Assembly (NCBI GenBank): GCA_011523515.1 | Contig: WTGO01000057.1 | Coordinates: 1 to 64,000, forward strand | DNA length: 64,000 nt | Reading direction: 5' to 3' | Source of the DNA: Chloroflexota bacterium | GTDB lineage: Bacteria > Chloroflexota > Anaerolineae > Aggregatilineales > Phototrophicaceae | Shown here: piece by piece, positions 1-64,000 of the stretch | Layout: each line of letters opens with the position of its first letter | How positions within the stretch are numbered: the first letter of the stretch is position 1 | The notes under the pieces: model-generated | What the model saw: only the letters and a program-made list of their open reading frames with translations | Database searches by the model: none | Told to the model about the DNA's origin: nothing | Translations under genes and position numbers: made by a program

Positions 1-1152
1 CTCAAGCTGCATGTAGTAGCGGTCGGCGTGGTGCGGCGAGAGGCGGAATGCGCCCTCGGGCGTGACCAGGAAGTTGTCCGAAATCAGGAAACCGCGGTCG
101 TTTTCCAGGACGGTGCCGGGATGGTAGGACAGCACCATATTGGGCTGCAACACAAAGTCGGGCGCGCCGAGGGAATTCGGACCGTCGCTGCCGTCCAGGC
201 CCGTGCTATGGCAATCCGGCGTATGCTTGCCGTCGACTGGGAAGCCGCGATCGCGCAGCGCCTTGTCGTTGGCTTCGGAGATATCGCGGAAGGTATTGCC
301 CGCTTTGGCGACGGCCGAGCTGGCTTCCACGGCCGCCAGGTAGCCGTCAAGCAGCGCCTGCACATCGTCGGGCAGGGGGTCGAATGAGAAGACAGTAGTC
401 ATCTCCAGCCAGTAGCCGTAGGGCGATTCGTAGACGATCTCGAAATTGATGATGTCGTCCTGGCCCATGCGCAGGTCTTTGGATGTGGGCACGGTATAGG
501 GCGTGCCATCGAGCGACAGCTTGGTGCGGCCCCAAAATGCGCCATAAGATTTGATGTAGCCTTCGACAGCGGCGCAGACATCCCAATAGCGGACGCCGAC
601 GCCGGCCATATCGCGGAAAACGTCCATGGCGGAATCAAGGATGGCGCCGTTTTGCTGGATGGCTTCCAATTCGAATGGCGACTTGATCTGGCGGATGCTG
701 TTGAAGGCGTCGGTGACTTCGACCATTTCGTAGCCGTCCAGCGCGGCGACGAAGGCGTTATAAGTGCCCAGCCCCATCAGCTTGCTCATGTTGACCATGC
801 CAATGCGCTTGCTGCCGGTGGCGTAGCCCTTGGCGGTATCGGCGGTGGCTTGCACGATGTCTTCGTAAGGCGAAAGCACGCGCTCGGGCAAGGTGGTCGT
901 CTCGTTGCGGCTCCAGACAGCCTGGTAAGAACTCCAGACTTGCAGCCAGGGGTAGGAGTCATCGGCGCCGAGCACGGCGTAGGCGACGCCGCCCCAGAGA
1001 TGAGCGTGCGTGATATAGCGGATGGCGCCCATCCCACCGGGCATGGCTTGCCCGGTGATTATCAGGGCGTCCAGGTCCTGCTCTTTCATCATGGCTTGCA
1101 GTCGCTTTACTCGCCTGGCTGTGTCTCGTTTGAGCGCATCGTGGGTTAACAT
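1..1152 (-). CDS. M24 (creatinase/Xaa-Pro peptidase-like) family protein, C-terminus cut by window edge
   Basis: The frame stays open from an ATG at 1150-1152 to the window edge (384 codons), so the C-terminus is missing. The N-terminal half has the creatinase-type lid domain (DALIITGQAMPGG, RYITHAHLWGG). The C-terminal half has the pita-bread fold with the linker motif RQIKSPFELEAIQ, the GYWLEMTTVF segment, CHSTGLDGSDG and a late VTPEG. This family usually hydrolyses X-Pro bonds with two metals, or creatine without metal. Several metal-ligand positions look replaced here: the GY-x-x-D aspartate reads Glu, the EP glutamate reads His (LSYHPG), and the final Glu lies in ISDNF. The gene is last in a minus-strand run with two ornithine-cyclodeaminase-family genes and an MFS exporter, 12 bp from its neighbour, which suggests catabolism of an amino-acid-like or amidino compound. 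The family is confident and the substrate unknown. Confidence 0.8.
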   Translation of the reverse strand, partial: MLTHDALKRDTARRVKRLQAMMKEQDLDALIITGQAMPGGMGAIRYITHAHLWGGVAYAVLGADDSYPWLQVWSSYQAVWSRNETTTLPERVLSPYEDIVQATADTAKGYATGSKRIGMVNMSKLMGLGTYNAFVAALDGYEMVEVTDAFNSIRQIKSPFELEAIQQNGAILDSAMDVFRDMAGVGVRYWDVCAAVEGYIKSYGAFWGRTKLSLDGTPYTVPTSKDLRMGQDDIINFEIVYESPYGYWLEMTTVFSFDPLPDDVQALLDGYLAAVEASSAVAKAGNTFRDISEANDKALRDRGFPVDGKHTPDCHSTGLDGSDGPNSLGAPDFVLQPNMVLSYHPGTVLENDRGFLISDNFLVTPEGAFRLSPHHADRYYMQLE

Positions 1153-1164
1153 CAAGATCTCCTT

Positions 1165-2196
1165 TTATAATTCGAATTGATAGGGTTGGTTGAATTCAAA
1201 TTGCGTGCCGACGCTCTTTTGCAGCGCCTTCTGATAGAGACGTGCCGCCACGGCGACATCCTCGACGCCGGTGCCGCCCGATAGAAACAGCGTCCACTTG
1301 GCGTCCGCTTGGCGCCCGGCAATCTTGCCCGCGGCCAGCGCGCCCAAATCGCCGATGACGTGGGATTCGTCGATAACACCGGCTTCCAGCGGCATGATGA
1401 TCTCGCCTTCTTCGGCCCAGCCCTGCGCCATATCGTCCACGAAGACGCGGCTGTTGACTACCGTGTATTCGTCGACTTCACGCACCCAAGGATAATGCGC
1501 GCCCATGGCGTTGATATGCAAGGGTCTATCCGGCAAGTCCGCGCCGTCGAATACCGGCACGGGCGAGGTGGTGATGGTAGTGACGATGTCGGCGTCGCGC
1601 AGGGCAGCGGCCGGTGTGCTGGCCGGAATCACGTCGATGTCAAGCTCGGCGGACATCCTGCCGCAGAAGGCGCGCCGCTTGCTCTCGTCGCGGCTGTAGG
1701 CCTGTACGCGCTGAATGGCTGCAACCTTTGTCAGCGCGTACAACTGGGAGCGGGCGTGGCGGCCCGTGCCAAACAGCGCCAGGGTCTTGCAGTCTGCTGG
1801 CGCCAGATAGCGCGCCGCCAATGCGCCGACCGCGGCGGTCTTCAGCCAGTCGAAATAGAGCACTTCCATCACGGCCGCCAGCGCGCCGCTATCGGTGTCG
1901 TAGAGGAACATCAAGGTTTCCAGGCCTTGCGACATACCGGCGGTGTAGGCGTTAAGACCGGCGCCGCCCAGCCCAGGCAGCAGCGCCGCTTTGAATTTGA
2001 AAGAGGCTTTGCTGCCGGGGCGCAGGTGGCCGCCGCGGTGGCCCGCCTGCTTTTCGCCTTCGATCCACAAGTTTTCGCGCGGGAAGGCTGCGCCCCCGCC
2101 CGTGCCGATCTCGCGGTAGCCGGCTTCGACCGCGTCGATGTACTCGCTGATGTCCATCAGTCCGCGGAGTTCATGATTGTGCAAGAAGAGAACCAT
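1165..2196 (-). CDS. Ornithine cyclodeaminase/mu-crystallin family protein (copy 1)
   Basis: The 343-residue protein has the usual family length. It carries the Rossmann dinucleotide motif ALFGTGRHARSQL near residues 140-152, the upstream substrate-site region SKASFKFKAALLPGLGG and the C-terminal SGGTGVEDVAVAARLY. Members bind NAD(P)H and act as ornithine cyclodeaminases, alanine or other imino-acid dehydrogenases/reductases, or ketimine reductases. The reaction cannot be assigned from sequence alone. It is the downstream member of a tandem pair: the next gene upstream ends 6 bp away, has exactly the same length and matches along its whole length. Together with the MFS gene upstream and the M24 gene downstream it looks like one transcript. 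Confidence 0.88.
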   Translation of the reverse strand: MVLFLHNHELRGLMDISEYIDAVEAGYREIGTGGGAAFPRENLWIEGEKQAGHRGGHLRPGSKASFKFKAALLPGLGGAGLNAYTAGMSQGLETLMFLYDTDSGALAAVMEVLYFDWLKTAAVGALAARYLAPADCKTLALFGTGRHARSQLYALTKVAAIQRVQAYSRDESKRRAFCGRMSAELDIDVIPASTPAAALRDADIVTTITTSPVPVFDGADLPDRPLHINAMGAHYPWVREVDEYTVVNSRVFVDDMAQGWAEEGEIIMPLEAGVIDESHVIGDLGALAAGKIAGRQADAKWTLFLSGGTGVEDVAVAARLYQKALQKSVGTQFEFNQPYQFEL

Positions 2197-2202
2197 GACG
2201 CT

Positions 2203-3234
2203 TTAATACTCAAATTCATACGGCTGATTGAAATGGAACTCCGTCCCGACGCCACGTTGTATTGCGCTTCGGTGCAGACGAGTGGCGACGGCGACATCGT
2301 CGATGCCGGTGCCGCCCGAGAGGAAGAGCGTCCATCTCGTATTCGCGTCGCGCCCGGCGACGGCGCCCGCCACCAGCCCGCCGAGGTCGCCGACGACATG
2401 GTCTTCGCCGATGAGGCCCTCTTCCATCGGAATGACAATCTCGCCGTTCTCGCTGACGCCTTGCCGCATCACATCGACGAATACACGACTCTGCGTCACT
2501 GTTTGCGAATCGATCTCCCGCACCCAAGGATAGTGGGCGCCCAGTCCATTTATATGCAAGGGCTTGTCGGGCAGGTCAGCGGCGGCGAAAACGGGCGTCG
2601 GCGAATTGGTGATGGCGGTGACAATATCGGCGTCGCGCAGGGCGTGGGCGGGTGAATGGGCGGGCACGACCTCAATGTCAAGCTCGGCGGACATCCGCTC
2701 GCAGAAGGCTAGCCGATTCGCCTCGTCGCGGCTGTAGGCTTGCGCGCGCTGAATGTCCGCCGCGTGTTTTACGCCATAAAGCTGCGAGCGCGCGTGGCGC
2801 CCGGTGCCGAAGAGCGCCAGTATGGCACTGTCCGGCGGCGCCAGATGGCGGGTCGCCAGCGCCGCTACGGCCGCCGTTTTGAGCCAACTAAGGTACATGA
2901 CCTCCAGGATCGCCGCCAGCGCGCCGCTGTCTGTGTCGAAGAGGAACATGAAGGTCTCAAGCCCGCCGGGCAAGCCGGCTGTGTACGCGTTGACGCCGGC
3001 GCCGCCCAGCCCAGGCAGCAGTCCGGCTTTGAACTTGAACGAGGCTTTGCTGCCGGCGAGTAGATGTCCGCCATTGTGGCTGTCGCGCTTTTCTCCTTCA
3101 ATCCACAGGTTCTTGCGCGGGAAAGCCACGCCAGCGCCGTTGCCATAGTCGCGGTAGCCGTCTTCGACCGCGTCGATATATTCGCTCAGGTCCATTAGCC
3201 CGCGGATTTCATGATTGTGCAGAAGCAAGACCAC
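2203..3234 (-). CDS. Ornithine cyclodeaminase/mu-crystallin family protein (copy 2)
   Basis: This 343-residue paralogue aligns with the adjacent downstream gene without a visible gap (HNHEIRGLMDLSEYIDAVE against HNHELRGLMDISEYIDAVE; both have FGTGRHARSQLY and SGGTG[IV][DE]DVAVA). The Rossmann GTGxxA motif and the family length are intact, so it should be an NAD(P)-dependent enzyme acting on an amino acid or imino acid. Gaps of 6 bp to the next gene and 12 bp from the upstream MFS gene support cotranscription. The two copies may be subunits of a heteromer or have different substrates; the sequence does not decide. Compared with copy 1, differences cluster around residues 175-260. Confidence 0.88.
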   Translation of the reverse strand: MVLLLHNHEIRGLMDLSEYIDAVEDGYRDYGNGAGVAFPRKNLWIEGEKRDSHNGGHLLAGSKASFKFKAGLLPGLGGAGVNAYTAGLPGGLETFMFLFDTDSGALAAILEVMYLSWLKTAAVAALATRHLAPPDSAILALFGTGRHARSQLYGVKHAADIQRAQAYSRDEANRLAFCERMSAELDIEVVPAHSPAHALRDADIVTAITNSPTPVFAAADLPDKPLHINGLGAHYPWVREIDSQTVTQSRVFVDVMRQGVSENGEIVIPMEEGLIGEDHVVGDLGGLVAGAVAGRDANTRWTLFLSGGTGIDDVAVATRLHRSAIQRGVGTEFHFNQPYEFEY

Positions 3235-3246
3235 GAATTGCGACTC

Positions 3247-4467
3247 CTACAGATCCAGCAAAGGCGAGCGCGTCGCCAGCATGGCGACGCAGGTGAGCGT
3301 CACGCAGCAGCCCGCCGCAGCCAGTACGATGGAGATGCCATGATATTCGGCGACCGAGCCGGCGACCAGCGTGGTAAAGGGGATCAAGCCCCAGACCATG
3401 CCCCAAAGGCTCATCATGCGACCGCGCAAGTCATCCGGCAACTGCGTCAAGAGCAAGGCGTTTATGAGCGTCAGAAACATACCGGAAAAGACGCCGATAA
3501 TAAAGATTATTACCCAAGCGATAAGCGGCTGGCTCGTGAAGGAAAAGATGACCATAAAGGCGCCGAAGAATGTCGAGAAGATCAGGATGGCTTTGCCCTT
3601 GGGGTAGACATCGCCGACCAGCGCCACCGCAAAGCCGGAAAGGGCCGAGCCGAGGCTGGCGCTGCCGACCAGCAAGCCCAACAGCGCCGGCCCTTCGCTC
3701 AGCACCTGATCCACGAATATCGGCATCAGCTTCTGATAGGGCATGCCGATGGGCACGAAGACCAGCGCCAGGAGTGTCAGCGAGAACAGGGCGCGGTCTT
3801 TGCGCAAGAAGGCGATCACATCGCTGTATCCGCTCAGGATGCTGTCTTTCGCCCGTCGCTTGCGTTTGGGCGGCGGCAGGAAGTGAGTCGCCTTGAAATA
3901 GATGAAAGCGCCGATGCCGAAGAGGGCGGTCTGCACCGTCAGGGTGGTGGCGATGTCCGCCAGGTCCAGCAGGGCGCCGGCCAGCACCGGGCCGAAGAAA
4001 CCCATGAGGCGCGTGCCCGAGTAGCTGAGCGTGGTGGCGTTGAAGACCATGCCCTGCGGCACCAGGTTGGGCAGGAGCGCCATCCGCGCCGGCGCGTAAA
4101 AGGCGAATGTCGCGCCGAGAACGAAGGACGTGATGAGGATCTGAGGCGCAGTGGTTGCGCCGCCCGCGGCCACCAGCGCCAAACTCGCTGAGGCCAAAAC
4201 CGCAATCCAAAGCGCCGCTTGCACCAGCCACTGACGTTTGAGGCGGTCAGCCAGCGGCCCCGAGAGCGGCGTGGCAATCAGCAGGGGCAGCCCGTAGGCC
4301 GAGGCGACCAGGCCCACTTGCAAGGGCGAGCCAGTCACCTCCAGCATGTGCCAGCCCAGAGCCACCGCTTGCAGCAAGTAGGTGATGTGCACCAGCACGT
4401 TGCCCGCCCAATACCAGCGATAGACCGGTACGCGGAAGCTGCTGCGGTTCAGAACGGGCAATAGCAT
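3247..4467 (-). CDS. MFS transporter, EntS-like (MFS_3 type)
   Basis: A 406-residue polytopic membrane protein with about 12 hydrophobic segments. The loop after helix 2 carries an MFS motif A-like sequence (GPLADRLKRQW), and a basic cytoplasmic loop (PPPKRKRRAKD) separates the two six-helix halves. Length and motif fit the enterobactin-exporter/MFS_3 group, whose members export small molecules. It is the first gene of the minus-strand run leading into the two cyclodeaminase-family genes and the M24 gene, so it may move the substrate or product of that pathway. Direction and cargo are not determined. The start is the ATG at 4467; the 209 bp upstream show no further gene. Confidence 0.85.
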   Translation of the reverse strand: MLLPVLNRSSFRVPVYRWYWAGNVLVHITYLLQAVALGWHMLEVTGSPLQVGLVASAYGLPLLIATPLSGPLADRLKRQWLVQAALWIAVLASASLALVAAGGATTAPQILITSFVLGATFAFYAPARMALLPNLVPQGMVFNATTLSYSGTRLMGFFGPVLAGALLDLADIATTLTVQTALFGIGAFIYFKATHFLPPPKRKRRAKDSILSGYSDVIAFLRKDRALFSLTLLALVFVPIGMPYQKLMPIFVDQVLSEGPALLGLLVGSASLGSALSGFAVALVGDVYPKGKAILIFSTFFGAFMVIFSFTSQPLIAWVIIFIIGVFSGMFLTLINALLLTQLPDDLRGRMMSLWGMVWGLIPFTTLVAGSVAEYHGISIVLAAAGCCVTLTCVAMLATRSPLLDL

Positions 4468-4676
4468 CGAACTCGTCTCTCAGTCATCCAAATCAGGCTA
4501 ACAGACGTCCCCCGCCTCCGCGCTTCGCCCGGTGGTCTGAGGAACAGTTGCCCTTGGATTTCATCAAAACCCGTTCGACAAGATGACAGACACGACGAGG
4601 ATGCTGATGAATATGACGGGCGAATCTCAAGCTACTTTACCCGCGAGCGGTCGAAATGGCAAGAAAACCCGGCGAA

Positions 4677-6080
4677 TCAGGGCGCTACTGTCGCTCGCCA
4701 GCCGGCGCCGAAATGTTCTTCGATGTATTTTTGGCGCCGTTGGCTGGCGCGGACCTGGCCGTCCAGCGCGGCCGGGTCCCAGTCCGCGAGCAGGCTGTCT
4801 GTCATCTTCTCCACCAGGTCTTGATAGCCGGCGACCTGCGCCAGGTCATCAAACTCGCCTGGGTCGGCTGCCAGATCGTAGAGCTCGGCCGGCTCGCCCC
4901 AGCTGTAATTCAGCTTGTAGCGGCCGCGGCGAAGCATAGCCATGGGCCGATCGCTGCCGTGCGCCAGGTATTCGCAAAAGGCTTCGTCTTTCCACTCCGT
5001 GTCGGCTTCAGTGAGCAGCGGCAGCAGGCTGTCGCCGTCCAGGGGCAGATCGCAGCTGTCGCCGGCGATATCGCACAGGGTGGCGGCGACGTCAACCAGC
5101 GAGACGACGTCGGCGAAGCGCTGCCCGCCGGCCACGCGCCCCGGCCATACGATTTGCAGCGGCGCCCTTGACGAAGCTTCGTAGAAGTTCGATTTGCGCC
5201 ACATGCCGTGCTCGCCGTTCATGTCGCCGTGGTCGCTGATATGAATGATAACTGTGTTCTCGAATTGCCCGGTTTCAATCAAGGTGTCGAGCAGCTCCCC
5301 GATCTTCTCGTCGAAGTAGCTGATCAGCGCGTAGTAGCCGGCGCGCGCCCGCCGCACGACATCATCGGGGAATCGCGGGAAGCCGAACATCGTCCGCAGG
5401 CGCTGCGCCATGGGGTGCAGCCGGTCCAGATGGCCTTCCGGGATCTTAGGCAGATCCATTTCATCCGGCGGGTACATTTCCCAGAATCGCTGGGGCGCGA
5501 TCAGCGGGAAATGTGGCGCGATGAAGGAGACGTTCAGCGCCCAGGGACTCGCCTGACGGGCCGGGTCGCGCAGGTATTCCAGCGCGCGCTGCTGCGCCAG
5601 GTCGTCCACCTCCAGCTCTTCGGTGGCGCCCGGTCCGGCGGCATAGACCTCCTGCCAGGGCTGCTCCGCCGGCACGATGCCGTCATCCCAGGTGTGAATC
5701 GCGTGATTCCACTCAGCGTGCAAATCGCGCGCCAATTGCTGCTGAAAGCCGTGCAGCTGATCAGGCCCGCCGAAATGCTGCTTGCCCGAGAGCGCCACGT
5801 CGTAGCCGCAGTCGCGCAAGCGATGCGCCCAGGTTACCTCGTCCGAGCGCAGCGGGGTGACGTTATCCCAGGCGCCGATGTGGTGGACGTAGCGGCCCGT
5901 CATAAAAGACATGCGCGAGGGCGTGCACAGCGGCGAATTGCAATAGGCGGCGTCGAAGGTGGCGCCCGCCGCCGCCAGCCGCTCCATATTCGGCGTCTGC
6001 ACGATGGGGTGTCCGTAGACGCTGCTGTACATGGGCGCGTGTTCATCGGACATGATGATGAGGATATTAGGTTTTGGCAT
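4677..6080 (-). CDS. Sulfatase, cysteine (formylglycine) type
   Basis: The 467-residue protein starts MPKPNILIIMSDEH, the typical sulfatase N-terminus with the metal-binding Asp. The activation signature C52-T-P-S-R56 lies in NSPLCTPSRMSFMTGRY; Cys52 would be converted to formylglycine by an FGE or anaerobic maturase, which is not in this window. Later metal-site segments include SDHGDMNGEHGMWRKSNFYE. It belongs to the choline-sulfatase/arylsulfatase A family and hydrolyses sulfate esters. No signal peptide is seen, so it may be cytoplasmic. A longer reading with 34 extra residues exists, but it lacks homology-like sequence and would run into the divergent promoter region, so ATG 6080 was chosen. 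The neighbouring oxidative enzymes and GH2 gene suggest use of sulfated saccharides; this is inference. Confidence 0.9.
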   Translation of the reverse strand: MPKPNILIIMSDEHAPMYSSVYGHPIVQTPNMERLAAAGATFDAAYCNSPLCTPSRMSFMTGRYVHHIGAWDNVTPLRSDEVTWAHRLRDCGYDVALSGKQHFGGPDQLHGFQQQLARDLHAEWNHAIHTWDDGIVPAEQPWQEVYAAGPGATEELEVDDLAQQRALEYLRDPARQASPWALNVSFIAPHFPLIAPQRFWEMYPPDEMDLPKIPEGHLDRLHPMAQRLRTMFGFPRFPDDVVRRARAGYYALISYFDEKIGELLDTLIETGQFENTVIIHISDHGDMNGEHGMWRKSNFYEASSRAPLQIVWPGRVAGGQRFADVVSLVDVAATLCDIAGDSCDLPLDGDSLLPLLTEADTEWKDEAFCEYLAHGSDRPMAMLRRGRYKLNYSWGEPAELYDLAADPGEFDDLAQVAGYQDLVEKMTDSLLADWDPAALDGQVRASQRRQKYIEEHFGAGWRATVAP

Positions 6081-6203
6081 GGTCAACTCTCTTGATATGA
6101 AGCCTCGATTATAGCCGGAGGCTGCGTCATTCGCAGCGCGAACTCGGGCGCAGCGGCTGTGGTAAGATGGGACAGCTTGCAATGTAAAGAATGTGGATTA
6201 AAC

Positions 6204-7652
6204 GTGACCGAATCGGTGGACGTGCTGATCGTCGGCGCCGGACTCTCCGGCATTGCGGCGGCCTATTATCTGGGACGGCGCTGCCCCAATTGGAGCTTTG
6301 CGATCGTGGAAGGGCGGGCGGCGCTGGGCGGAACCTGGGATCTGTTCCGTTATCCCGGCGTACGCTCGGACTCGGATATGTACACGCTGGGTTATCGTTT
6401 CCGCCCCTGGTCCGGCGACAAAGCCATCGGCGATGGCCCGGCGATCTTGCAATATCTCCGCGACACAGCGCGCGAATTCGGCATCGACAAGCAGATCCGC
6501 TTCAACCAGCGAGTTCGGCGAATAAGCTGGTCATCGGAAGCAGCGCAATGGACAGTCGATATCGAGCGGCGCGGCGAAACCGAGGCGGGCCAAATGCGCT
6601 GCAAATTCCTCTTCATGTGCACCGGCTACTACCGCTATGACCGCGGCCACATGCCGGAGTGGCCGGGCATGCATGATTTCGGCGGTGAGATTGTGCACCC
6701 GCAAGCCTGGCGCCCAGACCTGGACTACTGCGGCAAACGGGTCATCGTCATCGGCAGCGGCGCGACCGCCGTTACGCTGGTTCCGGCGCTGGCCGAAAAA
6801 GCCGAGCAAGTGACCATGCTGCAGCGCTCGCCCAGCTACATCGTCAGCAGTCCATCGGAGGACGGGATTGCGCACTGGCTGCACCGGCGCCTGCCATTTA
6901 GGCTGGCGGCCTGGCTGGCGCGCTGGCGGATGATCTTGCGGCAGATGTATTACTTCGCCCTGGCGCGTTCCAAGCCGCAGCATACCCGCAGCCTGGTTCT
7001 GCAGGGTGTCCGGCAAGCGCTGGGACCGGACTACGATATCGAGCGACATTTTGCCCCGCTTTACAACCCTTGGGATCAGCGAGTGTGCCTGGCGCCGGAC
7101 GGCGACCTCTTCAATGCAATCAACGCGGGCCAGGTATCCGTCGTCACCGAGCGCATCGACCGTTTCGTGGAAGACGGCATTCTTCTGGAATCGGGCGAGC
7201 TGTTGCCGGCGGATATCATCGTGACGGCGACTGGCCTGCAGATGAAACTCATGCACGGCATCGAGATTCTTGTGGATAGCGCGCCGGTCAAGTTGGGCGA
7301 TACGCGGAGTTATATGGGCGCGATGTACAGCGGCATCCCCAATTTGGCATCGGCATTCGGTTATACCAATGCGTCCTGGACGCTAAAGGCCGAGTTGATC
7401 TGCGAGTACGTCTGTCGGCTTTTGAACCACATGGAACGGCGGGGCTATGCGCAGTGCCGGCCGCGGCTGGATGCCGGGTTGGCGGAGACGAAAGCCTTCG
7501 TCGATTTTACGTCAGGCTACGTGCAGCGGGCGCTGGAGTCGCTACCGAAGCAAGGCTCGCGCCGCCCTTGGAAAGCATATCAGAATTACTTGAAAGATTT
7601 GCTGTTGCTGCGCTATGGCCGGCTTCACGACGGGGTGATGGAGTTTGAGTAG
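6204..7652 (+). CDS. Flavin-containing monooxygenase, Baeyer-Villiger-like
   Basis: A 482-residue class B flavoprotein. VLIVGAGLSGIAAAYYLG near the N-terminus binds FAD and VIVIGSGATAVTL in the middle binds NADPH. Between them FGGEIVHPQAW fits the type I Baeyer-Villiger fingerprint FxGxxxHxxxW, followed by Arg where Pro or Asp is usual. Such enzymes insert oxygen next to a ketone or oxidise N/S atoms. GTG 6204 is chosen because the FAD motif follows closely; an upstream in-frame GTG at 6159 would add 15 residues of no family character. It is transcribed away from the sulfatase, with 123 bp between them that must hold both promoters. Its stop codon directly abuts the stop of the convergent enolase-superfamily gene. 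The substrate is unknown. Confidence 0.87.
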   Translation: MTESVDVLIVGAGLSGIAAAYYLGRRCPNWSFAIVEGRAALGGTWDLFRYPGVRSDSDMYTLGYRFRPWSGDKAIGDGPAILQYLRDTAREFGIDKQIRFNQRVRRISWSSEAAQWTVDIERRGETEAGQMRCKFLFMCTGYYRYDRGHMPEWPGMHDFGGEIVHPQAWRPDLDYCGKRVIVIGSGATAVTLVPALAEKAEQVTMLQRSPSYIVSSPSEDGIAHWLHRRLPFRLAAWLARWRMILRQMYYFALARSKPQHTRSLVLQGVRQALGPDYDIERHFAPLYNPWDQRVCLAPDGDLFNAINAGQVSVVTERIDRFVEDGILLESGELLPADIIVTATGLQMKLMHGIEILVDSAPVKLGDTRSYMGAMYSGIPNLASAFGYTNASWTLKAELICEYVCRLLNHMERRGYAQCRPRLDAGLAETKAFVDFTSGYVQRALESLPKQGSRRPWKAYQNYLKDLLLLRYGRLHDGVMEFE

Positions 7653-8789
7653 TCAGATCCGCAGGTCGAAGCCGCCATCCGTGACCGCCTTGCGGAAGAC
7701 CTCTTCCTCCAACTTCAGTCCAAAGCCCGGCGCGTCCGGGATGACAACCTGCCCGTCTTCGACGCGATAAGCCGAATCGTCGATCCCGGGCGTGCTCGCC
7801 TCGTCCCATTCGACGAAGGTGAAGCCGCTGATTGCCGTAGCCAGGTGCCCCGATACGTAATTGCCCAGGTGCCGGCCGTAATGGTGCGGCGCCGCGCGGG
7901 CGCCCCATTCGTCCAGTTGCGCGCCGGTGCGCAGCCAGTGGCTGAAGCCGTGACTGAATATGTCGTACTGAATGACATCCACCCGGCCGTCGCGCGCCCA
8001 GTCCATCAGCGCTTCCGCCGCCCAACCCTCGCCATCGGCGATGAGTGTTGCGATGCCTTCCGACTCCATCCAGCGGTGCAGCTCGGCGTAGAGTTCGGGG
8101 TCTTCCTGGAATGCTTCTTCCAGCCAGAAGACCTTGCAGTCGGCCGTCTCGGCGAGGACGCGCTTGGCGATATTGAGGTTGTAGCCGTTGTTGGCGTCGA
8201 TCATGATTTGAGCATCGGGGCCGACCGCCTCGCGCACCGCCTTGATCACGGCGATGTCCCGTTTGGCGCCGGCTTCGAGCGGCATGTAGCGCGCGCCGCG
8301 CCCCACCTTGATCTTGAAATTGCGATGGTTGCGCGCGTAGCCCTCGCGCGCTTCGTCGGCGATGAGCGCCGCTCCCTCTTCATGTGTCTCCAAGTGCAGA
8401 TCATCGAAGTAGAGCGACGTATCGTAACAGGGGACGCGCAGCGGCTCGCCTAACTGATTGTCCGCGCGCGCCACGAGTTGATAGACCGGCTGATTGCTGC
8501 GCGCGCCCAGCAAGTCCCAAAGGGCAAATTCAAATTCGCCGGCGTCTTCCTTTGCCCGACCGTCGGCCGTTACCAGCTCATGCAGCGGCGTCCCGAGCAA
8601 GGATTGCGCCGCTTCCGCCGATGCTTGCCCTGGACCAAAGCCGCGGGCGCCGTCATCGGACGTCAGGCGCACTATGGGTACAGTAACTTCAATGCCATGG
8701 ACGGGAATGCGCGCGTTGCAGCCGGCCATGCGCGGCCGCCGGCCAATCAAGGTCGCCGCTTCAATTCTGACGATTCGATGCTTATCCAT
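7653..8789 (-). CDS. Mandelate racemase/muconate lactonizing enzyme family (enolase superfamily)
   Basis: A 378-residue enolase-superfamily enzyme. It shows a KxK-type catalytic lysine segment (FKIKVGRG), the first metal ligand in MIDANNGYN, the second in FWLEEAF and the third region in LIADGEGW. A possible general-base His lies in APHHYGRHLGN. These enzymes abstract a proton alpha to a carboxylate; sugar-acid dehydratases are the commonest bacterial type. ATG 8789 gives an 8-bp gap to the upstream epimerase gene, whereas a longer reading would overlap it by 44 bp. The pair probably forms one transcript. The neighbouring epimerase, sulfatase and GH2 genes make a sugar-acid dehydratase plausible but unproven. 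Confidence 0.87.
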   Translation of the reverse strand: MDKHRIVRIEAATLIGRRPRMAGCNARIPVHGIEVTVPIVRLTSDDGARGFGPGQASAEAAQSLLGTPLHELVTADGRAKEDAGEFEFALWDLLGARSNQPVYQLVARADNQLGEPLRVPCYDTSLYFDDLHLETHEEGAALIADEAREGYARNHRNFKIKVGRGARYMPLEAGAKRDIAVIKAVREAVGPDAQIMIDANNGYNLNIAKRVLAETADCKVFWLEEAFQEDPELYAELHRWMESEGIATLIADGEGWAAEALMDWARDGRVDVIQYDIFSHGFSHWLRTGAQLDEWGARAAPHHYGRHLGNYVSGHLATAISGFTFVEWDEASTPGIDDSAYRVEDGQVVIPDAPGFGLKLEEEVFRKAVTDGGFDLRI

Positions 8790-8796
8790 AAGCTGC

Positions 8797-9888
8797 CTAC
8801 TCGTCGGCCGCGCCAAAAATGACGCCGGTAGGGATGACATCGGTGGCTTCGCCGCGCCGCAGCGCCTCGGCTGCGTTGAGGATGCTGTCGAAGTCGTGGC
8901 GGGGCTGGAAACCGAGCTTGGTCTTAATCTTGCTCAGATCGAGCTCGAAGTAATTGTTGAAGGGCACACGGGCCTCGGCGACGGGCAAGCCGTGACGCTC
9001 GGCCAGCTTTGGCACGATTTCGCTCCAATCAAAGAGGGCGGCGCCGGACAAATTGAAGATTTCGCCCACAGCCGCATCATGGTCAATGGCCAGCGCCAAT
9101 CCATCGGCGATATCGCGGACGTCGCCGAAGTGCTGCAGGTAGGGCACGCCATTGGGATTGAGGCTGACCAGCAGCTTCTCGTCACCGTTCCAGCCCGCCA
9201 GCAGCGCCTCGATCATCTCGTGGACGCTTGGATCGCCCGGGCTGCGAATATCCTGGATTTCGTACGACTCGCTGTTGCTGTATGTTTTGTAAGCGGAGCT
9301 GTAGAGAAATTGCCGCGGCAAGCCGGCGTCGTTCAGGAATTGGCTGGGTTCAATCACGGTGGAGAAGCGCATGACGCAGGTGGGGACGCCGTATTGGTAG
9401 TGATAGACCATGGCCAATTCCTCGCCCAGCCATTTGGTCATCAAATACGACATGTTGGGATAATTGCCGACCATGTCTTCGGTGATGGGTTCTTCGAAAT
9501 AGCGGCCATTGACGCGGGCGTCCCAATACACGCCTTCCGTGCTGGCATAAACGAAGCGGGTCAAATTGGGCAGTTCTTCGCGGATGCACTCGAGGATGTT
9601 GAGTGTGCCCATCGCGTTGATGTCGAGGTACTCGCGCGCGTTGAAGGGGCCCTGAAAGGCGGCCGCCAAGTGATAGATGGCGTCGACGCCGGCGACTGCT
9701 GCGCGCGCATCGTCATAGTTGCGCAGGTCGCCGTAGACGGTTTCCACGCCCTCGTAGGCGTCTAGCTTGCGCGCCCGGCTGGCATCGGCCGGGTAGACAA
9801 AGCTGCGAATGGAATGCCCCTTGTTCAGCAAGCGAACGACCAAGTTGGCGCCGATGCGACCGGTGCCTCCGGTGACCAGAATTTTCAT
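8797..9888 (-). CDS. NAD-dependent epimerase/dehydratase (extended SDR)
   Basis: The 363-residue protein begins MKILVTGGTGRIGANLVVRL, with the GGTGRIG NAD-binding loop of extended short-chain dehydrogenases. The catalytic region is visible as the serine-containing strand FVYASTEGVYW and a Y-x-x-x-K motif in MSYLMTKWLGEEL. Members epimerise, dehydrate or oxidise nucleotide sugars or sugar acids, acting in the cytoplasm. It is the first gene of a two-gene minus-strand unit with the enolase-superfamily enzyme. The 133 bp upstream separate it from a broken ArsR gene and must hold its promoter. The exact substrate cannot be read from sequence. Confidence 0.88.
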   Translation of the reverse strand: MKILVTGGTGRIGANLVVRLLNKGHSIRSFVYPADASRARKLDAYEGVETVYGDLRNYDDARAAVAGVDAIYHLAAAFQGPFNAREYLDINAMGTLNILECIREELPNLTRFVYASTEGVYWDARVNGRYFEEPITEDMVGNYPNMSYLMTKWLGEELAMVYHYQYGVPTCVMRFSTVIEPSQFLNDAGLPRQFLYSSAYKTYSNSESYEIQDIRSPGDPSVHEMIEALLAGWNGDEKLLVSLNPNGVPYLQHFGDVRDIADGLALAIDHDAAVGEIFNLSGAALFDWSEIVPKLAERHGLPVAEARVPFNNYFELDLSKIKTKLGFQPRHDFDSILNAAEALRRGEATDVIPTGVIFGAADE

Positions 9889-10021
9889 TTCGCTGCCTTT
9901 CCTTGGCCTTGTTTGCGAACCGGGCGAACGATTCGCGCAAATGTACCCAAAACGATGGCAGATGGCAAATGCGGCAAGAATTCGAGGGAGTGAGCAACGC
10001 CTGTTGCGATGGCGCTGGAGA

Positions 10022-10898
10022 TTATAGACTGATCTTCATCACGATGTCTTGCGCGTGATTGCCGAATTTACTGCCGAAGATATTTAGGCCACCGCGGTTC
10101 TGCGCCTTGTCGTCAATGCCGATGCGAACTTTGATTGATGGCTGATCCAGGAGGCGCAGTTCGCCGACGGTCACATCGGAGATGCGCGCGCCGTCGATAA
10201 AAGCTCCTCGCTGGTCGATCCGCCAGACTTTCAACAGGCCGTATTGCGTGTTCCAGTCCGCCCACCAGGCGGGCGTGAGGCTGCCGCGCTTGTCGCCATA
10301 ATCGGAGGGCGAGGTCCATTCGCCGATGCGCCGGGCGTTGATCTCAAGGTATACGTCCGAGGGCCAGTCGACCGCGGAGGGCGCCGCTTCGGAACAGATC
10401 TCCATGCTCAGCTCAAGACGCTTGGCTTGGCCCTGCCCCTGGGCACGGTTGGGAAAAGCGTACTCCAGGTAGCCATGCGACAGCCAGACCAACTGCGCTT
10501 GATACCGGCGCGGGTCATAGAAACTGATGACATCGTCGTATTCGCCGATTAGCGCGTCTTCGGCGGCCATGCCGCAGGGGGAAATCACATGGTGATGGCT
10601 AAAGGCGCCCACGGGCATGTGCAGTTCATACTGATCCGCTAGGAGGTATCGGGTTGCGCGGGACAGATGAATTACAACAATGTCATATAGACGGGTGTAA
10701 ATTCGCTGTCGGCCCCGTATGCCGGGCGCGGTATGCGAGCTTACCAACCCCGAGTCTTCCAGACTCTTGAGGTGCTGCTGATGTTGTTGCGATAGGCATG
10801 TCAAGGTCCCGGGCGACCTCCGAAAGGCTGGCGGTGCGGGTCACAAGGTATCGGTATTCATCTATTAATCTGAACCTTGCATTGCAGGCGACTTTCAT
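10022..10898 (-). pseudogene. ArsR-type winged-helix regulator interrupted by a +1 frameshift
   Basis: Reading from ATG 10898 gives a winged-helix start (RLIDEYRYLVTRTASLSEVARDLDMPIATTS) that then leaves frame. The continuation is in the next frame (QHLKSLEDSGLVSSHTAPG) and runs on to 10022. Skipping one base near 10778-10782, in the repetitive cagcagcac stretch, joins the two into a canonical ArsR helix-turn-helix. The remaining ~200 residues are an effector-like domain rich in Trp and Tyr that I do not recognise. Either the gene is dead, the sequence has an indel error, or a frameshift is programmed. A second single-base frameshift lies 1.2 kb away, which favours local error or local decay. 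The gene is divergent from the FN3/Thr-Pro gene that starts at 10950. Confidence 0.7.
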
Positions 10899-10949
10899 CT
10901 AATGTCCTGCCTTTGTCTGCATTGAGCCAACCTACACGAAACCATTGTT

Positions 10950-12020
10950 GTGATCCATCGAACTCTGCTGACAGCAGTTCTGCTACTCATTTCATTTTCT
11001 CTTGTCCAAGCCCAGCAACGGCTTCCGCGACCACAGAATATCCGAGTTGAAAACGATGCTGCCGTATGGGATTCGGTCGCGAATGCTAGCGGCTATCGCG
11101 TCGAATGGGTAAGAGCAGCGGGGCGGCTGCGATTCATCACGGAAGAAGTGCTGCATAACAGATTCAGCATGAGCGAGTTTCATTACGGCGAGAATTATTA
11201 TGTGAAAGTACAAGCAGTTACGGACGCTAAGGCGGAATATCAGGATAGTCGCTGGACTGGTTTCTATGTGCTGGTTCGGCCTTGGCCTACTAGGACGCCG
11301 ACCAATACGCCCACAGCCACGCCAACGCCAACGTCTACTCGCGCGGTGCTGAGAGGTTTGCGCACACCAAAGTTGAGCCTGCTTTCGAGCACGACTTTGG
11401 CATGGGACGCGGTCGCTGGCGCGGTCGGCTACGAACTGTACTTGTCTGGCGATGGCGCGTCCCAGAGAGTGCAGGTCGACGCGCCACAAACCGAATACAG
11501 TTTCTCCAACCTGCTGACTGGCGTTACTTATGTTGTTTTAGCGCGCGCCTTGGGCGATGGTCGGATTTACGAATCACAGGGGCGGTGGAGCCAGTTTGTC
11601 AGAATCAGGCTTCCCAGCGTTGACACCGACACGCCGACAGTGTCACATACAGCCACTGTCACGCCAACAGCAACGAACATAGCCACCAACACGCCGACTG
11701 TGACCCATACAGCCACAAATACAGTGACGGACAGGCCTACAGCTACCAATACGCCAACTGCAACTGATACAGCAACCACCACTCCGGCAACACTAAGGAA
11801 ATTGCCGGCGCCGGAATTTTTCCGTGCGCTTTCGGGTAACACGGTCGCCTGGGATGCCGTTGAAGGCGCAAGCCGCTATCGCGTTCGTTTGGATCCGCCA
11901 AATGCAAATCGTATTCTGAAACGGGTTGATCCGCCGCAAACACAGTACACATTCGAGAATCTGGTAGCGGGAGTGGTATATCGAGTGCGGGTACGGGCGA
12001 TGGGCGATGAGATAACCTAA
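10950..12020 (+). CDS. Exported FN3-like/Thr-Pro-rich protein, N-terminal part (frameshifted gene)
   Basis: This is the first part of a gene that a single-base shift splits at about 12018. Residues 1-21 (MIHRTLLTAVLLLISFSLVQA) are a signal peptide. Three fibronectin-III-like modules follow, each with the core WD[AS]VxxAxGYxxxW or similar, separated by Thr/Pro linkers (TPTNTPTATPTPTSTR and longer). The reading ends at a TAA in RAMGDEIT. Dropping one base in acctaaccag joins it to LLGEWSVTREL, matching how other modules end (GRWSQFVRIRL). The GTG at 10950 is inferred from the signal peptide. The protein is expected on the cell surface. The closest relative in the window is the gene at 56965-58635. 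Confidence 0.72.
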   Translation: MIHRTLLTAVLLLISFSLVQAQQRLPRPQNIRVENDAAVWDSVANASGYRVEWVRAAGRLRFITEEVLHNRFSMSEFHYGENYYVKVQAVTDAKAEYQDSRWTGFYVLVRPWPTRTPTNTPTATPTPTSTRAVLRGLRTPKLSLLSSTTLAWDAVAGAVGYELYLSGDGASQRVQVDAPQTEYSFSNLLTGVTYVVLARALGDGRIYESQGRWSQFVRIRLPSVDTDTPTVSHTATVTPTATNIATNTPTVTHTATNTVTDRPTATNTPTATDTATTTPATLRKLPAPEFFRALSGNTVAWDAVEGASRYRVRLDPPNANRILKRVDPPQTQYTFENLVAGVVYRVRVRAMGDEIT

Positions 12021-12024
12021 CCAG

Positions 12025-13032
12025 TTGCTTGGCGAATGGAGCGTCACGCGTGAATTGAAGCCAGGATCGACCGACGAACCGACGGCAACAGACACGCCGA
12101 CCAATATGCCCACTACTGATACACCAACGACTACGCCGACGCCTACCGCGACTAATACGCCAGTGCCGCTGTGCGTGTTGCCCGAGCCAGACAATCTCAT
12201 CATTGTTTCTGAGAGGACCGTGGCCTGGGACGCGGTTGATGGGGCGACTGGCTATGGCTTGCGCTGGAGAATGCCCGGTGGCGACTGGCTGGCTGCGACA
12301 TTGCCCGCTTCACATCGCGCCTATCAGTTTGCGGAACTGCAAGTGAGCGTCCAGTATGAAGTACAGATACAGGCTCGGGGCGATGGCATCACTTGCGAAG
12401 AGGAGGGGGAATGGAGCCATGCTTTGCCCTTGACGCTCCAGCCGACGGATACGCCGACGGCAACCCTTACGAACACTGCGACATTCACCCCGACTGAAAC
12501 TCCAACTGATACACCCGCTTATACGCCGACATTCACACCAACTGACACGCCTACCGTTACGCCTACGGCAACGGCAACGAGTACTCCGACCAACACGCCG
12601 ACGGCAACTTTGACTAACACTGCGACTTTCACACCGACCGATACCCCCACCAATACGCCGACAAGTACGCCAACCAACATGCCAACGCCGACTGCGACCT
12701 ACACGCTCACTGCAACTTATACGCCAACTAATACGCCATCGCCGCGCCCGACAGATAAACCGAAGCCGCCAAAGCCGGCCAAGACCAATACCGCTAAGCC
12801 AAAGCCGCCACCCGCGACGAATACGACAGCGCCGCCACAGCCGACGGACTCGTGCGGCCCCTCGGATTGGGAGCGCTTTGCCAAGGAGATTCATATAACC
12901 GAAAATATCCCTGCTGGCGCAAATGTTTGCGTTTGCACAGTGAGCTGCAAAAGAAAGGTTTGTCAGCGAAGCGGAGCTACTTTCGCCGAATCCTGTGAAA
13001 AATGCCCTAATCCACGCGCATCTTGCTATTAG
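12025..13032 (+). CDS. FN3-like/Thr-Pro-rich protein, C-terminal part with 8-Cys tail (frameshifted gene)
   Basis: This is the continuation of the preceding gene in a shifted frame; the left boundary is not a real start codon. It completes the third FN3 module, then has a Thr/Pro linker, a fourth FN3 module (ERTVAWDAVDGATGYGLRW) and a long Thr/Pro array. A basic Pro/Lys stretch (KPKPPKPAKTNTAKPKPPP) follows, then a terminal ~60-residue domain with eight cysteines (SCG, VCVCTVSC, VCQ, SCEKCP, SCY). The exported protein at 56965-58635 ends in a comparable eight-cysteine domain with a CxC core. Linkers of this type are common in surface proteins of Chloroflexota. The role is unknown; adhesion or carbohydrate binding is possible. 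Confidence 0.7.
   Translation: MLGEWSVTRELKPGSTDEPTATDTPTNMPTTDTPTTTPTPTATNTPVPLCVLPEPDNLIIVSERTVAWDAVDGATGYGLRWRMPGGDWLAATLPASHRAYQFAELQVSVQYEVQIQARGDGITCEEEGEWSHALPLTLQPTDTPTATLTNTATFTPTETPTDTPAYTPTFTPTDTPTVTPTATATSTPTNTPTATLTNTATFTPTDTPTNTPTSTPTNMPTPTATYTLTATYTPTNTPSPRPTDKPKPPKPAKTNTAKPKPPPATNTTAPPQPTDSCGPSDWERFAKEIHITENIPAGANVCVCTVSCKRKVCQRSGATFAESCEKCPNPRASCY
12444..12760 (+). repeat. Thr/Pro-coding low-complexity repeat
   Basis: Degenerate tandem units built on ac-n-cc-n-ac codons encode a TPTxTPTxTP array of about 100 residues. The DNA units vary in third positions and have no constant spacer, so the array is coding low complexity, not CRISPR. Shorter blocks of the same kind lie at about 11300-11340 and 11620-11790. 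Confidence 0.8.
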
Positions 13033-13285
13033 AGAGATGGTTGCTGGTAGCAGAGTAACTTGCGTCGGTGCACCGGTGGCGCATATCAACTTGCCCCAAA
13101 TGAAATATACACAGGCCATTTGCCAGCAGGCGAGCCAAGGGTCGCGTAGACACTGAACGTCGCTCTCCCCTACAAATTGAGGTTATTTGAAAGCGTCTTC
13201 GCGCTTTTGTGATTTTGTGATTTTGTGGATAATTCTGATTGGGATTCGCCTCTGCCTCCGAATCCCCCCGATAATGGAGATGGGT

Positions 13286-15118
13286 ATGCTCGTCATCCCG
13301 CGCAATGAATACCCGCGACCGCAATTTGTCCGCGAAGACTGGCTGTGCCTGAATGGCGAATGGGGCTTTGAGAGCGATCAGGGCGACAGCGGTATCAATC
13401 GGGGCATGCTGGAGCGCGAGCTGAATGGCCGCATCACCGTGCCCTTTTGCCCGGAATCGGAGTTGTCCGGCATCGGCAATCACGATTATTACAATGCGGT
13501 CTGGTATCGGCGCGAGGCGACGATTCCGGCGGAGTGGGCGGGCAAGCGCGTCCTGCTGCATTTTCAGGCCGTCGACTACGACAGCACGGTCTGGGTGAAT
13601 GGCGTCGAGGTCGGGCGGCACCGCGGCGGATTCTCGCCCTTCAGCTGCGACCTGAGCGGGGTGGCGGAAGCGGGTGACGACATCACAATCTTGGTGCGCG
13701 CGCGTGATGACGGGCAGCGTCCGCAGCCGCGCGGCAAGCAAGCCCGCGAATATGGTCCGGAGGGCGCCATCTACGTTCGCACCACCGGCATCTGGCAGAG
13801 CGTCTGGCTGGAGCCGGTGCCGGATTTTCATTTGCGCCGCAGCCGCATCACGCCGGACTTGGCCAACCAGACCATTCGCCTGGAGCAGCCCATCAGCGGC
13901 AATGCGACCGGCTTGCGTCTGCGGGCGACGCTCGCTGACAGCACAGGCGGGATTGTCACGACCGATTGCTCGGCTGAATTCGACCTGGCGCCGCGGCTGG
14001 ACTTGCCCATCCCCGACGATCGCCTACAGCTGTGGGCGGTGGGCGATCCGCATTTATACGACCTGGCGATTGAGCTGGTGGATGCCGCCGGCGTCGTGAT
14101 CGACCGCGCAACCAGCTACGCCGGCATGCGCGGCATCAGCATCGACGGCATGGCAATCAAAATCAACGGGGCGACGGTATTCCAACGACTGGTTTTGGAT
14201 CAGGGCTATTATCCCGATGGCATTATGACCGCGCCCAGCGACGCCGCGTTGATCGAAGATATCGAGTTGAGCATGGCGGCCGGCTTCAACGGGGCGCGTC
14301 TGCATCAGAAGGTCTTTGAAGAGCGCTTCCTCTATCATGCCGACCGCCTGGGCTATATCGTCTGGGGCGAATTTGGCGATTGGGGCTGCGGCGGCGACGG
14401 ACCGCTCAATGGCGAGCATCAGCAGCCCGGGCCCGACTACATCACACAGTGGCTGGAATGCCTGGAGCGCGACTATTCCCACCCCAGCATCGTCGGCTGG
14501 TGCCCGCTCAACGAGACCTGGCAAACCAGGCTGGATACGATCACCGACCTGGACGATGTGACGCGCGGCTTGTACCTGGCCACCAAGGCGATGGACAGCA
14601 CGCGACCGGTGCTCGATACCTCTGGCTATTCGCATCGCGTGCCGGAAGCCGATGTCTACGACAGCCACGACTACACGCAAGATCCCGACGCCTTCCGCGA
14701 GCGTCACGCCGGTTTAGCGCAGGGCAAGCCCTATCTGAATGACGCCACCGGTTGGGGCATGCCCGAGCGGCTCGTGGGCAATATCCGTTGGTCGATACCC
14801 TGGCGCGGCCAACCCTATTTCGTCAGCGAATTTGGCGGCGTCTGGTGGAATCCCGATGTCAAAGAGGGCGAAGATTCCTGGGGTTACGGCGAGCGCCCGA
14901 TTGACCTGGACGAATTCTACGACCGTTTCGAAAAGCTCTGCGCCATCTTGCTGGACGATGTCAATATGTTCGGCTATTGCTATACGCAGCTGACCGACAT
15001 CCTCCAGGAGCAGAACGGCATCTACCGCTACGACCGCAGCCAGAAATTCGACCTGGCGCGCATCCGCGCGGCGCAGCAAAGACCGGCGGCTATCGAGCTG
15101 GCCAATTCGTCTGACTAG
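13286..15118 (+). CDS. Glycoside hydrolase family 2 (beta-galactosidase/beta-glucuronidase-like)
   Basis: A 610-residue GH2 enzyme with the jelly-roll sugar-binding domain (LNGEWGFE, VWYRREATIP, VDYDSTVWVNGVEVGRHRGG), an immunoglobulin-like domain and a TIM barrel. The acid/base Glu is in WCPLNETW (about E410) and the nucleophile in FVSEFGG (about E515); the spacing fits the family. ATG 13286 is chosen because GGAG lies 6 nt upstream and the domain starts directly after it; an upstream extension is hydrophobic, low in family character and probably noncoding. No signal peptide is seen, so cleavage is probably cytoplasmic, after uptake. It converges with the ABC importer at 15126-18322, which may supply its substrate. 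Sugar specificity is not assignable. Confidence 0.92.
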   Translation: MLVIPRNEYPRPQFVREDWLCLNGEWGFESDQGDSGINRGMLERELNGRITVPFCPESELSGIGNHDYYNAVWYRREATIPAEWAGKRVLLHFQAVDYDSTVWVNGVEVGRHRGGFSPFSCDLSGVAEAGDDITILVRARDDGQRPQPRGKQAREYGPEGAIYVRTTGIWQSVWLEPVPDFHLRRSRITPDLANQTIRLEQPISGNATGLRLRATLADSTGGIVTTDCSAEFDLAPRLDLPIPDDRLQLWAVGDPHLYDLAIELVDAAGVVIDRATSYAGMRGISIDGMAIKINGATVFQRLVLDQGYYPDGIMTAPSDAALIEDIELSMAAGFNGARLHQKVFEERFLYHADRLGYIVWGEFGDWGCGGDGPLNGEHQQPGPDYITQWLECLERDYSHPSIVGWCPLNETWQTRLDTITDLDDVTRGLYLATKAMDSTRPVLDTSGYSHRVPEADVYDSHDYTQDPDAFRERHAGLAQGKPYLNDATGWGMPERLVGNIRWSIPWRGQPYFVSEFGGVWWNPDVKEGEDSWGYGERPIDLDEFYDRFEKLCAILLDDVNMFGYCYTQLTDILQEQNGIYRYDRSQKFDLARIRAAQQRPAAIELANSSD

Positions 15119-15125
15119 CGACGCC

Positions 15126-15959
15126 TCAGCCTTTGAGCGATCCCAGCGTCAGGCCCTTGACGATATACTTCTGCGCGAAGACGGCGAAGCAGAGCATGGG
15201 CACGACGGCTACGATTGAGGCGGCCGACATCTGGCCCCAGTTAATCGAGGTGTAGCCGCGGAAGGACGCCACGGCCACAGTGATCGTCTGCGCTTCGCTG
15301 AAGGTCAGCGAAAGGGCGATGGTCAGCTCGTTCCAAATCCAGATGGCGGTCAGTATCGCCGTCGCGGCGATGCCCGGCGCGGCCATGGGAATATAGACGT
15401 GCCGCAGCGTACCAATGTGGTTGCAGCCGTCGATCTTCGAGGCGTCGTCCAATTCGCCCGGCACATCCTTGAAGAAGCTGCGAATCAGCCAGACGGCGAA
15501 GGGCAAAGAATGCACCTGATACACCAGCGCCAGGCCAATATGCGTGTCGTACCAGCCGAGGCGCTGATACAGCACGTACATGGGAATGATGTAGAGGAAT
15601 TCGGGCAGCATGTAAGCCAGCAGCAGCCAGACGCCGAAGAGCTTTTGGCCGCGGAAGCGAAAACGATGAATGCCATAGGCCGTAAATACCGCAATCACGA
15701 TGGCGATGCTGACGCCCAAGGCCGTCACATACACGGAGTTCAAGAAGGCTTCGACAAAGCCGGGGCGATCCGGCAGCGCCAGGAAGTGATCGGCGATGGG
15801 TTCAAAGAGCAGCTTGGGCGGCAGGGCGAAGGCATCGCGCTGGGTCTTCAGCGCCACGCTCAGCAGCCAGACGATGGGGAAGAGCGTGAGCAATATCGCG
15901 GCCAGCGAAATTAGATATGCCAGCAGCCGCTCAAGCTGGTCGCGCCGAGTGTTCACCAT
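15126..15959 (-). CDS. Sugar ABC transporter permease (MalG type)
   Basis: A 277-residue inner-membrane permease with about six helices and the cytoplasmic EAA loop (ELDDASKIDGCNHIGTLRHVYIP) that contacts the ATPase. Length and the terminal KYIVKGLTLGSLKG are typical of the MalG/CUT1 group. ATG 15959 follows the upstream permease gene after 2 bp; a longer reading in the same frame is only a shadow of that gene. It works with the permease at 15962 and the binding protein at 16985. No ATPase is encoded here, so a shared MsmK/UgpC-type ATPase elsewhere is expected. The last gene of the operon, it ends 7 bp from the convergent GH2 gene. Confidence 0.9.
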   Translation of the reverse strand: MVNTRRDQLERLLAYLISLAAILLTLFPIVWLLSVALKTQRDAFALPPKLLFEPIADHFLALPDRPGFVEAFLNSVYVTALGVSIAIVIAVFTAYGIHRFRFRGQKLFGVWLLLAYMLPEFLYIIPMYVLYQRLGWYDTHIGLALVYQVHSLPFAVWLIRSFFKDVPGELDDASKIDGCNHIGTLRHVYIPMAAPGIAATAILTAIWIWNELTIALSLTFSEAQTITVAVASFRGYTSINWGQMSAASIVAVVPMLCFAVFAQKYIVKGLTLGSLKG

Positions 15960-15961
15960 GA

Positions 15962-16831
15962 CTAATCCGCCTCCAGGTGTTCTTCCAGGCGCAGATAGAT
16001 CAGGCTGATGGCTAGGACAATGACCGAAAAGATGACCATGACGGTCATCGCTTCGCTCATCTGCAAGAAGCTGAAGGCTTTGCGGTAGGCCATGGTCTGC
16101 ATGACTTCGGTAGCGATTTGCGGTCCGCCGCCTGTCGTGCCAAAGATGATATCGAAGACCTTTAGCGTGTCGATGGTGCGGAAGATCAGCACGGTGAAGA
16201 GAACCGGGCGCAGCATGGGCAGCTTGACGCGGAAGAAGGTCTGCCAACTGCCGGCGCCGTCAACGCGCGCCGCTTCAATCGGCTCCTGCGGAAGGCTCTG
16301 AAGGCCCGCCAGCACGATGATAAAGACGAAGGCCGTCTGCCACCAGGCGTCGACCATGATGACGGTCGCCATGGCCGTTGAAGTCGTGCCGAAAAATGGC
16401 GACGGCGGCAAGCCCAGCAGCCCTAAGACGTAGTTGACGATGCCCAGCATTGGGTCCAGCACGATTTTGGACATCAGCGCCACGATAATGCCGGAGACCA
16501 TTAATGGCGTGAGCAGCAGGGTGCGGATGACGCTGGCGCCGAATCGCAGGCGATCGACTACCACCGCCAGCCCGATGCCGAGGACCAGCTCCAGCGAGGT
16601 CGCTACGACGGCGAAGAGGAAAGTCTGATACAGCACTTGCCAGAACTCGGCGCTGCGGAAGAGATCGAGGTAATTGCCCAAGCCGATGAAGTCGAAGCGG
16701 ACGCCCCAATTCCAGTTGAAGAAGCTGAGAACGAAAGAGTAGATTGCAGGGTAAAGCGACGTGACGGCCAGGATGAGGACGGCCGGCGCGATCAAGAAGT
16801 AGGCGACGCGGTTGCTGCGGGGTGAGGGCAT
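15962..16831 (-). CDS. Sugar ABC transporter permease (MalF type)
   Basis: A permease of about 289 residues with six predicted helices (YFLIAPAVLILAVTSLYPAIY at the start) and the EAA loop QEPIEAARVDGAGSWQTFFR. Its pairing with the next gene is that of CUT1 carbohydrate importers (MalF-MalG). Start ATG 16831 is preferred over the in-frame ATG 16852 because the latter lies in the repetitive GC-rich intergenic element; the choice is uncertain by seven residues. It is separated from the binding-protein gene by about 150 bp with strong hairpins, an arrangement that often lets the binding protein be made in excess. Confidence 0.88.
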   Translation of the reverse strand: MPSPRSNRVAYFLIAPAVLILAVTSLYPAIYSFVLSFFNWNWGVRFDFIGLGNYLDLFRSAEFWQVLYQTFLFAVVATSLELVLGIGLAVVVDRLRFGASVIRTLLLTPLMVSGIIVALMSKIVLDPMLGIVNYVLGLLGLPPSPFFGTTSTAMATVIMVDAWWQTAFVFIIVLAGLQSLPQEPIEAARVDGAGSWQTFFRVKLPMLRPVLFTVLIFRTIDTLKVFDIIFGTTGGGPQIATEVMQTMAYRKAFSFLQMSEAMTVMVIFSVIVLAISLIYLRLEEHLEAD

Positions 16832-16852
16832 GAGGAATGTCAATCCCTCCAT

Positions 16853-16980
16853 CCCCCGGCCCCTTCCCCCACAAGGAGGGAAGGAGAGAATAACCCTTCC
16901 CGCGCGGAGTTTAAGCCCCCTCCCGCTTTACGGGATGCCCGCAATAGAGATTGCGGGAGGGGGTTTGGGGGTGGAGGTTG
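16853..16980. repeat. GC-rich intergenic element with nested hairpins
   Basis: This stretch carries the cccccggcccc-type boilerplate. An 11-bp perfect inverted repeat has arms at 16916-16926 and 16953-16963. An alternative inner hairpin (cccgcaat/attgcggg) lies at 16938-16957. There is no U-tract. It sits between the binding-protein gene and the two permease genes, so it may limit read-through or protect the upstream mRNA. A related C-rich element is at 40097-40140. Confidence 0.6.
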
Positions 16981-16984
16981 GTTG

Positions 16985-18322
16985 CTACCCATCCATATCC
17001 AGGATGCGCTGTTGGGCTTTGGCGGTCGCGTCAGCCGGCGCCATGCCGCCGTACATATCCTGAATGGCGTCCACGATGACGAGGGCGTATTCGCTCCAAC
17101 CTTCGCGGAAGACGACGGTCGTGCGCGAGGTCTGCATGGCTTCGAGCACGGTATCGACATAAAGCGGATTCAACGCGTCGACATACTCGGCTTTGTCCCA
17201 GGTCGAAACGCGGGTCGCGCCGCCGTGGTAGGCGCCGATTACCGGCTCGATAGCCTTGCTGGTCATCCATTGGATGAAGTACCAGGCCGCTTCGGGATTC
17301 TGTGAGTTGGCGGGAATGCCGATGCCCCACATCCAGTGGCCGGTCCAGGAAGCGCCGCCCGCTTCCACCGGCGGCATGACGGCGTAACCGGTCTTGCCGG
17401 CGACGGCTGAGGCGTCCGGATCTTCAAAGCCGGGACCAAATAGGCTGGCGTCGATGAAGAAGCCGGCGCGCCCTTGCTGGAAGAGCAGACTGGCATCGGG
17501 CCAATCGAGCGATTGCACGTTGATGGGACCGGCCGACATCATGCCGGCGTAATGCGACAGCCCAGCGGTAACGCGCTCGTCGGTCAGCTGCGGCGCTGAC
17601 CAATCGCCATCGAACCAGACGTTGTAAGGCAGGGACATATCCGCTTCACCCCAATTGTTGAAGACCATGCCGGTTACCGTGTCCATGATGGTATGCGAGC
17701 GGATGCCGCGCATGACGGCGCCGGCGACCGAGCCGCCGCTGGCGTCACTGATGCTCTGCGCCGCTTCGATCAAGCCGTCCATGGTATCCGGGATTTCGCC
17801 GTCGAGATATTCGTCGATAATGTCCTGATTCCAGAACAGGGTATAAGCTTCGAAGGAAACGGGAATGGCGTAGTCTTGCGCGTCCATGTCGCCGGGCGGG
17901 TATTGCGTCGCCTGGGTGAAGCCGGCCGGGAAATCGGCGAAGTCGTAATCGTCGGCGGTCATGTGGTGGTCATTGATGTACGGACTGAGCGGATGGATCA
18001 GGCCGTTGGACCATTGGGTGAAGGCGGTGGAGTCCATCGGCACCATGTAGACGTCCATGACGCCTTCATCAGCGCGCAGGGCGACTTCCATGCGGTCGAA
18101 ATAGAGATTCTCGGCCAGGGCCTCGACATTGACGGTGATGCCGGTGGCGGCTTCGAATTCGTCCATAACACTGCGCATGCCGTCCAACACCGGGTGCTCC
18201 GGCATCAGAATGGTGATTTCGCTGCCGGCGAATTGCATCCAGTCGAGATCGCCGTTGGCCTGCACCGCAGGCACGATACAGACAGCCAGAAGCAGAACCA
18301 GTACAAGCGCTTTCTTAAACAT
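16985..18322 (-). CDS. Sugar ABC transporter substrate-binding protein
   Basis: A 445-residue extracellular solute-binding protein of family 1. Residues 1-22 (MFKKALVLVLLLAVCIVPAVQA) form a signal peptide without lipobox. The mature protein has the usual two-lobe features (ITILMPEHPVLDGMRSVMDEFE, PDASLLFQQGRAGFFIDASL, MWGIGIPANSQNPEAAWYFI). A strong GAGGAGAC Shine-Dalgarno sequence precedes the ATG. As first gene of the operon it delivers sugar to the two permeases downstream. The neighbouring GH2 gene suggests an oligosaccharide or glycoside, by inference only. Confidence 0.9.
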   Translation of the reverse strand: MFKKALVLVLLLAVCIVPAVQANGDLDWMQFAGSEITILMPEHPVLDGMRSVMDEFEAATGITVNVEALAENLYFDRMEVALRADEGVMDVYMVPMDSTAFTQWSNGLIHPLSPYINDHHMTADDYDFADFPAGFTQATQYPPGDMDAQDYAIPVSFEAYTLFWNQDIIDEYLDGEIPDTMDGLIEAAQSISDASGGSVAGAVMRGIRSHTIMDTVTGMVFNNWGEADMSLPYNVWFDGDWSAPQLTDERVTAGLSHYAGMMSAGPINVQSLDWPDASLLFQQGRAGFFIDASLFGPGFEDPDASAVAGKTGYAVMPPVEAGGASWTGHWMWGIGIPANSQNPEAAWYFIQWMTSKAIEPVIGAYHGGATRVSTWDKAEYVDALNPLYVDTVLEAMQTSRTTVVFREGWSEYALVIVDAIQDMYGGMAPADATAKAQQRILDMDG

Positions 18323-18453
18323 GTTTGTCTCCTCAGACTAATTGAACAAAATCACTGACGACTGTCAGAGTGATTCCACTAGAACTCTGATGCGTCCAAT
18401 TCCTGATCTGTATGCGCATCATGCGAAGAATGGGCTGTTTACTTTCTTCTCCA

Positions 18454-20943
18454 CTATCCGAGCAGTGTTGGGAAACCGTCGTCGAGTTCAATCTCTGTCG
18501 GCGCCACGGTCAGTGCGGCAGACCGAGCGAGAGTCCTCGCTTCCGCTTTCAAGGCAAGTGCGCACCTTACGGATTCTATAACGAGACCTCTTTCGTCAGA
18601 ATCTTTGGGAATTGGCAATTGCAGTTCTCGAACGCGAGCACCGAGGGTATCAATAATATCCTGTGTAAATCGTTTCGCGTATATTTGTTCCCGAACAATT
18701 GGGCTTGAGAGAATCGCCAGAAGTAAAGCCGGGGGCATGAGCTCGTGATCATTGGATCTGATCTTGTAAATGTGACTCTGATAGACAATCTCTGTGGTAT
18801 CTTCAGTAATCATTGCACAAGTGCCAACAAGGTACGTTCCATCTCGCACCATTAATATATCGCCTACTTGTACATCCTGGCGTTCCCGCAAAGATTCGTA
18901 AATGTCTTCACTGACACAATGTTTAGGGTCTAGTTTTATTTCCCAGTTCGCGATGTCGGATGTGCGAATAAATGGAACGGGGCCAGTGCCATATGCCAAT
19001 TTTCCGACCTCGTTACCTGTGCGCAAATCTATCACACCTCGATTTATAAGCTCACCAAAATCAAGAATGTGATGAGTTTCACTGAGAGTTCCTATCTTTT
19101 CCTCGACTTCTGGATTGTAGTATTTTGGTAGATATATGTCGTCTACGATTTGGTCTTCTCGAATAGCGAAACCAAAATGGTCATATTCAATAGCTCCAGT
19201 CGTGTACTCGGAAAACTTGTTCTTGATTTTCGGAATATCGTCATAGGGAATCAGGATCCCCCTGGAGTCGTGACCGCACCAACGGGCAACAGCCATAAAT
19301 ATTGCATGCGGGTTGTCCTTGTTGGTCGGTGTCTTTTCGAGAAGAACACCGCAAGCTTTCGCATGCGTGTAAGGTTGGAACAACTCTTCTGGAAAGGATA
19401 CGACGGCAACTATGCGGGCTACGGACTTGATGTGCTGGATGACATAGCGGTGTGACGGATTACACAACATTGACTCGGGAAGAATTATTCCGGCGCGTCC
19501 ACCTGCTCTCAACAACGACAGGCAACGCTCTACAAAGAGAATCTGAGGGGGCCTGCTTTCTTGCAGCATATCTAAACGGCTATATTCCGTTGTGCCTTTT
19601 TGCTTTTTCCATTTGTGGCCAAGATCAAATTTTTTCAGTATTGATTCATCATCAATCTTTAGTTTTTTGCCAAACGGGGGATTTGTAAGCAGTACATCAA
19701 AGTACCCGAGATATATCTCCTGCCGCGTATTCGGATGCCAGTTGTTAAGGTTTTCAAGACTATTTTCGCAGTATACACCGCCCCTACCATCGCCAACGAT
19801 CGCCATGTATGCCTTGGCAACCTTAGCGAGGAAATAATCCTTGTCGACTCCGCGAAATTGTCGGATGGCCACCCGTTGCTTTTCGGCGGAAATCTCTTGT
19901 GCGGGCCATCCTAGCTCTTCGCATTGTCTTTCAACTTTCCGCCAAACGTCACGAAGTGCTTCAATTAAGAATCCTCCTGATCCACAGGCGGGGTCTATAA
20001 TTTTGTCTCTAGTTTGCAGATTGGTCATTGTGACGAGGAGATTAACTACATTTCGTGGCGTGAAAAACTGACCTTGACCACCTTTCAGTGACGGACCAAT
20101 GAATGTCTCGAAAGCTTCCCCGATTGCGTCGCGATTGGCTTCTGTTAAGGTGAAGAGTTGTAACTCGCCCACTATGTACTCAACGGATTTATCGTCGAGC
20201 ATTAGCGAGTCATCTTCCTCAATGACGTCTCCATACTGATCTTTAACGTTATCAAACAATTCGTCGATGCGTACCCTTACGTCCTTAGTAGGCTCATCAA
20301 TGCCTACCCGAAATCTAACCATGTCATCGGGACGTGTGAACCGTTCATCATATATCTTGCAGAAGATAAGATTGATGATTTGCTGCGCAAATACTTCGTC
20401 TCGGGTAATGCCAACCGCATTTGCTGCTAAGTAATTCCGAATAGTCTTGAAAACGCTCTTGAGATTCTGAGCGGGTCGCAAATCACGTCGGCGGTAAAGT
20501 CCAATATCTTCGAGACGTTCTCCGAACTGAGGAATGTTTGGTATTTCTTCGAAGAATACTTTGCCCTTGCTCTCTGACTTTTTCAAAAAAAGCTTTTCGT
20601 CTCCGTTGAACCATACGCCTACCCTTGCCTCAGAGAAGCGCAGATAGTCCTGTAGTTGTGAACGACCACTCCGCCGGTTCGGCTTTTTACACTCCACAAT
20701 GATTTTGAGAGTTTCATCCAAATGTTCGCGGCTCGAAAACACTGCGATATCAATCGGGTACTCTCTCCGAAAATCTGACGGACGGGCTTTGACTCTCCAT
20801 TGAGGGTGTGTGCGAATATTGCTACGAGGGTAACCGTAGTCGTTTACAAGTATTTTCGAAAAAACTTGTACGGCATGAACCTCTTCTGGAGTAGCCCTAA
20901 CAGACTTGCCGGAAACAAAGTCCACTAACGTTCTACTGGTCAT
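18454..20943 (-). CDS. Single-chain restriction-modification enzyme (HsdR_N nuclease + N6-MTase + HsdS-like TRD)
   Basis: The 829-residue protein combines three parts. An N-terminal type I R-like nuclease domain has D65 (PIDIAVF) and E84-C-K86 (IIVECKKP), a PD-(D/E)xK site. An HsdM-like N6-adenine methyltransferase has motif I DPACGSGGF at 317-325 and motif IV NPPF at 421-424. A C-terminal target-recognition region lies at about 605-829 (GPVPFIRTSDIANWEI, VGDILMVRDGTYLVG). This order is that of type IIG/type IIL-like enzymes, which cut and methylate with one chain. No separate HsdR, HsdS or helicase is adjacent. The gene is visibly AT-richer than its neighbours, a sign of recent transfer. The recognition site cannot be predicted. 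Confidence 0.85.
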   Translation of the reverse strand: MTSRTLVDFVSGKSVRATPEEVHAVQVFSKILVNDYGYPRSNIRTHPQWRVKARPSDFRREYPIDIAVFSSREHLDETLKIIVECKKPNRRSGRSQLQDYLRFSEARVGVWFNGDEKLFLKKSESKGKVFFEEIPNIPQFGERLEDIGLYRRRDLRPAQNLKSVFKTIRNYLAANAVGITRDEVFAQQIINLIFCKIYDERFTRPDDMVRFRVGIDEPTKDVRVRIDELFDNVKDQYGDVIEEDDSLMLDDKSVEYIVGELQLFTLTEANRDAIGEAFETFIGPSLKGGQGQFFTPRNVVNLLVTMTNLQTRDKIIDPACGSGGFLIEALRDVWRKVERQCEELGWPAQEISAEKQRVAIRQFRGVDKDYFLAKVAKAYMAIVGDGRGGVYCENSLENLNNWHPNTRQEIYLGYFDVLLTNPPFGKKLKIDDESILKKFDLGHKWKKQKGTTEYSRLDMLQESRPPQILFVERCLSLLRAGGRAGIILPESMLCNPSHRYVIQHIKSVARIVAVVSFPEELFQPYTHAKACGVLLEKTPTNKDNPHAIFMAVARWCGHDSRGILIPYDDIPKIKNKFSEYTTGAIEYDHFGFAIREDQIVDDIYLPKYYNPEVEEKIGTLSETHHILDFGELINRGVIDLRTGNEVGKLAYGTGPVPFIRTSDIANWEIKLDPKHCVSEDIYESLRERQDVQVGDILMVRDGTYLVGTCAMITEDTTEIVYQSHIYKIRSNDHELMPPALLLAILSSPIVREQIYAKRFTQDIIDTLGARVRELQLPIPKDSDERGLVIESVRCALALKAEARTLARSAALTVAPTEIELDDGFPTLLG

Positions 20944-20996
20944 GGATTTCCTTTGAGAGCCATTTGAGCTTGCTGAATTGTACAGGCTATTGCGGG

Positions 20997-22040
20997 CTAA
21001 AGCGTCACGCCATCATAAGCCGCTTGGACATTGGCGCACGCTTGATCGGCGAAGGTCTGGTCGATTTCGGCCTCATGAAAGATACCGTACCACAATCCGG
21101 CTTGACGCACGAATTGGCGCATGTTCAGAAGCGCGTGCGACACATCGTCCCAGCTGATGCCCATGGCTTCGGGGCGGATATCGACGCCGGCGCGCACGAT
21201 GGCGTCGAGCATCTCCTGCGCCCGGTCATCGTGCAGCAGCGAGCCGACATATATGCCCAAGCATACCGGCTGACCATGGATGAACTTTACCCCAGTGTAA
21301 TACTCCAGCGCGTAAAATAGAAAGTGATCGGCGCCTTCAATCGGGCGGGGATTCCAGCCGAAGTTGTGGAATGCGGCGCCGCCCCAGCGATTGGCCGTCA
21401 TCAAGGCGCGTATGCCCCTTTCGTTGACCTGGCGGATGTCGTCCAGGGCGTCCATCACCGTCGCCATCACCGCGTCCGCCTCGTCCACCATGGCCTGGTC
21501 GTAGGGCCACTTGTCTTCGACAAGACCGCGGTCACGGGCATAGCGCCAATCGGCATGGGCGGTGTGATAACACAAGATTTCGCAAATGCCGCTGCGATTC
21601 ACCACCGGCGGCGCATTCTGGATCACATCGTAGTCGACGTAGACCGCCTCCGGCACGGCCCAGCAGACATAGCGCACATTACCCTGGAAGCGCAATCCGG
21701 CGCGATGCCCAAAAGCGGCATTGACGGACATGGAGGTCGGTACCTGGAAGAGCGGCAGCTGCAGCGACCAGGCGAAGTATTTGGCGACATCCAGCGCTTG
21801 GCCGCCGCCCAGGCCGATAATCGCCCGGCACTGAGGCAGCTGGGCCACTTCGCCTTTGAGCTCGTCGCCGTCGATAGTGGACACCAGATAAGGACCGGCA
21901 GCGTTGTCGTCGAAGTGGTGGGCGAAGAGTTCCCATAAGTCGGGCATGGTCACCACCAGATAGGGCTGGTGGGCGATATTGGGCAGCTCGGCGATTAAGT
22001 TGCGCCCGAAAATGGTGGTGAAGCCGGGACGATCAAACAT
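20997..22040 (-). CDS. Iron-type alcohol/glycerol-1-phosphate dehydrogenase family protein
   Basis: A 347-residue member of the iron-containing alcohol dehydrogenase/dehydroquinate-synthase-like superfamily. The NAD-binding motif GLGGGQALDVAKYFA is clear, followed by FQVPTSMSVNAAFGHRAG. The C-terminal metal region includes GADHFLFYALEYYTGVKFIHGQPVCLG, with His in the expected HG-x-x-V segment. ATG 22040 has AGGAGCG at a good distance (7 nt); an upstream in-frame start lacks one. Possible substrates include glycerol phosphates, polyols and sugar-derived aldehydes. It is divergent from the Gfo/Idh oxidoreductase, with about 130 bp between them, and may share regulation with it. Confidence 0.82.
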   Translation of the reverse strand: MFDRPGFTTIFGRNLIAELPNIAHQPYLVVTMPDLWELFAHHFDDNAAGPYLVSTIDGDELKGEVAQLPQCRAIIGLGGGQALDVAKYFAWSLQLPLFQVPTSMSVNAAFGHRAGLRFQGNVRYVCWAVPEAVYVDYDVIQNAPPVVNRSGICEILCYHTAHADWRYARDRGLVEDKWPYDQAMVDEADAVMATVMDALDDIRQVNERGIRALMTANRWGGAAFHNFGWNPRPIEGADHFLFYALEYYTGVKFIHGQPVCLGIYVGSLLHDDRAQEMLDAIVRAGVDIRPEAMGISWDDVSHALLNMRQFVRQAGLWYGIFHEAEIDQTFADQACANVQAAYDGVTL

Positions 22041-22172
22041 AAACGCTCCTTTGTTGCGAGTGAGCCTATGAAAAGTTCGGCGCATTCATTAACTTTTAAC
22101 TATACGACTCTGCGCAGAGAGCGCAAATCCAGCATTGAGCAAGACAGATTGCAATCACCGAGGAATGAAGTG

Positions 22173-23183
22173 ATGACGCTGAAAATTGCATTCACGGGCG
22201 CCGGGCATATTTCGCGGGTTCACGCGCGGGCGGCGCGCGGACTGGCCGGACTGGAAGCGGTCGCGATCGTGAATCACCAGCCGGAGTCCAGGGCGGATTA
22301 CGCGGCAAAATTTGGCATCGAGCGGCAATACGCCTCGGTCGGTGCGCTGCTGGCGGATGGCGAGGTCGATATTCTGTGCGTCAGCACGCCTAACTACTTG
22401 CACGCGCCGCAAGCAATCGCCGCTTTGGAAGCCGGCATCCACGTCTTGGTGGAAAAACCCATGGCCATGGATGCAGCGGGGGCGCAAGCGATGCGGCGAG
22501 CGGCCGAGACTAGCGGCGCCAAGCTGCTGGTGGCGCATTGCTGGCGCTTTGATGAAGAGGTCAACTGGCTGAAGCGGCAAATCAAGGCCGGCAAGCTAGG
22601 CAGCGTACTGCGCACCAAAGGCTGCGGCGTGCACGTGAATTGGGGGCCCGACGGCTGGTTTACCCAGGCGCAATATGCCGGTGGCGGCGCGCTGGCCGAT
22701 ATGGGCGTGCACGCCATTGACACGGCGCGCTACCTGCTGGGGGATCCGCAGCCGACCAGCGTCTATGCCAAGATCGCCACTCAGTACACCGACTACGATG
22801 TCGATGACAGCGGCACGATCTGGATCAACTGGCAGGGCGGCGCGATTTCAATTGTTGAGTCCGGCTGGTGGTGGCCGCATACTGACGGTCCCGAAGCGAG
22901 TACGCAGCTCTATGGCAATTTAGGCTTCGGTCAGCTGTTTCCCACCCTCTTGGAGCTACCGGATCGCGAAGCGGGCTGCGTGGCCACTATAAACCCGGGT
23001 TATCCGCCGGTGCGCGAGGAGCATTGCCCGCAGGAAATGTACGACCGGCAGCTGGCTTATTTCGTCAGTTGTATCCGTGAAGATCGGAAACCGACACCCG
23101 GCGCTGCTGAAGGCTTGGTCAATATGCAGATCATCGACGCCGCGCTGGAGAGCAGCCGCTGCGGCGCGGTCGTTCAGTTGTAA
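22173..23183 (+). CDS. Gfo/Idh/MocA family oxidoreductase
   Basis: A 336-residue NAD(P)-dependent oxidoreductase. The N-terminal Rossmann motif is KIAFTGAGHISRVHARAA and the conserved catalytic lysine is in HVLVEKPMAMDA. The C-terminal domain holds GGGALADMGVHAIDTARYLLG, the usual substrate-domain signature. Members oxidise sugars, inositols or sugar amines. ATG 22173 is preceded by GAGGAATGAAG; the longer in-frame reading starts inside the divergent promoter region. With the dehydrogenase across the divergent gap it could form a small sugar-alcohol or inositol pathway. Confidence 0.9.
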   Translation: MTLKIAFTGAGHISRVHARAARGLAGLEAVAIVNHQPESRADYAAKFGIERQYASVGALLADGEVDILCVSTPNYLHAPQAIAALEAGIHVLVEKPMAMDAAGAQAMRRAAETSGAKLLVAHCWRFDEEVNWLKRQIKAGKLGSVLRTKGCGVHVNWGPDGWFTQAQYAGGGALADMGVHAIDTARYLLGDPQPTSVYAKIATQYTDYDVDDSGTIWINWQGGAISIVESGWWWPHTDGPEASTQLYGNLGFGQLFPTLLELPDREAGCVATINPGYPPVREEHCPQEMYDRQLAYFVSCIREDRKPTPGAAEGLVNMQIIDAALESSRCGAVVQL

Positions 23184-23247
23184 TCTGATTAGCGAAGTAG
23201 AACCAAGTTAATCGTGCGAAAATTTAATGGAAGTCTATTCATAGAGT

Positions 23248-23267
23248 GGGCGAGCCAAGGCTCGCCC
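23248..23267. repeat. Short palindromic repeat (gggcgagcc type)
   Basis: A perfect 9-bp inverted repeat with a 2-base centre lies in the 304-bp gap between 23184 and 23487. Relatives occur at 34702-34722, 34744-34764 and 48824-48846. Apart from the ribosome-binding site of the next gene, nothing else recognisable is in the gap. It could act as a 3' hairpin for the upstream oxidoreductase mRNA, but there is no U-run. Confidence 0.6.
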
Positions 23268-23487
23268 CTGCAATCATACGATTATTTTGGCAGTTTCTTT
23301 CTTACTGCTGCGATTCTCATTACTTTGTTGGAACTACTGAGACCGCAGCAGCCGCTGCGATCCTCTAATCCACCACAGGATTGAGTTACAGTTCAAACAT
23401 CATTAGACTGTTAATAGGATGTCAGTCATCTTGCCGCGCCTAATATTGAATCTGATTGGTATTGTGACCCCAACGAGGAGGAGTAAA

Positions 23488-25581
23488 GTGCGAAGATTTG
23501 CCAGCCTAAGCAAGAGGATTTGCCTTGTAGCCATGTTGCTGCTTGCACTACTGTTGGCGCTACCTATGTCTGTCGGCGCGCAAGACACGATGGACGACAG
23601 CGTCTTTGTCAGCATTCGACATTACGGTGGCCTGGATCCGGACGGACAGGACGAACTTTACCGTCTCACTGCAGAAGGATTTCTGCCTATCATCCGCGAA
23701 TCTGAAGGCTACATCGGGTACTACTGGCTGCATGAGGGCGAAAATGTAGTAGCTGTCAGCTTGTTCGAGAGCCAGGCGCAGGCTGCGGCATCGGCAGAGT
23801 CGGCGCGAGAATATGTGAACGAGAACCTCGCCCATTTGGTGGCGGGACCGCCACGGACGGTCGAAGGCCAGGTCGATATCGGCTTCGTCGAATTGCTTGA
23901 CGGCATGGGCGATGGCGAAGTCAGCAGTTTGCATGCCAGTGTCCGCATCTACGATGGCTTTGAGGCCGCCGACCTGGACGAATTTGTCGCCATTGTCGAC
24001 GACGGCTTCCTGCCGATCATGCGCGAGACGGCTGGCTTCTTCGGCTACTATCTGATGCACGACGGCGCCGGCGCACTCGTCGCCATCAGCATCTTTGACT
24101 CAGAAGCGGCGTCGCTGGCGTCCAACGAGAATGCGCGCGACTTTGTCGCCGAGAAGCTGACGGCTTACCTGCCGAGCGCGCCCGCAATTGTCAGCGGGCG
24201 CGTTGGGATCGCGTCGCTCGCCGACTTGAATGAGGGCGCGAACCTGATCGACGATGCGCCCGTCTTTGTCAGCATCCGCGTTTACGACGGCGTCGACCCG
24301 ATGAAGCGCGATGAAATCGTACGTTTGGTGGATCCGCGTTTCCTGTCGATCATGCGCGAAAGCGATGGCTTCGTCGGCTACTACTTGCTGCCGGCGGGTG
24401 ACAAGCTGGCGGCGATCAGCTTGTTCGACTCCGCCGAGCAAGCGGCGGCGTCCAACGATAAGGCGCGGGATTATGTCGCCGAATACATGGCGCCCCTGCT
24501 GCCCAACGCGCCAACGATTGTCGAAGGTCATATTGATGTCATGTACGTGAACGATGCCGACGACATGACCATGGCCGACGGCATGTCTGAGTTGTACGCA
24601 TCGCTGCGCATCTATCCGGCCAGTGACATGAGTATGCTTGGGCAGTCAGTTGAGTCGGTGAAAGCCTACCTCTTGCCGGCGCTGCATGAAGCCGGGGGAT
24701 TATTCAGCTATTACGCGCTGAATGACGGCGACGATACAATCGCCGGATTGAATGTATACGTCTCCGAGGAGAAGGCGCTGGCCGCGAACGATATTGCCGC
24801 CGCCTTCAATGCCGAACATTCAGTGGACTTTTTGCCCGATGATCCACTGCGCGTCACCGGGCAGCTGGGTGTCGCGGCGCTGGCGGAGATTCGCATGGGC
24901 GAAAATCTGGTCGGTTCGACTACGGCCGAGCATGTTTTCGCCAGCGTGCGCGTTTACGACGGCATAGATCCGGGCGATCAGGATGAGATCGGCCGTCTGA
25001 CAGGTGAAGGCTTCTTGCCCATTATGCGCGAGAGTGACGGATTCGTCGGCTATTTTCTGCTGTCGGCGGGAGATAAGCTGACGGCTGTGAGCATGTTCAG
25101 ATCGGAGGGACAGGTGTCAGCGTCGAACGAAAAGGCGCGGGAATTCGTAGTGGAGAACCTGGCGCCGCTGCTGCCCAACGCGCCGAGGATCGTCGAAGGT
25201 CAATTGTCGATCAACCACGTTCCCGCGCAAAGCGATGGCGAGTTATTTGCCAGCGTGCGTTTCTATGAAGGCTTCGACCTTAGTCACTTTGACGAAGCGA
25301 ATGACCTGGCGATTGCGCACCTGCTGCCGGCGCTGGAGGACTTGGGCGGCCTGTTCGCGCAATACGCCTTAAATGATGGTGAGGATACGGTTGTTGGCAT
25401 CAGTATTTTCGCGGACGAAGAAGCGTCCATGTCGTCCAATGATGTGGGCAAAGCCTTCACCATGGAATACCTGGCCGATTGGGCGCCGAACCCGCCGACT
25501 GGCCTCTCCGGCAAGCTGGCGATTGCGGCGTTGGCGGAGGTTCGCATGGGCGAGAACCTGGTCGGCGCGGTGATGGAGTAG
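23488..25581 (+). CDS. Secreted protein of six tandem ABM/EthD-like (dimeric alpha-beta barrel) units
   Basis: GTG 23488 is chosen because AGGAGGAG precedes it; 697 residues. A signal peptide (RICLVAMLLLALLLALPMSVGAQ) is followed by six units of about 100-113 residues, starting near 23596, 23926, 24259, 24589, 24931 and 25240. Each has a strand such as FVSIRVYDGVDP, a helix ending FLPIMRES, a strand GFVGYYLL, a second strand AISLFDS, a helix with SNDKARDYVAE and a final strand IVEGxxxI. This order resembles the ferredoxin-like antibiotic-biosynthesis-monooxygenase/EthD fold, which normally dimerises. Units 4 and 6 form a variant class (LLPALxxxGGLF, YALNDGxDT), and the ends of units 2, 4 and 6 share a LAxxRMGENLVG-like tail, so the protein looks like three two-unit repeats. 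Catalytic residues are not evident. The function is unknown. Confidence 0.8.
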   Translation: MRRFASLSKRICLVAMLLLALLLALPMSVGAQDTMDDSVFVSIRHYGGLDPDGQDELYRLTAEGFLPIIRESEGYIGYYWLHEGENVVAVSLFESQAQAAASAESAREYVNENLAHLVAGPPRTVEGQVDIGFVELLDGMGDGEVSSLHASVRIYDGFEAADLDEFVAIVDDGFLPIMRETAGFFGYYLMHDGAGALVAISIFDSEAASLASNENARDFVAEKLTAYLPSAPAIVSGRVGIASLADLNEGANLIDDAPVFVSIRVYDGVDPMKRDEIVRLVDPRFLSIMRESDGFVGYYLLPAGDKLAAISLFDSAEQAAASNDKARDYVAEYMAPLLPNAPTIVEGHIDVMYVNDADDMTMADGMSELYASLRIYPASDMSMLGQSVESVKAYLLPALHEAGGLFSYYALNDGDDTIAGLNVYVSEEKALAANDIAAAFNAEHSVDFLPDDPLRVTGQLGVAALAEIRMGENLVGSTTAEHVFASVRVYDGIDPGDQDEIGRLTGEGFLPIMRESDGFVGYFLLSAGDKLTAVSMFRSEGQVSASNEKAREFVVENLAPLLPNAPRIVEGQLSINHVPAQSDGELFASVRFYEGFDLSHFDEANDLAIAHLLPALEDLGGLFAQYALNDGEDTVVGISIFADEEASMSSNDVGKAFTMEYLADWAPNPPTGLSGKLAIAALAEVRMGENLVGAVME

Positions 25582-25612
25582 CCGCGCGCTAGAACGTGGC
25601 ACTACAAAAATG

Positions 25613-25648
25613 AAAAGAGCGTACCGGTCGGTGCGCTCTCTTTTTCTC
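25613..25648. terminator. Rho-independent terminator between convergent genes
   Basis: A 10-bp stem (gagcgtaccg with cggtgcgctc, one G-T wobble) with a 2-base centre is followed by tctttttct and preceded by aaaa. It lies between the six-unit gene (plus) and the Fic gene (minus), and can work in both directions. Confidence 0.8.
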
Positions 25649-25660
25649 CTGTTAAGCTGG

Positions 25661-26863
25661 CTACTCAGAATCAGTTCGTGTGTTCGCGAAAAAACCCAAC
25701 AGAATATCCGTGTTAGGCTTGTAGCCTTTTTCATCCTGAATCAATAACTCCATATCGACCAATGCATTTAAATCTCTCTGAATCATGCGTTTGTTCCTCT
25801 CTGCATAAGCCAGGTAGAGCGCTGGCGATACGTCTCGGATCTGGTCCTTGCTTACGGGTTCGTCAAATCTGTGAATTGTCAAATCCAGAATCAATCGTTT
25901 CTGCCGTTGACGTGCCGTTGACAGGGTTTCTGAAAACCTGTTGCGAAACTCAGCATGAATATAATCGTGCCAGATAATTCGTAACTGCATAGCATGAACA
26001 ATCAAGAATTGTTCGTCCAACTCGTCCTTGAAACCTTGCAGTGCGTATCCAATGAAACCGAGCATGTTGCTTTTCTCGGGATAAGAACCGTCTCTATACT
26101 CACCGTGCGAAGCCTGCAGATGCGCATAATACTGGTCACGGGTCTTATTGTAGAAATTACTCATCAAATGCGCCGCGACATCTGGAACTCCCGCGCGTAA
26201 CAGAATTACAAACTCAATGAGTCTGGTCATCCGTCCATTCCCGTCGCCGTATGGATGAATCCAAGCGAAATAGACGTGCGCCACCATAGCTTTTATGATT
26301 TGATTAGCTATTTCATATTCGTCTAGTTCCGGCATTTCTTGATTTAGCCAGTCGCAATATTTGTCAACCAACTGCGCGCAATCTTCGGGAGGCGCAGCGA
26401 GATAGCGCCCAACCATGACCCGATGCGTACGTAGCGATCCAATAACAACGTTGTCTGCGAGGCTGTCGTCTAGATTGTCAAGTATGATTGCATGATAATG
26501 GTTGAGCATTTCCAAAGTAAACGGGGTGCTGGACCCGCCCAATTGTGTCTTTCCGACTATATTGAATGCATTAAGCATGTTGTCGATTTGCTGCTGCTGA
26601 TATTCGCGAGAAGGCGGCGCTTGCAGTTTTCCATCAATAATTCTTTGGACTTCTTCTTCAGAGAACGAATTGCCTTCAATTGCTGTGGTACTGTGTACAC
26701 CCTTTGTGAGATACATGCGGCGCAAGAGGTTGCTTTCATTGCGTGGTATAGGAAGCTTCTTGATGTGGTCAATTCTGGCTTGGATTTCGCCTAATAGAAG
26801 CCAGACGCGAGGCGGAAACTCGTCAAGCTTTGGCGGAAACTTTATGAATGGGTGAGTAGTCAT
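25661..26863 (-). CDS. Fic domain protein (AMPylase-like), class II
   Basis: The 400-residue protein has the full Fic catalytic motif HPYGDGNGR at about 203-211 (His base, Asp metal ligand, GNGR anion hole). An N-terminal inhibitory motif fits T-x-x-x-E-G (TTAIEGN, about 59-65), so activity should be self-restrained as in class II Fic proteins. The C-terminal ~80 residues look like a winged helix (PVSKDQIRDVSPALYLAYAERNKRMIQRDLNALVDMEL), as in Fic/DOC-type regulators. It transfers AMP or another nucleotide monophosphate to a hydroxyl side chain; the target is unknown. The gene is AT-richer than its surroundings, suggesting transfer. No toxin-antitoxin partner is adjacent. Direct repeats upstream may be its operator. 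Confidence 0.9.
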   Translation of the reverse strand: MTTHPFIKFPPKLDEFPPRVWLLLGEIQARIDHIKKLPIPRNESNLLRRMYLTKGVHSTTAIEGNSFSEEEVQRIIDGKLQAPPSREYQQQQIDNMLNAFNIVGKTQLGGSSTPFTLEMLNHYHAIILDNLDDSLADNVVIGSLRTHRVMVGRYLAAPPEDCAQLVDKYCDWLNQEMPELDEYEIANQIIKAMVAHVYFAWIHPYGDGNGRMTRLIEFVILLRAGVPDVAAHLMSNFYNKTRDQYYAHLQASHGEYRDGSYPEKSNMLGFIGYALQGFKDELDEQFLIVHAMQLRIIWHDYIHAEFRNRFSETLSTARQRQKRLILDLTIHRFDEPVSKDQIRDVSPALYLAYAERNKRMIQRDLNALVDMELLIQDEKGYKPNTDILLGFFANTRTDSE

Positions 26864-26942
26864 TCTGGAAACATCCTAAAGTCATGTCCAAGTGTTTGTC
26901 ACGAATACTGTCCACCTGACGACGACATTTTTGCTTGGTAAC

Positions 26943-27000
26943 GTTACATTTGTCAAGTCAATTACTAGAGAGTTTTCAAGTTGTGACATTCGTCAAGACA
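26943..27000. promoter_or_regulatory. Direct repeats upstream of the Fic gene, possible operator
   Basis: Two 18-bp direct copies, gttacatttgtcaagtca at 26943-26960 and gtgacattcgtcaagaca at 26983-27000, differ at three positions and start 40 bp apart. A partial third copy (gtgtttgtcacg) is at about 26892. They lie in the 180-bp gap upstream of the minus-strand Fic gene, which encodes its own winged helix. Autoregulation is an inference. Confidence 0.35.
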
Positions 27001-27043
27001 GATTATTCGGCGTATATTGTCTTGAAATATGTACGAGGGATTG

Positions 27044-28246
27044 TCACACAAACGCGTTCAGACCCGTCAGCTCCCGGCCGACCAGCAGCAGGTTGACCTC
27101 GTTGGTGCCTTCGTAGGTATAGATGATCTCGGCATCAAGCATGAGCCGGGCGATGTGATTGTCAATGACGATGCCATTGCCGCCCAGGCATTCGCGCGCC
27201 AGCTGCGTCACGTAGCGCGCCTTGCGGGCATTGTTGTACTTGGCCATGGACACCGTGCCCTCCGTCAACAATCCTTGGCTGATGAGATGCGAGAGTTGCA
27301 GGCAGAGGGTCTGCATCAGGGTAACTTCGGTGCACATCTCCACCAGTTTCTGTTGAATCAGCTGGAAGCCGGCGATTGGCTTGCCGAATTGCTCGCGCGC
27401 CTTGGTGTACTTAAGCGCCAGCTCAAATGCGCCGGCCGCCACACCCGCCGCTTCCCAGGCGACGCCGTAACGGCCAACACCCAACACCTGCGCCATATCT
27501 CGGAAGCGATTGACGTAGGCCAGCCGGTTCTCCGCCGGCACGAAGACATTATCCAGCGTGATATCGGCGTTGAGCACGGCGCGCTTGCCGACTTTTCCCC
27601 AAATGTCCGTGATGGTCACGCCTTCGGTTTGCTGCGGATCTTCGATGACATAGCCGCCGAAGTCTCCGCTGTCTTCATCGCGCGCCCAAATGATCAGCAC
27701 ATCAGCGATGGAGGCATTGCCGATCCAGCGTTTGGCGCCGTTGAGAATGACGCCGTTCCCGTCGTTGCGAGCCCAGGTCTTCACCTGCGCGGCGTTGGAG
27801 CCGACATCGGGCTCGGTCAAGCCGAAGGCGCCGATCTTCTCCAGTTTGACCATGTCCGGCAGCCAGCGCGCCTTTTGATCTTCGTCGCCCAGCAAGCCGA
27901 TGGAGCCCATGGCCAGGCCGGAATGCACGCCGTAGAAGGTGCTGATGCTGCCATCGCCTTTGCCCAGCTCGTACATAACCAGGCCCATTTCGACGAAGTC
28001 CAAACCGGCCGCGCCATGATCAAAGAGTATGCCGCCGATGATAGGCAGGTCGACCATGTTGCGGGCGATCTCCCAGGGGAATTCCGCCGTCTCCCAGTAG
28101 GGGTTGATCTTCGGCAGCACCTCGATGTCGACGAATTCACGCACTTCCTGACGCAGCACCTTCTGCTTGTCGCTGAAGTGCATATCGCAATTGTAGAAGT
28201 CGAATCCGGTATAGAGCATGTCACGCGCTTCTTTGTGTAATGTCAT
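27044..28246 (-). CDS. Acyl-CoA dehydrogenase
   Basis: A 400-residue flavoprotein of normal family length. The FAD/substrate signature is AFGLTEPDVGSNAAQVKTWA, followed by the beta-domain segment GAKRWIGNASIADVLIIWA. Near the C-terminus YTYEGTNEVNLLLVGRELTG carries the Glu of the YEGT motif used as catalytic base in glutaryl-CoA-dehydrogenase-like enzymes. It oxidises an acyl-CoA to the enoyl-CoA and passes electrons to ETF. The start at 28246 is kept; an in-frame ATG at 28219 is an alternative. It stands alone, without a CoA ligase, thiolase or ETF gene nearby. Chain-length preference is not readable. Confidence 0.92.
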   Translation of the reverse strand: MTLHKEARDMLYTGFDFYNCDMHFSDKQKVLRQEVREFVDIEVLPKINPYWETAEFPWEIARNMVDLPIIGGILFDHGAAGLDFVEMGLVMYELGKGDGSISTFYGVHSGLAMGSIGLLGDEDQKARWLPDMVKLEKIGAFGLTEPDVGSNAAQVKTWARNDGNGVILNGAKRWIGNASIADVLIIWARDEDSGDFGGYVIEDPQQTEGVTITDIWGKVGKRAVLNADITLDNVFVPAENRLAYVNRFRDMAQVLGVGRYGVAWEAAGVAAGAFELALKYTKAREQFGKPIAGFQLIQQKLVEMCTEVTLMQTLCLQLSHLISQGLLTEGTVSMAKYNNARKARYVTQLARECLGGNGIVIDNHIARLMLDAEIIYTYEGTNEVNLLLVGRELTGLNAFV

Positions 28247-28412
28247 GGACGTTTCACCATAATCAAATCTGCATTAGATTGAGCATATCACCTATGACAT
28301 AGAGGTTCAATTCGAGTTTCGCCAGTCACGCGAAGTACGATATTGCTCTCCCGAAGCGTCTATGGACAATGGTCGTCCGCGGCAAAATACGCAGCCGCGC
28401 ATAGGTTAGTCA

Positions 28413-29597
28413 TTGTCTGCAATACTTGTCCTGCGAAATCACTTCGGTTCATTGCGATTGCTAGGGCTGCAATTCCTTAGCGCTGCCGGACTGGGGATGG
28501 TGTACCCCTACGTCAATCTCTATCTGACCGAGCTCGAATTTTCCGGAACGCTGATCGGCACGCTAGCCGCCGCTGGCGCGCTGCTTACGCTCGTGCTGAC
28601 GCCCTTGCTCAATCGGATAGCTGACCGCCTGATGATCCACCGGCGGCTGCTGATGATGTACTTGGGCGGCTTTGCGCTGTCCAGCCTGATTTTCGCCTCG
28701 ACTCAAAATCACCTGCTGGTGATCTTTGCCTTTCTGCTATTCAAAGTCACGGTTAGCCCGAGCATGATGCTGGGCGCGCAATTGACACTTTCGGAGCTGA
28801 TCCGCAAGGGCAAAGTAATCTTCGGTCAAATGCGCTCGTTCTCTGCGCTGGGCTTCGCAGTGGCCAGCGCGCTGGCGGGGCAAGTCTTCGCGCTCGGCGG
28901 CTATTCGCTGACTTTCACTGTTGGCGCGCTGTTGTCCTTGATTAGTATCCAGCTTTCGACCATTTTCCCCGCCAAGCCGAAAGAGAAGGTAAAACCCGAG
29001 TCCGGGCCTAAGCAGCCGCGAAACCGCGGCATCTACGTCTTGGCCGCTAGCCAGTTCTTCGTCGCCATGTGCACCAGCAACGCATTCGCCTTTCTGTTTA
29101 TTCATCTGAGCCAGAATTTGGGCGTGAGCATTGCCGACGTCGGCGTTTGGGCGGCGCTGCTGGCCCTGGTCGAATTCCCCTTCTACTATCTGACCGACGC
29201 CTTGTTGCCGCGGGTGCGTCTGCGCATCACTTACATTTTTGGTATCGCCGGCGTCGCGCTGACGACGCTCGGCATCGGCCTAGTTCCCAATTTGCCGATG
29301 TTGGCTCTGCTACTGGTGTTCCGCGGTGTTGCCTGGCCGGCCTATCAATTGTCATCATATCGGCTGATGAACGCGATCAGCCACCCGCGCAATGTCGCCA
29401 CCAATCAGGCCATCGTTCACGTGACGATGCCGGGGATTGCCCTGCTGCTAACCGGATCACTATACGGCTGGGTATACGATCACCTGGGCGCCGGCGCCTT
29501 TTACGCCTTGTGCGCGCTGGCTGCTGCGCTCGCAGTCTGCATTGTATCTGCCGGATTCCGCCTCTTTGGCACGCGCCAACAAGGGGCAAACACCTAG
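28413..29597 (+). CDS. MFS transporter (MFS_1-like), first of a tandem pair
   Basis: A 394-residue membrane protein with about 12 helices. The start is a TTG at 28413, supported by alignment with the next gene (LRNHFGSLRLLGLQFLS against LRNHFGSLRLMALQFLS). A conserved loop (NRIADRLMIHRRLLM) sits after helix 2 and a basic central loop (KPKEKVKPESGPKQPRNRG) divides the halves. The sequence resembles the nucleoside:H+ symporter/MFS_1-like group. The ribosome-binding site is weak. The second copy starts 126 bp downstream. Cargo unknown. Confidence 0.82.
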   Translation: MSAILVLRNHFGSLRLLGLQFLSAAGLGMVYPYVNLYLTELEFSGTLIGTLAAAGALLTLVLTPLLNRIADRLMIHRRLLMMYLGGFALSSLIFASTQNHLLVIFAFLLFKVTVSPSMMLGAQLTLSELIRKGKVIFGQMRSFSALGFAVASALAGQVFALGGYSLTFTVGALLSLISIQLSTIFPAKPKEKVKPESGPKQPRNRGIYVLAASQFFVAMCTSNAFAFLFIHLSQNLGVSIADVGVWAALLALVEFPFYYLTDALLPRVRLRITYIFGIAGVALTTLGIGLVPNLPMLALLLVFRGVAWPAYQLSSYRLMNAISHPRNVATNQAIVHVTMPGIALLLTGSLYGWVYDHLGAGAFYALCALAAALAVCIVSAGFRLFGTRQQGANT

Positions 29598-29723
29598 TTG
29601 GTCACCTAGTTCATCGCGCTCGGTCGCCTTGCATTCGGCGCAAGGGTACAATACCGGTGGCTGGCCGCCTCCTTTATGCGCGGCCAGCTTTACACGATAG
29701 CCCCAAGAAGGGCAGGCGGACCT

Positions 29724-30908
29724 GTGTCGAGACTCTTCGCCCTGCGCAACCATTTCGGTTCTCTGCGATTAATGGCCCTGCAATTCCTCAGCTTGGCCGG
29801 GATCGGCGTTGCTTGGCCCTACATCAACGTCTATCTCACCGAACTTGAATTCTCCGGCACGGCCATCGGCACGCTGGGCAGCGCGGGCGCGCTGCTGTCT
29901 CTGGTACTTACACCGCTGCTCAATCAAATCGCCGACCGCCACCTGCTGCATCGGCGTTTGCTCATGCTTTACTTCTGCGGCATTGCGCTGGCCAATGTGG
30001 TCTTCGCCAGCTCCGAACTGCATCTGCTGATCATCGCGGCTGTCGTGCTGTTTCGCGTAACGGTAAGCCCGAGCTTGACGCTGACCATGCAGCTGACGAT
30101 GACGCACTTGCTGCGCGGCGGGAAAGCGGTTCTGGGGCAGATTCGTTCCTTCGCATCGTTGGGGTTCGCGATAGGTAGCCTGCTGGCGGGTCAATTGTTC
30201 GCCCTCGGCGGCTATGGTCTGCTGTTTTGGGTGGGGGCGGCTTTCGCCCTGATGAGCATCCAGATGGCGACCGTCTTTCCTCCCAAACCGAAGGTAAAAC
30301 CCAAAGCCGCCGACGAGGACCGGCAACCGCGCAACCGTGGTTTCTACGTGCTGGCCGCTAGCCAGTTCTTCATCTCGATGGGCACTTACAACGCTTACGC
30401 CTTCATATTCATCTACTTCAACAAAGACCTGGGCATTCCCTCGGCGGATATCGGATTGTGGGCGGCAATTCTGGGTGTGGTGGAGATTCCCTTCTTTTAT
30501 TTGATGGACGCGGTCTTGCCCCGGATGAGCTTTCGCATCGCCTACATTGTCAGCGTATTGGGCATCGCGCTGTGGACGGTCGCGCTGGGCGCGGTGGAGA
30601 CGTTGCCGGCTCTCGCCCTGCTGCTAGTATTTCGTGGCTTGGTCTGGCCCGGCTTTCATCTGTCGTCGTTTCAGCTGGTGAACGCCATCAGCCACCCGGG
30701 CAACGCCGCCACCAACCAGGCGCTGCTGCAAGTGACGATGCCCGGCGTATCGCTGCTCTTGACCGGGTCGCTCTTTGGCTGGGTCTTTGACAATCTGGGC
30801 CCCAACATCTTTTTTGTCTGCTGCGCGCTGGCTTGCGCGATCGGCGTCTGCATCGTTGTGGCCGGCTTCCGATGGTTCGAGTACAAGCCTGTTGCGCCGG
30901 CTACATAG
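29724..30908 (+). CDS. MFS transporter (MFS_1-like), second of a tandem pair
   Basis: A 394-residue paralogue of the preceding gene, similar along its entire length (YINVYLTELEFSGTAIGTLG against YVNLYLTELEFSGTLIGTLA; both have the PRNRG[FI]YVLAASQFF block). GTG 29724 is preferred because the homology begins there; the 16 extra codons of the longest reading have no counterpart in the first copy. About 12 membrane helices are expected. The pair most likely arose by tandem duplication and either has split specificity or works as a heterodimer. A TATAAT-containing promoter for the next operon follows. Confidence 0.83.
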   Translation: MSRLFALRNHFGSLRLMALQFLSLAGIGVAWPYINVYLTELEFSGTAIGTLGSAGALLSLVLTPLLNQIADRHLLHRRLLMLYFCGIALANVVFASSELHLLIIAAVVLFRVTVSPSLTLTMQLTMTHLLRGGKAVLGQIRSFASLGFAIGSLLAGQLFALGGYGLLFWVGAAFALMSIQMATVFPPKPKVKPKAADEDRQPRNRGFYVLAASQFFISMGTYNAYAFIFIYFNKDLGIPSADIGLWAAILGVVEIPFFYLMDAVLPRMSFRIAYIVSVLGIALWTVALGAVETLPALALLLVFRGLVWPGFHLSSFQLVNAISHPGNAATNQALLQVTMPGVSLLLTGSLFGWVFDNLGPNIFFVCCALACAIGVCIVVAGFRWFEYKPVAPAT

Positions 30909-30938
30909 CCCACTGAAGAATCCAGCGGCTGGCGCCCA

Positions 30939-30944
30939 TATAAT
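30939..30944 (+). promoter_or_regulatory. Putative -10 element for the LplB-type ABC operon
   Basis: A perfect TATAAT lies about 50 bp upstream of the permease start. The -35 region 17 bp before it is a poor match (TGAAGA), so the promoter may need an activator. Confidence 0.4.
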
Positions 30945-30993
30945 GGACATTCCCAGACAAGAGTGCTACACTCGCGTGGGCTAGATTCCGGGA

Positions 30994-31989
30994 GTGATGG
31001 TGGCTGGACAAAAAGACGGCTTGATGGCAAGCGGTCAATTGCCGAATCTGTCCAAGCGGCGAGGGAAGTCGTCGTTGCGCTGGGACAAAATGTGGCTGCG
31101 CATCCGCCGTAATTGGCAGCTATATGTCCTGCTGATTCTGCCCATCGCCTGGCTGATCATCTTCCGCTATGCCCCGATGTATGGCGCGCAGATCGCCTTC
31201 CGGCAATATTCGCCGGCCTTCGGCATTGAAGGCAGCCCCTGGGTCGGCCTGGCCAACTTCGAGCGATTTCTCAACTCGCCCAAGTTTGAGCCGGTCATCA
31301 TCAATACGGTCGTCCTCAGCTTTTATTCCTTGCTTGTCTTCCCCCTCCCGATTATCCTGGCGCTGAGTTTGAATCAGGTCAAAAAGCGCCTGTTCCGCAG
31401 CAGCGTACAGATGATCACCTTCGCGCCCTACTTCATCTCGACCGTAGTGATCGTGGGCATGCTTTTCCAATTTATGCATCCTCGCGTTGGCTTCACCGCC
31501 TCGCTGGCGAATATGCTGGGGCAAGCTCCGCCAAACTGGATGGGCGACCCGGGCGCCTTCCGCCATATCTTCGTCTGGTCTGGCGTTTGGCAGGATATGG
31601 GTTTCAACGCGATCATCTATCTCGCCGTCCTCTCCACCGTCGATCCAGCCCTGCACGAAGCGGCGGTGGTCGATGGCGCCAACCGGCTGCAGCGTATTCG
31701 CTATATTGACATCCCCGGAATCTTGCCGACCGCCATGGTCCTGCTGGTTCTGTCCACCGGGCGGGTGCTGGAAGTTGCCTTCGAGAAAGTCTATTTGATG
31801 CAGAGCCCGCTGAATCTGGGCGTGGCGGAAGTCATCAATACTTATGTCTATAAGGTCGGCTTGCTGTCGCCGATTCTTGATTTCTCCTATTCAACAGCCA
31901 TCGGCCTGATGAAGGGCATCGTGGGACTGCTGCTTTTGATCGCGGTTAATCACGCCGCGCGACGCCTGACCGAAAACAGCGCCTGGTAA
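30994..31989 (+). CDS. Sugar ABC transporter permease (LplB type)
   Basis: A 331-residue permease with a basic N-terminal tail, then helix 1 (WQLYVLLILPIAWLIIFRY) and the diagnostic PMYGAQIAFRQYSP segment of LplB/YteP permeases. The EAA loop is DPALHEAAVVDGANRLQRIRYIDIPG. It forms the channel with the permease starting at 32001 and receives substrate from the binding protein at 33011. The start could be GTG 30994, ATG 30997 or GTG 31000, the last having GGAG at a better distance. No ATPase gene is present; this group usually borrows an MsmX-type ATPase. Relatives import pectin- or rhamnogalacturonan-type oligosaccharides, only a hint here. Confidence 0.9.
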   Translation: MMVAGQKDGLMASGQLPNLSKRRGKSSLRWDKMWLRIRRNWQLYVLLILPIAWLIIFRYAPMYGAQIAFRQYSPAFGIEGSPWVGLANFERFLNSPKFEPVIINTVVLSFYSLLVFPLPIILALSLNQVKKRLFRSSVQMITFAPYFISTVVIVGMLFQFMHPRVGFTASLANMLGQAPPNWMGDPGAFRHIFVWSGVWQDMGFNAIIYLAVLSTVDPALHEAAVVDGANRLQRIRYIDIPGILPTAMVLLVLSTGRVLEVAFEKVYLMQSPLNLGVAEVINTYVYKVGLLSPILDFSYSTAIGLMKGIVGLLLLIAVNHAARRLTENSAW

Positions 31990-32000
31990 GGAATTTGCTG

Positions 32001-32921
32001 ATGGCGTCCATGACCAGCTACGAGAGCAATATCAACAAGGTCAACGAATCGTCCTTTGACCGCGTTTTCATGATGGGCAACACCGCGTTTCTGTCGATCA
32101 TCACCGTCATCATTTTGCTGCCGCTGATATTTATTGTGGCCGCATCCTTCAGCTCCGCCGAAGCGGTAATCGCCGGCCGGGTCACATTGTGGCCGGTCGA
32201 TTTCAGCCTGCTGGGCTACGAGACCATCTTCGAGCACAAGAAAGTCTGGAACGGCTTTGCCAATTCGCTCTTTTATACCTTCTTCGGCACGATCTTTAAT
32301 GTGGTGATGACCATCATCGCCGCCTACCCCCTGTCGCGGCAGGACTTAATCGGGCGGCGCGTCATCACCTTCGCTTTCATTTTCACCATGCTCTTCAGTG
32401 GCGGCTTGATCCCTACCTTTATGGTCGTGCGTGATCTGGGCTTGCTCAACACGCGCTGGGCCATGATCCTGCCGACGGGCATCGGGCCCTTCAACCTGCT
32501 GATTACCATAACCTTTTTCCGCACCACGATTCCACCCGAGCTGATCGAAGCGGCGCGCATCGACGGCGCCAGCGACTTCCGCACCTTCCGCAGCATCATC
32601 CTGCCGCTGGCCCGCCCGATCATCGCCGTGCTGGCGCTGTTCTATGCCGTCAACACGCACTGGAACACCTATTTTCAGGCGCTCATCTATTTGAAAGATC
32701 AGGAGCTCTTTCCGCTGCAAATCGTCCTGCGGGAAATCTTGATCCAGAATTCGATAGACGCCTCAATGCTGATCGATATTGAAGACTTGGTCGCGCGCGA
32801 GGGTCTGCGCGAGCTGTTGAAGTATTCGCTGATTGTGGTAGCAAGCGTGCCGGTCATGATCATCTACCCCTTTGTGCAGAAGCATTTCGTCAAAGGCATG
32901 ATGATCGGCTCGGTAAAATAA
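32001..32921 (+). CDS. Sugar ABC transporter permease (LplC/YtcP type)
   Basis: A 306-residue permease with six helices and the EAA loop PPELIEAARIDGASDFRTFR. The segment TFIFTMLFSGGLIPTFMVVRDLGL and the ending KHFVKGMMIGSVK are typical of the LplC/YtcP group. ATG 32001 has AAGGAA upstream; an earlier TTG is less likely. The gene starts 11 bp after the LplB-type gene, so the two are translated from one message. It works with that permease and the downstream binding protein. Confidence 0.9.
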   Translation: MASMTSYESNINKVNESSFDRVFMMGNTAFLSIITVIILLPLIFIVAASFSSAEAVIAGRVTLWPVDFSLLGYETIFEHKKVWNGFANSLFYTFFGTIFNVVMTIIAAYPLSRQDLIGRRVITFAFIFTMLFSGGLIPTFMVVRDLGLLNTRWAMILPTGIGPFNLLITITFFRTTIPPELIEAARIDGASDFRTFRSIILPLARPIIAVLALFYAVNTHWNTYFQALIYLKDQELFPLQIVLREILIQNSIDASMLIDIEDLVAREGLRELLKYSLIVVASVPVMIIYPFVQKHFVKGMMIGSVK

Positions 32922-33010
32922 GCCAAATGCGCGCAACCGAAAGGAGTTCGGCTATCGAGTGATTCCATTCACTGTTCAGCATTAGCAAGTTAGACCAGAG
33001 AGGAAATGAC

Positions 33011-34672
33011 ATGAGTAAGAGAATACTCGCGCTGGCGCTGTTTGTACTGGTATTGGCGCTGCCCTTGACCGCTTCAGGACAGGATATGGTATCGGGACCG
33101 GGTGAATTCCCTATCGTGGAAGAACCGATCACGCTCAACATTCTGATGCTGGGTCACCCGATTGTGGAAGACTTCAACACCAACAGCTTCACTGAATGGT
33201 ACAGCGAACGCACCGGCATCAACGTCAACTTCGATATTGGCCCGCCGAACGAAGCCCAAGAAGTGCTCAACCTGACCATCGCCAGCGGCGATCTGCCCGA
33301 TGTCATCGTCGGCTTCAACGTCGATCCGTCGACGCTGGCGCTCTTTGGTCCCCAAGGCCTGTTCCTGCCGCTCAGCGGCCTGATTGAAGAGCATGGGCAC
33401 TTCATCCATTATGTCTTCGCTGGCTCGCCGCAGGTGCGCCCGCTGATTACCTCGCCCGATGGCGAAATCTACGGCTTGCCGCAAGTGAATGAATGTTATC
33501 ACTGCTTCTACTCGCAGCGCGCCTGGATCAACTCGGACTGGCTGGAAAACGTGGGCATGGATGTGCCGCAGACAACGGAAGAGTTCGTTGACGTTCTGAC
33601 GGCTTTCAAAGAGCAAGACGCCAACGGCAACGGCGACCCCAACGATGAGATTCCGCTGGCGGCCGCCACCACCGGCTGGAATCCAACTATCGATGGATTC
33701 CTGATGAATCCCTTCGTTTTCAGCGAATTCACCGGACAGAACCCCGGGCCGAACCGCTTCTTTGAAATGAATGACGGCGTGATCTCCCAAAACGTGACCA
33801 GCGAGGGTTATCGGGAGGGATTGCGTTATCTGAAGCGGCTGTTTAGCGCGGGGCTTTTCGGCGAAGAAAGCTTCACCCAGCCGATGGACCAGGTCAAGCA
33901 GCAGGTCGAAGGCGGCGACGCCCCGACCATCGGCGTTGTCGTAGCTGGCGCGCATTCCAATTTCTCCAATATCGGCGGCGACCGCTGGAAGAAGTATGTG
34001 GCGGTGCCGGCGCTGGAAGGCCCGACCGGGTTGCGCCAGGTCCCCTTCAATCCCTGGGGCGTTGGCTCCGGGCAATGTACCATCAACAGCCAGACGGAAC
34101 ACCCGGTGGCGGCTTTCAAGTGGTGCGACGGCTTGTACGACCGCGAGACGACTTTGCGCTCGGTCTTTGGCATTCCGCAATGGGAAGCGGCTGAAGGCGA
34201 AGACGGTCAATGGCGCTGGGCGGAAGAGGGCGAAGGCGCGCTAGGCGGCGACGAGTTTGAAGCGATCTGGCGCCGCTTGTCGACCTTCGGCACGCTGCAA
34301 AATGTCCACTGGGCGCAGCGCGGGCCCAGCTACCGCCCCAATCACCTGCGTTTGGGCGAGGTTCGGCGAGAAGATGCCGGCGGTCTGGAAGTCGTGCTGC
34401 TTGAGGAGACCCGAGTCGCCTACGAGCCTTACGCGCGCAATATCGAGGACCTGATTCCGCCGCTGGCCTTCACCACGGCGCAAGCCGCTGAAGTAACTGA
34501 GCTGCGGCTGGGCATCTATGATTTCGTGGCGCAGATGACGGCCGAATTTGTGCTGGGCCGCCAAGATCTGGATGCGGGCTGGGACAACTTTGTGGCTACG
34601 CTCGAAGGCTTGGGCATCGACCGTGTCGCTGAGATTTATCAGACGGCTTATGATGCGCAGTACGGCGGGTAG
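33011..34672 (+). CDS. ABC transporter substrate-binding protein (large, LipO-like)
   Basis: A 553-residue extracellular solute-binding protein. A signal peptide (MSKRILALALFVLVLALPLTASGQ) lacks a lipobox. AGAGGAAATGAC precedes the ATG. The lobes show VNFDIGPPNEAQEVLNLTIA, LPDVIVGFN and the substrate-groove region YGLPQVNECYHCFYSQRAW. The length (over 500) fits the binding proteins that pair with LplB/LplC permeases for larger oligosaccharides. Third gene of the operon; a terminator lies at 34792-34824. Confidence 0.9.
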   Translation: MSKRILALALFVLVLALPLTASGQDMVSGPGEFPIVEEPITLNILMLGHPIVEDFNTNSFTEWYSERTGINVNFDIGPPNEAQEVLNLTIASGDLPDVIVGFNVDPSTLALFGPQGLFLPLSGLIEEHGHFIHYVFAGSPQVRPLITSPDGEIYGLPQVNECYHCFYSQRAWINSDWLENVGMDVPQTTEEFVDVLTAFKEQDANGNGDPNDEIPLAAATTGWNPTIDGFLMNPFVFSEFTGQNPGPNRFFEMNDGVISQNVTSEGYREGLRYLKRLFSAGLFGEESFTQPMDQVKQQVEGGDAPTIGVVVAGAHSNFSNIGGDRWKKYVAVPALEGPTGLRQVPFNPWGVGSGQCTINSQTEHPVAAFKWCDGLYDRETTLRSVFGIPQWEAAEGEDGQWRWAEEGEGALGGDEFEAIWRRLSTFGTLQNVHWAQRGPSYRPNHLRLGEVRREDAGGLEVVLLEETRVAYEPYARNIEDLIPPLAFTTAQAAEVTELRLGIYDFVAQMTAEFVLGRQDLDAGWDNFVATLEGLGIDRVAEIYQTAYDAQYGG

Positions 34673-34701
34673 ACGAATCGCGCCGCAAAACGCATATATG
34701 T

Positions 34702-34766
34702 GGGCGGCCCAAGGACCGACCCTACAGCTTCTGCGGAAAAAACGGGCGACTCACAGAGCCGCCCCT
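34702..34766. repeat. Two short palindromic repeats (gggcgxcc family)
   Basis: Two imperfect inverted repeats, at 34702-34722 and 34744-34764, share the gggcg...cgcccctac pattern with 23248-23267. They lie downstream of the binding-protein gene and before its terminator. Confidence 0.5.
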
Positions 34767-34791
34767 ACGATTCAGGAATTGATGCAACTGG

Positions 34792-34824
34792 AAAGGGTCA
34801 GCCGTTGGCTGGCCCTTTTCCTTT
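34792..34824. terminator. Rho-independent terminator
   Basis: An 11-bp stem (aagggtcagcc with ggctggccctt, one G-T wobble) with a gtt loop is followed by a T-rich tttccttt run. It ends the LplB/LplC/binding-protein operon on the plus strand and faces the convergent FtsX-type gene. Confidence 0.8.
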
Positions 34825-34849
34825 CGAGGATACGAGGACGGTAGCCGGA

Positions 34850-37714
34850 CTAAATCGTCTCGCCCAGCTTGACCGCCTGGAAGATGCGCATCCGCCGCAG
34901 GATCACCAGCAGGATACCCATGATGAGCGCGAATGTCGCCAGGAAGAGCGCCACGATCTGCGCGATTTCGCTCCAGGCCATCGTCACCACATAAGGCGGT
35001 ACCGTGCCTTCAAGGCTGCTGACGAATTGCATGAAAGGTATGTAGAGTACGCTGACCAGTATGCCGATGCCCAAGCCAATCGCCAGGCCAATCACGATCA
35101 AGAGTCCCAACTCCCAGGCCACCGACAAGATCATCGAGCGCTGCGATAAACCGATTGCCCGCAGGATGCCCAGCTCCACATAGCGCCGCCGATACGAGAA
35201 AACCGTATACAGCAGGAAGCCGATCATGGTCGCGATGGACGAGGTGATGAAGCCGATTGACAGCAAGCCGAACAGCCCCTGACGCTCTGGCCGCGATTGC
35301 TCGCGGTCGATTCTGCTGCCCGGCTCTTCCAGCAAGACGCCGGCGGCGCCGCGGTCAAACAGCGCGCGTGTGAATTCGCGGTCATCAAAGTCCGGGCCGA
35401 TGCGGGCGATGACACGATGCGCCAACTCCAGTTGAGCTTGTTCGAAGATATAGTCGAGATTGCCCAGGAAGAGCGCGCCGTCGTCCTCCGGATACCAACG
35501 CGGGAAGTAATCCAGCGCGCCGACAATCTGCAGGTTGATCTTGTATTCTTCGCCGGCGCTGCGTATATCTACCTCCAGCAGGTCGCCGATGTCTAGCGCT
35601 CGTTCTTCCATGAATTGACGCGAGACCACAACCGCATCCGGTTGCAGCGCCAGCGCGTTCGTCAGATAGCCCAAGCGAATCTGCGCGAAGTCGGGCCGCC
35701 AAAATATGACGGGACCCAGATCGGCCCGATCAATGCCGACGAAGCGTCCCTCGACGCTGCCGGAGGTCAAGCGCGCCTTGGCCGTGTATTCGCCGACGCG
35801 TGTCGCGCCTTCAACATGGGGCATCGAGGTGAATTCAGAGATGTGCATATAAGCGGGAGGCGCCTCGTTGCCGCCGCCTCCGCCGGGAATGCCGGCTGCT
35901 GGGTTTTGGCTGAATACGCGCACGGATAGATCCGCCGATACGCGATAAAACTGCTGCTCGTAGAGGTAGCGGTCGATGGTGCGGGCGAACGAAGATGTGT
36001 AGATGCCCAAGCTGATGGTGCATACCAACAGGATCAGCGGCAGGTAATAGGCACCCGGCGCGCGCTCCAGCTGGCGGGTGACGATCAGCAAGCCGACATT
36101 GTTGGTCCACTGGATCAACCAGGCCAGCGCCCGCAGCATCGGCGGCAGAAAACGCAGGATGAACAGCGTCAGCGCAAAGATCGTCAGTGGCGGCAGCAGA
36201 AAGACAAAGGGCTGGTCGTAGGCGTCTTCAATATTGCGAGCGCCACCCTCGACATCGATCAGCGCGCCTTGCTGAACGATCTGATAGTAGAAATAGCCGA
36301 TAAGCGCCAGCAGCAGAATGTTGATACCGAGCTTCTGCCACAATGGCTTCTCCAGCAAGCGCGACTTGTCCATCTTGTAGCTGATGATGGTGTGGCGGGC
36401 GGCGCCGATGGTGGGCACGACGCGGATAAAGATGGTGAAAAAAAGCGCCAGGACAATCGTCGAGCCAATGGTGGGCGGCACAGAGACGATAAAGGGATGC
36501 CCCCAGCGGAAATCCATGAAACTGCGGGTTGTGCCGATGAGCTGGGTGAAGGCCAGCGCCAGCGCAAAACCGACGACCAGCGCAATCACGCCCATGATGG
36601 CGCCTTCTACAGTGGTCAGTCCGACCACCTGGAAAGCCGAGGTGCCGCGGCTGCGCAAAACCGCCGTCTCGTTGCGCTGTCCGTCGACGACTAGGCCGAC
36701 CAGCATGATCAAGAAGACGATCAGCAGGGCGACGATGGGAATGCTGAACACGGTCAGCGTCAATGTGAGGACGATGACGACGCGGCGATAAGGCTGCAGC
36801 TCTTCCACCGGCGAGGCTTGTATGTAGGTGCCGGGCAGGTATTGATCGGCGATTTTTTCGGTGTCGTTGTGGCGTCGAATCAGTTCATCGACCCGGCTGG
36901 TGTTGACGTTGCTGCCATCGGTGACTAGATACCAGACCGCCAGGTTAACCTCCGAATCGGTGTAAGGCGCCAAGCGCGTCCGGAAGGTTTCCTCGTTGAC
37001 GAGCAAGATGTCTTCAAAGACGTTGGGGCGATAGAACCAGTATTCCGAGTCTATATCGAGCGGGCGCCAAACGCCGGCGATGCGAACCGTGGTAATCTGC
37101 ATCGGGTCGCTCGCGTCCAGTCGCCAGTTGTAGCCGGTGTATAGCTCGCCGGCCTGCATGCCGAATTCGGAGGCAAAATCTTCGTGAATCATGACATCGA
37201 TAATGCTGTCGGTCGCCGGTTCGGCGGGCGCCGGCAGGCTGCCCTCGACCAACTCAACCTGCGCTTCAATGTTTTCCGTCGTTCCGAAGCTGACATAGTC
37301 GATCGAGCGGGTTTCATCGCGATAATTGGTCTCGCCGGAGGGATAAAGACGCAAATTCTGCGTCTCCAGATGCCGTACGATCAACGTACGATTCAAGCCG
37401 AGTTCGTCGCCGCCTTTTTCCCGCAGGTAATTGTCCAGCTCGTAGGTGGCTTCCAGGTTCACCGGCTCGTTCCAGGAGCCGATGTAGCTGAAGAGGAAGG
37501 AAAAGGGCGGACGGTTAATGCGGTCGGGACCTTCGGTGAGCCGATCGGTCAGCACGCGGAAGGCGACCGATTCCGAGTAGATGGGGATGGTGAGCACAAG
37601 GGCCACGGCTACCGTCAGGCCGATCAGCGTGGCCAGGGAAAGCAGCGGCTGCGCCAGCAGCCTCTTGACCGCAACGGCGACAATGGCGCGGGTTCGCAGG
37701 GCGCTCCGTTTCAT
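34850..37714 (-). CDS. FtsX-family ABC transporter permease (MacB/LolC-like)
   Basis: A 954-residue membrane protein with an N-terminal helix (LLSLATLIGLTVAVALVLTIP) and a large extracytoplasmic region. A first FtsX block lies at about 310-460 (IVALLIVFLIMLVGLVVDGQR), a second extracytoplasmic region follows, and a second FtsX block lies at about 835-945 (ELGILRAIGLSQRSMILSVAWELGLLI). The duplicated arrangement resembles mechanotransmission-type ABC permeases that export peptides, lipids or lipoproteins. It overlaps the upstream adaptor gene by 4 bp, so the two are cotranslated. No ATP-binding protein is encoded on either side, which is unusual. The overall role, efflux or envelope maintenance, is inferred. 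Confidence 0.85.
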   Translation of the reverse strand: MKRSALRTRAIVAVAVKRLLAQPLLSLATLIGLTVAVALVLTIPIYSESVAFRVLTDRLTEGPDRINRPPFSFLFSYIGSWNEPVNLEATYELDNYLREKGGDELGLNRTLIVRHLETQNLRLYPSGETNYRDETRSIDYVSFGTTENIEAQVELVEGSLPAPAEPATDSIIDVMIHEDFASEFGMQAGELYTGYNWRLDASDPMQITTVRIAGVWRPLDIDSEYWFYRPNVFEDILLVNEETFRTRLAPYTDSEVNLAVWYLVTDGSNVNTSRVDELIRRHNDTEKIADQYLPGTYIQASPVEELQPYRRVVIVLTLTLTVFSIPIVALLIVFLIMLVGLVVDGQRNETAVLRSRGTSAFQVVGLTTVEGAIMGVIALVVGFALALAFTQLIGTTRSFMDFRWGHPFIVSVPPTIGSTIVLALFFTIFIRVVPTIGAARHTIISYKMDKSRLLEKPLWQKLGINILLLALIGYFYYQIVQQGALIDVEGGARNIEDAYDQPFVFLLPPLTIFALTLFILRFLPPMLRALAWLIQWTNNVGLLIVTRQLERAPGAYYLPLILLVCTISLGIYTSSFARTIDRYLYEQQFYRVSADLSVRVFSQNPAAGIPGGGGGNEAPPAYMHISEFTSMPHVEGATRVGEYTAKARLTSGSVEGRFVGIDRADLGPVIFWRPDFAQIRLGYLTNALALQPDAVVVSRQFMEERALDIGDLLEVDIRSAGEEYKINLQIVGALDYFPRWYPEDDGALFLGNLDYIFEQAQLELAHRVIARIGPDFDDREFTRALFDRGAAGVLLEEPGSRIDREQSRPERQGLFGLLSIGFITSSIATMIGFLLYTVFSYRRRYVELGILRAIGLSQRSMILSVAWELGLLIVIGLAIGLGIGILVSVLYIPFMQFVSSLEGTVPPYVVTMAWSEIAQIVALFLATFALIMGILLVILRRMRIFQAVKLGETI

Positions 37715-38868
37715 GGGCCGATAACCGTCTGGCCTTCTTCGGCGCCTTCGAGTATTTCAACGCGGCCGTCGCCTTCCAGGCCCAGGCGCACATCCACGCG
37801 CCGCTGTACTCCTTCGTTCTGCACGACGATGAAGTTGCGCCCGCTGAACTGGCGGATGGCCGATGAGGGCAGCCAGGGCACATCATCGCGCTCTTCGATC
37901 AGCACGGTGAAATTCATGCGGTCGCCGACTTTGAATTCGTCGGCGGGCGGCTGCTCATCAAAGGCCACGTGCACGTAGCCGTCGGTCGCCAAACCATAGG
38001 GCGACGGCAGACTGGCGATTGTGCCGCTGTAGACATTGCCGGGCACGGCGGCGCGCTTGATCGACAGCGGCATGCCTTCCGCCAATTCGGTCAAGTGCTC
38101 GGCACTCATTTCGTCGGTGATTTCCAGTACGCTCAAATCAGCCACGACAGCAATCGGCTCATAGGCGATCACCGGCTGGCCGGGGTCCGGCTCGAAATAT
38201 ATCAGGCGGCCCGTCATCGGCGATACCAGCGTGGCGGCTGCGATGGTGGCATTTATTTCGTCGACGCGCTTCTGCGCCCGCGCCACGTCAAAGCGCAGCT
38301 GCGGGTCGACGCCATCCGACAGTTCGTCAATGCCCACTTGCACCAGATCGCGCTGAATCGTGAGCAGGCTGATACTTAGTTCTTCATCGTCGGCAGGCGG
38401 ATCAGCAGCCTTGGCGATCGCGTGTTCCAGCCGCAGTTGCGCCATCTGCAGGTTGAGCGCGGCGCGCCGACTGTCGAAGCGCGCCTGACTGTCGGCGCTC
38501 TCGTAAATCGAGGTGACGATGGCCAGTTCTTCTTCCGCCGCCAGCAGCTGGTTTTCCAGGGCAGCGGTATTGAGCCGCGCCAGCACATCGCCTTCGACGA
38601 CATCGGCGCCGGCCTCGACATAAGTCTCCAGCACGCGACCGTCGATGCTGAAGCCGAATTCTTCCGTGACGACCGGCGCGATCCGCCCGAAGAAACGGCG
38701 CTCATAGACGATCTTGCCGCGCTCCACCTGGTAGACAGGTTTGCTGGGCACGACCGGCGTTGGAATAGCGGTCGGCTCGCCCTGCGTAATGGCGTCGCCG
38801 AAAGTCGCTTGGGAGGCGCAACCGGTCAACATTAGCGCTGCAAACAGCATTAGAAATAGTAAACGCAC
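37711..38868 (-). CDS. HlyD/MacA-like efflux adaptor lipoprotein
   Basis: A 385-residue lipoprotein with signal peptide and lipobox LTGC (MRLLFLMLFAALMLTGCAS). The lipoyl-like domain is split (YVEAGADVVEGDVLARLN and AATLVSPMTGRLIYFEPDPGQPV) around a helical hairpin of about 110 residues. Beta-barrel and membrane-proximal segments follow. Such adaptors link an inner-membrane ABC or RND pump to the envelope. The 4-bp overlap with the FtsX-type permease gene downstream marks them as partners. An outer-membrane channel and an ATPase are not nearby. Confidence 0.87.
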   Translation of the reverse strand: MRLLFLMLFAALMLTGCASQATFGDAITQGEPTAIPTPVVPSKPVYQVERGKIVYERRFFGRIAPVVTEEFGFSIDGRVLETYVEAGADVVEGDVLARLNTAALENQLLAAEEELAIVTSIYESADSQARFDSRRAALNLQMAQLRLEHAIAKAADPPADDEELSISLLTIQRDLVQVGIDELSDGVDPQLRFDVARAQKRVDEINATIAAATLVSPMTGRLIYFEPDPGQPVIAYEPIAVVADLSVLEITDEMSAEHLTELAEGMPLSIKRAAVPGNVYSGTIASLPSPYGLATDGYVHVAFDEQPPADEFKVGDRMNFTVLIEERDDVPWLPSSAIRQFSGRNFIVVQNEGVQRRVDVRLGLEGDGRVEILEGAEEGQTVIGP

Positions 38869-39119
38869 GATGAACCTTTCTGGTCTTACGGTTGTCGGCT
38901 TCGGCGCGCGGCTAACGAAAAGGCGACCATGCGCGAAAGCCGTGCTTAAGCAACCGGTTGAATATACAACATTCTCGTCAAGAAACCAGCCGCGACCCGG
39001 CAGCGATCACTGGAAATCTCCGCCGGGAGTCGACGATGCCGATGTCAGATGGTGGACGCGGGCGGGGCGGCCCGTGTCTTCGCGCAGCGCTGCCGAGAGA
39101 CGGTCTCAACCTGCGCAGG

Positions 39120-40094
39120 TCAGCCGCTGGCAGCCGGCGCCGCGTCCAATTCTTGCAGCGTTTCTTCGCGCGCCTCAAGCCACTGAATGGCCGCCATGGC
39201 CGCCGATGTGCCTTGACCGACCGAGGTGGCCACCTGCCGCCAGATCTCGTCTTGAATTTCGCCGGCGGCGAATACACCGTCGACATTGGTGCGATAGCGC
39301 TGGTCGGTGATGATATAGCCGTTCTCGTTCAGGGCGATCTGGTCGCCGAAGACGGCATTGTTGGGGTCGTGGCCGATGAAGATGAACACGCCTTCGGTTG
39401 GCTCGATGGTCTCCTCGCCCGTGACGCGGTTCTTCAAGCGCACGGCGTTGACGCCGCCACCGTTTTCGCCGCCGATGATCTCTTCCACCACGGAGTTCCA
39501 GGTGAAGCTGATCTTGTCGTTGTTGAAGGCGCGCGTCTGCAACTGCACACCGGCGCGCAGCTCGTCGCGCCGATGAATGATGTTGACGCTGGTGGCGAAG
39601 CGCGTCAGAAAGATGCCTTCCTCCAGCGCGGAATCGCCGCCGCCGACCACCACGATATCCTTGCCGCGGAAGAAGAAGCCGTCGCAGGTGCCGCAGTAGC
39701 TGACGCCCGCGCCGATATACGCCTCTTCGCCGGGCACGCCCAGCTTGCGCGGGTCGGCGCCGATGGTGACGATCACGCTGTCGGCCAGATACTCTTCGCC
39801 CATGGTCTTGATGTGGAAGGGCGAGCCGCTGCTGAAGTCGACGCTCTCCACCAGGTCGAACTCCACTTTGGCGCCGAAGTTCTCGGCATGACCTTTCATG
39901 CGCTCGACCAATTCGGGACCGCTCAAACCATCGGGAAAGCCGGGATAATTCTCGATTTCGTGGGTGATGGCCACTTGGCCGCCCAGTTGCGCCCCGGCGA
40001 TGACCACTGGCGCCAGCTGCGCGCGGGCGGTATAGAGGGCGGCGGTCAAACCTGCCGGGCCCGAACCAATTATGACGACGCGTTCCTTCTTCAT
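39120..40094 (-). CDS. trxB: Thioredoxin reductase
   Basis: The 324-residue flavoprotein begins MKKERVVIIGSGPAGLTAALY (FAD site). The redox-active CxxC lies in YCGTCDGFFF, the NADPH motif GGGDSALEEG follows, and the C-terminal FAD segment is VDGVFAAGEIQD. Order and length fit low-molecular-weight thioredoxin reductases, which pass electrons from NADPH to thioredoxin. The start is ATG 40094; the longer reading would be translated from the C-rich repeat upstream. GEIQD replaces the commoner GDVxD. No thioredoxin gene is adjacent. Confidence 0.93.
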   Translation of the reverse strand: MKKERVVIIGSGPAGLTAALYTARAQLAPVVIAGAQLGGQVAITHEIENYPGFPDGLSGPELVERMKGHAENFGAKVEFDLVESVDFSSGSPFHIKTMGEEYLADSVIVTIGADPRKLGVPGEEAYIGAGVSYCGTCDGFFFRGKDIVVVGGGDSALEEGIFLTRFATSVNIIHRRDELRAGVQLQTRAFNNDKISFTWNSVVEEIIGGENGGGVNAVRLKNRVTGEETIEPTEGVFIFIGHDPNNAVFGDQIALNENGYIITDQRYRTNVDGVFAAGEIQDEIWRQVATSVGQGTSAAMAAIQWLEAREETLQELDAAPAASG

Positions 40095-40096
40095 TT

Positions 40097-40140
40097 GCAA
40101 ACCCCCATCCCCAGCCCTTCCCCCAAAATGAGGGAAGGGA
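40097..40140. repeat. C-rich intergenic repeat with cccttccc/gggaaggg hairpin
   Basis: The stretch upstream of the thioredoxin reductase start has an 8-bp inverted repeat (40115-40122 with 40132-40139). It resembles the first part of the element at 16853-16980, so it belongs to a dispersed family. Confidence 0.55.
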
Positions 40141-40178
40141 GCGCGAATGAAATTGGCTAAGTGACGCAAAGATGCGAT

Positions 40179-40478
40179 CTAAGAAAAAACCGAATGATCA
40201 ATATCCGTAAAGTCGAAGCCTTCATGCGCGCGTTCTTGCTGGATCACCGCCACCAGCGCATCAAATTCTTCGCGGCAATCGCCCCAATAATTCATGAATT
40301 TCTGCATCTCGGGCCAGATTTCGTTCAGGTCGGCGCCATTGGCCACTTGTTCAGCCAGCTGCGTGATTTTCTCGCAGCAGTCATTGCAGTCCATCTTGAT
40401 TAGCGCTTCATCGGCGGGCGCGTTTTCGATGAAGTCGAAGAGTCGCTCGAGCGGGTCGCCATCGTTTACGTTGGACAT
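40179..40478 (-). CDS. Small acidic Cys-containing protein, unknown function
   Basis: A 99-residue acidic protein with a CNDCCEKI motif at about 31-38 and a further Cys in YWGDCREEFDALV. The spacing of cysteines followed by a Leu/Val helix resembles zinc-binding anti-sigma or small metal-binding proteins, but His ligands of the classical zf-HC2 type are not clear. The ATG at 40478 follows a plausible AGGAGACAGC site. It lies upstream of thioredoxin reductase on the same strand, about 85 bp away, so redox-linked cotranscription is possible. I do not recognise the family. Confidence 0.6.
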   Translation of the reverse strand: MSNVNDGDPLERLFDFIENAPADEALIKMDCNDCCEKITQLAEQVANGADLNEIWPEMQKFMNYWGDCREEFDALVAVIQQERAHEGFDFTDIDHSVFS

Positions 40479-40609
40479 GGCGCTGTCTCCTGCTGCTTGT
40501 CTTACAGCTAATTGACGAGCGGCTGGCGCGGAATCTTACACTGGCTAGGCTAGAATCTGATTTTGATTCGCCGTTATACTTATCACAGTGAGTTTTCGGA
40601 AAGGGCGTT

Positions 40610-41809
40610 ATGGCGAAAAAGAACTGGCCCAGCAAAGCCATGTGGACGGGCGATTGTCTCTATGTTATGCGGGGGATGAACTCGCAGAGCGTCGATTTGA
40701 TTTATCTTGACCCGCCATTCAACTCCAATGCCGATTACGCCGCGCCGATTGGAAGCCAGGCGGCGGGAGCGGCCTTCACGGATACGTGGGTGCTGAGTGA
40801 CCTGGATGTCGAGTGGATAAACTTGATTGAGTCGCGGCATCCGGCACTTTATCGCGCTTTGCTTGCCGCTACTACACCGAGCGACAAGTCGTATCTGGTG
40901 TACATGGCGGCACGACTGCTGGAAATGCGGCGTGTGCTCAAGCCAGACGGAAGCGTCTACCTGCACTGCGACCAAACGATGTCGCACTATTTGAAAATCC
41001 TGATGGACGCTATTTTCGGACGTCGTTGCTTTCGCAACAACATCGTCTGGAGTTATCGACGCTGGACCGGCGCCGCGCGGCACTTCCAACGCATGCACGA
41101 CGACATCCTATATTATGCCTGCGAAGGCGCTACGTTCAATGCGCTAACCGAGTCCTACAGCACAAAGTCCAAGCACAAGCGTGCCCGGCGAAGCGTCTTG
41201 GGCGCTAGTGGCAAGCTTGAGCAAGTGTATACCGAGGATGACAGCCGCCAGCAATCAATGCGTGATGTTTGGGAGATTTCATATCTCAACTCACAGGCTA
41301 AAGAACGTGTCGGTTACCCCACGCAAAAGCCGCTGGCTCTTCTCGACCGCGTCATACGCGCCAGCAGCAATGAAGGGGATGTCGTGCTTGACCCCTTCTG
41401 TGGCTGCGCGACAACTTGCGTCGCTGCGGACGACTTAGGACGCGATTGGATTGGCATCGACATTTCGCCGAAAGCTGCCGAGCTGGTCGTGCAACGAATT
41501 GCAGAGCGACAAGGGCTGTTTCGCGATATCACGCATCGTACCGATATTCCCATTCGCACCGATCTGGGTAAACTGCCGCGTTACAACAGCGTCGAAAATC
41601 GTCAGCGACTCTATGGGATGCAGGCGGGCGATTGCGCTGGCTGCGGGCAGCATTTTCAACTGCGCAACCTGGAAACGGACCACATCATATCGCGTGGAAA
41701 AGGCGGCACTGACCACCTTGAAAACTTGCAGTTGCTCTGCGGCGCCTGCAACCGTGTCAAAGGCAACCGCGGCATGGAGTATCTGCGGGCAAAACTGCAA
41801 CTGAATTAA
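40610..41809 (+). CDS. DNA methyltransferase fused to a C-terminal HNH nuclease domain
   Basis: A 399-residue protein. Residues 1-300 are a beta-class DNA adenine/cytosine-N4 methyltransferase: catalytic motif DPPF at 34-37 precedes the AdoMet motif DPFCGCATT at 261-269, with TQKP just before it. Residues about 340-390 form an HNH domain with two Cys pairs (CAGC at 342-345, CGAC at 377-380), DH at 357-358 and Asn at 372, as in ETDHIISRGKGGTDHLENLQ. Methylation and possible cutting therefore sit in one chain. It might be a compact restriction-modification enzyme, or a methyltransferase with a DNA-binding HNH remnant; the HNH key residues look intact. The 3' end overlaps convergent recN by 4 bp. 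Confidence 0.87.
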   Translation: MAKKNWPSKAMWTGDCLYVMRGMNSQSVDLIYLDPPFNSNADYAAPIGSQAAGAAFTDTWVLSDLDVEWINLIESRHPALYRALLAATTPSDKSYLVYMAARLLEMRRVLKPDGSVYLHCDQTMSHYLKILMDAIFGRRCFRNNIVWSYRRWTGAARHFQRMHDDILYYACEGATFNALTESYSTKSKHKRARRSVLGASGKLEQVYTEDDSRQQSMRDVWEISYLNSQAKERVGYPTQKPLALLDRVIRASSNEGDVVLDPFCGCATTCVAADDLGRDWIGIDISPKAAELVVQRIAERQGLFRDITHRTDIPIRTDLGKLPRYNSVENRQRLYGMQAGDCAGCGQHFQLRNLETDHIISRGKGGTDHLENLQLLCGACNRVKGNRGMEYLRAKLQLN

Positions 41810-43557
41810 GGTCTGCGCAACCGCCCCTTCACAGCCCGCGCAGCCGCCAGAATCTCCCGCGCGCTCTGCATGCCGGACGCGCCGGGCGCGCCCAACATCG
41901 CCGCCAGCTCAGCCACGCGCTCCTGTTCCCCTTCCAGCGCGCGCGCTTGCGTCGCCGCCCGCTCGACGTCCAGCGCCTTCTGCACCTGAAAATGCGCATC
42001 GGCAAAGCTGGCTAGCTGCGGCAGGTGAGTGACGCACAGGACTTGATGCTCGCCCGTCAGCGACCAGAGCTTCTCGCCGACCACCGCGCCGATGCGCCCG
42101 CCGATGCCTTGATCGACCTCGTCGAATATCAGAATCGGCGTCTGATCGGCCGCGGTCAGCACGCGCTTGAGCGCCAGCATGATGCGCGCCGCTTCACCGC
42201 CGGAGGCGACTTTCGCCAAGGGCCGCAGCGGCTCGCCCGGGTTGGCGCTCAGCATGAATTCCACATCGTCCATGCCTTTGGCGTCGAATTTGTAGCGCCG
42301 CTCGCCGACGAAGCAGCCGGCCGGGTGCTCCGCCTGCTGCAGCAATACTTCAAAGCGCGTACGCTCCATGCGCAAGTCGCCCAGCTCGCGCACCACTTGT
42401 TGGCTGAGCGCCTGGCCTGCTTCCGTCCGCGCCCGGCTTAAGCGCGCGCTGATATCGCCGATCTGGCGCAGCAGCTCGTCCGCGCGTTCGCCCAGCTCGC
42501 CCAACCGTTGATCGCTGTCGTCAATGCCGGCTAATTCCGTCGTCGCGCGCTCGGCGTAGGCCAGCAAGGCGGCGATGCTATCGGCGCGGAAGCGGCGCTT
42601 TAGCGAGGCGATCAGCTCCAGGCGCTCTTCCAGCTCATCCAGGCGAAAGGGATCGAACTCGACATCACTGGCGTAACGGCTTAGGGTCAACGCCAATTCT
42701 TGCGCTTGCTGCGCCATGCCTTCGGCGAGGGCATAATCGTCGGCCGTAGCCGGGTCAATCTGCGCCAGTTTTGCCAGCGCCGACGCAACACTCATCAGTC
42801 CATCGACCGCCGAAGCTGGCTGAGCGCTATCGTCGCCGTTGAGCAAGCGCGCCGCTTCGGCCGCCAGGGTCGCCAGCTGCTCGCTATTCGCCAGGCGGTT
42901 GCGCTCAGCCGCCAGCTGGTCTTCTTCTGCCGGGTCGAGCTCGGCGGCGTTGATTTCCTCGAGCTCATGCCGCAGCAGGTCGGCGCGGCGGCGCATAGCA
43001 TCGTCGTCATCGCGCAGGCGGCGTATTTCCGCGTGGACGCTCGTTAGCTCGCCCACCATCCGCGCCAATCCGGCGCGCGCATCCAGCAGATCGGCGAAGC
43101 GGTCCAGCAAGTCGATGTGACGGCGCGGTCGAAAGAGGGACAGGTGCTGGCTTTGACCGTGGATGTCAAATAGTTCCCGACCCACTTCACTGAGGATTTC
43201 GCTGCGCACCGCGATGCCGTTGATGCGGGCTGTCGAGCGCCCGCGCAGGCGAATTTCGCGCATGATCGTCAGGTAATCGGGGTCGTCCGCGTCCAGCAGG
43301 TCTTCGCGCTCCAGCACTGGTAATACAGCCAAGCGAGCGCGCGGGTCCAGCTTGATGAGGCCTTCAATGCGGCTGCGCTCGCTGCCGGCGCGCACGACGG
43401 CTGTGTCTGCGCGCGCGCCCAGGAGCAATTCCACCGCATCAATCAGAATCGACTTGCCCGCGCCCGTCTCGCCAGTAATGACATTGAAGCCGGCGCCAAA
43501 TTGCAGCTCGAGGCGCTCAATCACCGCGAAGTTCTGGATGCGAAGTTCTTCAAGCAT
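41806..43557 (-). CDS. recN: DNA repair protein RecN
   Basis: A 583-residue SMC-like ATPase. The N-terminal Walker A is GETGAGKS in FNVITGETGAGKSILIDAVE; a coiled-coil middle part follows. The C-terminal signature KVASGGEAARIMLALK and Walker B LIFDEVDQGIGG are all present. RecN acts early in double-strand break repair, holding DNA ends. The gene follows a small membrane-protein gene and NAD kinase on the minus strand, across a 260-bp gap filled by an inverted-repeat element, so it may have its own promoter. Confidence 0.95.
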   Translation of the reverse strand: MLEELRIQNFAVIERLELQFGAGFNVITGETGAGKSILIDAVELLLGARADTAVVRAGSERSRIEGLIKLDPRARLAVLPVLEREDLLDADDPDYLTIMREIRLRGRSTARINGIAVRSEILSEVGRELFDIHGQSQHLSLFRPRRHIDLLDRFADLLDARAGLARMVGELTSVHAEIRRLRDDDDAMRRRADLLRHELEEINAAELDPAEEDQLAAERNRLANSEQLATLAAEAARLLNGDDSAQPASAVDGLMSVASALAKLAQIDPATADDYALAEGMAQQAQELALTLSRYASDVEFDPFRLDELEERLELIASLKRRFRADSIAALLAYAERATTELAGIDDSDQRLGELGERADELLRQIGDISARLSRARTEAGQALSQQVVRELGDLRMERTRFEVLLQQAEHPAGCFVGERRYKFDAKGMDDVEFMLSANPGEPLRPLAKVASGGEAARIMLALKRVLTAADQTPILIFDEVDQGIGGRIGAVVGEKLWSLTGEHQVLCVTHLPQLASFADAHFQVQKALDVERAATQARALEGEQERVAELAAMLGAPGASGMQSAREILAAARAVKGRLRRP

Positions 43558-43596
43558 AGTCGTGGGGCAGAAGTAATCGCGAGCACGTTTTGCAAA

Positions 43597-43772
43597 TTCT
43601 TACCACAGAGAACACAGAGGATACACAGAGAACACCGAGTAAAGCAATGTAGTGATTGCCCGCCAGCGAAAGTTTCGATTTATTGGATGGTTGCCAAAAT
43701 TGCGGCAGAATCAATAAAAACCAGAACTCTCTGTGCCCTCGGTGTGCCCTCATTTTCCTCTGTGGTAAAGAA
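43597..43772. repeat. Inverted accacagag-type repeat element
   Basis: The ends ttcttaccacagag (left) and ctctgtggtaaagaa (right) are near-perfect inverted copies. Each is followed inward by acacagag-like direct units, so the element is an inverted pair of the dispersed accacagagaacacagag repeat. There is no coding sequence inside. It fills most of the gap upstream of recN. Confidence 0.6.
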
Positions 43773-43819
43773 AAGTTTCTTGACACAGGATTTGCATAGT
43801 TTGCTTCGTTATACTGAGT

Positions 43820-44332
43820 CTAGATGGTCATCTTGAATCGGGCGAAAGACGCGGATGCCGCCAGCGCCAGGAAGATCAGCGCGAACAGATTGACTGTGCC
43901 GATCAAAAAGCAAGAGCCGGCGATGCCTCCCAGAAGCAGTGCGCCGGCGCTGACGGTTCCACTTTGACGGCCACGTCTCCGCCCGGTGATTTGCAGGGCG
44001 ATTTGCGCTGCAGCGCCGCCGATTGACGGCGCGATGATGAATCCGATCAGTATGAAACCGCCAGCCAGCGACGTGACGATGACGGTGAGCGCGCCGCCAA
44101 CTGCCGAGACGGCCGCGACCAAGGCATAGTCGATTATGGTGCCTTGGTAAAACTTGTTTTCGTGACCACGCACGCATTCGCGACAGGTATAACCGACGGG
44201 CGTCCGCTGCGCGCAGTCGATGCACATATAACGATCACAGCGGTTGCAGCGCAACTCGGTATCGCGCTGAGGATGGACGGCGCAGTAGTGCACTTCGCTA
44301 TCGTGCGCCGCGTTATTGATGCTGTCATCCAT
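43820..44332 (-). CDS. B-box-type zinc finger membrane protein
   Basis: A 170-residue protein. The N-terminal part has paired Cys/His ligands (YCAVHP, LRCNRCDRYMCIDCAQ, YTCRECVRGHE) resembling the B-box/LIM-like zinc ribbon found in many bacterial membrane proteins. About four hydrophobic segments follow (YALVAAVSAVGGALTVIV, GFILIGFIIAPSIGG, VSAGALLLGGIAGSCFLIG, LIFLALAASASFA). ATG 44332 has GCGAGG upstream; it starts 10 bp after the NAD kinase stop, so it is cotranscribed. The function is unknown. Confidence 0.75.
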   Translation of the reverse strand: MDDSINNAAHDSEVHYCAVHPQRDTELRCNRCDRYMCIDCAQRTPVGYTCRECVRGHENKFYQGTIIDYALVAAVSAVGGALTVIVTSLAGGFILIGFIIAPSIGGAAAQIALQITGRRRGRQSGTVSAGALLLGGIAGSCFLIGTVNLFALIFLALAASASFARFKMTI

Positions 44333-44342
44333 GATGGCCTCG

Positions 44343-45266
44343 CTATTCGTCAAAGGTCATGCGGCGTGGGCCGTGGCGGTTGATCCGCGGCTCCATGCGA
44401 TCCAGCAACGAGCGGTAAAAATAGTTGCGTTCCCGCAGGCGGATGAAGCGGCTCACGGGCTGCGCCGAGGTGACGCAAATATGTTGATTTTCCTGTAGCT
44501 CCGCCTCAACTTTTCCGTCGACGGTCAGGACGACCGGGTGTCGATTTTCACGCGTCGGCTCGATATCGACGACTGCGCCGCGCGATAGCACAATCGGTCG
44601 GTCCATGCTCAGATGCGGCGCCATCGGCGCCAGCAAGATATTGCGCAATTCGGGTGGTAGAATCGGCCCGCCTGTCGACAGCGCATAAGCGGTCGAACCG
44701 GTTGGGGTCGATAGAATCAGCGCGTCGGCGTTGTAGGTGGTCGCCCAATGTTTGTCGATATAGGCGGCGATCTGCACCATCCGACCGAAAACGTTTCCGC
44801 TGATGAGCACATCGTTCAGCGCGCGAAAGCTGCCGATCACGCGCTGCTTGTCTTCCAGCACGGTCGCTTGCAGCATCATGCGCTGCTCGATCCAGCAATT
44901 GCCGGCTAGCAGCTTGTCCAGCCCGGCGGCGCAGTCTTCCGGTTTCTCGATCTCGGTCAGGAAACCCAGCCAACCCATATTTACGCCCAGCACCGGTACT
45001 TCATGCTCGGCGCAGACGCGAGCGGCCCGCAGCATGGCGCCGTCGCCGCCGATCGCCATCACCACATCGGAGCAGGCGACATCTTGCGCCACGCTATTCC
45101 CGTCCCAGACTGTCTGGACCCAGTGTTCAATGCCGCGCCGACAGAGCGTCGCCGCGATGTCGCGCGCCACCGGATGCGTATCGGGGCGGGACGGGTGCGC
45201 CAGAACGCCAATCCGCTTGATGTCGGTCAATGCGGTCTCTTTTCGCTTGCCGGACGCCTTCATCAT
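44343..45266 (-). CDS. nadK: NAD kinase
   Basis: A 307-residue ATP-NAD kinase. The nucleotide motif GGDGAMLRAAR is in VVMAIGGDGAML and the second signature is STPTGSTAYALSTGGPIL. It makes NADP from NAD in the cytoplasm. The first ~15 residues (MMKASGKRKETALTD) are not conserved, so an internal start is possible. It is the first gene of a unit with the B-box protein, and recN lies further on; linkage of NAD kinase and RecN is frequent in bacteria. Confidence 0.93.
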   Translation of the reverse strand: MMKASGKRKETALTDIKRIGVLAHPSRPDTHPVARDIAATLCRRGIEHWVQTVWDGNSVAQDVACSDVVMAIGGDGAMLRAARVCAEHEVPVLGVNMGWLGFLTEIEKPEDCAAGLDKLLAGNCWIEQRMMLQATVLEDKQRVIGSFRALNDVLISGNVFGRMVQIAAYIDKHWATTYNADALILSTPTGSTAYALSTGGPILPPELRNILLAPMAPHLSMDRPIVLSRGAVVDIEPTRENRHPVVLTVDGKVEAELQENQHICVTSAQPVSRFIRLRERNYFYRSLLDRMEPRINRHGPRRMTFDE

Positions 45267-45401
45267 TATGACGCAGTTTTAGGGGCAATCCCATACGAAA
45301 TGCTTTCAGACAAATATGAAGTTGGAGAGGAAATGGCGAGCGACCGCTCGGCGGATGCTAGACGCGCGACAGCGTCAACCTGCGTTTGATTTGGAGTCGA
45401 A

Positions 45402-45429
45402 TTGGACGAGGAGCGCTATACTATATATT
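45402..45429 (+). promoter_or_regulatory. Putative promoter for the first TrpX-like gene
   Basis: TTGGAC at 45402-45407 and TATATT at 45424-45429 are 16 bp apart (or TATTAT, 18 bp). The element lies about 110 bp upstream of the ATG at 45540, leaving a longish leader. Confidence 0.35.
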
Positions 45430-45539
45430 ATGAATTTAATCGACGATTGAGTTCAGATGGAAGCGCGTCAGCACAATAACTGGCCCCGACGCAGCAATGT
45501 CGTCAGCGCGCATCTGACAACTGGAGGAGGTCTTTTCAA

Positions 45540-46796
45540 ATGCTAAAGACCGTTGTCACCTTACTGGCGTTTGCAGTAATGTTTGCGCTGTTGCCTGTTT
45601 CGGCGGACGATCATACGCCAACGGTCGCAATCTTACGATTCGGCGATGCCAGCGGCGCAGAATTCTCCAGTACCGAAACCGGCGTGCTGGATATGCTGGA
45701 GGCTTTCGGCTATTTCAGCGCGGATGAGCGGGCTGAGATGGCTGGTCGCGCCGGCTTGGACGGCGAGAATATCAGTATTGTCTGGGGCGATGCCGGCTTT
45801 GACTTTATCAACGCCGCCCTCGCCGTCGATAAGGCGCTGGACCAAGGCGCCGATGTGCTCGTCACTTTGTCAACGCCGATGACGCAAGCCGCGCTAAATG
45901 CCACCGGCGATATGGACGACCCGCCGGCAATCATCTTCGCCGCCGTCTTTGATGCGGCCGAGGCCGGCATCGCCGAATCCGCCTGTGAAAAACCGGCGCA
46001 TGTTTCCGGCGCCGAAGCGAAAACGCCCTACAACGAGGTCCTGCCGCTTTTGCTCATCCAAGACCCGGACCTGCAGACTTTCGGCACGATCTTTAACCCG
46101 GCCGAAGCCAGCAGCATGGCAGGCGCCGAAGCCATTGTGGCCGCCGCCGAAGCCCTGGGGCTGACCGTCGAGCAAGCTTCCGTGTCATCTGTTGCGGATC
46201 TGCGCGCCGCGACACAGGGTCTCATTAATCGGGGCGCGGGCATTATCTTGCTGCCGGTCGATCAGACGACTCTGGGCGGCATGCCCGTCATTCTGGCAGT
46301 CGCCAATGAATACGGCATCCCCATTTTCCATTCCAATATGCAGGCGCTAAGCGTGGGCGCCACCGTCGGCGCCGGCTACGAGCTCCTGTTCGAGCAAGGC
46401 ATCCGCGCCGGCCGCATTCTCGTGGGTCATTTGAACGGCGACATTGATATCGCCAACACCGCCATCTACTCCGAAACCAGCATGGGCGTCGGCGTCAATC
46501 TGGATTCCGCTGCCGACCAAGGCGTGGAAATCTCTGACGAACTGATGGACATGGCCGGGCGGGTCTATGAAGACGGCCAAGGCTACGTGTCAATGGCCGA
46601 AGTTGTGGCACGCGTGGAGGCGACCGGGCTGTCTTTGGACGAAATGCCGCGTGTGAAACAATATATTGAAAACAGCTTGCATTCTGGTGGCGGCTTGCCT
46701 GGCAGTGACTCGCAGCTAATAGTGCGCATGCTCAACCACCCCGCGGGCCTTGAATTCCAGCAAGAGTTCCTGGCTGGCCTGGCCTGCGAGGAATAG
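45540..46796 (+). CDS. TrpX-like ABC substrate-binding family protein (copy 1)
   Basis: A 418-residue exported protein with a signal peptide (MLKTVVTLLAFAVMFALLPVSA) and GGAGGAGG upstream. The fold is that of the ABC_sub_bind/TrpX group: periplasmic-binding lobes with VAILRFGDASG at the start, DQGADVLVTLSTPMTQAAL, and IGTIFNP-, VSSVADLRAATQGLINRG- and IPIFHSNMQALSVGATVGAGYEL-type segments. Relatives bind aromatic amino acids or other small ligands for an ABC importer. No matching permease or ATPase gene is near. Copy 3 at 47476 is similar over the full length. Secreted, ligand unknown. Confidence 0.85.
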   Translation: MLKTVVTLLAFAVMFALLPVSADDHTPTVAILRFGDASGAEFSSTETGVLDMLEAFGYFSADERAEMAGRAGLDGENISIVWGDAGFDFINAALAVDKALDQGADVLVTLSTPMTQAALNATGDMDDPPAIIFAAVFDAAEAGIAESACEKPAHVSGAEAKTPYNEVLPLLLIQDPDLQTFGTIFNPAEASSMAGAEAIVAAAEALGLTVEQASVSSVADLRAATQGLINRGAGIILLPVDQTTLGGMPVILAVANEYGIPIFHSNMQALSVGATVGAGYELLFEQGIRAGRILVGHLNGDIDIANTAIYSETSMGVGVNLDSAADQGVEISDELMDMAGRVYEDGQGYVSMAEVVARVEATGLSLDEMPRVKQYIENSLHSGGGLPGSDSQLIVRMLNHPAGLEFQQEFLAGLACEE

Positions 46797-46902
46797 CAAA
46801 GCGATCTTGCCTTCTGATTGGCTGCTCGAACTTTCGGGTGCCGACAGCGTAAGATTGTCGTGAAGCAGCAGGCGGTGGACCCTGCCGCGCAGCGCAAACA
46901 AC

Positions 46903-46927
46903 TCCCTCCCGCTGCATGTGGGAGGGA
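46903..46927. repeat. 8-bp stem hairpin at the pseudogene junction
   Basis: tccctccc (46903-46910) and gggaggga (46920-46927) pair around a 9-base loop. The recognisable homology of the following TrpX-like remnant begins directly after it, so the element may mark a deletion or insertion end. Confidence 0.5.
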
Positions 46928-47363
46928 CAATGGGGTTCCGCTATTTCATCCCAGCCTCGGCGCAATCTACTACGGCGCGACCATCGGCGCCGGATACTCG
47001 GCATTCTATGAAAACGCCGTGAGACTTGGCATCAAACTCGCAGCGCACTAGAATGGTGATATCGACATAGCAGCCACGGGCATTTATGTCACATCTGGCG
47101 CAGGTTTGGGCATCAATCTCGATTCGGCCAATCGGCAAGGTGTCGAGATGCCCAGTCAGTTGATGAACGAAGCTGATGTTATCCTGGAAGGCGGCTCTCC
47201 CATTCGCGTATCCCGGCGCGTCATCCAGAAGATCCGGCAGCGCGGCGTCGTTATACCGCTGGAGCGGCGGCAAAAAGCCGACATGGAATTCCTCGCGGCA
47301 ATTCAATGCGGCGAAAAAATGATCTCCGAGCAACAGGCGGCGATGAACGCGGCAGAGAGTTAG
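46928..47363 (+). pseudogene. TrpX-like substrate-binding protein remnant (copy 2)
   Basis: Only the C-terminal third is left. VPLFHPSLGAIYYGATIGAG aligns with IPIFHSNMQALSVGATVGAG of copy 1. An in-frame TAG at 47049-47051 falls in ..LAAH*NGDIDIAATGIY where copy 1 reads HLNGDIDIANTAIY. The remainder (GLGINLDSANRQGVEMPSQL, then EKMISEQQAAMNAAES) matches the end of copy 3 (DELIAEQQAVLDAAGE). There is no start codon or signal peptide. It lies between two intact copies, so the family expanded in tandem and this member decayed. Confidence 0.8.
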
Positions 47364-47435
47364 TCGCCGCGCAGGAGAACCCGCGTTGAAAGACTGACGA
47401 TCATCTCCAGCCCTTTTATGTGTGACGACTGTGTT

Positions 47436-47441
47436 TATAAT
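47436..47441 (+). promoter_or_regulatory. Putative -10 element for TrpX-like copy 3
   Basis: A perfect TATAAT lies 34 bp upstream of the ATG at 47476, with AAGGAG just before the start. The -35 region is poor (ttttat). Confidence 0.5.
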
Positions 47442-47475
47442 TGCCCAACGCTAAACGAACAAAAGGAGAACTCTT

Positions 47476-48798
47476 ATGCAAAAGCTGATAACGTTATTAG
47501 TTCTGCAATTGGCGCTGCTCGCGCCAATTGCAACGGCGCAGGAGAATGACAACCCAACCGTAGCCCTGCTCAGCTTTGGAACTTATGATTCCAATGTCCC
47601 GCTGGAAATGGGATTTCTGGATACGCTGCAGGTGTATGAGTGGATCAGCGCGGAAGAGCGCGCTTTGCTGAATGCCGGGCAGGACATTGAAGGCGACAAG
47701 ATCAACATCATCCGGGGCAGCGCCAACTTTGATTTGCCAACCGTCAATATCATGGTCGAAGACGCGCTGGACCGCGGCGCGGATATTCTGGTGACGGCCG
47801 GCGCGGCCGTTACGCAAACCGCCTTGAACCTTACGCTGGATCAGGCAGAGCCGACGTCGGTGTTGTTTCACTCCATATACAGCGCCACGCACTTCGGGAT
47901 TATCGATGCGCCTTGCCTTAAACCGGCTCATATCACTGGCTCGGAGTACACGCCACCCTATGAAGAAGCGGTTGGCGTATTTCTGGCGCAAAATCCGGAT
48001 CTCGTGCGGATAGGCACTCTCCATACTTCGACTGACGCCGGCGGAATACATGGCGCGGAGCGAATCGGCGCGATTGCCGCAGCACGGGGCATTGATGTCG
48101 AAAGTGCGGCGATTGCCACCCTCAGCGATTTACGCGCCGCCACCCAAGGTCTGGTGAATAAGGATGTTCAGGCGATTATGCTGCCTATCGACTTCACCAT
48201 CGGCGCCGGTTTGCCCATTGTGGTCACCGTTGCCAAAGAGAACCAGATACCGGTTTTCTACCCGATTCCGGGCACTGTGCTATCTGGAGTCACGATTGGG
48301 GCGGGTTTCAATGATTATTACAATCAAGGCAACCATACGGCTTTGCTCCTTGATGCGCGCCTGAATGGCAGTCTCGACATCGAAACAACGGCGGTCGCCA
48401 GCCTGACTGGCGTCTCAGTCGGCATCAATGTCGATGTCGCGAGCGAGATGGGGATCGAGATTCCTCAGGATTTGCAGGATGCAGCCGATATCACCGTTCG
48501 CGATGGCGCCGTCAAGCTTTCGCAGCGTTTCTTGTCGGATCAGCTTGATGATTTTGGCGCTCCCGAAGAAATGAAGCAGATGGTGTTCGCCATTGCCGAT
48601 ACCATGGATTGGCGCCCGTTGTTTCAGCCTAGTGAAATGTCAGACGGCAATCCGCTGTTGGATCAATTCGCCATGATGATCGAGTTTAGAAAGTCGCCAG
48701 CGCATAAGGCGGCGGACGCGGCCACACTGGCAAGTCTGCAATGCACAGACGAGCTGATCGCCGAGCAGCAGGCGGTGCTGGACGCGGCGGGCGAATAA
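47476..48798 (+). CDS. TrpX-like ABC substrate-binding family protein (copy 3)
   Basis: A 440-residue exported protein with signal peptide MQKLITLLVLQLALLAPIATAQ and an AAGGAG site. The binding lobes match copy 1 (TVALLSFGTYDSN, DRGADILVTAGAAVTQTAL, TLSDLRAATQGLVNKDVQAIMLPIDFTIGAGLPIV). A Cys in PCLKPAH is shared with copy 1 (ACEKPAH), as is the Cys in the terminal LQCTDEL region. It lacks a neighbouring permease or ATPase. Sequence differs enough from copy 1 to suggest a different ligand. A palindromic repeat follows before the convergent pst operon. Confidence 0.85.
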   Translation: MQKLITLLVLQLALLAPIATAQENDNPTVALLSFGTYDSNVPLEMGFLDTLQVYEWISAEERALLNAGQDIEGDKINIIRGSANFDLPTVNIMVEDALDRGADILVTAGAAVTQTALNLTLDQAEPTSVLFHSIYSATHFGIIDAPCLKPAHITGSEYTPPYEEAVGVFLAQNPDLVRIGTLHTSTDAGGIHGAERIGAIAAARGIDVESAAIATLSDLRAATQGLVNKDVQAIMLPIDFTIGAGLPIVVTVAKENQIPVFYPIPGTVLSGVTIGAGFNDYYNQGNHTALLLDARLNGSLDIETTAVASLTGVSVGINVDVASEMGIEIPQDLQDAADITVRDGAVKLSQRFLSDQLDDFGAPEEMKQMVFAIADTMDWRPLFQPSEMSDGNPLLDQFAMMIEFRKSPAHKAADAATLASLQCTDELIAEQQAVLDAAGE

Positions 48799-48823
48799 AC
48801 AATCTCAAAGTCTGGAAATTAGA

Positions 48824-48846
48824 GGGGCGGCCGGGCGAGCCGCCCC
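48824..48846. repeat. Palindromic repeat between convergent genes
   Basis: ggggcggc and gccgcccc form an 8-bp stem around a 7-base loop. It lies between the TrpX-like gene and pstB, so it may act as a bidirectional 3' hairpin, though without a U-tract. It is related to the element at 23248. Confidence 0.55.
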
Positions 48847-48864
48847 AATCAGAATGGTCTTGCG

Positions 48865-49686
48865 CTAGCCAAAGCGCCCGGCGATATAATCTGCGGTTTC
48901 TTGACAAGCGGGACTTTCAAATACTTTTTTGGTCGCGTCGTATTCGACCAATTCGCCCCAGCGCGTCTCATAGCCATTGTCCATCGTCTTGCGGATGTTG
49001 AAGAAGGCGGTCGAGTCCGAGATGCGCTGCGCCTGCTGCATGTTGTGTGTGACGATGACGATGGTGTAGTTGGCGCGCAAGTCCCGCATCAGGTCTTCAA
49101 TACGCTGCGTGGCGATGGGGTCGAGCGCCGAGCAGGGCTCGTCCATCAAGATGACATCGGGCTCGACCGCGATGGCGCGCGCGATGCAAAGCCGCTGCTG
49201 CTGCCCGCCGGACAGCGCCAGGCCCGACTTGTTCAGGTCGCCGCTGACTTCATCCCAGAGTGAGGCGCCGCGCAAACTGTTTTCCACGATTTCGTCGAGG
49301 ACGACTTTCTTCTTGACGCCGAGCAGGCGCGGCCCGAAGGCGACATTGTCGTAAATGCTCTTGGGGAAGGGATTCGGTTTCTGGAAGACCATGCCGATGC
49401 GCCGGCGCACCTCGACCGGGTCGACCTCGGCATCATAGAGATTCTGATCGCGATAGATGATTTCGCCCTCGACCCGCGCTCCGGGAACCAGGTCGAGCAT
49501 ACGGTTGATGCCGCGCAGCACCGTGCTCTTGCCGCAGCCCGAGGGACCGATGAAAGCCGTAATTCTGTTCTGGTGTATGGGCACGGTGACGTTCGCCACC
49601 GCGCGAAAGCTGCCGTAGTAGAAACTGCAGTCGCGCAGCTCCATCAGCAGACTCGCTGCCGTGCTTTCTCTTACGGAAATTGCCAT
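48865..49686 (-). CDS. pstB: Phosphate ABC transporter ATP-binding protein PstB
   Basis: A 273-residue ABC ATPase. Walker A is GPSGCGKST, the signature is [14 protein letters not shown] and Walker B is [13 protein letters not shown], followed by the switch His ([10 protein letters not shown]). The segments [16 protein letters not shown] and [20 protein letters not shown] are diagnostic of PstB. It powers phosphate import with PstC and PstA. It is the last gene of pstS-pstC-pstA-pstB, 3 bp after pstA. No phoU follows within the window; the next genes converge. Confidence 0.95.
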
Positions 49687-49689
49687 TGT

Positions 49690-51477
49690 CTAGAACCTCT
49701 TGGAATAGCGATTGCGCAGGATGATAGCGGCGGCATTCAGCGTCAGCATCAGCGCCAGCAGCACGATGATGGCAGCCGCGGCAATGTCAGCGAATTGGCC
49801 CTGCGGTCGCGCCGTCCACTGATAAATCTGAATCGGGAGCGCGGTGAATTGCGCGAAGGGACTGCTCGGGTCGGTCACGAGGAAAGTTGCCGCGCCAACG
49901 ACGATCAGTGGCGCCGTCTCCCCGACCGCGCGCGAGACGGATAATATCGTACCGGTCATGATGCCGGGCAGGGCGGCCGGCAGCACTTGACGCCAGATCG
50001 TCTGCCAGCGTGTGGCGCCCAAGCCAAATGAAGCTTCGCGGATGGCGAAGGGCACAGCGCGGATGGCTTCCTGCGCGTTTATCACGATGATGGGCAAAAT
50101 CAGCAGAACCAAGGTCAAGCCGGCGCTGACCAGCGTGCGGCCGTTGGGCGAGAAACTGTTGATTCTCACCAGGCTCGCCATCAGCTGACGGTATGTTTCG
50201 CCGTTAATAGCCGCTGACGCCGGCAGATCAAAACGAAAGTACTTGCCGCGTCGTTCAATGTCGTGTTCCTCGTTGGCGCGGGTTTCCATCGTTTCGACAT
50301 CGATATCCAGTGCCGCTGCCAGCGAATTCGAGAGTTCGCGGATGCGGGTATTGCCGTGCATGGTCAAACTCGGTGTGCCGAAGTGCAGGAAGGTCTTGAC
50401 GACCCGCTCGACGGTCGGCGCGTCGACCAGGGCGGATTGGCTGCTGATGACGTTATCGTCTACGGCGACCCGGTCGTCAAATGCTGGCGCAATTCGCGCT
50501 ATGACCGACGCCGCTGTCGGTGTCTCAACGTTGTAGTGAAAGATCATGCCGCTGGTGAATGGCGCCAGCGCGCGTACAAATATCGCCAGTCCCAGCATGC
50601 CGTAGATGATCGACGGCACGCCCGCCAGGTTGCGGATGTTGGTTTCAATCAGCCGGCTGACGAAGCCCTGCTGCGCGTATTCCTCCAGGTAAATGGCGGC
50701 GCCCGCGCCCACAGGCAGCGCGACCAGCACGACAACCGCCATCAAGCCCAGCGAGCCGATCAGCGCCGTGCGCACGCCCGCCAGCCCCGGTGTGCTCGAC
50801 ATAGGCGTCCTCAGGAAGTCGCCATCCAGCCAACTATGAAAGCGAATGATCTCGACCTGAGCGTCACCATGATCCTCGCGCTCTTTGTATGCGTCCAGGA
50901 TGGGACCCTTGATATCGGCTGTTACGGCGTCAAAGCTGAAGAGCGCGTCCACCAGCGGAAAGCTGGCGATTACTTGCTGCTCAACCACGTTTTCCAGTAC
51001 CAGTTTTCGCAGGGTAGCGCGATCAGCGTAATCGGCCAGCAGCGCTGCCTGTTGCCGCAAGCTGATATCCCTTAGCAATTCGCCGGCAATCGCGGGGTCG
51101 ACATGCGGGTCGGCCACGATCTCGCCCACGCTGACTTTCGTGAAGCGGCTCGCGTCAACCTGGCTGATGCTATCGCGGATCAAGACGCGCAATCGTCCGC
51201 CGACCTGGTCAGCCAGTATGGCCGCCAGCTCGTCCTCGCTCAACGCGTCCAGCGGGCGACCGTCGGTCAAGGTCGCTGGATCAATGGTATTGACCACGCC
51301 GATCGTGCCAAATGCCTGGTTGGCCACGTTGGCAATTAGGGCGATCAAAGCCAGGGCGGCGACGGCAATGGAGATATAGTTGAACCAGCGGCCGAATCGT
51401 CCGCGCCGATGTCGCAATTCCAGCCGCCGGAAGAATTCCTTTTCCCCGGGCATGTAGCGCTTGCTGCGGGAATCCAT
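49690..51477 (-). CDS. pstA: Phosphate ABC transporter permease PstA with two large insertions
   Basis: A 595-residue protein, about twice the usual PstA length. The permease core is clear: helix 1 at about 33-55, helices from about 232 (TALIGSLGLMAVVVLVALPVGAGAAIYLEEYA), the EAA loop VPFAIREASFGLGATRWQTI and the end. Two extra extracytoplasmic regions lie at about 60-230, after helix 1, and about 305-445, between core helices. They are rich in acidic and Ala residues, without recognised domains (KTFLHFGTPSLTMHGNTRI in the second). The gene directly follows pstC with no spacer. The insertions probably meet the domain in PstC outside the membrane; this is inference. The core assignment is firm. 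Confidence 0.9.
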   Translation of the reverse strand: MDSRSKRYMPGEKEFFRRLELRHRRGRFGRWFNYISIAVAALALIALIANVANQAFGTIGVVNTIDPATLTDGRPLDALSEDELAAILADQVGGRLRVLIRDSISQVDASRFTKVSVGEIVADPHVDPAIAGELLRDISLRQQAALLADYADRATLRKLVLENVVEQQVIASFPLVDALFSFDAVTADIKGPILDAYKEREDHGDAQVEIIRFHSWLDGDFLRTPMSSTPGLAGVRTALIGSLGLMAVVVLVALPVGAGAAIYLEEYAQQGFVSRLIETNIRNLAGVPSIIYGMLGLAIFVRALAPFTSGMIFHYNVETPTAASVIARIAPAFDDRVAVDDNVISSQSALVDAPTVERVVKTFLHFGTPSLTMHGNTRIRELSNSLAAALDIDVETMETRANEEHDIERRGKYFRFDLPASAAINGETYRQLMASLVRINSFSPNGRTLVSAGLTLVLLILPIIVINAQEAIRAVPFAIREASFGLGATRWQTIWRQVLPAALPGIMTGTILSVSRAVGETAPLIVVGAATFLVTDPSSPFAQFTALPIQIYQWTARPQGQFADIAAAAIIVLLALMLTLNAAAIILRNRYSKRF

Positions 51478-53553
51478 TTAGTAGGCCTCCCGGAAGCGCG
51501 TGATAATGACGCGGCTTAGCGCGTTGAGTACGAAAGTCATCACAAATAGCGTTAAGCCGATGGCGAAGATGCTGTTGTAATCGATGGAATCGTAGCTGAG
51601 ATCGCCGCCGCTGATGCGGGCGATGTGGCCCGTCATGGTCTCGGCGGAGTCGAAGGGACTGAAGCTCAGATTGGGGCCGGCGCCCGCCGCGATGGCAACG
51701 ATCATCGTCTCGCCAATGGCGCGTGATGTCGCCACGATGAATGCCGCCAAAATGCCCGAAAGCGCCGCCGGAACCACGACCTTGATCACGGTCTCCAGCT
51801 TGGTCGCTCCCAATCCATACGAGGCTTCGCGCAGCGCGTTGGGAACGGCGTATAAAGCGTCTTCGCTCATTGAGCTGACCAGCGGAATGATCAAGATGCC
51901 GACCACGATGCCGGCTGAGCCGGTGTTGTAGATATTGACCACATCCGCGCCGAAGACGGCGCGCAGCAGCGGCGTCATAAATGTCAGCGCGAAGTAGCCA
52001 TAGACTACTGTCGGGATGCCGGCCAGGATCTCCAACAGCGGTTTCAGGGTCTTGCGCACGCGTTCAGAGGCGTATTCGCTGAGGTAGATAGCGGCGCCGA
52101 GGCCCAGGGGCAGCGCCACCAGCATCGCGATCGTACTGGTCATCAGCGTGGCGTTGATAAGCGGCAATATCCCAAATTCACCGATGGCCGGGATCCAGCT
52201 TGTGCTGCTGAAGAACTCCACGATTGTGGGCTGATCATTGTATTCAAGCGCCACGCCGGCGCGGTGCGGCGTGATTGTGTTCTCGCCACGGACGCCGCGC
52301 TTCACCGTCAGACGCGGCAGATAACCAGCGGCTACAAAGGCGTCAGCAATGCGTTGCGTCAGCGGCAAGACCGTAGAACTGCCCGCCAGGCGGAGTTCGC
52401 CAAAGACGTCTGCCGGGTCCACCACGGCCATCTCGCCTGCGCCGGTCAAGCGACTCCATGCGTTGCGCGTCTGCTCCGCTTTCAACGCCGGGAAATAGCC
52501 CACATCGACGATGAGATCGTCGACCTTGTCGAGATAATAGCTGATGAAACTTGCCGCTTGCGGGTGATCGCGCATGATGCCGGCATCGCTGTAAATGAAT
52601 AGCGGTCGCGCCAGGGCGTAGCTGCCGTCCTCCACAGTTTCCGCTGCCGGTTTGATGCCGTCCAGCGCGATAACCCGGAGGTCATCCCGGTTGTTCCGAT
52701 AGTAGGCGTAGCCTAAGAAGCCGATACTAAGCGGGTTGCGCGTGATGCTGCCGACGAGTTGATTGTCATTCTCGGACATGATCGGGTCAGTCGCCAAGAT
52801 CGCGCTGGCATCGCCTGCCAGGACTGCTTCCACAAAGAAATCGAGTGTGCCGCTGTCTTGGCCGGGGATGACCAGCTCGATCGCTTCGTCAGGCCAGTCG
52901 GCGCGCGCATCGGACCAGGTTTCCGCGCCGCTGAAAATCTTTCGCAGCTCGTCAAGCTTCAGCTCCGTGAGGAAGTCGTTGTCGGCGCTGACGACGATTG
53001 CCAGCGCGTCCGTGCCCACGCGGAACTCGACCGGCGCGATTCCTGCCGAGGCGCAAACATCAATCTCCGACCGCCTGATCGGGCGGCTGGCGTTGATAAT
53101 CTGCGGGCGCTGCAGGCCAGCAGCGGCGAGCTCCGCCTCAGCCAGGCACCAGCGCCTGAATCCACCGCCGGTCCCGAACACATCGATCATTAGCTGATTG
53201 TCATGGAACTGGCGAACTTCCATGACCTCCTGCCCGACGCGGATTATGCTTCCAGCTGCAATGGAATCGAGCGCATTGCCCGGCTCGACGGCGAAGGTAG
53301 AAGCGCTCTCGTCCAGGTCGCTCAATATAGCGCGATTGCTGTTGATCCATTGGTCGCGAGTGAAGAACGAAATCGACTCGTTGCCCAAAACCAAGATGAT
53401 GCCAATCGTCGTGAAGATTGAAAGCAGCCCGCAAGCCAAGAGGCTGAGCTCGATGGCGACTTCGTGAAGCTTAAGGCGACGTTTCAAACCGAGCGAATGC
53501 GACTTGCGTGAGACTATCGTTTTGCTTGGATCTTGTTGCTTATGCTGTGTCAT
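51478..53553 (-). CDS. pstC: Phosphate ABC transporter permease PstC with an inserted, permuted PstS-like domain
   Basis: A 691-residue protein against about 300 for typical PstC. Helix 1 is at about 33-57 and the remaining permease helices at about 448-691 ([36 protein letters not shown] as EAA loop). Between them residues about 125-410 resemble Pst[55 protein letters not shown]. The PstS-start motif [12 protein letters not shown] occurs at 390-401, after the rest of the domain, so the order is circularly permuted. The same motifs in the same operon's pstS come in normal order. The inserted domain should lie outside the membrane next to the channel. Start ATG 53553 is 110 bp after pstS. Confidence 0.92.
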
Positions 53554-53597
53554 CTGGTTGATGTTCGTTTTGAATCGGGCTAATTCGTACTGCGCGC

Positions 53598-53615
53598 GAC
53601 GGCAGCGAGGCCGTC
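53598..53615. other. Small hairpin in the pstS-pstC gap
   Basis: gacggc and gccgtc pair around a 6-base loop in the 110-bp space between pstS and pstC. Without a U-tract it may be an mRNA processing or stabilising site that raises PstS over the permeases. Weak evidence. Confidence 0.3.
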
Positions 53616-53663
53616 GGCTCAGCAGCCGTAGACCCTACCACATCCTGAAGTTCGTAGGCCTCA

Positions 53664-54665
53664 CTACCCAGATGTCTCGTCTTCGGTGTCTTCCGGGTCG
53701 GCCGGATTCAAGGCAGCGTCGCCGATCGGCTCAAGGTCATTGGCGATGCGCCAATAGTCAATGGCTCCCGAGAAGGCGTATGCCGAGGCCGGGAAGTAAC
53801 CCACATCGACAACTTCGTCGTTAACATGCGACAAGTAAAAGTTAATGAAAGCGTTCACCTGCGGCTTCTCCAGCATGATGCCGGCATCGCTGTAGATGTA
53901 GAGCGGGCGCGCCAGCGGATAACTGCCGTCATCGCTGGTCTCTTCGTTGGCTTCTATGCCGTCAATGCTCAGGATATTCAAGCTGTCCCGATTCTCTTCG
54001 TAATAGGCGAATCCGAAGAATCCGATGGCGTAGGGGCTGCCCATTATGCCTTGCGCCAGCACGTTGTCGTCCTCGGAAAGTTGCGGATTGGCGCCCAGAA
54101 TGGATTCTTCGTCTTTATCAAAGACCGCTTCGACGAAGTAATCGAACGTGCCGCTGTCCGTGCCCGGTATGAAGCGCTGAATGGCTTCGTCGGGCCATTC
54201 CGCGCGAACATCGGACCAGTTATCGGCGGTACTAAATATCAGCGCCAGTTCTTCCAGCGTGATATCGTTGACGAAGTCGTTCTCGGCTGAAACGGTGACC
54301 GCCAGCGCATCGGCGCCGACGCGGAATTCTATCGGCTCGCGGCCGATCTCGGCGCAGGATTCGCGCTCGCTGTCCTTGATCGCTCGCGAAGCATTGCTGA
54401 TATCAGTTTCGCCTTCGACGCAGAAGCGCTCGAAACCGGCGCCGGAGCCGATGGACGCGATCGACGGGGCGACACCGCCAAAAGCAGCCCATAACTCGGC
54501 CATGCGCTCGCTAAGCGGGAAGACTGTAGAACTGCCGGCGGTGACGATCTCGCCATCGGCAAAATCCAGGGGATCCACTTCCGGCAGTCCGTGTTCGTCG
54601 GCCAGGGCGCTGGCGAGGATGAGCGCCAATACCAGCAGGAGCGAAATCAGGCGTACCTGTTGCAT
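53664..54665 (-). CDS. pstS: Phosphate-binding protein PstS
   Basis: A 333-residue exported protein. The signal peptide is MQQVRLISLLLVLALILASALA. Phosphate-binding motifs come in the normal order: AGSSTVFPLSER, GSGAGFERFC, ISNASRAIKDSE, FIPGTDSGTFDYF. The end of the domain has RPLYIYSDAGI and VDVGYFPAS, followed by an acidic tail (NPADPEDTEDETSG). It captures phosphate for PstC-PstA-PstB. AGGAGAG stands upstream of the ATG. A series of phased TTAA boxes precedes the promoter. The mature N-terminus lacks a lipobox, so how it stays at the cell surface is unclear. Confidence 0.94.
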   Translation of the reverse strand: MQQVRLISLLLVLALILASALADEHGLPEVDPLDFADGEIVTAGSSTVFPLSERMAELWAAFGGVAPSIASIGSGAGFERFCVEGETDISNASRAIKDSERESCAEIGREPIEFRVGADALAVTVSAENDFVNDITLEELALIFSTADNWSDVRAEWPDEAIQRFIPGTDSGTFDYFVEAVFDKDEESILGANPQLSEDDNVLAQGIMGSPYAIGFFGFAYYEENRDSLNILSIDGIEANEETSDDGSYPLARPLYIYSDAGIMLEKPQVNAFINFYLSHVNDEVVDVGYFPASAYAFSGAIDYWRIANDLEPIGDAALNPADPEDTEDETSG

Positions 54666-54729
54666 GTGAAACGTTCTCTCCTAATGACTTGCGCGACTTC
54701 TGACAACGGTGAGCGCACGCTCGTTCCAA

Positions 54730-54832
54730 ATTCTACTGACGCAGTGTTAACAGGCGACGCCGCCAGTCTTAATGAAGCAATATGATTGTGTTAAGGGATG
54801 CGCCAGAAGCTGCCGTCATGTGCTTAACATTG
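54730..54832 (-). promoter_or_regulatory. Pho-box-like repeats and -10 upstream of pstS
   Basis: TTAA cores begin at 54747, 54769, 54791 and 54824, spaced 22, 22 and 33 bp apart, all multiples of 11. Read on the minus strand they are TTAACA, TTAAGA, TTAACA and TTAAGC, like PhoP/PhoB half-sites. A -10-like TAGAAT lies at 54730-54735 just downstream of the nearest box. This is the expected place for phosphate-starvation control of the pst operon. Confidence 0.5.
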
Positions 54833-54936
54833 ATTGCGCCGGCGCCCGTGTGACCCGGCGACGCGCCTCAGTTTTGGTGATTTAGCCATCTGGCGCTAGA
54901 ATCTACTCAGATTCGAATTGTGCGGATCTTCCGATT

Positions 54937-55074
54937 ATGATCAGGTACTTTCAGCGTCGTTTGCTGCAGGCGATCCCGACCTTTTTTGGTGTGACAATCT
55001 TGTCGTTCCTGATTATTTTGTCCGCGCTCGGCCCAACCGATAACGGCGCCACCGACAAGTCGTGCCGCGACTGA
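54937..55074 (+). pseudogene. N-terminal remnant of a DppB-type peptide ABC permease
   Basis: A 45-codon reading starts MIRYFQRRLLQAIPTFFGVT and continues ILSFLIILSALGP, the unmistakable first helix of DppB/OppB permeases. It then turns into unrelated residues and a stop at 55072-55074. The other ~270 residues of the permease are absent, and no partner transporter genes are near. It is a truncated relic, perhaps left by a deletion next to the glycosyltransferase gene. Confidence 0.75.
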
Positions 55075-55148
55075 GCGCGACCGCTCTAATCAACTGTCGC
55101 TCTGAAGGAAAAACAGAAGCGGCGAGCCAGGGAGCGACCGATACAATG

Positions 55149-56954
55149 CTAACCCGGGTAATCTTGGCTATGCGTGATCAAAAAGGGGTAGCGCGTGTCC
55201 CCCACGCGCAACTCATAAACGCCGTTGAAGTAAAATGCATAAATGTCAAATTGATGCAGCATCCATGTGTCGGCCACATGAGTATCAACAACTTGTCCGC
55301 TGTGAACCAGATCCACCTTTGTTCCGGCTGGCACGCCAATGCGGACTTGATCAGCGGGCCGCGCCTCCGTAACCACGGGCGGAATGAAGGCCGTAATCTC
55401 CGCCACAGTATCGTTTTCGTCCTTGCTGTAAAGACTGATGCCGTTCCACGCGACTGGGATATGATAAATGCGGTGGTAATGCCTGTCGATCCAGTTTGTC
55501 CGCGCATTCAGAGGCTCATCGAGGTGCGCCTCGATTTCGATCAGCCAGAAACGGTTGATGCCAGCAAAAACTTGACGCATCATTGCATCCACATTGTCCG
55601 CTGTCCGCGGTATTCCAATGACGTTTCGAGGTTCTGCGCGACCGGATTTTTGCACGTCGTATCCAGCCCGGTCCAAATGGTAGTAGACGACCGGCTTCCT
55701 CCCCCCAGAGGCAAAGAATACAATGTCATCTGAGGTAGTAAGCGCCGTCACAGCCGCCATCATGCTCCGGTAATCGTCCTTGAAATAGCGCCGGTCGGCC
55801 CGTTCCAACGCCAGGGATCCCTGGAAAGCCAGGAGCCCGGCGCAGACAATCGCGCCAGGCGCTCGCAACCATCGTCGCTTTAGCATCGACGCCAAACCTA
55901 TTCCGAATCCGGCAAATGCAAATGGCGCGAAGAGGCTGAAATAGCGCTCCTGCAGCGCGTTGACATGCACCGGGACAAACGGCAATCCCAATAGCGATAT
56001 GGCTATCGGAGGCAAGACACAACCGAAGACTATGAAGGTCGCCTGGACCGGATTGTCGCGCCAAGTCAAGAAGACTCCGAGAAAGAATATCGCGATGATG
56101 AGGAAAACGTGCGGGGTGTAGGCGCCGGCGTGCGTGGTGGAGTTCACGGCGAATACATTCGCCATTATCACGAACGCAGCCCGCGGGTCAAAGCTCGCGG
56201 ATGAGGGATCTTTCCTCATCAATCCAACGGTAAACATGCCCCACGCCAAGCATACCGCGACAACAATAGCAAATGCTATGTACCATTGTCGGCGGCGCAT
56301 TTCGCGGCGGACGATTACATCATACAACACTACGGTGCCGATAACGATCGCGCCAAAGTAGTGACTCAGCACCGCCCCGATTGCCGAAAACGCAAACAAG
56401 TTCCTCCCGCTTTGCAGATAGGCGTAGATGGCGAGACTTGCGAACATCGTCGCGAGGGCATACATCCGTCCATCTTGCGACCACTGAATATGATATGGAG
56501 ACACCGTGATCAACAGCAAGGCGAACAACGCGGCCAGGTCCTGCCTGCTCAATCTCAATGTTAACGAGTAGACCAGCGATATGGTTATTAAGGCGGGAAA
56601 CACTGACATCGCCCGGATAGCAAACTCGCTGATTCCCGCTAGGCGCACCCAAACATGGAGGAGCCACGGGTGCAACGGCGGATGCACATCGCCGGCGGTA
56701 AAGTTCGTTCCTTCAACCAGCCCCATCTGAGCTCCCCATACCGAAAACGCCTCGTCCCAACGGACTGGCCAGTTGCCCAGATCATGCAAGCGCAGGTAGA
56801 AAGCGCCCAGCAGGATCGGCGTCAGGATTATTAGACGGCTGTTGAACGGGAGAAGTGACAGCTCGGCTGCTCGATTGTGCAACGATGCGACCGACGGACG
56901 CGCCGCCGGCGCCAGGACGGGACCGTTTTTCGAAGACCTGCAAATTGGGTCCAT
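55149..56954 (-). CDS. Membrane glycosyltransferase (GT39/ArnT-PMT-like)
   Basis: A 601-residue polytopic protein. The first loop carries the GT-C acidic motif (NWPVRWDEAFSVWG) followed by DVHPPLHPWLLHVWVRLAG, and about ten helices follow (LTLRLSRQDLAALFALLLIT, FLIIAIFFLGVFLTW). A C-terminal extracytoplasmic domain of about 170 residues ends the protein. Such enzymes move a sugar from a polyprenyl-phosphate carrier to lipid or protein outside the membrane. ATG 56954 is chosen, 10 bp after the FN3/Thr-Pro gene stop; a much longer in-frame reading is only an Arg/Pro shadow of that gene's repeats. Being cotranscribed with a Thr-rich exported protein, it could O-glycosylate that protein, which is inference. 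Confidence 0.83.
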   Translation of the reverse strand: MDPICRSSKNGPVLAPAARPSVASLHNRAAELSLLPFNSRLIILTPILLGAFYLRLHDLGNWPVRWDEAFSVWGAQMGLVEGTNFTAGDVHPPLHPWLLHVWVRLAGISEFAIRAMSVFPALITISLVYSLTLRLSRQDLAALFALLLITVSPYHIQWSQDGRMYALATMFASLAIYAYLQSGRNLFAFSAIGAVLSHYFGAIVIGTVVLYDVIVRREMRRRQWYIAFAIVVAVCLAWGMFTVGLMRKDPSSASFDPRAAFVIMANVFAVNSTTHAGAYTPHVFLIIAIFFLGVFLTWRDNPVQATFIVFGCVLPPIAISLLGLPFVPVHVNALQERYFSLFAPFAFAGFGIGLASMLKRRWLRAPGAIVCAGLLAFQGSLALERADRRYFKDDYRSMMAAVTALTTSDDIVFFASGGRKPVVYYHLDRAGYDVQKSGRAEPRNVIGIPRTADNVDAMMRQVFAGINRFWLIEIEAHLDEPLNARTNWIDRHYHRIYHIPVAWNGISLYSKDENDTVAEITAFIPPVVTEARPADQVRIGVPAGTKVDLVHSGQVVDTHVADTWMLHQFDIYAFYFNGVYELRVGDTRYPFLITHSQDYPG

Positions 56955-56964
56955 TTTTGCAGAC

Positions 56965-58635
56965 TTACTGTGGGACGGGCGTATGGTACTGATCACAGCT
57001 GGTGTATTCCCAATTGTTGCCGCAAGTTTCCCTGAAATTGGGGCACTCGCCGGAGACGCGGACTTTGCGACTGCATTTCCTGTCGTAGTAGCAGACGCCG
57101 GGCAGGCCTCTGCAAGTGCACTCTTCGCCCTTCGTGTGTAATCTGGTTTCGGTTCTGGTGCGGCATTCGTTATTACGGTCGCGGTCACGCGGTTTCGGCG
57201 TGGGCGGCACAGGCGTGTTCGTCGCCGTAGGCGTCGCTGTAGCCGTGGGCGTATCAGTCGGCACAAGCGTATCGGTCGGCACAGGGGTATTCGTCGGCGT
57301 AAAGGTCGGCGTGTTCGTTGGAGTGGGTGTGTCCGTCGGGGTTGGCATATTCGTCGGCGTAAAGGTCGGCGTGTCCGTTGGCGTATCGGTCGGCACGGGC
57401 GTATCGGTGGGGGGCAGGGTCCTGCCGTCAATTGAGGCGGAGGGCGAGACGCCGGCGCGGTTCCTGGCGCGGACAGAGAGGGTGTAGGTCGTGCCGGATT
57501 TCAAGCCCTGAAAGCCGTTGCCGATGGCGTCGCCGTTATCGAACCAGACGGAATTGTTTATTTTCAGCTCGTAGCTGTCAGCTCTCGGCGTCCGATCCCA
57601 GTCCAGGTCGAGGGAACGGCCGGTGACGCCAGTAATGACGAGACCGGTTGGCATGGGCGGCGGGGCCAGGGTGGGCGTGAGCGTATCTGTCGGCGTAGGG
57701 GAAGGCGTCGGCGTGTCCGTTGGTGTATTTGTAGGCGTGTCAGTCGGAGTGTTGGTTGGCGTGTCAGTCGGTGTGTTGGTAGGCGTATCTGTTGGTGTGT
57801 TGGTAGGCGTGTCAGTCGGAGTGTTGGTAGGCGTGTCAGTCGGTGTGTTGGTAGGCGTGTTCGTCGGCGTATCTGTTGGTGTGTTGGTCGCCGTTGCCGA
57901 TGATTCCAGTATCAGAGTCAGGATACCCGTCCAGCGGCCGGTGCGTTTGAATACCAAGCCATCGGCCAGACCGCGCAGCTTCACTTCGTATTCAACGGCG
58001 GGCTTCAACCCGCGAATCGTGTAAAACAATTGTGACTTGCCGATGATCTTTTTGCGCCACCGTTTCCCCGGTTGCCGCCAGCTAATTTCGTAAGCCGAGG
58101 CGCCGTTGAGTTGATTCCAAACAAAAGTGCTGCCTTCAGTGTTGTAGAAACCTCTGGGACGGGGCAAGGTAGCAAGGCGAACTTTGGTTGCCGTCGGAAT
58201 TGGCGTCGCGGTTGGACTGGGGGGCGCGGTAGCAGTTGGGCTGGCAGTAGCGGTGGCGGTCACCGTCGGCGCGGACAGGCGCACCGCATCTGGCAACTGC
58301 TTCCAGCGGCTGGCGCGGTAGCCCTCAACCGCGGCAGCCAAGGCCCGTACTTCCACCGTATAATCCACATCGTAATCCAATTCAACGAAGCGATAGCTGG
58401 TCATTCCCGGCGAGACCGGCGCGAGTCTCCAGGCGCGTCTGTTGGGCGCGCGCCAGCGGACGTGGTAACCGCTGGCGTTGGTGACCGCGTCCCAGGACAG
58501 CGTGTCGCCGTTGACGCGGAGGTTGATCGGGCGAGGGAGGCGTTGTTGCGCCTGCGCCGGGATGAGGGCGGATGAAAGCATGAGAACGGCAAAAGAAAGA
58601 ATACAAAGCAATATCTTGCTTGACGGGCGGAGCAT
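56965..58635 (-). CDS. Exported FN3-like/Thr-Pro-rich protein with 8-Cys tail
   Basis: A 556-residue protein with signal peptide ([22 protein letters not shown]). Three FN3-like modules follow ([50 protein letters not shown]), separated by Thr/Pro linkers, including a long TNTPTDTP array at about 245-315 and a second before the tail. The last ~75 residues hold eight cysteines (NEC, ECTC, VCYY, KCSR, ECPN, TCG, SCD). Modules and tail correspond to those of the frameshifted gene at 10950-13032, so these are paralogues. The next gene, 10 bp on, is a membrane glycosyltransferase. It is probably a surface protein; function unknown. Confidence 0.82.
57680..57893 (-). repeat. Tandem TNTPTDTP-coding DNA repeat
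   Basis: Near-regular 24-bp units (variants of gtgtcagtcggtgtgttggtaggc on the plus strand) repeat about nine times. They code the Thr/Pro linker of the minus-strand gene. Third positions vary and there are no spacers, so this is not CRISPR. Copy number may vary by slippage. Confidence 0.8.
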
Positions 58636-58759
58636 ACGGATTCTTCAGCGTTGCGATGGATAAATTAGCGCACACTCACTACAACGCGGCGCAGCTTATC
58701 GTATTATCCCACAATGTGCAAGTCGGCTGTCGGGATTGAATAATCCATACTTGCGCGCT

Positions 58760-58775
58760 TAGAACAAAAGTGCTA
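58760..58775 (+). promoter_or_regulatory. Possible LexA (SOS) box upstream of recA
   Basis: TAGAACAAAAGTGCTA is palindromic except for one position and resembles the GAAC-N4-GTTC type of SOS box (GTGC instead of GTTC). It ends about 72 bp before the recA start. Confidence 0.3.
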
Positions 58776-58847
58776 GGCTCGCCAACATAGCGGAATCGGG
58801 TCAGAAACACTACACTAAGGCAACCCTAGAAAAGCGAGACGGCAACG

Positions 58848-59918
58848 ATGGCGAAACGTACACAAATGGTCAAGGAAACGCTGGTCCACGACAGTGGGGA
58901 CCACGCAGCCAAGCAGAAGGCGCTCGACGCCACGCTGACGGACATCACCAAGCGCTACGGCGATGGCACGATCTTCAATTTGGGCGCCGGCAGCCACCTC
59001 GAGGTCGAGGCGATCCCGACCGGTTCGCTGGGCATTGACATCTCGCTGGGCGTGGGTGGTGTGCCGCGCGGGCGCATCACCGAGATCTACGGTCCGGAAA
59101 GCTCGGGCAAGACCACGCTCTGCCTGCACATCGTAGCTGAAGCGCAGCGGTCCGGCGGCATCTGCGCCTTCGTGGATATGGAGCACGCGCTCGACCCGCT
59201 CTATGCCGAGAAGATCGGCGTCGACATCCAGCAGCTCTACGTCTCGCAGCCGGACACGGGCGAGCAGGCCCTGGAAATCACCGAGCACCTGACGCGTTCG
59301 GGCGCGCTGGATGTCATCGTGGTGGACAGTGTGGCCGCGCTCGTGCCTCGTGCAGAGATCGAGGGCGAGATGGGCGATTCACATGTCGGCTTGCAGGCGC
59401 GCTTGATGAGCCAGGCGCTGCGTAAACTGGCCGGCGCCATCAAGCAATCCAATGTCTGCGTCATCTTCACCAACCAACTGCGCGAGAAAGTCGGCGTGAT
59501 GTTCGGCAGTCCCGAGACCACGCCGGGCGGCCGCGCCCTGAAATTCTACGCCAGCGTGCGCATCGATATCCGCCGCATCCAGCAGATCAAACACAGCGGC
59601 GATATCGTCGGCAATCGCACCCGCGTGAAGATCAAGAAGAACAAAGTCGCCGCGCCCTTCAAGGAATGCGAATTCGACATCATGTTCAACCAGGGCATCA
59701 GCAAGTCAGGCGAGATCATCGACATCGGCACCGAGCTGGGCATCATCGACAAGCGCGGCGCCTTCTATCGCTACGGCGATGACTTGCTGGGCCAAGGCCG
59801 TGAGAACGCCAAGCTGTTCCTGCAGAGCAACGGGGGCATGTCGGACACGATCGAAGACAAGGTGCGCCGCACCTTCGGTTTGCCGGCGATGCGGGCGGTT
59901 GGCGCTGGGGAGGGGTAG
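58848..59918 (+). CDS. recA: Recombinase RecA
   Basis: A 356-residue RecA of normal length. Walker A is GPESSGKTT, Walker [13 protein letters not shown], the L1/L2 region includes [11 protein letters not shown] and [22 protein letters not shown], and the C-terminal part ends in an open acidic/glycine tail. It forms filaments on single-stranded DNA and drives strand exchange and LexA cleavage. The N-terminal ~15 residues ([15 protein letters not shown]) are variable. A possible SOS box is upstream. RecX is not adjacent, as the next gene is a HEPN-pentapeptide protein. Confidence 0.97.
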
Positions 59919-60049
59919 GGTAATCGGCTTCGAAAACTATCCTCCAATGTGGTACCCTTGGTAACGACTCTCTAACATAGTTGTACTCCGCACAAACCTT
60001 GCTCAAGGCGTTTAAATCTTGTGCTATGGGTCGGATGGAGCATCCCAGA

Positions 60050-61297
60050 ATGTCAGGCGACAATAATGCCATAGTAGGACAGATCGTTTACGAAGTAGGC
60101 GCTGGTTTGGGTCCATACGTGCTCAACAAGTATCGGCAATTCTATGGCGACGAGTACAAGCAGAAGCTCATTGAGAAAGTGGAATCGCCGTTCAGCGACT
60201 TGAGACCTCTTTTGAAGGATGACGACTCAATTCTTAAGGCTTTTGACGCCTACCGCTGGTTGAGAGCGATTGTGAAAGACAAGACGATCTTCCTCGATGA
60301 ACTGGGTTTCGTTTCCGGAAGCGCCAAGCGGGACTTCAATCAGGTGAACGCTTTCAATTTTGCGCATGAATTGCTCGATGCGCGGAATACTTGGGCGCAC
60401 TCGAATGTACGCGATCAATTCACGAACGATGGCGTGTTTCGCATTGCGGAGAATGCGGTGCGGCTACTGGTAGCTGTCGACGCAAAAACCCATGCTTTGG
60501 TTGCCGAAGATATGATGCGCAGTATTGGCAGGAGGATTTACGGAACGTGCAACGGCGAAACACAGAGAAAACTAAAGCGGACAGAGCAAGAACTCGAATC
60601 AACCAGCCACAAATTAGAGTCGACTTTGACAGAGTTGAAATCGTACAAACGGCGCCTTGCGACCGCTGAACATGACCTCACGATTTCCAAAGTGGATTTG
60701 GACACGGCTCGCAAAGAATCGGAGGATTCCAAAGCCAGTTTGGTAGAGACCAGTCAACGCCTGATTGCGGTTGAACGAGAGCTAGCCGATACACTTCGTC
60801 GCTTGAAGCTGGCTGAGAAGGCGTCAAAAGATGGTGCAAATGGACTGAAGAAGGCGCAACAGGCAGCGCCCGGCGAAACGCGAAGCGACGGGCGGACGAA
60901 TCCTGGCCGAGCAGTGCCGGCATCGCGAGCACGGGCAGCAGCTGGAGATGACAAATCGTCCGTCAGCACCGCTGGAGTCAAAGATTTTACCGGTCAGAAT
61001 TTGGCGGATGCGCAGCTAGCGCATGCGGATCTGTCTGGCGCGCTCTTGCGTGAGGTTGATCTGTCGCGTGCAAATCTGGCCAATGCTGACCTGTCAAAAG
61101 CCGACCTGACCGGGGCAATTCTAAGGGCTGCGAACATGTCCGAGGCCAGGCTGCAAGGAGCAGACATGACTAGGGCCGACATGGAGGGCGCGACGCTCAG
61201 CCGGGCGAGACTCATAGGCGCCAAACTTGAAGGGGCGATACTGCCGGACGGCAACAAATGGACGCCGGGTACCAATATGGGCGCCTTTCTGCGCTAG
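60050..61297 (+). CDS. HEPN (Swt1-like) + coiled coil + pentapeptide-repeat protein
   Basis: ATG 60050 is chosen because GGAG lies 9 nt upstream; 415 residues. Residues 1-160 look like the Swt1-type HEPN domain, with the R-x4-H ribonuclease motif R112-N-T-W-A-H117 in LLDARNTWAHSN. Residues about 170-270 form a coiled coil (TEQELESTSHKLESTLTELK and following heptads), then a Ser/Ala/Arg-rich linker. Residues about 325-400 are pentapeptide repeats with A(D/N)L pattern (ADLSGALLREVDLSRANLAN). HEPN domains with this motif are often RNases in toxin or defence systems; pentapeptide helices can mimic DNA or serve as scaffolds. No antitoxin gene is evident. It follows recA by 130 bp. Confidence 0.7.
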   Translation: MSGDNNAIVGQIVYEVGAGLGPYVLNKYRQFYGDEYKQKLIEKVESPFSDLRPLLKDDDSILKAFDAYRWLRAIVKDKTIFLDELGFVSGSAKRDFNQVNAFNFAHELLDARNTWAHSNVRDQFTNDGVFRIAENAVRLLVAVDAKTHALVAEDMMRSIGRRIYGTCNGETQRKLKRTEQELESTSHKLESTLTELKSYKRRLATAEHDLTISKVDLDTARKESEDSKASLVETSQRLIAVERELADTLRRLKLAEKASKDGANGLKKAQQAAPGETRSDGRTNPGRAVPASRARAAAGDDKSSVSTAGVKDFTGQNLADAQLAHADLSGALLREVDLSRANLANADLSKADLTGAILRAANMSEARLQGADMTRADMEGATLSRARLIGAKLEGAILPDGNKWTPGTNMGAFLR

Positions 61298-61306
61298 GCG
61301 GAATTA

Positions 61307-61615
61307 TCAATTCTTGTCCCCCCGCTGCGCCAACCACTCCGCCTCGCTGACCAGCTGGCCATTCTCCACTTCCTCGCCCGTGAAGCGCTTGTTTTTGTCA
61401 AAGTACAGCGTAATCTCCGCCTGAAAAGGACACCGGGCCGCGCTGGCCAGCTTGCGGCACCAGTAGGTCTTGCCGTCGTCCGCGCGGGACAGGTCGTTCA
61501 GCGGGTCGACGCGAATGCGCAGGATCTCCTTGCACATCTTGGGCTGCACGTAGAAATAGATGCCGCGGTCTTCACTGCGCCCGCCGCCGCCGAACAGGTT
61601 CTTTAGGAAATTCAC
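61307..61615 (-). CDS. Small conserved protein of unknown function
   Basis: A 102-residue soluble protein. It begins MNFLKNLFGGGGRSEDRGIY and has a Cys at KMCKEI plus two Cys in YWCRKLASAARCPFQAEI, which might bind metal. The end (EEVENGQLVSEAEWLAQR) is acidic. The start overlaps the surE stop by 4 bp, so the two are translationally coupled. I do not recognise the family. Confidence 0.65.
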   Translation of the reverse strand: MNFLKNLFGGGGRSEDRGIYFYVQPKMCKEILRIRVDPLNDLSRADDGKTYWCRKLASAARCPFQAEITLYFDKNKRFTGEEVENGQLVSEAEWLAQRGDKN

Positions 61616-62463
61616 GGCAACACGCCTTTCTCCGCGCCTCTGTGTCGAAGGGCGGAGTCTCTGCGCCCTCCTTGCTGAATCATACCATTTTCCGGTCCGG
61701 GCAAGCGCAAGTCCCAGGCCTCCAGATTCGCCATGAATTGATGCGCCGTCATATCCAGGTGCACGGGCGTCACGCTGACGTAGTCGCGATGCACCGCCCA
61801 GACATCCGTGCCCAGCTCGTCGGTGTTGGCCTCGGGCGGCTCGCCGCCGATGCGCACAAGGCCTGCGTCCACCTCGACCAGATAATCACGGTAAACTCGC
61901 ACGCCCTGCCGCGTCAGCCGGATGCCGCGCAAGTCCTGCAGCTGGCTTACCGGCGGCACATTGACGTTTAGGATAGTGAGGGGCGGTAAACCCTGCGCCA
62001 GCACCATGCTAACGACAGATAGCGCCACTTGCGCAGCCACGCGATAGTCGTCGGGATGGCCAGCATCAGCGCGGGCCAGCGAAAACGCGACAGCCGGGAT
62101 GCCGTTGATCACCGCTTCCAAGGCAGCCGCGACAGTCCCGCTATAGGTCAGGTCCTGCGCCATATTTTCCCCGCGATTGATGCCGGAAACGACGATGTCA
62201 GGGCGCTTCTCCACCAAGCCCAGCAGCGCTAACATGATGCAATCCGCCGGCGATCCGCCAACCGCTAGCGCCGGTATGCCTTCTCCCACCGCGCAGCGTG
62301 AATAGGCGATGTCCTGGTGCAAGGTGATCTTATGCCCGCTGGCACTCTGATTGGTGGCCGGCGCGCAGACCCGCACCTCGCCCAGATCCTGCATGGCTTC
62401 CGCCAGCTTTACGATTCCGGGCGCGTCGTAGCCGTCGTCGTTGGTCACGAGTATTGAAGTCAC
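61612..62463 (-). CDS. surE: 5'/3'-nucleotidase SurE
   Basis: A 283-residue phosphatase. The N-terminal motif ILVTNDDGYDAPGI gives the two metal-binding aspartates, SASGHKITLHQDI the Ser/phosphate loop, and DIVVSGINRGENMAQDLTYSGTVAAALEA the remaining ligands. SurE removes phosphate from nucleoside monophosphates and works in stress survival. Length and motifs are normal. The downstream small gene overlaps by 4 bp. Upstream, 85 bp separate it from the lipoprotein gene. Confidence 0.94.
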   Translation of the reverse strand: MTSILVTNDDGYDAPGIVKLAEAMQDLGEVRVCAPATNQSASGHKITLHQDIAYSRCAVGEGIPALAVGGSPADCIMLALLGLVEKRPDIVVSGINRGENMAQDLTYSGTVAAALEAVINGIPAVAFSLARADAGHPDDYRVAAQVALSVVSMVLAQGLPPLTILNVNVPPVSQLQDLRGIRLTRQGVRVYRDYLVEVDAGLVRIGGEPPEANTDELGTDVWAVHRDYVSVTPVHLDMTAHQFMANLEAWDLRLPGPENGMIQQGGRRDSALRHRGAEKGVLP

Positions 62464-62548
62464 TGATTGTCGCCTTCCTGACGCGGGGGTAGATCATTCG
62501 CCTACCACTATAGCACAGGGCGTCAGTGATCTAATGTCGCTGACGCGT

Positions 62549-63769
62549 TTATGCGCTGCAAGACCCCTGGCTCAACTCGAATTGGCGGCTCACGCCGATG
62601 TTGTCGTCTTCGCGGGTTTCAAACTCATGGTTGCCTTCGTCCGCGGTGACGCGGATCTCGTGCAGTTCAGCGTAGCGCGCGGTCAGCGTAAGGGAAATCT
62701 CCAGCAGCGCCTCTTCGCCCGCTTCCAGCGCCCGCAAATACACGGTTTCGGGATTCTGGGCCTGTACGCTGTCGTCGCTGAGCAAGTGGGCCTTTGCGGC
62801 TACCCAGGGGCTGGTCTGCGCGTCAAGCGCGCCGCTATTTCGCACGGTGGCGCGCACGATAGTTGGCTGGCCGCAGACCGGCGGATCAGGCGCCAGTTCG
62901 ATGCTCGTCACAACAAGATTCACGCCCTCTTGCGGGGTCGGGGGCGCGCCGGTCTCGATGGGCAGCCCCGACGTCTCGCCCTCTGCAAACACCAAGCTGG
63001 CGTCAACCCAGGCGTCTATCGCCGTCCCGCGTCTTATGCGGTACCAGCTGCCCGCGGGATTGACGGCGATGATCAGGACTTCATCGTCGACCATGAGACT
63101 GCCGATGGGTTGGCCTGAGTCCACTCCCGGTCCCGGACGCAGGGGCGCCGGGCGGATGACCGTGCCCGTGAGTTCGCTCGGACCAGTGCCGAGGGCCGGC
63201 GCGCCGGTCGCGGTAGCTCGCGGAGCGGCTTCTGGATCAAGCTCAGCGGATGCGGCGTCTTCAGCTTGACTCGGCGCCTCCTCCAATGTAGGCGGCTCGG
63301 CAAGTTCCGGCGTGGCGGTTGCCGTTTCCGGCGCCTCGAATTGGCTGAGCGGGACCACCATAATGCTGACATCTTCGCGCGCGCCGCTGCCATCACCGCG
63401 CTCGGCGAGGACGGCGATGGTGAATTCACCCTCGCTGCTGGTCGGCCAGTCGATGGTCAAGGGCAGTACCTCGGCGTTTGTCTCGTTGGGATTGAGCTGC
63501 TCGCCCATCAATTCGTCGTTGAGCAGCACCGCGATGCGTGAAATGTCTGGACCGGCATTCTGCACCCGCGCTTGTACGATGACGGTGGCGCCGGTCTGGA
63601 ATTTCTGGTTGGGCTGTGGCGCGGCGATATGAATGACGGGAGGACCATCAAAGCTTGGGGACGGGTCGGCCGGAGTGAAATCCAAATTGCAGCCGGCCAG
63701 GAAAAGCAAGCACAGAACTTGTAACAGCATGGAGGCCGAAAGCCGTCGCTTTGCCACGCCAGACTGCAT
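62549..63769 (-). CDS. Exported lipoprotein with Ig-like, SH3b and CARDB domains
   Basis: A 406-residue protein starting at ATG 63769, which has AGGAGAC upstream. The signal peptide ends in a lipobox (LLFLAGCNLDF). Next come an Ig-like domain (VIHIAAPQPNQKFQTGATVIVQA), a Pro/Glu/Ala linker, an SH3b domain (PAPLRPGPGVDSGQPIGSL, GSWYRIRRGTAIDAWVDASL) and a CARDB-type domain (NLVVTSIELAPDPPVCGQPTIV, EIRVTADEGNHEF). Such multi-domain lipoproteins bind cell wall or other ligands at the surface. No enzymatic motif is seen. The partner is unknown. Confidence 0.8.
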   Translation of the reverse strand: MQSGVAKRRLSASMLLQVLCLLFLAGCNLDFTPADPSPSFDGPPVIHIAAPQPNQKFQTGATVIVQARVQNAGPDISRIAVLLNDELMGEQLNPNETNAEVLPLTIDWPTSSEGEFTIAVLAERGDGSGAREDVSIMVVPLSQFEAPETATATPELAEPPTLEEAPSQAEDAASAELDPEAAPRATATGAPALGTGPSELTGTVIRPAPLRPGPGVDSGQPIGSLMVDDEVLIIAVNPAGSWYRIRRGTAIDAWVDASLVFAEGETSGLPIETGAPPTPQEGVNLVVTSIELAPDPPVCGQPTIVRATVRNSGALDAQTSPWVAAKAHLLSDDSVQAQNPETVYLRALEAGEEALLEISLTLTARYAELHEIRVTADEGNHEFETREDDNIGVSRQFELSQGSCSA

Positions 63770-64000
63770 TGTTCGTCTCCTGCACGCGCCGCGCTCAAGA
63801 GTACCAACTCTAACAGAATTCGACGGATTTGGCGAACCGCGCAAACCTGCTATTTAGCTACTTTTCTGGCTCTCGGTCAACAGCGTAACAGTGTCCATTG
63901 AGGCGCGAATTATCTCGCTGCGGCGGCACTTCTGAGGTGACCGGCGGGCTTTTGTTTCGATTGCAGATTGTGTACCATTAGGGCGTGGCAAGACTGTGAG
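63770..64000. other. Terminal intergenic region, no gene seen
   Basis: The last 231 bp hold the ribosome-binding site and probable promoter of the lipoprotein gene. I see no further coding signal, RNA gene or repeat before the window ends. Confidence 0.5.

What the first reader, a model, noticed from the sequence alone, without database searches (positions are those of the whole stretch)
23488..25581. Secreted protein with six tandem ABM/EthD-like units in three pairs
Single-domain members of this fold dimerise. Here six units are linked in one exported chain, and two unit types alternate (units 4 and 6 share YALNDG, the even units share a GENL tail). Three covalent pseudo-dimers would be an unusual design for a secreted protein, perhaps ligand binding instead of catalysis.
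Basis: partly seen in the sequence, partly recalled or inferred. Interest (0 to 1): 0.7.

Follow-up and report, generated by a model that had tools for sequence, protein, structure and literature searches.

The report
Secreted chain of paired ABM-like barrels
A bacterium whose nearest named relatives come from sponge-associated metagenomes exports one protein built from six copies of a small fold that normally works in twos; its relatives carry 2, 4, 6, 8 or 10 copies and never an odd number, so the pair is the building block, although what it binds or does is still unknown.

Summary
Confirmed. The gene at 23488-25581 (697 aa, GTG start with a strong ribosome site) encodes a signal peptide and six tandem ~110-aa ABM-like units. 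All units align (z 11-62 over shuffles) and two types alternate. AlphaFold predicts units 5-6 as one fused dimeric alpha+beta barrel (pLDDT 93.8, pTM 0.90; Z 18 to known two-domain ABM-like proteins over both halves); in the full-chain model the listed PDB matches fall on units 1-2 and 3-4, never 2-3. In a FastTree phylogeny all 92 odd units form one clade and all 92 even units another (IQ-TREE keeps the even clade, 100, but makes odd units a grade). Units of one pair co-diverge more than neighbours across pairs. More than two units in one frame were not seen in other sampled Chloroflexota. New variant of a known kind: fused pseudo-dimers are known; a secreted array growing by whole pseudo-dimers was not found described. 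Function is inferred: most likely extracellular small-molecule binding; no canonical catalytic set is conserved, but a strand-1 R-x-Y is, so catalysis is not excluded.

The parts
23475..23483 (+). Shine-Dalgarno sequence GAGGAGGAG, 4 nt before the GTG start
   Evidence: sequence read directly
23488..25581 (+). gene for the six-unit exported ABM-like protein, 697 aa, GTG start
   Evidence: ORF; start supported by the ribosome site and by the N-termini of relatives
23488..23580 (+). signal peptide, hydrophobic core then ...SVGA|QD, no lipobox cysteine at the cleavage site
   Evidence: sequence; signal-like N-termini in nearly all genus copies; cleavage site inferred by eye, no dedicated predictor run
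23596..23922 (+). unit 1 (type A)
   Evidence: unit alignment and tree
23923..24255 (+). unit 2 (type B, GANL tail); pseudo-dimer 1 with unit 1
   Evidence: full-chain model residues 4-218 match fused two-domain barrels
24256..24585 (+). unit 3 (type A)
24586..24927 (+). unit 4 (type B, YALNDG, GENL tail); pseudo-dimer 2 with unit 3
   Evidence: full-chain model residues 226-444 match fused barrels
24928..25236 (+). unit 5 (type A)
25237..25578 (+). unit 6 (type B, YALNDG, GENL tail); pseudo-dimer 3 with unit 5
   Evidence: pair model pLDDT 93.8, pTM 0.90; VIA-align Z 18.5 to 3f44 over both halves

Best explanation
The gene encodes an exported bead-string of three single-chain dimeric alpha+beta barrels, each made of a type A unit followed by a type B unit of a divergent ABM-like family. 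Shown by computation: six units, two types, a predicted paired fold, and copy-number change by whole pairs. Inferred history: a single-unit ABM-like gene was duplicated and fused into an A-B heterodimer in one chain, gained a signal peptide, and in this genus was multiplied by tandem duplication of the A-B block, giving 2 to 10 units. Inferred function: each barrel binds a small, probably hydrophobic or aromatic molecule outside the cell, through a pocket to which the conserved strand-1 Arg-x-Tyr of each unit may contribute, and repeating the barrels raises capacity or avidity. The confidence given is for architecture and history with binding as the leading function; the architecture alone I would put near 0.9, binding rather than catalysis near 0.45.
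For: Six alignable units and PF03992 on the whole chain. Pair model at pLDDT 93.8, pTM 0.90, matching 3f44 (Z 18.5, 195 aligned, 3.9 A), 3mcs, 2pgc, sulfur oxygenase reductase and PenE over both halves. Full-chain model: listed matches lie at residues 1-227 or 226-444, i.e. units 1-2 and 3-4, never 2-3. Even unit numbers in every multi-unit array: 2, 4, 6, 8, 10, recounted by profile search in 31 of 34 genus genomes (one genome adds a lone degenerate copy elsewhere). About 13 parsimony changes of unit number, all even. A-A distances correlate with B-B distances for the B of the same pair (r 0.51) more than for the preceding B (r 0.27); bootstrap over proteins gives a 95% interval of the difference of 0.01-0.45. 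The B-unit G-x-N-L tail is present at the C-terminus too, so it belongs to the pair and is not only a linker. R7-x-Y9 conserved in A (100/100%), B (83/100%) and single units (90/90%). Purifying selection.
Against: No ligand, substrate or expression data. A pair-only step could come from the recombination mechanism alone, since A recombines with A more easily than with B, so even numbers do not by themselves prove selection for pairs. Short-read assemblies may collapse repeats. The AB-versus-BA phase difference is only just significant (2% of bootstraps at or below zero). IQ-TREE on a reduced set makes A units a grade with B (100 support) nested, and groups genus and sister-genus units separately, so the pairing may have arisen twice or been blurred by gene conversion. 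The side of the sheet on which R-x-Y lies was not read from coordinates. The neighbourhood gives no functional link: the gene stands alone between a Gfo/Idh/MocA gene and a convergent Fic gene.
Confidence: 0.6

Rival explanations
1. An extracellular cofactor-free oxygenase of the ABM type: each barrel oxidises a phenolic or quinol-like compound, with several active sites per chain.
For: Fold matches include enzymes of this superfamily: PenE, an anthrone-oxidase-like protein, HmoB, LmHde. R-x-Y, a strand-2 Tyr and a strand-3 Ser/Asn are conserved in both unit types.
Against: No conserved His, no Cys and no evident Asn/Trp/His set (triad in PMC6018153). No sequence-level solved relative. Type B units replace the Arg by Ala in about 15% of cases.
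Confidence: 0.3
2. A structural or adhesive surface protein: the barrels are spacers, and unit number sets the reach of the chain, as in other variable-repeat surface proteins.
For: Copy number varies 2-10 between species at a syntenic locus. Strongly acidic exported chain, pI 4.1. Full chain has low pTM (0.46) with high pLDDT (83.6), fitting beads of uncertain mutual arrangement.
Against: No cell-wall or membrane anchor was seen after the last unit (reading of the sequence). Residues are conserved inside each unit down to distant single-unit relatives, more than a spacer would need.
Confidence: 0.2
3. Even unit numbers are only a by-product of unequal recombination between like units and say nothing about function.
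For: In the window protein A and B units are 20-47% identical while A units are 49-60% identical to each other, so recombination in A-A register is favoured.
Against: The paired fold is predicted independently of copy number, and a two-unit secreted form exists in sister genera.
Confidence: 0.3

Closest known systems
Two-domain ABM-like proteins of structural genomics: 3f44 (Lactobacillus acidophilus), 3mcs (Fusobacterium nucleatum FN1347), 2pgc (marine metagenome)
   Same: single-chain dimeric alpha+beta barrel; the whole pair aligns, Z 16-18.5 over 190-200 residues
   Different: one pair per chain of about 205-218 residues, 10-12% identity, against three pairs plus a signal peptide here
Isd-LmHde / HmoB, IsdG-type heme-degrading enzymes
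   Same: Isd-LmHde is a monomer whose two domains form a barrel like the IsdG dimer (PMC6018153); Z 11-12
   Different: the N-terminal half of Isd-LmHde is a pseudo-ferredoxin-like fold; the Asn/Trp/His set has no evident counterpart here
PenE (9kdp) and anthrone-oxidase-like 5f9p
   Same: two barrel halves in one chain, Z about 14
   Different: single pair, 6-12% identity; no enzyme chemistry has been shown here
Single-unit ABM-like proteins of about 100-120 aa in other Chloroflexota and on Streptomyces/Embleya plasmids
   Same: same unit family, about 23-38% identity, R-x-Y shared
   Different: one unit; mostly too short to hold a signal peptide; annotated as hypothetical or not at all
Two-unit secreted proteins of sister genera (L065-L068)
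   Same: signal peptide plus one pair, same bacterial family
   Different: only one pair per chain; their units group apart from the genus units

Membership tests
Pfam ABM (PF03992) | profile match above the curated cut-off | tested here: met
   whole chain 38.6 bits against cut-off 23.1; but few single units match at E<=0.01, so a divergent branch
Dimeric alpha+beta barrel superfamily | beta-alpha-beta-beta-alpha-beta units packed sheet to sheet in twos | tested here: met
   predicted secondary structure and fused-barrel matches over both halves; a prediction, not a solved structure
EthD | match to the EthD profile | tested here: inconclusive
   no EthD match among Pfam hits at E up to 10; absence of a hit does not exclude distant kinship
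IsdG-type heme oxygenases | Asn/Trp/His catalytic triad | tested here: not met
   no His position is conserved across the units and no conserved Asn lies in strand 1; triad from PMC6018153; residue equivalence by eye
Sulfur oxygenase reductase | catalytic cysteine (from general knowledge of the family) | tested here: not met
   the mature chain has no cysteine
Exported protein | N-terminal signal peptide | tested here: met
   hydrophobic segment ending in SVGA-QD, similar in kind across genus copies; read by eye

The most novel reading that the evidence does not exclude
A genus of sponge-associated Chloroflexota carries a secreted binding protein whose capacity is tuned by adding or removing whole heterodimeric pseudo-dimers: a parity-locked repeat protein in which the dimer, not the domain, is the unit of evolution.
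Probability: 0.35. Interest if true: 0.65.

Novelty: new variant of a known kind. Interest (0 to 1): 0.5.

Why it matters
Obligate dimers fused into one chain are known, but long arrays that change length only by whole pseudo-dimers give a clean natural series (1 to 5 pairs at a syntenic locus in about 30 species) for testing how a homodimer becomes a heterodimer and then a repeat protein. The gene is present in 31 of 34 genomes of the genus, so it probably matters to the life of these bacteria, several of which come from marine sponges.

Tried and rejected
Profile search of solved-structure sequences with the unit alignment: only chance matches. NCBIfam: nothing. Viral structure library: only weak or single-pair matches, a Hyperionvirus ABM protein best. 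A whole-genome scan with PF03992 itself missed even this gene, so the absence of other ABM genes in the genome is not shown. Literature searches for multi-unit secreted ABM proteins found none, which is weak evidence in an open-access library. Neighbouring genes were examined as a functional clue and rejected: the gene is not in an evident operon.

Full report
Observation. The ORF is at 23488-25581 on the + strand. The protein has a hydrophobic signal segment ending in SVGA-QD and six units of 103-114 residues. Identities between units are 20-60%, and every pair of units scores far above shuffled sequences. Pfam finds only ABM, E 1.2e-9. The mature chain has no cysteine and a pI of 4.1.

Relatives. 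Nine named relatives came from a scan of genome contigs, all Chloroflexota or Anaerolineae MAGs. Bin prefixes COS, RHO and APA fit the sponges Coscinoderma, Rhopaloeides and Aplysina studied in PMC8163846; this reading of the prefixes is my inference. In the window's order 37 of 154 genomes match, 31 of them among the 34 genomes of the genus. A profile search confirms this for the family. Elsewhere in the class and phylum the unit occurs as proteins of one or, rarely, two units; no frame with more than two units was seen outside the genus among the sampled genomes. Not every one of those frames was inspected.

Parity. Counting units with a profile made from the six window units gave 2, 4, 6, 8 or 10 units in every multi-unit array, apart from one lone degenerate copy in G408 (L072); loci cut off by the fetched stretch were replaced by full ones. 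Mapping on a tree of the last pair gives about 13 changes, all even. This tree is built on a short alignment and is approximate. Unequal recombination between like units would also give even steps, so parity alone does not prove that the pair is selected.

Types. A FastTree of 209 units, rooted on a single-unit relative, separates all 92 odd from all 92 even units of the genus, supports 0.845 and 0.968; 6 label changes against at least 68 in 500 shuffles. IQ-TREE on 65 units supports the even clade at 100 but makes the odd units a grade, and places the sister-genus pairs in a clade of their own. Type B units carry an extra residue in the strand 2-3 hairpin and the G-x-N-L tail.

Phase. For 61 A units that have a B on both sides, A-A distances track distances of the B that follows (r 0.51) better than of the B that precedes (r 0.27); the bootstrap interval of the difference over proteins is 0.01-0.45. 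The inherited block is therefore most likely A-B, i.e. 1-2, 3-4, 5-6.

Structure. AlphaFold on units 5-6 with 98 pairs gives pLDDT 93.8 and pTM 0.90. Known fused barrels match over both halves, best 3f44 Z 18.5 and 3mcs Z 18.1. On the full mature chain pLDDT is 83.6 and pTM 0.46, so the unit folds are confident but the arrangement of the pairs is not. All listed matches to that model fall on residues 1-227 or 226-444, which are units 1-2 and 3-4.

Function. The gene stands alone: a Gfo/Idh/MocA gene lies upstream with a GC-rich inverted repeat between, and a Fic gene converges from downstream. This order is kept in many relatives. Conserved residues are R7 and Y9 of strand 1, G37, and a strand-3 Ser/Asn. 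The IsdG triad described in PMC6018153 has no evident counterpart. I take extracellular small-molecule binding as most likely, an ABM-type oxygenase next, and a structural role third; none has been tested.

Novelty. Fused pseudo-dimers of this fold are known, Isd-LmHde being a described example (PMC6018153). A secreted array that grows by whole pseudo-dimers was not found in the literature searched. I rate it a new variant of a known kind.

Noticed in passing
window 18454-20943 (-): One 829-aa protein joins a MAD2-like DNA methyltransferase (NF047738, 382 bits, below its cut-off of 720) to a MAD5-like specificity part (NF047740, weak), with an HsdR-like N-terminus in Pfam. A possible fused relative of the MADS defence components.
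   Followed up: no
window 51478-53553 (-): One 691-aa frame matches a phosphate-binding PstS family protein (residues 122-355) and the permease PstC (443-687), i.e. binding protein and permease fused in one chain.
   Followed up: no
L072 2414-2725 (-), genome G408: A lone, degenerate extra copy of one unit with a stop in the matched stretch, away from the main eight-unit gene; probably a relic.
   Followed up: partly
L065 3577-5309 and L066 2950-4677: In a sister genus two neighbouring genes each carry one pair of units; the first has a signal segment, the second does not appear to.
   Followed up: partly
window 40610-41809 (+): DNA methylase (N6_N4_Mtase) fused to an HNH nuclease domain in one 399-aa protein.
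   Followed up: no
window 23248-23267: Perfect GC-rich inverted repeat gggcgagcc-aa-ggctcgccc between the upstream dehydrogenase gene and the array gene; hairpin-forming, without a T run directly behind it.
   Followed up: no
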